This document shows, in pieces, positions 1 to 24,393 of a stretch of DNA of 24,393 bases. The DNA is from a virus. The DNA lies in IMG/VR virus record IMGVR_UViG_3300025174_000109, positions 1 through 24,393 of that record, one strand, 5' to 3'. A program made the translations under genes and the position numbers. Each line of letters starts with the position of its first letter. Within the stretch, counting starts at the first letter, position 1. The notes beneath the pieces are model-generated. The model was not told the DNA's origin, did no database searches, and was given only the letters and a program-made list of their open reading frames with translations.

Positions 1-84
1 GGCCAGCCCCGCAACTTGCCGAACCAGCCAGATCGCCAGCATCAGACGCCTACGACACCAGGGAGGCCGAACAATACGCGATGA
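1..84 (+). CDS. C-terminal end of an upstream gene (partial)
   Basis: An open frame enters from the left edge and gives 27 residues before a TGA at 82-84. The peptide is rich in Pro, Gln, Asn and Thr and looks like a disordered C-terminal tail. The TGA overlaps the ATG of the next small gene (ATGA), the usual sign of a real gene end in this genome. By position, ahead of a Mu G/HK97 gp10-like gene and the capsid protease, it could be the end of a portal or minor head protein. The fragment itself is too short to show that. Confidence 0.45.
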   Translation, partial: GQPRNLPNQPDRQHQTPTTPGRPNNTR

Positions 85-212
85 GCCCACGTAGAGACCC
101 TTGTGAAGGACATCGTTGCGATCATTGTCATACGTGTCAAGCAGGTTACTGCTGCTTACGGGATCGTGAGCCCTCAAAGCCTTTGCAGAAGCCTGTAAGG
201 AAGACAGTGTAG
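81..212 (+). CDS. Cysteine-rich mini-protein (43 aa), function unknown
   Basis: The frame begins at ATG 81 inside the stop of the upstream gene and ends 4 bases before the next ATG at 217. The protein has Cys at positions 8, 13, 16, 19, 24 and 25 and His at 11, 15 and 17, with a CDHCHTC core and a basic C-terminus. That spacing could bind one metal ion or form disulfides. A GGGAGG-like ribosome site lies upstream at 61-66, rather far away. I recognise no family. The close packing and the Cys pattern support a real gene, but chance is not excluded at this length. Confidence 0.5.
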   Translation: MSPRRDPCEGHRCDHCHTCQAGYCCLRDREPSKPLQKPVRKTV

Positions 213-216
213 AGCT

Positions 217-615
217 ATGGCTAACCCAATAGGCCTCGAAGTCAGGCAGCATGGCATGAAGCAGGCACTTGATAGGCTCTCGCCAAGCAGGATGCGCCGG
301 GCGCTCGACGGTGCGCTTGGCCTGGCATCCCGGCATTTGTTAACAGTCATTAGAGCCGAGTCCCGAGTGAAGACGGGTGACTACCGGCGGGGCTGGCGAC
401 CGCTACGCGAGTCGCACGAGCTTCGCTCTATCGTCAATGAGGTTGAGTACGCGGAGTTCGTCACCGGCGCGAGGCAACGGACGACACTGGGCGGGCCTAA
501 GGGGAAGAAGCGGCGTCGGGGCTCGGGGGACTATTTCATGCGGCATATCATGCGCGAGCAGCGTCCAGTTGTACGGCAGATCATCCGCGAGCGCATCATA
601 CGAGAGTTTCGCTGA
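217..615 (+). CDS. HK97 gp10-like / Mu G-like tail completion or neck protein
   Basis: This is a 132-residue, very basic protein. Its middle carries the pattern typical of HK97 gp10-like proteins: a K-T-G-D-Y-R-R-G-W stretch at about residues 51-60, then N-E-V-E-Y-A-E-F-V-T-G-A at about 74-85, followed by an Arg/Lys-rich segment and a helical C-terminus. Members of this family sit at the head-tail joint or finish the tail. In phage Mu the virion morphogenesis gene G also lies just upstream of the protease gene I, and the same order is seen here, although small genes intervene. AAGGAAG at 197-203 may serve as the ribosome site. The stop overlaps the next start (TGATG). The family call rests on remembered motifs, not on an alignment. 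Confidence 0.6.
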   Translation: MANPIGLEVRQHGMKQALDRLSPSRMRRALDGALGLASRHLLTVIRAESRVKTGDYRRGWRPLRESHELRSIVNEVEYAEFVTGARQRTTLGGPKGKKRRRGSGDYFMRHIMREQRPVVRQIIRERIIREFR

Positions 616-773
616 TGCCTACATCAAAATCACTCGGCCACATCCATCTGTTTGTATGTAAGCGCAGCCCAGAAGGGCATTGCGTACAGGCGTCATGTGT
701 CGAGCGTCTGGTGATCTGTCCGATGTGCGGCAGCGCCGGGCGGATGGTCAGAGTAGAGATGGAGGTGGCATGA
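615..773 (+). CDS. Zinc-ribbon-like mini-protein (52 aa)
   Basis: ATG 615 shares a base with the stop of the gp10-like gene, and the frame ends at TGA 771-773, which overlaps the next start. Cys residues lie at 15, 23, 28, 35 and 38, the last pair as CPMCG, a zinc-knuckle turn. A His-containing strand (GHIHLFVC) precedes the first Cys. This could be a small zinc ribbon of the C-x(7)-C and C-x2-C kind. Its neighbours on both sides also carry CxxC pairs. No family is recognised. Translation is probably coupled to the upstream gene because I see no clear ribosome site of its own. Confidence 0.5.
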   Translation: MPTSKSLGHIHLFVCKRSPEGHCVQASCVERLVICPMCGSAGRMVRVEMEVA

Positions 774-952
774 TGCCGAAGGCGAAGAGGTATGTCTACG
801 TCGGCGGGACAGTCACATTGCATGATCGCAGAACGGCGAAAGAGATGTGTAACATCGATGATGCGAAGAAGAAGGTCTCCGTTACCATCGAACAGGGCGC
901 TCAAATCATCATCGAGCGCAAAGGACGGTTTTGCAAACATTGCATGGTCTAG
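773..952 (+). CDS. Small basic protein with terminal CxxC (59 aa)
   Basis: Two ATG codons, at 770 and 773, follow GGAGG at 761-765. The second is better spaced (7 bases) and is chosen. The product has a short beta-like first half (YVYVGGTVTL), Cys at 26, an acidic/basic middle with KVSVTIEQGAQIIIE, and ends in CKHCMV. The C-terminal CxxC is unusual and could act in metal binding or as a redox pair together with Cys26. The frame is open further upstream to 680, but that part is a shadow of the preceding gene. Function unknown. Confidence 0.5.
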   Translation: MPKAKRYVYVGGTVTLHDRRTAKEMCNIDDAKKKVSVTIEQGAQIIIERKGRFCKHCMV

Positions 953-1020
953 GAGTGATGCGGAGCGCAGTTCTCGAATCCAACCCTCACCACCAGCTAG
1001 AGGACGGCGTTTCCGCTGAT

Positions 1021-1059
1021 GCTCGGGAGCGAGCGGCCCGCCCCGCTCGCTCCCTTAGC
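1021..1059 (+). other. Perfect 12-bp stem-loop in a gap of about 146 bases
   Basis: Bases 1025-1036 (GGGAGCGAGCGG) are exactly complementary to 1043-1054, with a 6-base loop. Three more pairs (1021-1023 with 1057-1059) can form after small bulges. Only two T residues follow on the + strand and none of note on the - strand, so it is not a textbook terminator. The stretch 953-1098 has no convincing gene. The frame open from ATG 958 gives low-quality sequence, and its AGGAG is only two bases from that start. The hairpin may end or pause transcription, protect RNA, or bind a regulator. Confidence 0.5.
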
Positions 1060-1098
1060 TGTATCCATCGCTGGCGATTATCCGCGCAGATAGCTGGT

Positions 1099-1260
1099 AT
1101 GGTGTCCGGCAAGTGTCTGCGTTGTGGCGCAGATCGCACGTTCAACCCCTACGGGAGCCTGCGAGAAGTCTTCATGAAGGACAACGCCGCAGCACTCGGC
1201 TGGTTCTCTAGGCGGCGGTTGGGTGCGCTCCGCGATCTCCGAGCCGAGGTGCTGGGCTAG
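1099..1260 (+). CDS. Putative CxxC mini-protein (53 aa)
   Basis: The frame from ATG 1099 to TAG 1258-1260 gives a basic 53-residue protein with an N-terminal CLRCG knuckle (Cys 6 and 9), then a helical segment containing FMKDNAAALGWFSRRR. The stop overlaps a GTG start of the next gene (taGTG), which suggests coupling. There is no clear ribosome site at 1099. The same frame is open from ATG 958, which would put the strong hairpin inside the gene and add a residue stretch of poor quality. The start is therefore uncertain. No family recognised. Confidence 0.35.
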   Translation: MVSGKCLRCGADRTFNPYGSLREVFMKDNAAALGWFSRRRLGALRDLRAEVLG

Positions 1261-1574
1261 TGTATGTGCTGCGGCGCACGGTCGGCACAGGCATCACTAT
1301 TGCTGCGTCCGACATGTCGATAGACGTACGCTTGGTGGGCATCGACTGGCTGGGCGCATGTGCGCTCTTACACGTTGCGCGCAACGGCGCAGCCCAGCCC
1401 GGCACGGTCGAGATGGGGCCGGGCGAGACGATCTACGACCTCCACCCCGATGTGGAGTTCAAGCTGCTCCGGCTTGCGTACGCGACGCATGGCGGCACAC
1501 CGGCTCGCGTTGCGGAGTTCGGCATCAGCGCGCCGAAAGCGATTCGTATCTGGAGGATGGAGCAGGTAGGCTGA
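1260..1574 (+). CDS. CsrA/RsmA-like RNA-binding protein, apparently two CsrA halves in one chain
   Basis: The 104-residue protein begins (GTG start) with VYVLRRTVGTGITI, matching the first strands of CsrA (M-L-x-L-T-R-x-V-G-E-x-I-x-I). It ends with FGISAPKAIRIWRME, matching the last ones (IG-V-x-APK-x-V-x-V-x-R-E-E). The RNA-contact residues known from CsrA are kept: Leu4 and Arg6 in strand 1, and Arg99 where CsrA has Arg44. About 50 residues lie between. They contain a second partial copy (GETIYDLHPDVEFKLLRLA, like GE-x-I-x-I-GD-x-V-x-V-x-VL), so the chain may be a fused pseudo-dimer. An RsmN-like internal insertion is the alternative. GAGGTG at 1245-1250 is a plausible ribosome site. CsrA proteins bind GGA motifs in mRNA leaders and control translation. 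The role here is inferred. Confidence 0.55.
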   Translation: MYVLRRTVGTGITIAASDMSIDVRLVGIDWLGACALLHVARNGAAQPGTVEMGPGETIYDLHPDVEFKLLRLAYATHGGTPARVAEFGISAPKAIRIWRMEQVG

Positions 1575-1603
1575 AGAGGATTGGAGGTAGTAGTAATGTC
1601 GCC

Positions 1604-1633
1604 TTGACAGGGCGTATTTGCATGTGCTAGTAC
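1604..1633 (+). promoter_or_regulatory. Possible sigma70-type promoter ahead of the capsid genes
   Basis: A perfect TTGACA lies at 1604-1609. Eighteen bases further is TAGTAC (1628-1633), preceded by TGC, as in an extended -10 element. The -10 match itself is weak (three of six). It sits in the gap of about 136 bases between the CsrA-like gene and the capsid protease gene, a sensible place for a late promoter. Transcription would start near 1640. The rest of the gap (1575-1640) shows an AGGATTGGAGG stretch but no convincing gene. Confidence 0.3.
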
Positions 1634-1640
1634 GCGAGTA

Positions 1641-1766
1641 GTGAGACTTGGCCGCGAGTGGATGATCCAGTGTTCCGCTTGCGGCTTCTTTGTACGAGGA
1701 GAGCGCAATCATGCCGTATTCTGGGCCAGCCGACACGTCGCTGCCGAGCAACGTCAAGAAACTTGA
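1641..1766 (+). CDS. Possible zinc-knuckle mini-protein overlapping the protease start (41 aa)
   Basis: A frame open from 1608 to TGA 1764-1766 encodes CSACGFFVRGERNHAVFWASRH, with Cys at 11 and 14 and His at 24 and 33 when read from GTG 1641. ATG 1662 is an alternative start that leaves the motif intact. The C-x2-C-x9-H-x8-H spacing could hold one zinc ion. It overlaps the first 56 bases of the protease gene in another frame. No good ribosome site is visible, and overlap with a real gene lowers trust, but the Cys/His pattern resembles the other mini-proteins nearby. Confidence 0.35.
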   Translation: MRLGREWMIQCSACGFFVRGERNHAVFWASRHVAAEQRQET

Positions 1767-3711
1767 TACGAAGCAGCGGCGGCAGTGGGTGAGCGTGTTT
1801 AACTCGGCATATGCTCGATGCCAGAAGAAGGGCGGCTCCAACTGCGAGAGCTTCGCGTTCCGCAACGCCAACGGCGTGTTGAAGAACGCCTCGACAACGT
1901 TCACAGGTCTACTTGGAGGAGAGCACCCGTTGGGGCGCTCGTTCGTCGAACTGTTGGCTGCCGAGCCGCCGGAGACGATCAACGTCTTTCCCGAGCCCGG
2001 CACGTACAAGCATCCGGTGTGGGGCGACATTGAAGTCACCAAAGAGGGGAACAAGCAGTTCGTCGAGAACTTCAACGCGCAGGTATATCAAGAGCACGTC
2101 CCTATTGATGCCGAGCACGAGACGAAGCTCTCCGGCGCTGTCGGGTACATCAAGAAGCTCAACATGAACGACGACGGCAGCATCGAGGCTGAGGTCGAGT
2201 GGACGGATCGTGGGCAGAAACTCATCGAAGAGGATTCATACCGCTACATCAGCCCGGAATGGTACGAGCAATGGAAAGACCCGGCTACCGGCGATGAGTT
2301 CGAGAACGTCTTGATTGGCGCTGCGCTGACGACGAGGCCATTCTTTAAGGGCTTGCGCTCGCTCGTCGCCAGCGAGGGGCACCTTTACGATCTTGAGGGC
2401 GACGAACGCACGCCGGTCGTACGGTCATCTGTAGAAGGCGTCTCGTATTCCGACTTGCAGACGATGGTGATGAGCGCTGCTCGCCACGAGTTCCCCGGCG
2501 TCTTCGGTGGCTCGTACGGCGGATGGGTCGTCGATCTGTACGACGATTATGCCATCATCTGCTCGAACGGCGAGCAGCACTACCGCGTCGATTACTCCTA
2601 CGAAGGCGAAGAGATCGTCATCTCCGGCCAGCCCGAAGAAGTCCAGAAGAAGACGGTCTGGGAAGTGATGCGCGCCCGAGACTACTCTCCGGACGAACGC
2701 AAGAAGCTCGCTGCAAAAGGCCACGCGATGCCTGATGGGTCATACCCCATCGTGACGAAAGATGATCTCGGCAATGCGATCCAGTCGATAGGACGAGCGA
2801 AGAATAAGGAGGCTGTGAAGAAGCATATCACCAAACGCGCGCACGCACTCGGCAGGACAGACTTACTCCCAGACGACTGGTCGGGGAGTACCAAGAAGAC
2901 GAAGGAGGAAGGTATGACTGTAGATGTCAAAGACCTCGACGTGACGACGCTTGAGGAGAAGGATCAGAGGAGCTTGCTCACGCGCCTCGCTGCGTCGCTC
3001 AAGGCTACCGTTCGGTTCGGCCACGATCCGGGTGGCAACGGCAATGGTAACGGAGAAGGTTCAGATACCGAAGATGACAAGGGGGCGGCTGACGATGGCG
3101 ACGCAGGCACGGGTGAAGGTGAGGGTGAGAGTGAGGGAGAAGGTGAGGGCAAGGGCGCTGGGGACTCTGGCGCTGGAGAAGGCGCCGTGACCGGCGCTGA
3201 ACTAACATCGCTCAAGGGGGCTCTTGAGAAAGAGCGTCAGACCAAGCAGGCGCTTGAGCGGCGCGTGCAGGGGCTCGAACAGGCCGACCGCGACCGGCGC
3301 TTCCGTGACATCATCTTGGGTCGCGATGAAGCGTCTGCGAAGGCGGCGAAGGAGGGCTCTCCGGTCTACCCAATGGTCGGTGATCTGGCTGCCAAGCAGC
3401 AGATCATGACCGCGCTGGCCGACACGAAGGGCGAAGCGTCGCCGGAGTTCAAGGCATATGTTGCTGGCGAGCGAGAGCACGCTTCACAACTTCGCGCGGC
3501 AGGCACGTTCTCGGAGTTTGGCACGGACTCGCAGGGCCAGCCGGTGTCTGCAAGCCCGATCCAGGAGATGGATCGCCGCGTCGCCGAGCTTCGAGCAACC
3601 GATCCAAGCCTGAGCCCAGCTGATGCGCTGACCAAGATCGCCAAGGAAGACCCGAAGCTGTATGCGGCCTACGACGCACACGTCAAGGACGATCGCAAGG
3701 CGAACGTGTAG
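1711..3711 (+). CDS. Mu I-like prohead protease fused to capsid scaffold, with ChaB-like N-terminus (666 aa)
   Basis: ATG 1711 is preceded by AGGAG at 1697-1701. The open frame to TTG 1690 is not needed. Residues 1-60 (SLPSNVKKL...WVSVFNSAYARC...AFRNANGVLK) resemble a ChaB-like segment. Residues 130-220 carry the Mu I protease signature: VPIDAEHE with His136, an EAEVEWTDRG strand, and YRYISPEWY with Ser181, a likely catalytic His/Ser pair by analogy. Residues 270-310 form a beta-rich segment, and 324-390 (YSPDERKKLAAKGHAMPDGS...LLPDDW) match a helical domain often fused to phage proteases. An acidic Gly/Glu linker (441-492), a coiled coil (about 497-535) and a scaffold-like C-terminus follow. 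The enzyme should cut scaffold and capsid proteins in the prohead. In Mu the I and Z products share one frame in the same way. Confidence 0.85.
   Translation: MPYSGPADTSLPSNVKKLDTKQRRQWVSVFNSAYARCQKKGGSNCESFAFRNANGVLKNASTTFTGLLGGEHPLGRSFVELLAAEPPETINVFPEPGTYKHPVWGDIEVTKEGNKQFVENFNAQVYQEHVPIDAEHETKLSGAVGYIKKLNMNDDGSIEAEVEWTDRGQKLIEEDSYRYISPEWYEQWKDPATGDEFENVLIGAALTTRPFFKGLRSLVASEGHLYDLEGDERTPVVRSSVEGVSYSDLQTMVMSAARHEFPGVFGGSYGGWVVDLYDDYAIICSNGEQHYRVDYSYEGEEIVISGQPEEVQKKTVWEVMRARDYSPDERKKLAAKGHAMPDGSYPIVTKDDLGNAIQSIGRAKNKEAVKKHITKRAHALGRTDLLPDDWSGSTKKTKEEGMTVDVKDLDVTTLEEKDQRSLLTRLAASLKATVRFGHDPGGNGNGNGEGSDTEDDKGAADDGDAGTGEGEGESEGEGEGKGAGDSGAGEGAVTGAELTSLKGALEKERQTKQALERRVQGLEQADRDRRFRDIILGRDEASAKAAKEGSPVYPMVGDLAAKQQIMTALADTKGEASPEFKAYVAGEREHASQLRAAGTFSEFGTDSQGQPVSASPIQEMDRRVAELRATDPSLSPADALTKIAKEDPKLYAAYDAHVKDDRKANV
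2902..2913 (+). promoter_or_regulatory. Internal ribosome binding site for a nested scaffold gene
   Basis: AAGGAGG at 2902-2908 lies 5 bases before ATG 2914, in frame within the protease gene. It is as strong as the sites used by the capsid and decoration genes. It falls exactly at the junction between the protease-associated domains and the scaffold part. Confidence 0.7.
2914..3711 (+). CDS. Nested capsid scaffold protein, in-frame restart inside the protease gene (265 aa)
   Basis: A second start at ATG 2914, with its own AAGGAGG, would make the last 265 residues of the protease gene as a separate protein. It begins MTVDVKDLDVTTLEEKDQ, has the acidic Gly/Glu-rich linker at about residues 40-91, a coiled-coil stretch with alternating Lys/Glu/Leu (about 96-135), and a helical C-terminus with a basic end (DRKANV). 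Scaffolds must greatly outnumber protease, and phages such as lambda (C and Nu3) and Mu (I and Z) solve this by the same in-frame nesting. That this start is used is inferred from the ribosome site and domain border. Confidence 0.7.
   Translation: MTVDVKDLDVTTLEEKDQRSLLTRLAASLKATVRFGHDPGGNGNGNGEGSDTEDDKGAADDGDAGTGEGEGESEGEGEGKGAGDSGAGEGAVTGAELTSLKGALEKERQTKQALERRVQGLEQADRDRRFRDIILGRDEASAKAAKEGSPVYPMVGDLAAKQQIMTALADTKGEASPEFKAYVAGEREHASQLRAAGTFSEFGTDSQGQPVSASPIQEMDRRVAELRATDPSLSPADALTKIAKEDPKLYAAYDAHVKDDRKANV
3031..3186 (+). repeat. Gly/Glu/Asp-rich low-complexity repeat in the scaffold
   Basis: This stretch encodes a disordered acidic linker. Its core, at about 3112-3153, is an imperfect GAGGGT/GAAGGT hexamer repeat giving alternating Gly-Glu and Ser-Glu. 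It separates the protease-associated domains from the coiled-coil scaffold. Such simple repeats can grow or shrink by slippage, so its length may differ between relatives. Confidence 0.75.
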
Positions 3712-3729
3712 GAAAGGAGGAACGAGTAG

Positions 3730-4113
3730 ATGGCACTGAACAGGTTGATTCGTTCGATCACGCTACCAGCGAGCGCAGATTTGTCGAGCAACCAGCATCG
3801 CATTATGACCATCGACGACGCCGGGAGGCTTGTCGCCGCAGTCGATGGTGCAACGGCGTATGTAGGAGTGCTCCTGAACAAGCCCAATGCCATTGATCGT
3901 GCTGGTGAGGTGGCGATCAATGGCAGCGTTGTCAAGCTCGAAGCGGGCGCAGCCGTGGCCGAGCGCGACGCAATCATAGCTGTCGCAGGAGGCCGCGGGT
4001 CGCCAACCACAACCGAAGATGATGAGATCATCGGTTACGCCCTGACGCCCGCAGCGGCCAGCGCGGTGCTGTTCGAAGTCGTCGTCACGGCACCCGCGCA
4101 GTTCCGAACGTAA
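3730..4113 (+). CDS. Capsid decoration (cement) protein, DUF2190-like
   Basis: This 127-residue beta-rich protein begins 18 bases after the scaffold stop, behind AGGAGG. The body (HRIMTIDDAGRLVAAVDGATAYVGVLLN, then GEVAINGSVVKLEAGAAVAERDAIIAV, then DEIIGYALTPAAA) has the layout of phage cement proteins of the DUF2190 type: a short barrel with a Gly-rich 'G-V-L' turn and a repeated A-G-x-A-V segment. Cement proteins bind the outside of the shell after expansion and stabilise it. Their gene is usually directly ahead of the major capsid gene, as here. The family assignment is from pattern memory. Confidence 0.65.
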   Translation: MALNRLIRSITLPASADLSSNQHRIMTIDDAGRLVAAVDGATAYVGVLLNKPNAIDRAGEVAINGSVVKLEAGAAVAERDAIIAVAGGRGSPTTTEDDEIIGYALTPAAASAVLFEVVVTAPAQFRT

Positions 4114-4141
4114 GCTAGAGCAAGGAAGGAGGTAACGACAG

Positions 4142-5122
4142 ATGCCACAGCCAGACGTAGGGGATGTGCACGTCAATGCGCTGCTGACCGAGATCAGTAT
4201 CGCGCACATGAACAAGTTGGAGCACTACGTCGCCGATAAGTGCTTCCCGCTTGTTGGCGTGGACAAGCAATCAGATGTGTACGCGGTGTACACGCGAGGC
4301 GACTTCTTCCAGGGCGCAGAGGATGAGCAGGCGATGCGTCATCTGCTGAGGGCGCCTGGTACGAGAGCGCCGGTTGCTGGATACACTATCGACACGAGCA
4401 ACTCGTTCCGCTGCGATAACTTCGCCGTGGGCGTCGAGATCCCGGACGAGATTCGCTCGAACGCCGATGCGGTGTTCCAGCTCGACAACGAAGCGACGCT
4501 CCTGGCAACCCAGATTCAGATGATCCGACGTGAGCGCGCGTTCTCTGCCGATTTCATGGTGATTTCTAAGTGGGGGACGGACAAGACCGTCTCGGCCAAG
4601 TGGTCTGATTACGGAGGCTCAGACCCGTTCACCGATCTGGAAGATGGTCTGGATCAGGTAGAAGCCGACACCGGCGACCGCCCGAACAAACTCGTCATGG
4701 GCGCAATCGTGTGGCGGCGGCTGAAGCACCACCCCGACCTTGTTGACCGCATCAAGGGCGGCGCAACGACCGCGCAGCCCGCGCTCGTGCAGCGGCAACT
4801 GCTCGCGCAGATTCTTGAGATCGACGAGGTGCTCGTGGCGCGAGCGTCGTACCGTTCCAGCGCGGAAGGCGCTGCGCTCACGATGGCAAGAGTCATCGAC
4901 GACGACGCGCTGCTGCTCTTTGCGACGCCAACGCCGGGGCTGATGACTCCGACAGCGGGCATCTCATTCTACTGGCGTCCGCTGACTGGCGGGCAGCTCC
5001 AGTTCATGAGGAAGTACCGCATGGAGCCGGAGCGCAAGGATGTCCTGGAAGCGCACAGCTACATCGACCAGAAGATCACTGAGTCGAAGTCAGGATACTT
5101 CTTCGCGGACGTAGTGGACTAG
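4142..5122 (+). CDS. Major capsid protein (HK97-fold expected), 326 aa
   Basis: The gene has a near-perfect AAGGAGGT ribosome site and follows protease, scaffold and decoration genes, the standard place for the major shell protein. The sequence contains features I associate with Mu T/E-type capsid proteins: an N-terminal arm, a long middle with CDNFAVGVEIPDEIRSNAD, a helix with LLATQIQMIRRERAFSADF (spine-like), then RPNKLVMGAIVWRRLKHHPD and VDRIKGG, and a C-terminal part with WRPLTGGQLQFMRKYR. Length fits the family. Hundreds of copies build the icosahedral shell around the scaffold. No separate delta domain is evident. Confidence 0.85.
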   Translation: MPQPDVGDVHVNALLTEISIAHMNKLEHYVADKCFPLVGVDKQSDVYAVYTRGDFFQGAEDEQAMRHLLRAPGTRAPVAGYTIDTSNSFRCDNFAVGVEIPDEIRSNADAVFQLDNEATLLATQIQMIRRERAFSADFMVISKWGTDKTVSAKWSDYGGSDPFTDLEDGLDQVEADTGDRPNKLVMGAIVWRRLKHHPDLVDRIKGGATTAQPALVQRQLLAQILEIDEVLVARASYRSSAEGAALTMARVIDDDALLLFATPTPGLMTPTAGISFYWRPLTGGQLQFMRKYRMEPERKDVLEAHSYIDQKITESKSGYFFADVVD

Positions 5123-5142
5123 GTGGCGAGGAGGATGAGCCA

Positions 5143-5655
5143 ATGGCAGTGAAGACAACGCGACGGAAGACGGCACCAGAGCCTTCGCCGGAGCCTGGCA
5201 AGCCTGCGAAGACACAAGCACTCGACCGGCGTGGGCTCTGGGTCGTCGTCTCCGGTCGCATGAAGCAGTATGGAGATTTCGTGATCGAACGCCCCGGCCA
5301 AGTGATCCGGCAGCAGTACCTCAAGAACGACGATCTGTTGCTGAAGCACAACTACGTTCGGCTGCTCAAGGATGAGGAAGATGTTGAGCAATGCCAGTCG
5401 TGCGGCCTGGTCTTCCTTGGCACCGTGCTCGCTGGCCCCTACCAATCACATCTGAGCTACGCACGGCACGATCTCGCCACAGTTGATCTCGACACTGGCG
5501 TCAAGTCCGGCCACAGGCCGTCGCCCCGTACCGGCGACATCAGTGGCGATCCTGATAGCGACGACGGTGGCGATTGGGATTTGGAGCGAGAGGGTGCGCC
5601 AGCCGAGCCGAAACTGGAAGAGATCAGCCCAGGGGGCGTTCGCGTCTCACTCTAA
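5143..5655 (+). CDS. Head-module protein with C2H2-like zinc finger (170 aa)
   Basis: The protein starts with a Pro/Lys-rich disordered arm (residues 1-28). A beta-like domain follows (GLWVVVSGRMKQYGDFVIE). Next is CQSCGLVF with Cys84 and Cys87 and, 15 residues on, His103 and His109, giving a C-x2-C-x15-H-x5-H pattern like a C2H2 finger. The C-terminus is acidic and disordered. It lies directly behind the capsid gene, so it is probably a virion or head-completion component. The exact role is unknown. The ribosome site is GGCGAGGAGG-like, just upstream of ATG 5143. Confidence 0.55.
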   Translation: MAVKTTRRKTAPEPSPEPGKPAKTQALDRRGLWVVVSGRMKQYGDFVIERPGQVIRQQYLKNDDLLLKHNYVRLLKDEEDVEQCQSCGLVFLGTVLAGPYQSHLSYARHDLATVDLDTGVKSGHRPSPRTGDISGDPDSDDGGDWDLEREGAPAEPKLEEISPGGVRVSL

Positions 5656-5672
5656 CAGAAGGAGGATGTTGC

Positions 5673-5984
5673 ATGGGCATTGAGAAAATCAGACGACGAG
5701 CGCATATCGCCGACAGCGTGACCATCGGCGCGAATGCTGACAGTGGCCTGCTGCGCGCCGGAGCAAATGTTATCGGGCCGAAGTCCGGGGATACGCTTGC
5801 GGTAAATGCTTCTACGGCAGTCATCGGGACAGCGGCGCTGGGAGGAGTAGCAGGCGCTCTCGCCATCCGAGCCAATACCGCCGGGACGCCATGTCTCGCA
5901 TTTCGGCATAGCGACGGGACGGTCTACTCGCTGTACTTCGCGCCAGCGGGCGGGGCTGTTACTGGCACGCCGGTCACGGCGTAA
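5673..5984 (+). CDS. Small Gly/Ala-rich beta protein, probable virion component (103 aa)
   Basis: The start is ATG 5673 behind AAGGAGGA (5659-5666); the longer frame to 5574 belongs to a shadow. The protein has a basic beginning (GIEKIRRRAHI). It continues with repeated short strands rich in Ala, Gly, Thr and Val (GPKSGDTLAVNASTAVIG, ALGGVAGALAIRANTAG, then DGTVYSLYFAPAGGAV). This composition is common in outer head proteins and short fibre-like proteins of phages. No family is recognised. It lies between the zinc-finger head protein and two further small genes, all with their own ribosome sites. Confidence 0.6.
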   Translation: MGIEKIRRRAHIADSVTIGANADSGLLRAGANVIGPKSGDTLAVNASTAVIGTAALGGVAGALAIRANTAGTPCLAFRHSDGTVYSLYFAPAGGAVTGTPVTA

Positions 5985-5999
5985 AGAGAGGAGAACTTC

Positions 6000-6203
6000 A
6001 TGGGAGCAAGACTCAGGGAATTCCGCATCTTACTTGGCGACGATGACCTGCTACTTTGTGAGCGAGCAGGCGTCTCGCCGGACGAGCTAATTCCGTTGGT
6101 TGTAGGTAGAGCACTCGATGTCATTCGCACTGAGCAGCCCGCGGACGAAGCGGTCGAGGAGACAGAGGAAGCAGCAGCCGAGGAGCCGGAGGATGGCGAG
6201 TAG
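6000..6203 (+). CDS. Small protein with acidic C-terminal tail (67 aa), unknown
   Basis: ATG 6000 follows GAGAGGAG at 5987-5994. The first 40 residues (REFRILLGDDDLLLCERAGVSPDELIPLVVGRALDVI) look folded, mostly helical. The last 22 are Glu/Ala-rich and disordered. The position, a 16-base gap behind the preceding gene and an 11-base overlap with the next gene, supports translation. I recognise no family. Small acidic-tailed proteins in head modules can be assembly chaperones or minor capsid parts, but nothing here decides that. Confidence 0.55.
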   Translation: MGARLREFRILLGDDDLLLCERAGVSPDELIPLVVGRALDVIRTEQPADEAVEETEEAAAEEPEDGE

Positions 6204-6546
6204 ACTTCGCCGCACGCACGTCAAGGCGCTTGCGCCCACCGCGCTCTCGACGACCATCGCCGCCGTTTGGGATCCTCCGGCTGGAAAGCGTGTCCGGCTC
6301 ATGGGGGTCTCGAACATTCGAGAGACGGCTGGGACGGCGCTGACCGTCGCCGTCACGAATGGGACAGCAGCCGCAGCAGGCACCATCGGCTACTTCGGTG
6401 TCGCGGCTGGTGCAGCAGTCACCGACGATATCGATTTCGGCGATAAGGGTCTCTATGCAGACCTGGATGCCGTACTAGGCTTCAAGACGCTCGCCAACGG
6501 CGGCACGATCTCGTGTACGCTTATCGGGCGCGAGGAGCCATTCTGA
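6193..6546 (+). CDS. Small beta-rich protein, probable virion component (117 aa)
   Basis: ATG 6193 is chosen because AGGAG at 6181-6185 lies 7 bases upstream. The frame from 6118 would lie wholly inside the previous gene. After a basic N-terminus (ASRLRRTHVK) the protein has many short strands (TALSTTIAAVWDPPAGKRVR, LTVAVTNGTAAAAGTIGYFG, GTISCTLIGRE). The strand-turn pattern and Ala/Gly/Thr content suggest a small jelly-roll or barrel domain on the capsid or tail. Its last codons end 30 bases before the first sugar gene, so it closes the capsid module. Family unknown. Confidence 0.55.
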   Translation: MASRLRRTHVKALAPTALSTTIAAVWDPPAGKRVRLMGVSNIRETAGTALTVAVTNGTAAAAGTIGYFGVAAGAAVTDDIDFGDKGLYADLDAVLGFKTLANGGTISCTLIGREEPF

Positions 6547-6564
6547 GCAGCGTCTAGTGCCACA

Positions 6565-6576
6565 AGGAGGATCCCA
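6565..6576 (+). promoter_or_regulatory. Ribosome site AGGAGGATCCCA, first copy
   Basis: This 12-base leader directly before the ATG of the first sugar gene recurs exactly at 9935-9946 before the GT4 gene, and close variants stand before 12734 and 14436. It gives a strong site with ideal spacing. Confidence 0.6.
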
Positions 6577-7458
6577 ATGGCAGAGCATGGAGCGCGACAC
6601 GCAGTTGTGCTGCGAGACTTCTCATACGAAGAGCGTCAGGGCGAAGAGGAGCTTGCTATCGAACGTTTCCTGCGCGCCGCGCCTGCCGACATAGATATCC
6701 ACGTCATCCCTCCATCTTTCATCGACGCAGAGGATATCGCGGATGCCGATTTGGTGATCTCATTCGGCATCAAGCGGTATCCCGATCAAGTCTTTGAGCG
6801 GCTGGTCGAGCATCCGCGACACGTCCATGTTGTTCAGGACTGGTGGGAGCCGCAGCAGCCGCAGAGTCAATGGCGCAATCAAGTAATCGAATCTGCGACG
6901 CGAGTGATCTTCACGAGCCCGTTACACGACGAGCGGTACGTACGACTCTATCAACCTAAGCGGATACGGAGCAGCATCGTCCCCTTCCCGCTCTCGGCGA
7001 ACGATTACGCTCCGGCGAGAGTCGAGCTAGAAGGTCGAAGCGCCGTGCTCTGGTGTCTGCCTTGGCATCCAGATTACGGCAACGATATCATGATCCGCTG
7101 GGCTCGGCAGGAATCGCAAGACGTGGATGCGTATGGGCTTGCCGTTCCCACTGGCGAGATCAGCGCGCGCGTGCGGGGCTGTGGCAAGATAGCACTCGAC
7201 GCCGCTGCGCCTACATTCCGGCAGTACGACAAGTTCATCTATTTCCCGAGAACACCAGTCCCGTTCGGCTTCACATTCCTGCTTGCGTACTTACTCGGAC
7301 TGGAAGTCTCGTACTCCGGCGAGATAGGCTGTCTCAGCTATGTGTCGGCTGTGGACTATGGCTGGCCGTCTTCTAGCATGAGTGTGGATGACGTGATCGA
7401 TGAATCTCTCGGAGCTACTGATAGATTTTGGGAGATCGTCGAAGAGGTGGTGGCGTGA
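6577..7458 (+). CDS. Divergent GT-B-type glycosyltransferase-like protein (293 aa)
   Basis: This protein opens the first carbohydrate island. It shows alternating strand/helix pieces typical of a GT-B enzyme: HAVVLRDFSYEERQ at the start, ADLVISFGIKRYPDQVFERL, then VIFTSPLHDERYVRLY, and SSIVPFPLSANDY at the domain border. In the second half are AVLWCLPWHPDYGNDIMIRWA and FIYFPRTPVPFGFTFLLAYLLGLEVSYSGEIGC. The last stretch sits where GT4 enzymes bind the nucleotide sugar, but the Glu-x7-Glu signature is missing. It may be a distant transferase or a partner subunit of one. The donor and acceptor are unknown. The stop shares a base with the next ATG. Confidence 0.5.
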   Translation: MAEHGARHAVVLRDFSYEERQGEEELAIERFLRAAPADIDIHVIPPSFIDAEDIADADLVISFGIKRYPDQVFERLVEHPRHVHVVQDWWEPQQPQSQWRNQVIESATRVIFTSPLHDERYVRLYQPKRIRSSIVPFPLSANDYAPARVELEGRSAVLWCLPWHPDYGNDIMIRWARQESQDVDAYGLAVPTGEISARVRGCGKIALDAAAPTFRQYDKFIYFPRTPVPFGFTFLLAYLLGLEVSYSGEIGCLSYVSAVDYGWPSSSMSVDDVIDESLGATDRFWEIVEEVVA

Positions 7459-8123
7459 TGGAATTCCTCTACGTCCACAAGAACGGCATCGCACTTCGCA
7501 AAGTAGCAGTCGAGGATCTGGAATTGCTGCTCGATCTGAAAACCGAATCGTGGTTCGGCACTCACCAGATCGCATTCCTCAACTACGCTGACCAGCTCGA
7601 TTGGTTTGAGTCGATACGGAAGAACCCTAATGCTCTCTATCTTACGGCGTACGATACTAGCAAGGACAACGCCAAAGTAGGGCTGTACACTGTTCAGCAC
7701 ATCGATTGGATCAATCGCGTTGCTCAGGATGGGCACCACGTCTTCAAAGAGCATCGGGGTAAGGGCTACAGTTTTCCGGTGAAGGAGGCTGGTGTCGACT
7801 TCGTCTTCGAGATGCTGAATACTAATAGGATTGAGGGTCAGGTCATCATCAACAACCTGGCATCCATGGGTCCTGCTGAGAGGGTAGGGTTCCAACGAGA
7901 GGGTACGCTTAGGCAAGCAGTCTATCGTTCGGGCAGATACCTCGATAGCTGGATCATCGGATTGCTACGAGAAGACTGGGAGCGTCTGCCAAGAGTCTTG
8001 GCATTTGGCGGCATCTGCAATACGTCCTATACGCCCAAAGATGGCACTCGCCGAGATGCTGTTGTTACTCCTTCAGAAGATGCGGCATGGATCGACGCTC
8101 GAAGTGGAGGGCATCTATCGTGA
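7458..8123 (+). CDS. GNAT-family N-acetyltransferase, probably acting on an amino sugar (221 aa)
   Basis: ATG 7458 overlaps the preceding TGA. The protein has the GNAT order: an N-terminal strand-helix pair (IALRKVAVEDLELLLDLK), and the acetyl-CoA loop HRGKGYS at about residues 99-105 with its helix. The late motif reads NRIEGQVIINNLASMGPAERVGFQREGTLR, the Asn and 'VGF' of which are typical of RimJ/RimL and PseH/WecD-type enzymes. A 50-residue C-terminal extension follows. Its stop overlaps the start of a sugar aminotransferase. That pairing is usual in pathways that first aminate and then N-acylate a nucleotide sugar. The substrate is inferred from this context. Ribosomal-protein or other acceptors are not excluded. 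Confidence 0.7.
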   Translation: MEFLYVHKNGIALRKVAVEDLELLLDLKTESWFGTHQIAFLNYADQLDWFESIRKNPNALYLTAYDTSKDNAKVGLYTVQHIDWINRVAQDGHHVFKEHRGKGYSFPVKEAGVDFVFEMLNTNRIEGQVIINNLASMGPAERVGFQREGTLRQAVYRSGRYLDSWIIGLLREDWERLPRVLAFGGICNTSYTPKDGTRRDAVVTPSEDAAWIDARSGGHLS

Positions 8124-9226
8124 TCCCTCTATTCAAAGTCGCAATGGCACCTGAAGCACTCCGGTTAGTAAACGACACGCTCTACTCCGGCTACATCGGC
8201 GAAGGCCCCCGCGTCGCCGAATTAGAGCAAGCCCTCGCCGACGTACTGGGCGCCCCTGTGCTCTGCACGAACTCGTGTACGTCTGCGCTCGACATGGCCT
8301 ATCATCTCATCGGCTTAGGTGAGGGCGACGAAGTGATCTCGACGCCTATGACGTGCCTTGCGACGAACATGCCACTTGCGTTGCGTAGGTGCAAGATCGT
8401 CTGGGCTGACGTTGATCCAAGAACGGGCAACATCGCGCCTGAGAGCGTCGCATCACTAGTCACACCACATACAAAAGCGATTGTTTGTGCAGATTGGGCG
8501 GGTAGACAGTGTGACTACGAGGCTCTCCGAATAGCAGGAAAAGGAATTCCTATCGTCGAAGATGCTGCGCACGCTTTTGGAGCGATGTATGAGAACATCT
8601 ACCATAAAAGCCTTCCAGTAGCTGTCTTTAGTGGCACCTACATATGCTGGTCGTTTCAGGCGATTAAGCACCTGACGACTGGTGATGGGGGTGCGTTGAA
8701 AGTCCCAGATCGCCAGCGAGAGCGTGCGCGGCTGCTGCGTTGGTACGGCTTGGATCGCAACGACTCAACCGCGATGCGATGCTTGCAGCAAGCAAGTGAA
8801 CCTGGGTTCAAGTATCAGATGAACGATATCGCGGCAACGATTGGTTTGGCAAACCTCTCCCTCGCGCTTGAGCATGTCGAGCAGCAGCGAGCGAATGCTC
8901 GTTACTACAACGAGCACCTGCCGGAGGGACTGACTGCTCCATACGACCCCGGCGCGGCATACTGGCTCTACACCATCCTCGTGGACGACCCAGCCGACTT
9001 CGAGCGGAAGATGGCCGAGCAAGGCGTCCAAACGTCGCAAGTCCATACGAGAAATGACAGGCAGAACTGCTTGCCTACGTCCGACCGTCCGCTGCCTGGG
9101 CTAGACGAATTCTCTTCACACATGATCTCGATCCCAGTTGGCTGGTGGCTGTCGAAGCAGGACTTGGGCGACATTGTGTATGCCGTCTCGAAAACTCTAA
9201 GGAGCAAAAGCCGTGCCGCTGTCTGA
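8120..9226 (+). CDS. DegT/DnrJ/EryC1/StrS-family PLP-dependent sugar aminotransferase (368 aa)
   Basis: GTG 8120, behind GGAGG at 8106-8110, overlaps the GNAT stop (GTGA). The family pattern is complete: YSGYIGEGPRVAELE near the start, NSCTSALDMAYHLIGLGEGD, the strand EVISTPMTCLATNMPL, and IVEDAAHAFGA. The PLP lysine is Lys183 in SFQAIKHLTTGDGG, the family's SF-x3-K-x3-TG-[ED]-GG. Length is normal. These enzymes move an amino group from glutamate to a keto-sugar bound to UDP or dTDP in the cytosol. Together with the GNAT they could form an N-acylated amino sugar. No dehydratase to make the keto-sugar is in the window, so that would come from the host or from elsewhere in the genome. Confidence 0.9.
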   Translation: MIPLFKVAMAPEALRLVNDTLYSGYIGEGPRVAELEQALADVLGAPVLCTNSCTSALDMAYHLIGLGEGDEVISTPMTCLATNMPLALRRCKIVWADVDPRTGNIAPESVASLVTPHTKAIVCADWAGRQCDYEALRIAGKGIPIVEDAAHAFGAMYENIYHKSLPVAVFSGTYICWSFQAIKHLTTGDGGALKVPDRQRERARLLRWYGLDRNDSTAMRCLQQASEPGFKYQMNDIAATIGLANLSLALEHVEQQRANARYYNEHLPEGLTAPYDPGAAYWLYTILVDDPADFERKMAEQGVQTSQVHTRNDRQNCLPTSDRPLPGLDEFSSHMISIPVGWWLSKQDLGDIVYAVSKTLRSKSRAAV

Positions 9227-9950
9227 TCTCGTCTCAGTCATTATGAGCACGGTCGATCCGTTGCAGGATCGCACTCAGCGAGCCATCGCGCACCTTGCTC
9301 GCAGCACAGCGTCGTACGAGCTTATCCTACTCAGCCGCAATCACGAGTGGACAACCGGCACAATCGCCAATCAGGGCATCGCGGCGTCGGTAGGGGGCTA
9401 CGTCGCGTTCTGCTGCGATGACTGCTTCGTCGAGCCCGGCGCGCTTGCAGCCATGAAAGCCGCGCTCCAAGACAGAACGGTCGGCGTCGCGGGTGCATTG
9501 CTGCTCTACCCGAATGGGCTCGTCCAGCATGCGGGTGGCTGGCTCACATGGTCGAGCGCAATGGGTGGCGAGGCGATACGGCTCAACCTGGGCCATGTCG
9601 GCCAGCACATGCCTGAACCGTCTAAGCCATTCGAATCCAGAGATGTGCCGTTCGTCACAGGCGCTCTTATGATGACGAGACGCGACGTGTTCGAACAAGT
9701 AGGCTGGTACGATCCAGATTGCAAACTTGACGCTGGCGATCTGGACTTCTGCTTGCGCGTGCGCCAAGCAGGCTACAGCGTCCGCTTCGTTGCAGAAGCC
9801 CGCGCCGTCCATCTAGAAGGTGCAACTCGCGGCAGCCGCCCTTCGGATCGAAAGTGGTTCTTCGGGAAATGGGGGATGACGCTCGCCAGTCCACTAACGG
9901 CGCTGGCCGAGCCGGAAGATGATTTCGTGCTAGTAGGAGGATCCCAGTGA
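9213..9950 (+). CDS. Family 2 glycosyltransferase (245 aa)
   Basis: GTG 9213 follows AAGGAG at 9199-9204 and overlaps the aminotransferase end by 14 bases. The GT-A layout is clear. VSVIMSTVD starts the fold. The metal/nucleotide-binding acidic pair is Asp69-Asp70 in CCDDCFVEPGAL. FVTGALMMTRRDVFEQVGWYDPD precedes the acceptor-side acid in AGDLDFCLRVRQAGYSVRFV, and an AVHLEGATRGS segment carries the usual His. It would transfer a sugar from a nucleotide donor, inverting the linkage. At 245 residues it is one compact catalytic domain with no membrane segment, so a cytosolic acceptor such as a phage protein is possible. The C-terminal 25 residues are a short tail. Confidence 0.85.
   Translation: MPLSDLVSVIMSTVDPLQDRTQRAIAHLARSTASYELILLSRNHEWTTGTIANQGIAASVGGYVAFCCDDCFVEPGALAAMKAALQDRTVGVAGALLLYPNGLVQHAGGWLTWSSAMGGEAIRLNLGHVGQHMPEPSKPFESRDVPFVTGALMMTRRDVFEQVGWYDPDCKLDAGDLDFCLRVRQAGYSVRFVAEARAVHLEGATRGSRPSDRKWFFGKWGMTLASPLTALAEPEDDFVLVGGSQ
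9935..9946 (+). promoter_or_regulatory. Ribosome site AGGAGGATCCCA, second copy
   Basis: It is identical to the 12 bases at 6565-6576 and stands directly before the GTG start of the GT4 gene, inside the end of the GT2 gene. Confidence 0.6.
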
Positions 9951-11254
9951 AGAAGAGGAACGGGCTGCGTATTCTCTGGAAGGCGAACGCACCCCATGTC
10001 GGTTCAGGCTATGGTGTCCAGTCCAATAGCTTACTGCCGCGTCTCATGCAGCATCCGAATGTCGAAGAGATCGGTATCTTCGGCTACTATGGCATCATGG
10101 GTGGGCTTTGTGAGCTTCCAGTTGGCATGGGGATACCAAATGTTAATCCGGTCAACCTCGCGCACTACCCCGTGGCCGACGACGTGTGGGGTAATGATGT
10201 CGTGTGGGAGCACGCCTACCACTTGGGCGCGCACGTCGTCATCACGCTCATGGACATCTGGGTGCTGAACGAAGACTACGGACATGGCGGGTTCCTCTGG
10301 CTGCCCTACGCGCCGGTGGATCACGAAACGATTCCTCCGCAAGTCCTCGATCGGCTACGACGAGCGTACCATCCTCTCGCCTACAGCAAGCACGCTGCTG
10401 GGCTGTTCGCCGAAGCCGGTCTGGATTCCCACTACATCCCGCACGGCGTTGAGACGAAGCTCTTCAAGCCGTACGACAAGGGCGGGAAGCTCCAGGCGAA
10501 GCGGTGGCTTGGCTTCGAGGATGAGCACTTCTTGATCGGCACCGTTGGCAGGAATGTCGGTTGGCCGTCTCGCAAGGGGTTCCCAGAACTGCTCGAAGCG
10601 TTTGCGATCTTCCACGAGACGCATCCAGAAGCCAGGCTGTTCGCGCACACAAGTATCGTGGACACGCGGCACAAGGGGCTGAATCTGCTTGCGCTGACGA
10701 AACTCTATGGTGTGAGCGACTTCGTGCGATTCTCGTTGCCGCACTTCAATCTGCTGGGCGCATCGACACAAGAGATGTGCAAGATGTACAACGCTTTTGA
10801 CGTGTTCTGTCTGCCATCAATGGGCGAAGGCTTCGGCATCCCGATCATCGAGGCGCAAGCCTGCGGCGTGCCTGTGATCGTCTCCGACTGGACGGCGTGC
10901 GCCGAACTCTGCGGCTCCGGCTGGAAGGTCAAGATCGGTAAGAAAATCCCAACGCCATTACAGGCGTTTCAGGCTTACGTTGATGTGGACGATCTCGTCT
11001 GGCGTATGGAAGAAGCCTACTTGGTCTGGAAAGACCCGATGGCGTATGCTGAGATGCGGACGAAGGCCAGAGCGTTCTCGATGCAGTACGACTGGGAGCA
11101 CCTGGTGAAGGATTACTGGTATCCATTCATGGACTGGCTCTGGGATCGCGTCGAGATCAAGACGATCAAGAAAGCGCCTCGACTCTATGCTGTCGATGGT
11201 TCGTCCGTCTTCGATATGGGCGCCGTGAGGGAGGGCAGCTCCGTTGTCGTATAA
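9947..11254 (+). CDS. Family 4-type retaining glycosyltransferase (435 aa)
   Basis: GTG 9947 overlaps the GT2 stop (GTGA). The GT-B fold shows ILWKANAPHVGSGYGVQS with a Gly-rich loop near the N-terminus. The linker into the second domain is IPHGVETKLFKP, and the donor-binding part has IGTVGRNVGWPSRKGFPELLEAF, with Arg/Lys for the phosphates at about residues 201-207. FCLPSMGEGFGIPIIEAQACGVPVIVSDW carries the Glu-x7-Glu pair at Glu294 and Glu302. This is a full-length, apparently active enzyme. The last 30 residues lie beyond the domain and overlap the next gene by 11 bases. It is the last gene of the first island. The transferred sugar and the target are unknown. Confidence 0.9.
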   Translation: MKKRNGLRILWKANAPHVGSGYGVQSNSLLPRLMQHPNVEEIGIFGYYGIMGGLCELPVGMGIPNVNPVNLAHYPVADDVWGNDVVWEHAYHLGAHVVITLMDIWVLNEDYGHGGFLWLPYAPVDHETIPPQVLDRLRRAYHPLAYSKHAAGLFAEAGLDSHYIPHGVETKLFKPYDKGGKLQAKRWLGFEDEHFLIGTVGRNVGWPSRKGFPELLEAFAIFHETHPEARLFAHTSIVDTRHKGLNLLALTKLYGVSDFVRFSLPHFNLLGASTQEMCKMYNAFDVFCLPSMGEGFGIPIIEAQACGVPVIVSDWTACAELCGSGWKVKIGKKIPTPLQAFQAYVDVDDLVWRMEEAYLVWKDPMAYAEMRTKARAFSMQYDWEHLVKDYWYPFMDWLWDRVEIKTIKKAPRLYAVDGSSVFDMGAVREGSSVVV

Positions 11255-11816
11255 CGCATACGAGAGGATCGCAGGAACTTCCGTCATCAAGTCCGTCGAG
11301 GCGCACTGCCGCCATCTGACGACGGCTGGGTCATTCTCTACAAGCAGCACGCCGTTATTGGAGCGGGTCGAGCAGTGGATTGACGAAGCCTACTACTACC
11401 TCCAGGCGCAGCTTGCCAAAGAGGGCTATAGCGTCACCATACCAGCGTCGGCTACCGCTGCCGTAGCGTTCCTGGAACAACTCAATGTCTATGGCGCGGT
11501 GATGCAGGTCGAGCTTGCACACCCCATCACGGGGCGTAGGGGTGAAGAGAATGACCGCTATAAGGCGTATCGTGATTGGTACGAAGCGGGCGTGTCGATC
11601 ATTGCGACAGACGCGCTCGCGGTTCTTGGCGCGACTCGCTCGACACAACTCTCGGCATACACCGAAGTAGGCGGCATTAGCCGCGACAGGAAGAAGGCCG
11701 CGTACGACGACGCCGACGCCGTACAGTCCAGATTCAAACGGGGCCTTGGCAGGCATCCAATGGTGCCGGAGCCAACAATCGGAGCGGGTGCTAGCACATC
11801 GGGGACTGCGATATGA
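11244..11816 (+). CDS. Probable head-tail adaptor (gp6-like connector), 190 aa
   Basis: The frame starts at TTG 11244, with GGAGGG at 11229-11234, inside the GT4 end. A helical bundle is suggested by the first 110 residues: IKSVEAHCRHLT, LLERVEQWIDEAYYYLQAQLAKEG, and ATAAVAFLEQLNVYGAVMQVE. That is the layout of small HK97 gp6/SPP1 gp15-type connector proteins, which attach below the portal. The following RYKAYRDWYEAGVSIIATDAL is another helix, and the C-terminus is Gly/Ser-rich. The place, upstream of a probable tail terminator and tube gene, agrees. The assignment rests on size, helical pattern and order, so it is tentative. Confidence 0.45.
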   Translation: MSYNAYERIAGTSVIKSVEAHCRHLTTAGSFSTSSTPLLERVEQWIDEAYYYLQAQLAKEGYSVTIPASATAAVAFLEQLNVYGAVMQVELAHPITGRRGEENDRYKAYRDWYEAGVSIIATDALAVLGATRSTQLSAYTEVGGISRDRKKAAYDDADAVQSRFKRGLGRHPMVPEPTIGAGASTSGTAI

Positions 11817-12241
11817 GTTACGAGGCAGTCGAGAGCGGTCTGGCCGAGCAGCTCCGCGCACTCGCAGCATTTGCTGACGATCAGGTGTCGCAGGGCAACT
11901 GGCTCATCTTGGGCTATGGACATCCGTATGCGGCGATCATCGAATACCAGTCGTTTGAGGCGACGCGAGTGACGGCAGATCAAGAGACAATGTTCCGCTG
12001 GACAGCGCGTGTGCATCTCTACGCCAGGTATACGGACGACGATGGCGCGAACAACGCACTCCGCGACCGGCGCGATGAAATCATCACTCGTATTCTGCAG
12101 AACCCAACACTTGGCAGCACAACGTTGGATAGTATGCCGGTACGTGGCTCCGTCGCGTCGCCGGACGAGGTTGAGATCGGCGGCGTGGTGTTCGTCCACG
12201 AGTACATAGATGTGGAGATCGAGGAGCTTGTGAGTGCATGA
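11813..12241 (+). CDS. Probable tail terminator / neck protein (142 aa)
   Basis: ATG 11813 overlaps the preceding stop (ATGA), and its own stop overlaps the methyltransferase start. The sequence reads as an alpha/beta protein: an N-terminal helix (GLAEQLRALAAFAD), then strands, FRWTARVHLYARYTDDDGANNALRDRRDEIITRIL, and a late pair of strands (VEIGGVVFVHEYIDVEIEEL). The strand with R-x-x-V-H-L-Y followed by a helix that counts the small domain is what tail terminators such as lambda U or HK97 gp9-like proteins show. These cap the tail tube and join it to the head. The call fits the gene order but is not proved. Confidence 0.5.
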   Translation: MSYEAVESGLAEQLRALAAFADDQVSQGNWLILGYGHPYAAIIEYQSFEATRVTADQETMFRWTARVHLYARYTDDDGANNALRDRRDEIITRILQNPTLGSTTLDSMPVRGSVASPDEVEIGGVVFVHEYIDVEIEELVSA

Positions 12242-12720
12242 ACGCCATCGAGATCGGCGGCAACGCTGGCCCGAGGGACGGCTTCTTGCAAGTCGATCTC
12301 CGTGGCCGTCCCGACGTTCGCGCCGACATCCGAGCGCTCCCGTTCAAGCACCTCGACCGCATTCATGCTTCGCATGTCCTTGAGCATGTGCCGGATGCCG
12401 AGGTCGTGACGGCGCTGAAGTCTTGCCGCCGCGCATTGCGCCCCGGCGGCGTGCTCGAAGTCTACACGCCCGATCTACCCTGGCTGCTGCGCCGGTTCTT
12501 GCGCTGTGGCAACCGGGGCGAGCGGTGGTCGCTCTGGCTGCGGTTTCTCTACGGCTCGCAGGAGCATGAAGGTCAGTATCACCGGACAGGGTTCTCTACG
12601 GAGCGGCTTGCCGACTGCCTGGTTGCGGCGGGCTTTCGAGGAATCAAGACGCGCCGCGTCGTTCGCAAAGAGCGCAATCTTGGGAGGCATATCGAAGTCT
12701 ATGGCATCGCCACCGCGTAG
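12238..12720 (+). CDS. Small class I SAM-dependent methyltransferase (160 aa)
   Basis: ATG 12238 overlaps the terminator stop. Motif I is the degenerate IEIGGNAGPRDGFLQVDLR at the very N-terminus. The rest is typical of the Methyltransf_11 type: ADIRALPFKHLDRIHASHVLEHVPD, then LKSCRRALRPGGVLEVYTPDLP. The late GQYHRTGFSTERLADCLVAAGFRGIKTRRV is also normal. The fold therefore begins at once with the SAM site and lacks an N-terminal cap. Proteins of this kind are frequent in bacterial polysaccharide clusters. With a transferase gene just downstream, O- or N-methylation of a sugar is likely, but the substrate is unknown. Confidence 0.75.
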   Translation: MNAIEIGGNAGPRDGFLQVDLRGRPDVRADIRALPFKHLDRIHASHVLEHVPDAEVVTALKSCRRALRPGGVLEVYTPDLPWLLRRFLRCGNRGERWSLWLRFLYGSQEHEGQYHRTGFSTERLADCLVAAGFRGIKTRRVVRKERNLGRHIEVYGIATA

Positions 12721-12733
12721 TAGGAGGACACCA

Positions 12734-12916
12734 ATGCCACACTGGTTCAAAGACCCGCTCGGACACGAGTTCGAGATCGCTGCGGAGCAATCTGTAGGCG
12801 ACGCCGTGATCGTCTGCCCGATATGCGGATGGCGGGGGACGACGCTCGACGGCGGGGCGGAAGTGCTGTCCTCTACTGAGCTGGAATCTGAGCTGGAAGT
12901 TGAGGACAAAGAGTGA
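12734..12916 (+). CDS. CxxC mini-protein inside the second sugar island (60 aa)
   Basis: ATG 12734 is preceded by TAGGAGG and its stop overlaps the GTG of the following transferase. The protein begins PHWFKDPLGHEFEI, has a CPICGWRG knuckle at Cys28 and Cys31, and ends in an acidic Ser/Glu-rich tail. With only one CxxC pair plus His3 or His11, it could bind metal alone or as a dimer. It is translationally coupled to the CgeB-like gene, which suggests a working link, but no family is recognised. Confidence 0.6.
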   Translation: MPHWFKDPLGHEFEIAAEQSVGDAVIVCPICGWRGTTLDGGAEVLSSTELESELEVEDKE

Positions 12917-13989
12917 AAGTCCTCGTTGTCAGCCCGGTTCCGACATACGCGACATGGGATGTGTTCGAGGGGCACGTCCAGGGTCTGCGTGCCAACGGCG
13001 TTGAAGTCGAGCGGATGAACTACTCGAAGGTGTGGAACATGTTCGCCGACTTCAAGGAGTTCATGGAAGTCACCGGACGGGCTGAGTTTAATACGGTGAA
13101 TCATACGCTGCTGGCCGGAGATCGGATCGTCCTCGCGGCGATCACGCTCGAAGTCGATCTCGTGCACGTCGTCGCGCCAATGCATGTGAACCCAGTGACG
13201 TTGAAAGTCCTGAAGCAGTACACGAACGTCAAAACTTCGGCGTACTTCACGGAATGTCCATACGACGACCAGTGGGCGCTGAAGCTCGCTGAACTCTTTG
13301 ACTACTGTTTCGTCTGCGACAAGACTTCTGAGCCCGTCTTTGCCGAGCATAATCCGAAGACGAAATACATCGGCCACGCCTACAACCCAGAGAAGCACTG
13401 GCGGAACGGCGCGTCCGGCGCGCCTCCACGAGCCGATGTTGTCTTCGTCGGAACGAACTTTCCTAGCCGCGTGAAGTTTCTCGAAGCCGTAGATTGGGCG
13501 GACATCGATCTCGAACTGCACGGCTTGATGCGGCTTGGCAGCGCCTCGGTGCTGGACAAGTACGTCAAGACGAACGTGGCCATCCCGAATGACCAAGCGC
13601 TCGCGCTCTACAAACAGGCGCGTGTCGGGCTACAGATGCATCGCAGAGACGGATTCGATCCTATCGCTGCGGGCCGAGGCAAGCGATACGGTCGTGGGTT
13701 GGTCGGCGCGAAGCCGATTGAAAATCTCCACGCGCACAGCCTCGGCCCACGTAGCTACGAGTTAGCTGCGTGTGGCGTCTTTCAAATCTGCGACGAAGGG
13801 AGGGTGGAGCTTACTGAAGTTTTTGGGGATACGGTGCCAACGTACAGCACGCCGGAAGAGTTGAGCGCTCTCTTGCGAAGGTATCTGGACGATCCATCGC
13901 GTCGAGATGAGCTTGCCCAGGCGCAACACGAATCGGTGAAGCCATTCACATTCGAGATGCGGATGCGCGAGCTTCTGGAAGCTCTGTAG
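12913..13989 (+). CDS. CgeB-like (GT4-related) glycosyltransferase (358 aa)
   Basis: GTG 12913 overlaps the previous stop. A GT-B protein is indicated by VLVVSPVPTYATWDVFEGHVQGL at the start, HVVAPMHVNPVTLKVLKQY, the strand YFTECPYDDQW, and the domain crossing YIGHAYNPEKH. The second half has ADVVFVGTNFPSRVKFLEA and then LGPRSYELAACGVFQICDEG. The last of these, with its Arg-x-x-Glu-x-x-Ala-Cys-Gly, is the key motif of CgeB/DUF3880 and Glyco_trans_1_2 proteins. The end, TYSTPEELSALLRRYLDDPSRRDELAQAQHE, is also typical. Members add sugars to spore, surface or other polymers. Its neighbours are methyltransferase, zinc-ribbon and tail tube genes, the last 10 bases downstream. Confidence 0.8.
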   Translation: MKVLVVSPVPTYATWDVFEGHVQGLRANGVEVERMNYSKVWNMFADFKEFMEVTGRAEFNTVNHTLLAGDRIVLAAITLEVDLVHVVAPMHVNPVTLKVLKQYTNVKTSAYFTECPYDDQWALKLAELFDYCFVCDKTSEPVFAEHNPKTKYIGHAYNPEKHWRNGASGAPPRADVVFVGTNFPSRVKFLEAVDWADIDLELHGLMRLGSASVLDKYVKTNVAIPNDQALALYKQARVGLQMHRRDGFDPIAAGRGKRYGRGLVGAKPIENLHAHSLGPRSYELAACGVFQICDEGRVELTEVFGDTVPTYSTPEELSALLRRYLDDPSRRDELAQAQHESVKPFTFEMRMRELLEAL

Positions 13990-13999
13990 GAGGAAATAA

Positions 14000-14404
14000 A
14001 TGGCAGGCCCTATTAAGTGGAGAAATGCCTATCTCTACTGGAATGCTAAATTTGTCTCTGAGGGAACGGCGATCTCCGTCTCATTCGACCGCGAGTGGAT
14101 CGAGGACACGGCGTACGGCGACACGAACCGGACGTATCAACCCGGCTTCGGCGACTTCGAGATGACTGTTCGTAAGCACTACGATCAGGGTGGGGTTGTT
14201 ACGGACGACATCCACAGCGACGCTATCGCCAACTCACCATCGCCTCGTGCGTTCTACATGTACCCCGACCGGAATGTCACGACTGACTACTGGTATGGGT
14301 CTGGCTACGTATCGCTCGACGAGCATAGCGGCGACATGTCCGGCTTGTGGGATGAGAGCTACACGATCCGGCCAGCAGGGCAGATTTTCCATAGGTTCAC
14401 GTAA
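14000..14404 (+). CDS. Probable major tail tube protein (134 aa)
   Basis: TAGGAGGAAATAA precedes ATG 14000. This small beta-rich protein (YLYWNAKFVSEGTAISVSFDRE, GFGDFEMTVRKHY, PRAFYMYPDRNVTTDYWYGSGYVSLDEHSGD) lies exactly one gene ahead of the tail-assembly chaperones and the tape measure. That is the place of the tube protein in siphoviruses. Compactness and high Tyr/Asp content fit a beta-sandwich subunit that stacks in rings. No sheath gene lies next to it, so a non-contractile tail is likely. I cannot recognise the specific family, so the call is by position and composition. Confidence 0.6.
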   Translation: MAGPIKWRNAYLYWNAKFVSEGTAISVSFDREWIEDTAYGDTNRTYQPGFGDFEMTVRKHYDQGGVVTDDIHSDAIANSPSPRAFYMYPDRNVTTDYWYGSGYVSLDEHSGDMSGLWDESYTIRPAGQIFHRFT

Positions 14405-14435
14405 GCAATAGCATAGCACCAGAAGGAGGAACCCA

Positions 14436-14849
14436 ATGGCACTCAAGAAAGAACAACGGACTATCCGACTTACGTTCGGCGACGACTGGATCGATGTCTA
14501 CGCCGAGCGCACATACAAGGATACAGTCGAAGCGCAGCGCGCCGCAGCAGCCAAGTTCTCCGCATCAAGGAAGGATCGGGCTGCTGCGGCGCAGATCGAC
14601 TTCGACATCGGAGCGTACAACCTTTCGCTGCTGTCACGGATGATCGTCGCCTGGTCTGATCCGTCTCCGATCAATGACGACACGATCCAGGAGCTGCCCG
14701 ACGACATCATCCAGGAAGTCCTGAATGTGATCTTGAAGATGACAGACGAGGATCGCGCCCCTTTAGGGAGCAGCTCTACCTCAGCATCGGAATCGCCAGA
14801 CGAAAGTTCACCGTTGGAGGAGAAGACGCTCGCTGGCCCATCCACATGA
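14436..14849 (+). CDS. Tail-assembly chaperone, short form (G-like), 137 aa
   Basis: ATG 14436 follows GAAGGAGGAACCCA. The N-terminal 100 residues are folded (IRLTFGDDWIDVYAERTYKD, then AYNLSLLSRMIVAWSDPSP, and DTIQELPDDIIQEVLNVILKM). The C-terminal 30 are Ser/Glu-rich and disordered (GSSSTSASESPDESSPLEEK). This is the layout of lambda gpG-like chaperones, which bind the tape measure before tube assembly. A slip site at 14759-14765 lets part of the ribosomes enter the -1 frame and read on to 14992. The short form's own tail is then an ordinary readthrough of the same bases. Confidence 0.75.
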   Translation: MALKKEQRTIRLTFGDDWIDVYAERTYKDTVEAQRAAAAKFSASRKDRAAAAQIDFDIGAYNLSLLSRMIVAWSDPSPINDDTIQELPDDIIQEVLNVILKMTDEDRAPLGSSSTSASESPDESSPLEEKTLAGPST

Positions 14850-14992
14850 CTTACTTGCTCTTGATGGATCGGTGGAAGCTGTCATTCAGTGAAGTCTGGG
14901 CGATGCCACAGTGGGTCGTGGACGACATGTTGTTAGTGATGGAAGCGGAGCATCTAGTGGACGAAGAACCAGAGCCGCGACGAGGTAAGTAA
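14436..14992 (+). CDS. Tail-assembly chaperone, -1 frameshift fusion (GT-like), about 185 aa
   Basis: If ribosomes slip back one base at CCCTTTA, translation joins the first 110 residues to 75 residues read in the -1 frame, ending at TAA 14990-14992. That second part (REQLYLSIGIARRKFTVGGE, then WPIHMTYLLLMDRWKLSFSEVWAMPQWVVDDMLLVMEAE) is clearly protein-like and open well before the ATG at 14846. That ATG alone would give only 48 residues. This copies the lambda G-GT arrangement, found in most long-tailed phages, where a small share of ribosomes makes the fusion that recruits the tape measure. The coordinates are of the joined product, and the frame changes at the slip site. Confidence 0.75.
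14759..14765 (+). other. Programmed -1 ribosomal frameshift site CCCTTTA
   Basis: In the zero frame the codons are GCC-CCT-TTA, so the heptamer has the canonical X-XXY-YYZ form. After slipping, the tRNAs pair with CCC and TTT, and reading continues with AGG GAG CAG CTC. A possible short stimulatory stem (GAGC and GCTC around 14768-14776) has almost no loop, so no convincing downstream structure is seen. Confidence 0.75.
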
Positions 14993-14994
14993 TA

Positions 14995-17900
14995 ATGCCT
15001 GAGCGGATGGAGTTCGATGTCGTTATCAAGGATTCCGGGACGGGTCGTATCCTCCGGCATCTGCGAAGCGAGATGTCGAGCCTCAACAAAGCCGCAGCCG
15101 ATGTGGGTCGTGGCGCTGGTGGAGCGGCGAATTCATTGCGGCAACTCGACCGCGTGGCGCGTGCTGGTGGGATGCGCGTGTTGGCGAAAGATGTTCACTA
15201 TAGTAAGCAACAGCTCGATGCGCTCGGCAAAGCTGCGCAGGCTGCAAACGGCAGGCTTGTTGGCGCGGAGCGCGCATTCGGTCTGAACGCTGCCGGGGCG
15301 GATGCATTCACGCGAGCATCGACGCGGGCAGTAGCCGCACTAGGCTTCATCAGCCCGACTGCTGCAACTGCTGCTGCACAGCTTCAAGGATTAGGGAAAT
15401 TCAGTGCCCATGCGACGCTCGCGCTCGCAGGTCTGTCTGTTGTAGCCATCGCTGCGGGGGCTGCGCTCGTCGGATCGGTGAAGGCAGCTATTAATTTTGA
15501 ATCGTCCTTTACTGGCATCCGCAAGACTCTAGACCTTACGGAGCCAGAGTTCAAGAAGCTCGAACGTGCCAACCGAGACCTTGCACTTTCCCTGCCTATC
15601 AGCGTCAATGAGATCAATCGCATTGGCGAGACGGCTGGGGCTTTAGGTATCTCAGGTGTTGCGAACATCCTCGCCTTTGAGAGGGCTGTTGCGCAGGTTG
15701 CCATTTCTACAAATGTTACAGCCGACGAAGCAGCGATGGCATTCGGGCAAATTGCTAATATCCTGAAAATGCCTATTGCAGATGTAGATCGATTGGCTGC
15801 GACACTTGTTGATCTAGGCAATAAGGGCGCAAGTACAGAGTCGCAGATTCTTTCGATGGCGATCAGGATCGCTGGTGGCGCGAAGCTGTTGAGGCTTACT
15901 GCTGCTGATGTTCTTGGGATTGCCTCATCATTTGCTTCTGTGGGCGTCGAAGCAGAAGCGGGTGGCACGGCGATCCAGCGCGTGATGATTGGTATGGTAG
16001 AAGCTGTCGCTCAAGGTGGAGACGCACTGAAAGTCTTTGCGGCAGTTACACAGACATCTACCGACGAATTCACGCGGCTGGTTAAAGAAGCCCCTCTAGA
16101 CGCATTTGTGCTATTCGTCGAAGGTTTGCGAACCGCCGGAGACGATGCAATACGAGCACTCGACGCAATGGGCATGGCGGATGCGCGTTTGATTCGAGCA
16201 TTCCTCTCAACTGCGAATGCCGAGGAACTTCTGCGATTCCAAACTGAATTGGCGAAGGTGGCATGGGAGAAGAATGCGGCTGCTGCTGAAGAGACGGCGA
16301 AGAAGACGCAATCGGCTGCTGCGCAGCTACAACTGGCGAAGAATAGGTTCACAGACTTGGGCATCACAGTTGGGCAATTTTTCTTGCCCGCTCTTATTAC
16401 TACTGCCAAAGGTTTGGGGCTAGTTGCTCTGATGCTTCGAAGTGTTGCAGATGCGGGCCCCGCTGCATCGGCATCGCTACTCTTGGTTGCGGGATCGCTC
16501 ACTACCCTACTTGTCGTAATAGGCGCTATCTCAGGCCCCCTCGGGTGGGCAGCTCTGCTCTTAGGGATGACCGCTGTTATCAGCGGAGCCTCAATCTTCG
16601 CTTCGCAATGGCGAGATGTCATCGGTCAGTTGCCAGACCCTGTTTACGAAGCTGTGCGCCAAGTGGCACGACTGCTCGATTTCCTTGGAGGGCAGCTTGC
16701 ATCATTCATCAATAAGGCAAGACAGACTGCTAGGCTCTTCCACATCCCAGGTGTTATAGAAGGTGATGTCGAATTTGGTTCAATGCTCGACGAGCTTGAC
16801 CGTATACGAAATGAAGAGAAGGGCATAGCGGCACTGCAAAAGGCAGCAGGGTACCGAGCCCCTGGGGCTACTTTACCAGGTATGTTAGGTGCAGGCATTC
16901 CAGGACTCGATGACTTATTGGATAGTCTGGACAAAGCCGACAAGAAGGTCAGAGCTATCGCCGATGCCCTCTCCGATGGTATCATCACGCTTGCCGAAGC
17001 GATGGAGTTCGGCCTCTCGCAGATACAAGTCGTCACGCTCGAATTAGGTCATGAAGCGGAGGAGTTCGCTAACCGCGTCTTCCGAGCCGAAATCGAGCTG
17101 GCGAAGGCGGCGATTCGGGCTGGGGACTCGACGCACAACTTAGCAATCGCTCTCGTTGAACTGCAAGAGGAAGAGGTCAAGGCGAGCGCACGCACGTTAG
17201 AGATACGTCGTGAGATGGTGAAAATCTTCATTGTTATGGCGAGCAGTGCGGAGATTGCCGCACGCGCCACGGCTTTGAATGCAGAGGCCAATCTCGCTTT
17301 TGCACAACAGGGCGTAAAGACACGCATCGAGTTCAAGGCGCTATCTCAACTGCTGGGACAGCAGGGTCTCACAAGACATGCTGCGACATTCCGCGCCGCG
17401 CTTGTGAGCTTGGGCCAGGAGCTACGACGCGCAGGCGAGAGTGGCGTCGCAGCACTCCACAGACTTGCTGGTGCCATCTTGGACTTCGCGCAGACACAGC
17501 TATCAGCGCTCCTCGGCGGCCCGACACGCGAGACGCTGATGACCGAGACGCGACTCGCAGAGCTTCGCAGACAACGGCTGCTTCTGCTCCAAGGCGGCCA
17601 GACGGAAGAAGAGCTTGCGCCTCTGCTCGGCCCGCTCGACCAAGAGATCGAGGCCATCGAACGGCTGCTTGCGATCCGCCAGCAAGAGATCGAAATCATG
17701 CGTCTCCGGGGTCAGCTTGCGGACGCTGGTGTGCTGACCGACCGCGAGATGTTGCGGCAAGCGACTTTGCTCATAGGCTTGATCGCCAGCCAGTCGGAGA
17801 TCGTGCGCGATCTCAACACGCAGCTTGCGTGGGAGCAACTGGCAATCATAGGCGCGCGCGATTCGCTTAATCTGTTTGCCGATGCGCTGGTGCGAGCACG

Positions 17901-18135
17901 AGATGTTGTCTCGTCGATTAGCGCCGGGACAGCCAGGCCAGCGGGTATGTTGACGGCGGGAACGGTTGCACCTAACTACGCGCCGAATATCTCGATCAAT
18001 GTCAATATCGACCCGCAGCTTTCGGAGCTGAGCGCGCAGGTGAAGAAGCAGGTCATGGACGATCTGGATCGTGAACTCCGGCGCTCTGGATTTGGGGGCA
18101 GCTTCGTGACGAGCGGATCGTTCGTGCCGGGATAG
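14995..18135 (+). CDS. Tail tape measure protein, TP901-type (1046 aa)
   Basis: This is the longest structural gene after the hub. It starts at ATG 14995, two bases after the chaperone stop, with GAGGTAAG ahead. Residues about 142-166 (LALAGLSVVAIAAGAALVGS) and about 462-536 (two or three stretches such as LLLVAGSLTTLLVVIGAIS) are hydrophobic. Residues about 170-420 hold the conserved TP901 core (ESSFTGIRKTLDL, ALGISGVANILAFERAVAQVAIS, GGTAIQRVMIGMVEAVAQGG). The C-terminal half is mainly helical and coiled (QTEEELAPLLGPLDQEIEAI), ending in a Gly/Ser-rich stretch. It sets tail length. At the commonly used 0.15 nm per residue, the tail would be about 155 nm long. The chaperones upstream coat it during assembly. 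Confidence 0.9.
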   Translation: MPERMEFDVVIKDSGTGRILRHLRSEMSSLNKAAADVGRGAGGAANSLRQLDRVARAGGMRVLAKDVHYSKQQLDALGKAAQAANGRLVGAERAFGLNAAGADAFTRASTRAVAALGFISPTAATAAAQLQGLGKFSAHATLALAGLSVVAIAAGAALVGSVKAAINFESSFTGIRKTLDLTEPEFKKLERANRDLALSLPISVNEINRIGETAGALGISGVANILAFERAVAQVAISTNVTADEAAMAFGQIANILKMPIADVDRLAATLVDLGNKGASTESQILSMAIRIAGGAKLLRLTAADVLGIASSFASVGVEAEAGGTAIQRVMIGMVEAVAQGGDALKVFAAVTQTSTDEFTRLVKEAPLDAFVLFVEGLRTAGDDAIRALDAMGMADARLIRAFLSTANAEELLRFQTELAKVAWEKNAAAAEETAKKTQSAAAQLQLAKNRFTDLGITVGQFFLPALITTAKGLGLVALMLRSVADAGPAASASLLLVAGSLTTLLVVIGAISGPLGWAALLLGMTAVISGASIFASQWRDVIGQLPDPVYEAVRQVARLLDFLGGQLASFINKARQTARLFHIPGVIEGDVEFGSMLDELDRIRNEEKGIAALQKAAGYRAPGATLPGMLGAGIPGLDDLLDSLDKADKKVRAIADALSDGIITLAEAMEFGLSQIQVVTLELGHEAEEFANRVFRAEIELAKAAIRAGDSTHNLAIALVELQEEEVKASARTLEIRREMVKIFIVMASSAEIAARATALNAEANLAFAQQGVKTRIEFKALSQLLGQQGLTRHAATFRAALVSLGQELRRAGESGVAALHRLAGAILDFAQTQLSALLGGPTRETLMTETRLAELRRQRLLLLQGGQTEEELAPLLGPLDQEIEAIERLLAIRQQEIEIMRLRGQLADAGVLTDREMLRQATLLIGLIASQSEIVRDLNTQLAWEQLAIIGARDSLNLFADALVRARDVVSSISAGTARPAGMLTAGTVAPNYAPNISINVNIDPQLSELSAQVKKQVMDDLDRELRRSGFGGSFVTSGSFVPG

Positions 18136-18139
18136 TATT

Positions 18140-18499
18140 ATGCCTTGGACGCTGGACGGCTACGCATTCCCTGCTGGCGAAGAACCAGCATATGGCCCGC
18201 TGGTCGAGATCGCATTGCAGCGATGGACGAAGCAGAGTGCGCTCGGCAGCGTAGACCCTGGCTCTGTGCTGACATTCATCGGCTTTGAGTCGCAAGAGTG
18301 GGAGTTTCGCGTCCAGCGAGCGGTTACAGCGACGAAGGACAAGCTCATCGCCGTCTACAATGGCCAAGCTGCCGTCACGTTGATTACGCCTCAGAATGCT
18401 ACGGGCTTCGCTGTTATGATGACGGCGCTTCGCGTTGAGCATCGAGAGCCGCAGTCAGAAAGCCGGTTTGACTGCATCTTTACGTTGGTGAAGCGATGA
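18140..18499 (+). CDS. Small tail-tip protein (119 aa)
   Basis: ATG 18140 follows the tape measure stop by four bases, and its own stop overlaps the hub start, so the three are co-translated. The strands VLTFIGFESQEWEFRVQRAV, KDKLIAVYNGQAAVTLITPQNA, and MMTALRVEHREPQSESRFDCIFTLVKR suggest a compact beta barrel. It occupies the place of the small distal-tail or lambda M-like protein that links tape measure and hub. I know no exact family for this sequence. Lack of a strong ribosome site agrees with coupling to the tape measure gene. Confidence 0.55.
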   Translation: MPWTLDGYAFPAGEEPAYGPLVEIALQRWTKQSALGSVDPGSVLTFIGFESQEWEFRVQRAVTATKDKLIAVYNGQAAVTLITPQNATGFAVMMTALRVEHREPQSESRFDCIFTLVKR

Positions 18500-21400
18500 C
18501 GCTCGCTACTAAGATATTCAACATCACGAGGCGTCTCTCCACCAAGGTTTATATCAGCGGCCCAACTGGCCCATACCGTATTCTGCCGTACAACGAGAAC
18601 TTAGCATCGGGTGTTCCAGGGCTGCTTGGTCTGAGCTTCGTCAAGTCGTACGAAGCCCCGGTGCCGGTCTGTACGCTCCGCGTTAACCGCATTCCGTCGT
18701 GGCTCAACCGGGGCGCTACGGTCACAGTAGATGTGGGCTTTGACGAAGAGTACGCTCGTATCTTCACCGGCTATGTCATCGACCGCGCTCAGGGTGCGCC
18801 TGATAGTGCCGAGATCAATTGCGCCGGGCAGCTCCATAAGGCGTTCCGTAGCGTCGAGATCGCCGAGCGTAGCGTTGATGGTCTGCTCGTGCACACAGCG
18901 ATTGCCGACATCCTTACCTATGTAGGTATCACGGATAGGCGTATCGAAGTCTCGACCTTCACACTTGGCACCGCGAGCACACCAGTCTTAGAGCGTATGC
19001 TTTCGTCGCAGATGATTCAAACGCTCATGGACGTTGAAGGCTGGAAGATTTCCGAGTACGGCACGGGCGTCGTTGAAGTCAGGCGTGTGGACGGTACTCC
19101 GTCTGCCGAAGCGTTTCGCAAGTATACGACAAATGTGGTAGCGACAGCGCGGATCATTGGAGGCCAGACCAGAGAAGACCCGCTCTACTTCAGAGATCAA
19201 GTCATCGTTGAGGGCGCAACGCTCGTTGAGGGGACGCCTCCGAACGAGACGAGCCGGACAGTGACAGCGACGGCAACCGTCGTGCCCGCGACACTCGCAC
19301 AGCCGCCGTTGCCCGATGGCAGCCATATCGCCACCACATTCAGTAATCATCTGATCGACACAGACGCGAAGGCGGCAGAAGTCGCAGTACGACTTGCTAC
19401 CGACTTCGGGCGTGTGCCGCGTCAGACGACGTTAGAATTGCCGGGTGACCCAGAACTTGAGCTTGGCCTGACGCTCGACCTAGACTTCCCCGAACTTCTC
19501 TTGACCGGCAAATACTTCATCGCTGGTATCCGGCATGAGGTCGATTTCGACCAGGGCTTCGTAACGCAGGTTGATCTGCGAGGTGGAGACGAGTTCGGCG
19601 GCACAATTGGGCTCGCGCCTATCGCAGCGTTTGATGCTTTCGTTGAACGCGAAGTGTTCGGCACACAGGTCTACGCATTTGTGACGCTGGACGCTTCGGC
19701 CAGCCGCGCAGGCGATGGCGGCGCGCTCACCTACGACTGGGGTGACAATCAGGCTACGGTCTGGTCGCCCGACCTCGATGCGCAGACGGCCAAGATCGTG
19801 ACGATCCGAGTAGACCCGACGGCCATCGTCGGCGACTTCAAAGTCACGCTCATCGTCACCGACGCGACCGGCAGGACGGCTACGGTAGAGCGTACTATTG
19901 AGGTAGCGGCAACAAGCAGCGGCGTCCAGATACCGGCCATCTTCGCCGCATTGAACAACAACGCGGGCGCATCGCCGGATGGTGGGCAGAATTGGAACGA
20001 TCAGGCTGGCTCGACGTGCATCTCGGGAGCCGCCAAACCGCCGGATGGTGTGAATTCCGGTATCGCCGTCTACGGCTTCTCTGATGGGTCAATCAAGAGG
20101 ACGACAGACTACTGCGCCACGGCGCTGACACAAGTCATGGCCGCGCCTACCCCGAATTCGCCGATCCGAGATATCGAATGGGATTGGCGTGATCCTAGTC
20201 GCGTCTGGGCGCTGACGGATGACTTGCGGCTATTTGTATCAAGCAATGATGGCATCAGTTGGTCTCTTGTTGCGAATTTCGCTACGGCGTTGGGCTTGCC
20301 TCCTGCAGGAACGAACATCGCTACTGGTAGTTATGTCGGTAACGGAAGTACACGGGACATTACGACGGTTGGCTTCCGGCCCGATGTCGTGATTGTTTTC
20401 CGAGACGGGCGTGCTGCTGTGGTCAAGGGCGATGATGCTGTATGGGGTACAGGATCGGTGGAGTGGGATGGTGGGTGGATCGCTGCCAGCGGCATTACAG
20501 CAATGCTTTCAAATGGCTTCCGTGTGGGCGGCGATACGAACGTAAATGCTAACACTCTGACGCATTATTTTGTCGCCATCAAACATGATGACATCGAGAC
20601 AGGCTTCTACAACGTTCCTTCAGGCGGGTTCCCCGATGGGACACTAATTAGTACCGCTAAGCAGCCTAAGATGGTCTGGGGCTTCGACTCAAGCGCGACG
20701 AGTAGGGGTGTGGTCAAAACGAGCGACATGCCGACGCCGAAGTCTTGTTACCTGGGCGCAGCGGACGTGTTCGATAGTGGCCACGAGATCAAAGAGCTGG
20801 TTAGCGCGGGGTTCAAAATAGGTACTTGGGGCGGCACGATTGGGACTATGAACGACCAATTCCATACGGTGTATTGGATCGCCTTCCCTTCAGCCGTACC
20901 GATCAGCTACGGGACATATGTTGGCAATGGAGCCGATGATCGGCAAATCCGCGCCGGATCATACTCATACGCCGCCATCATGGGTGATCTTGCCCAGCAG
21001 AAAGTACATCATCCTTCATCGCTGGCAGGTGATAGTTCTCACGAAATATCGAATACCGGAGCACTCGCTGCGAACTTGATCCAAAGCCTGAATCCGTTCC
21101 AGGTGGGTTCTGACGCTCGCGTGAATGACGTAACAGGCACTCCTACGTATTACTACTTTCTCTTTGGCCCCGCATCCTCGGTAGTCGGCACTGGTCGGCA
21201 CATCGGCTTGCCTGCTGCTGGCGGTGTGTGGGTCTATGGGGGCACTGGGGCGGGGACGCCATTGATCGCCTATCTCTTAGATGGACAAGTCGTCGGCCTC
21301 ACTACCGGCGGCGAACTAGCTACCGACCTGCCTGCTGCGAGCGCGAACCTGCGCATCGTCCACGCGGTCGATAAGGGTGATGGCGGCGGGCTGACGATCA

Positions 21401-22992
21401 TCATGGAGAATGCGGACGGCGGCGCGTCCGGCGTGCGACCGATCTACAACTGCGTACATCCCTTACAGCCGCTGACCTGGAAGCGCGCTACCGGCCTCGA
21501 TGCTGGACTGACGACGGGACGCTATGTCGTGGCGAGCGACATACCTGGGCGCTTCTTCGCCGCGTTTGATAATCAGGATGTGTGGAAGAGCAATGATGGG
21601 ATCGCCTGGACGAAGCTTGTGGGTATCATGCCCGCTGGCGTCACACCTAACCATGCCATCTGGATCAAGGACTACATCCACAGCCAGCAGCTTCAGGCGT
21701 CGGTCTACATCATTGCCGCCGAGAATGCGGGTGGAACGCTGGGCATTTACAAGAGCTCGGACGAGTTTCAGACCGTCGGGGCGCTGCGACCGGCGACCGG
21801 CTTTCCCGCATGGCCCACGAGCGCACTAGGCAAGCAAGTAGCCGTGGGGCCCCCTGCTGCGGTACGAGATCAGCTTCTTGTAGTGCAGTCGCCGTCGGGG
21901 TCATCTCCAAATACATTCGAGCGGGATACAGCAATACTGGTTGGCGGTGTTTGGGTAAAGCAGGAGGATGGGGCAAGTACCAGTCAGGACGTGGTGGATA
22001 ACGTAAAGAAACTTGGCAGCAATCACTATCGGATTCTATCCATTACGAATAACAACAATGTGTACAGCTCCATGTTGGGGCAGTTGCAGCGTAGCACCGA
22101 TGGCGGATTCACCTGGTCGAATGTCGGGCCCTCGCCGCAGACCAGCGGGGGGGCTGGCGACCAATGGGGCGTCTCAGATATGGATATTGCCGCTGATGGG
22201 ACGCTATGGCTTTGTGCGACGGCAGTGCAATCGGCGGACACTACGCGCAAGCCGCAGATATACAAGTCTACGGATGATGGCGCCACCTGGACGCTCGTAT
22301 TTACAGAGTCTACGATTTCGACCTCTAACTACGAGTGTATGTGGCACATCTCATGTCATCCTCTAAATGCGCAGATCATCGGCATTCAAGGGGATACCGC
22401 GATTGCTGTCATGCGGTACTGGATCACGCAAAATGGCGGGACTTCGTTCGCTCGCAAGACAGGAAGCGCGGGTCAAAGCGTTTCTCGAAACTACGTCTCG
22501 ATCATGTGGGACAATGGCCGCGTGCTGCATTTTCGCTCGGAAAGCGCCTATCTGAGTGACGACTATGGTACTTCTTGGGTGTTGAAGCATGATGAGACGT
22601 TGTTCTCTAATGGACAATTTTGTATGGCAATGATCCGTGGGCTTCCAGGAGGACACGCATTTGCCGTTGGCGGTAGCGCCGGGAGTGCGGTGAATTTGAT
22701 CCGTACGAGAGACTACGGAGAGACCTTTGAAGAACTGACGGACGAGAACGACTTCGATGCGCTAATCAGTCAACTAATCGGCCTTGCTTATAACCCCGTA
22801 CAGGATACGCTCTACATTTCGACTGTTATGAATGAGCCCTCTGGTACTCCGCACCTGCGGGTCTTCGCACTTGATCGTGCTCGGACGATCACTCCATCAG
22901 AGATTACATCCGCCACGTTTAGGAAAATAACACTGAATCTCGATGGGTTGTTCAATGAAAAGATCGCTCATTTAGGGATCGCTCTACGATGA
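18496..22992 (+). CDS. Tail hub with PKD domain, tandem repeats and Asp-box repeats (1498 aa)
   Basis: Residues 1 to about 385 look like a phage hub of the gpD/gp27/XkdQ type: APVPVCTLRVNRIPSWLNRG, VTVDVGFDEEYARIFTGYVID, and VLERMLSSQMIQTLMDVEGWKISEYG. Residues about 390-470 are a PKD domain (VTLDASASRAGDGGALTYDWGDN...VTDATGRTATVERTIEV). Then come Asp-box segments S-x-D-x-G-x-x-W at about residues 583, 1031, 1200, 1258 and 1353, with weaker ones near 1086, 1310 and 1404, as in sialidase or sortilin propellers. Three tandem repeats of about 95 residues sit at about 610-892. This protein probably plugs the tube and reaches to the cell surface. Glycan binding or cleavage by the propeller is likely, but no catalytic Arg triad is identified. 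Translation is coupled to the preceding gene. Confidence 0.75.
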   Translation: MTLATKIFNITRRLSTKVYISGPTGPYRILPYNENLASGVPGLLGLSFVKSYEAPVPVCTLRVNRIPSWLNRGATVTVDVGFDEEYARIFTGYVIDRAQGAPDSAEINCAGQLHKAFRSVEIAERSVDGLLVHTAIADILTYVGITDRRIEVSTFTLGTASTPVLERMLSSQMIQTLMDVEGWKISEYGTGVVEVRRVDGTPSAEAFRKYTTNVVATARIIGGQTREDPLYFRDQVIVEGATLVEGTPPNETSRTVTATATVVPATLAQPPLPDGSHIATTFSNHLIDTDAKAAEVAVRLATDFGRVPRQTTLELPGDPELELGLTLDLDFPELLLTGKYFIAGIRHEVDFDQGFVTQVDLRGGDEFGGTIGLAPIAAFDAFVEREVFGTQVYAFVTLDASASRAGDGGALTYDWGDNQATVWSPDLDAQTAKIVTIRVDPTAIVGDFKVTLIVTDATGRTATVERTIEVAATSSGVQIPAIFAALNNNAGASPDGGQNWNDQAGSTCISGAAKPPDGVNSGIAVYGFSDGSIKRTTDYCATALTQVMAAPTPNSPIRDIEWDWRDPSRVWALTDDLRLFVSSNDGISWSLVANFATALGLPPAGTNIATGSYVGNGSTRDITTVGFRPDVVIVFRDGRAAVVKGDDAVWGTGSVEWDGGWIAASGITAMLSNGFRVGGDTNVNANTLTHYFVAIKHDDIETGFYNVPSGGFPDGTLISTAKQPKMVWGFDSSATSRGVVKTSDMPTPKSCYLGAADVFDSGHEIKELVSAGFKIGTWGGTIGTMNDQFHTVYWIAFPSAVPISYGTYVGNGADDRQIRAGSYSYAAIMGDLAQQKVHHPSSLAGDSSHEISNTGALAANLIQSLNPFQVGSDARVNDVTGTPTYYYFLFGPASSVVGTGRHIGLPAAGGVWVYGGTGAGTPLIAYLLDGQVVGLTTGGELATDLPAASANLRIVHAVDKGDGGGLTIIMENADGGASGVRPIYNCVHPLQPLTWKRATGLDAGLTTGRYVVASDIPGRFFAAFDNQDVWKSNDGIAWTKLVGIMPAGVTPNHAIWIKDYIHSQQLQASVYIIAAENAGGTLGIYKSSDEFQTVGALRPATGFPAWPTSALGKQVAVGPPAAVRDQLLVVQSPSGSSPNTFERDTAILVGGVWVKQEDGASTSQDVVDNVKKLGSNHYRILSITNNNNVYSSMLGQLQRSTDGGFTWSNVGPSPQTSGGAGDQWGVSDMDIAADGTLWLCATAVQSADTTRKPQIYKSTDDGATWTLVFTESTISTSNYECMWHISCHPLNAQIIGIQGDTAIAVMRYWITQNGGTSFARKTGSAGQSVSRNYVSIMWDNGRVLHFRSESAYLSDDYGTSWVLKHDETLFSNGQFCMAMIRGLPGGHAFAVGGSAGSAVNLIRTRDYGETFEELTDENDFDALISQLIGLAYNPVQDTLYISTVMNEPSGTPHLRVFALDRARTITPSEITSATFRKITLNLDGLFNEKIAHLGIALR
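20320..21180 (+). repeat. Three tandem protein repeats of about 95 residues in the hub
   Basis: Repeat 1 begins GSYVGNGSTRDITTVGFRPD and ends GFRVGGDTNVNANTLTHYFV. Repeat 2 lacks the first motif but ends GFKIGTWGGTIGTMNDQFHT then VYWIAFPS. Repeat 3 begins GTYVGNGADDRQIRAGSYSY and ends PFQVGSDARVNDVTGTPTYY then YFLFG. The pattern (GNG turn, then F-x-VG, N-rich turn, aromatic strand) is seen in other phage adhesins as I recall. At DNA level the copies have diverged strongly, so this is an old duplication. Confidence 0.6.
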
Positions 22993-23651
22993 CCAGCTTC
23001 CTGAACCCGCAGCAGGCCATCAAGCGGCTCTGGGATGAAGTCCAGGCGATCAAGGCGCGTCTGAACGCGATCTCAACAGGAGCAGGCCAGGTACGCTCAC
23101 CCTCCGGCGGCACGGGCCAGGTTGGTGTGCTGCCTACCCATCCGCACGACGGAACGGGGACAGGGGGTGATCTATGGACGAAGGGTACTGATCGTCCGTC
23201 GGCGGTGACGCTCGCCGTCGGCGTGGCCGGGCATTACTTCCACGTCACCGGCACGACGACGATCACGGCCATCGCGACGCGCCCGGCTGGTACGGAGCTG
23301 ATCTTAGAATTCGACGGCGCGCTGACGATTACGCACGGCGCGAGCCTCATCTTGGCGAACGCGACGAACATTACGACCGTCGCAGGCGACGTGATCCGTT
23401 TCACCAGCGAGGGCGGCGGGACGTGGCGCCAGTCTACGGCCAAGCAGACGGCGAGTGCGGTAGGAGCGCCTGCAAATGCTCAGTACCTCGTGCTGGCTAC
23501 TGACCCCACGCTCGCGCAAGAGCGCCGGTTTCTCCCAGGCGCGGGCCTGGCGGCGGCGGACGGAGGGGCCGGTGGGGACTACACGCTGAGCGTGAGCCCG
23601 TTCGAGTTCTACATCCCGTTCGGGCCGTTCACAGAATCGGTAGGCCCCTAG
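22989..23651 (+). CDS. Tail fibre or tail-tip attachment protein (220 aa)
   Basis: ATG 22989 overlaps the hub stop. The first 28 residues (PQQAIKRLWDEVQAIKARLNAI) form a helix that may trimerise, followed by a Gly-rich linker. Residues about 67-155 (AVTLAVGVAGHYFHVTGTTT, TELILEFDGALTITHGASLI, DVIRFTSEGGGTWRQST) are short strands, as in fibre shafts and small head domains. Next comes YLVLATDPTLAQERRFLPGAGL, a segment I often see in phage fibres, and a short beta end. It probably hangs on the hub and helps receptor binding. Order and composition support that. The receptor is unknown. Confidence 0.65.
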   Translation: MTSFLNPQQAIKRLWDEVQAIKARLNAISTGAGQVRSPSGGTGQVGVLPTHPHDGTGTGGDLWTKGTDRPSAVTLAVGVAGHYFHVTGTTTITAIATRPAGTELILEFDGALTITHGASLILANATNITTVAGDVIRFTSEGGGTWRQSTAKQTASAVGAPANAQYLVLATDPTLAQERRFLPGAGLAAADGGAGGDYTLSVSPFEFYIPFGPFTESVGP

Positions 23652-23670
23652 AGGGCAGAAAGGAACAGAC

Positions 23671-24198
23671 ATGACAAGCAGAATCTACCAACTGTACGGA
23701 CGGCGGGCGCTGTCACAGAGCAGCGCAGCGGGCGCGGGTCTCGTCGTGGACTTGGCGACGGATACGCTTCGGTGCGTGATCATCAACTCGCTAAACAACA
23801 GTACGCCCAGCGGGACAGTCCTCGCGTTTTCGCAGGGGCACGATTACTATGACGACATCAATGTGGCGGCGGCGGCGTCCATCTTCGGGAATACCAATGC
23901 CCCGCTCTTCGATGCCTGCCCGGTGTTGCCGACGACTGGTGGGCCAATGCTCGTAAGTACGCTTTCTAGACTGGTGTTCACAACTCCACCAGGAACGACG
24001 CTGTTCACACCTGGCCCTGCTGGTACGGCTGTAGGAGCTATCGAAGCAGATGCGCTGATCATCTACAAGCAGGGTACGGCCCCCAACGTCTCACCGCTGA
24101 TCGCCTACATCGACATTCCCAGCCCGTTCGTCTTCAACGGAGGTACGGTCACCGTGACGTGGAACGCATCGGGTATCTTCGAACTCTGTCTGGCATAA
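23671..24198 (+). CDS. Beta-rich virion protein, function unknown (175 aa)
   Basis: ATG 23671 follows GAAAGGAAC. The chain is Ala/Gly/Thr-rich with long strands (GAGLVVDLATDTLRCVIINSLNN, PMLVSTLSRLVFTTPPGTTL, DALIIYKQGTAPNVSPLIAYIDIPSP, GTVTVTWNASGIFELCLA). Several phages carry proteins of this size and pattern near tail fibre genes, probably as small structural parts. No named family is recognised. The position after the fibre gene suggests tail or fibre decoration. The next gene starts 9 bases after its stop with a perfect AAGGAGGAG. Confidence 0.6.
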   Translation: MTSRIYQLYGRRALSQSSAAGAGLVVDLATDTLRCVIINSLNNSTPSGTVLAFSQGHDYYDDINVAAAASIFGNTNAPLFDACPVLPTTGGPMLVSTLSRLVFTTPPGTTLFTPGPAGTAVGAIEADALIIYKQGTAPNVSPLIAYIDIPSPFVFNGGTVTVTWNASGIFELCLA

Positions 24199-24207
24199 GG
24201 AGGAGTC

Positions 24208-24393
24208 ATGGCAAAAGGAAGGGCAGTCCCGAACCAGCGCGACATCGAGAAGATGCACGAAGATGATCTGGGCCGCTACAACGCGCTCCTGGGTGAGCGG
24301 CAGGATGCTCAGACCCCAGAAGTGCGGGCAGCGCGCATTGCCCTCAATAAAGAACTCTCGCGGCGCGCCGCAGAGCGCGCAGAGCAGGTCTAC
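24208..24393 (+). CDS. N-terminal part of a helical basic protein (truncated by window end)
   Basis: ATG 24208 follows AAGGAGGAG. The 62 visible residues are charged and probably helical (NQRDIEKMHEDDLGRYNALL, then RAARIALNKELSRRAAERAEQ). The gene continues past the right edge, so its full length and function cannot be judged. Small helical proteins of this type occur after tail fibre genes, sometimes as fibre chaperones or as lysis accessory proteins. Nothing seen here distinguishes these. Confidence 0.65.
   Translation, partial: MAKGRAVPNQRDIEKMHEDDLGRYNALLGERQDAQTPEVRAARIALNKELSRRAAERAEQVY

Follow-up and report, generated by a model that had tools for sequence, protein, structure and literature searches.

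The textbook protein of the CsrA family is a dimer that has two sites and bridges two RNA elements, each RNA site pairing strand beta1 of one chain with strand beta5 of the other. A small phage gene in the 24,393-nucleotide window (the whole stretch of DNA analyzed here, positions 1 to 24,393 of the IMG/VR virus record IMGVR_UViG_3300025174_000109) raises the question of whether both units of such a dimer can be combined in one chain that keeps a single RNA site, and of what such a chain would bind. A natural one-site, single-chain CsrA, if true, would mean that bridging is dispensable and would provide a clean test of what a single site is capable of. Our search of the open literature, which omits most subscription journals, turned up no description of a naturally occurring single-chain CsrA.

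The gene and its genomic context

The original prediction placed a CsrA-like gene at 1260-1574, and an ORF that starts with GTG and encodes 104 amino acids occupies exactly these coordinates (Table 1). This ORF is a real gene. It evolves under purifying selection, with pairwise dN/dS values of ~0.16 and ~0.13 in comparisons with the IMG/VR contigs L003 and L004, respectively (range about 0.1-0.2), and the substitutions that separate the window from these two contigs gather at third codon positions. Homologs are present in five other distinct IMG/VR phages, which makes six phages with the window. Near-identical or 60-71% identical copies are found in contigs L001, L002/L003, L004 and L023, while the copies in L019 and L022, located via a search with the adjoining capsid protein, are much diverged (29% and 24% identity, respectively) and lie in the same position as elsewhere. 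No relatives of the protein emerged when 84,980 genomes of bacteria and archaea were scanned twice with a combination of pattern search and tblastn. Among 50,697 named phages, tblastn searches with the window protein returned four weak and unconvincing matches from cyanophages (E=0.08), and three of its homologs returned none. Among relatives that share the capsid or protease genes, CsrA-like genes are absent both from the named-phage regions examined and from L055-L073. The group of phages that bears the gene is rare.

In all six phages the CsrA-like gene is situated between the genes for neck/tail completion and for a Mu-I-like head protease, the latter followed by the decoration and capsid genes; some loci have additional genes inserted ahead of it (one or two small ones, or one that is methyltransferase-like). 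It is therefore incorrect that the gene opens the late region, as initially stated: it is preceded by terminase, portal and neck genes in L023, by portal and neck genes in L004, and, in the window, by a neck gene. At five of the six loci its initiation codon overlaps, or directly adjoins, the stop of the ORF ahead of it, and the leader in the window contains no Shine-Dalgarno sequence. Taken together, the stop-start overlap and the missing Shine-Dalgarno sequence point to translational coupling of the CsrA-like gene to the gene that precedes it.

The neighborhood contains other small genes as well. ORFs rich in Cys and His (C-H-R-W ... C-x-x-C-G-A-x-R-x-F), which resemble zinc-ribbon proteins, recur just 5' of the CsrA-like gene or of the protease gene (window 931-1260, with the likely start at 958; L003 3787-4023; L056 2939-3172). 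Further downstream, in the interval between the head and tail genes (window 6577-13989), inspection of the translations by eye points to several glycosyltransferase-like proteins, one acetyltransferase-like protein, one DegT-like aminotransferase and one small methyltransferase-like protein, a gene set that suggests sugar modification of the virion or of the host surface.

Table 1. Features of the CsrA-like locus and the adjoining head genes (window coordinates)
Feature	Position	Strand	Remarks
Tandem CsrA-like protein, single chain (predicted)	1260-1574	+	104 aa; GTG start overlaps the stop of the upstream ORF; without its own Shine-Dalgarno sequence
First CsrA-like unit (predicted)	1260-1382	+	beta1 2-7, beta2 11-15, beta3 20-29, beta4 34-41 (AlphaFold2, alignment, hhalign); retains Leu4 and Arg6
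Fused short strand, residues 48-52 (predicted)	1401-1415	+	stands where unit 1 would have its beta5 and unit 2 its beta1; without CsrA site residues
Second CsrA-like unit, without strand 1 (predicted)	1425-1571	+	beta2' 57-62, beta3' 65-77, beta4' 80-90, beta5' 96-100 (right-half hhalign E=4e-7; Pfam CsrA stretch 87-101)
Terminator-like hairpin	1650-1692	+	separates the CsrA-like and protease genes; stem of 12-13 bp, loop of 11 nt, U-rich tail; sole such hairpin in the window
GGATGATCC element, top of the hairpin	1660-1668	+	with the following A forms GGATGATCCA, identical at the same place in 4 of 6 homologs
Head protease Shine-Dalgarno sequence (GAGGAG) and ATG	1696-1713	+	from sequence; directly after the hairpin
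Mu-I-like head maturation protease gene	1711-3711	+	PF10123 E=3e-15; phrog_328
Major capsid protein gene	4142-5122	+	phrog_1005 E=6e-68

Relationship to CsrA

The N-terminus of the protein aligns without gaps with residues 1-14 of CsrA (MYVLRRTVGTGITI and MLILTRRVGETLMI, respectively), with Leu4 and Arg6 of strand 1 present, as had been proposed. At the other end GISAPKAIRIWRME aligns with GVNAPKEVSVHREE of CsrA, and the Arg that the original prediction noted there, along with the APK segment, is indeed found, Arg99 occupying the position of Arg44, although one homolog (L019) has lost it. Only R5, R6, G9, G55, G79, G88, A91 and P92 are invariant in the alignment of the six family members; R6, G9, G88, A91 and P92 of this set coincide with R6, G9, G33, A36 and P37 of CsrA. 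The equivalents of the three site residues Leu4, Arg6 and Arg44 are all present in the window, L002, L004 and L023. In L022, Ile replaces Leu at position 4, and L019 contains Ser4 as well as Pro at the position equivalent to Arg44.

When a profile of the six sequences was compared with 177,635 sequences from the PDB, all ten matches with E<=10 were members of the CsrA/RsmA/RsmE/RsmN(RsmF) family, the best with E=0.0018; RsmE was matched at both ends with this same value. Scores against the Pfam CsrA family (PF02599) are below the gathering cut-off of 27 bits for the window protein and all homologs: 17.9 bits for the window protein (E=0.003, residues 87-101 only), 22.2 bits for L004, and 25.1 bits for L023 (E=1.7e-5), which is the highest value. 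The regulator of Erwinia phage PEp14 that is annotated as CsrA-like obtains, by way of comparison, 19.2 bits. The TIGR00202 cut-off is also missed (16.2 vs 70.1). With manually entered CsrA sequences, used for hhalign as well as for the tandem comparisons described below, the right half alone (residues 44-104) aligns with residues 9-46 of CsrA with an hhalign E-value of 4e-7; the N-terminal half by itself has no match to the Pfam CsrA family and a weak one in hhalign. Judged from these sequence comparisons, homology to CsrA is well supported, since the PDB matches of the profile all belong to the CsrA family and L023 attains 25.1 bits.

Tandem architecture and the candidate RNA-binding site

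An artificial tandem CsrA from which the last strand of the first unit and the first strand of the second were left out (beta1-4 plus beta2-5, nine strands) aligns with the family end to end with a score of 45-46, compared to 33-34 for a model with one CsrA unit. Null models with shuffled strands 2-4 of unit 1 reach at most 40.5, and the tandem model is above 60 of 60 of them. For two members of the family AlphaFold2 predicts a single chain with nine strands in the CsrA order (mean pLDDT 88.6 and 87.9), and the second unit retains Gly88, Ala91, Pro92 and Arg99, the counterparts of Gly33, Ala36, Pro37 and Arg44. That the chain is a fusion of two CsrA units and has nine strands rather than ten is thus reasonably supported by the alignments and the predicted models. 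In a structure comparison, RsmF is matched by the first model (Z 4.4, 51 residues at 2.6 Å, 28% identity) and is not listed for the second. Generic beta-sandwiches outscore RsmF in the structure searches and account for most of the rows returned, and the Foldseek matches with E<=0.001 include no CsrA. Neither Foldseek nor the VIA comparison gives a decisive CsrA match, with generic beta-sandwiches in their top rows, and known structures speak neither for nor against the putative barrel. BFVD contains three phage proteins without annotation (A0A6G5YD98, A0A2I7QSD7 and A0A6J7WXS8; 85-106 aa) that exhibit TM values of 0.70-0.72 to the predicted model and may be further single-chain CsrA-like proteins.

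Because the RNA site of the dimer joins beta1 and beta5 of opposite chains, site one of the tandem chain would combine beta1 of the first unit with beta5 of the second, which hold Leu4, Arg6 and Arg99. Site two would correspond to the fused stretch 48-52; this stretch carries none of the CsrA site residues, hence the second site is predicted to be missing. The one-site geometry is consistent with the sequence and defines a candidate RNA-binding site only. The single-chain, one-site pseudo-dimer of the original prediction is thus partly supported: the tandem score, the predicted nine strands and the restriction of the site residues to the two outermost strands, beta1 and beta5', agree with it, but the Arg44 equivalent is lost in L019.

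The phage protein shares with CsrA/RsmA/RsmE (PF02599) the Leu4/Arg6 motif of strand 1, the G-x-x-A-P-x motif before strand 5, the equivalent of Arg44 and the profile similarity. However, CsrA is a domain-swapped homodimer of ~60 aa chains with two sites, whereas the phage chain of 104 aa is predicted to contain two units, to have lost one site, and to have condensed the fifth strand of one unit and the first strand of the next into a single strand. A CsrA heterodimer with one working site has been engineered; it resembles the phage protein in the single working site predicted for the latter, but it is a laboratory construct made of two chains. Each sheet of an RsmA dimer receives its beta1 and beta5, which are the outer strands, from the other chain; in RsmN/RsmF of Pseudomonas aeruginosa, a rearranged CsrA, the beta1 and beta5 that form an RNA site belong to one and the same chain (PMC3791407). 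RsmN/RsmF differs from the phage protein in having one unit, a helix between beta2 and beta3, and two sites per dimer, as opposed to two putatively fused all-beta units.

A hairpin before the protease gene

A terminator-like hairpin with a large loop is present between the CsrA-like and protease genes in five of the six phages (GGAUGAUCC-type in three of them), a new observation that goes beyond the original prediction. In the window it starts 75 nt past the stop codon of the CsrA-like gene; the Shine-Dalgarno sequence of the protease gene is within about 10 nt of it, and the protease start is ~20 nt from its end. A scan for stems of at least 10 pairs with a U-tail detected exactly one hairpin in each of the window, L016 (=L003), L018 (=L004), L019 and L022, each in this position; the minus strand has none. 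The stem exhibits compensatory changes (4 of 11 pairs altered on both sides), and the loop GGATGATCC is kept in the window, L003 and L004, with related GGA/UCC arrangements in L019 and L022. In L023 the long stem is absent and GGATGATCCA is retained (GGAUGAUCCA kept). An RNA model built from three sequences ranked the hairpin of L022 first (E=4.5e-5) and that of L019 third (E=0.03) in 470 kb. A 16-base loop pattern occurs in 49 IMG/VR stretches, and the full hairpin only in the three that contain the CsrA-like gene; Rfam yielded no matches. We did not retain raw folding energy as evidence for the hairpin, as it is not unusual in this GC-rich genome; it is the perfect stem with the U-tail and the position that stand out instead.

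The AGGAGGA leaders of the phage had been considered as conceivable targets on account of their GGA. This GGA belongs to ordinary Shine-Dalgarno sequences and is inseparable from them, so no enrichment can be claimed, and the downstream hairpin is a better candidate target. Its GG, unlike in the standard CsrA loop site, sits in the closing stem.

Just after the CsrA-like gene, at 1585-1607 of the window, a strong Shine-Dalgarno sequence (GGAGG) precedes a three-codon ORF (ATG TCG CCT TGA), which is not seen in L003 and L004.

Putative function

We propose, with about even confidence, that a one-site CsrA pseudo-dimer regulates the expression of the head genes via the adjoining hairpin. According to this scenario, a CsrA-family protein of two fused units and nine strands, predicted to bind RNA, would be produced within the virion operon by coupling to the translation of the preceding gene. 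Its sole intact site (strand 1 of the first unit with strand 5 of the second) would accommodate one RNA per molecule, most likely the hairpin 75 nt past its own stop codon, and binding would tune the readthrough, or the translation, of the protease, decoration and capsid genes. The Pro at the Arg44 equivalent of L019, whose hairpin is intact, counts against this model; in its favor, Bcep22-like phages independently exhibit a CsrA-like gene, a hairpin and a capsid gene in that order.

It is unlikely, in our opinion, that the pseudo-dimer acts instead as a sponge or decoy on host RNAs or host CsrA-binding sRNAs, with the hairpin as an unrelated leaky terminator or mRNA stabilizer. The CsrA ancestry would suit such a role, ordinary terminator-like hairpins are present elsewhere in related phages, and the residues of the protein are not strictly correlated with the hairpin (L019, L023). 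However, the loop is conserved and the hairpin occurs at a constant position, beside the CsrA-like gene only; the gene is located deep in the virion operon and not among early host-takeover genes; and, because the hairpin ends ~20 nt before the protease start, protease transcripts from upstream promoters must traverse it.

Rather unlikely, too, is that the CsrA-derived chain has lost RNA binding and taken on a structural or assembly role in the head-neck region, as could be imagined from its location between the neck and protease genes and from the absence of the Arg44 equivalent in L019. Phage baseplate plug proteins (Z 5-6) do equal or exceed RsmF in the fold comparison, but generic beta-sandwiches reach such values too. 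The invariant residues correspond to the strands of the CsrA RNA site and form no new surface, and Pfam and PHROGs give no matches to structural families. Moreover, in the regions covered, related phages with the same capsid genes lack the CsrA-like gene, hence its product is not needed for assembly in general.

Another reading, a single CsrA unit that carries a 50-residue insertion between strands and dimerizes like RsmA, would explain why the strong sequence match to CsrA is limited to the outer N- and C-terminal parts; we regard it as improbable, since the right half by itself aligns with CsrA 9-46, the tandem score is well above the single-unit score, and the single chain is predicted to adopt a nine-strand fold. 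Finally, it is hardly conceivable that an unrelated small beta protein has come to resemble CsrA by convergence, as the sub-threshold Pfam scores and the Foldseek matches without CsrA might suggest, given ten CsrA matches out of ten in the PDB profile search and the 25.1 bits (E=1.7e-5) of the L023 homolog.

Comparison with Bcep22-like phages

Divergent CsrA homologs of Bcep22-like podoviruses have been catalogued in a survey of CsrA in phages, which lists CsrA-like genes and appears to propose no target within the phage (PMC7366521). In PEp14, Pavtok, BcepIL02, Skulduggery, Itty13, Parlo and SopranoGao a single-unit CsrA-like gene lies directly 5' of the capsid gene, and in each of these seven phages a strong hairpin is found ahead of the capsid gene start. 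The loops inspected (PEp14 and SopranoGao) contain no GGA, so only the arrangement is common to both phage groups. The Bcep22-like regulator (phrog_8397; PEp14, BcepIL02, Skulduggery, SopranoGao) is thus similar to the one described here in being encoded in the virion operon 5' of the capsid gene and accompanied by a strong hairpin. However, it comprises a single unit of ~60-69 aa and is associated with other hairpin sequences in unrelated podoviruses, and the phrog_8397 profile does not match the proteins of the window, L019, L022 or L023.

Two unrelated phage groups have a CsrA-like gene paired with a hairpin ahead of their capsid-building genes, which points to an unrecognized control of virion protein dosage. 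It is tempting to speculate, if only tentatively, that the fused one-site CsrA serves as an attenuator or antiterminator on a dedicated hairpin and thereby sets the amounts of the head protease, decoration and capsid proteins, and that the Bcep22-like modules might do likewise for the capsid gene.

The hairpins of the Bcep22-like phages fall in the interval between the CsrA-like and capsid genes at L038 8145-8262, L039 34476-34579, L040 2181-2280, L041 2181-2283, L042 2181-2288, L044 2184-2281 and L046 2193-2307, and several of them contain a GCGCAAGACGTGCGG-like stem.
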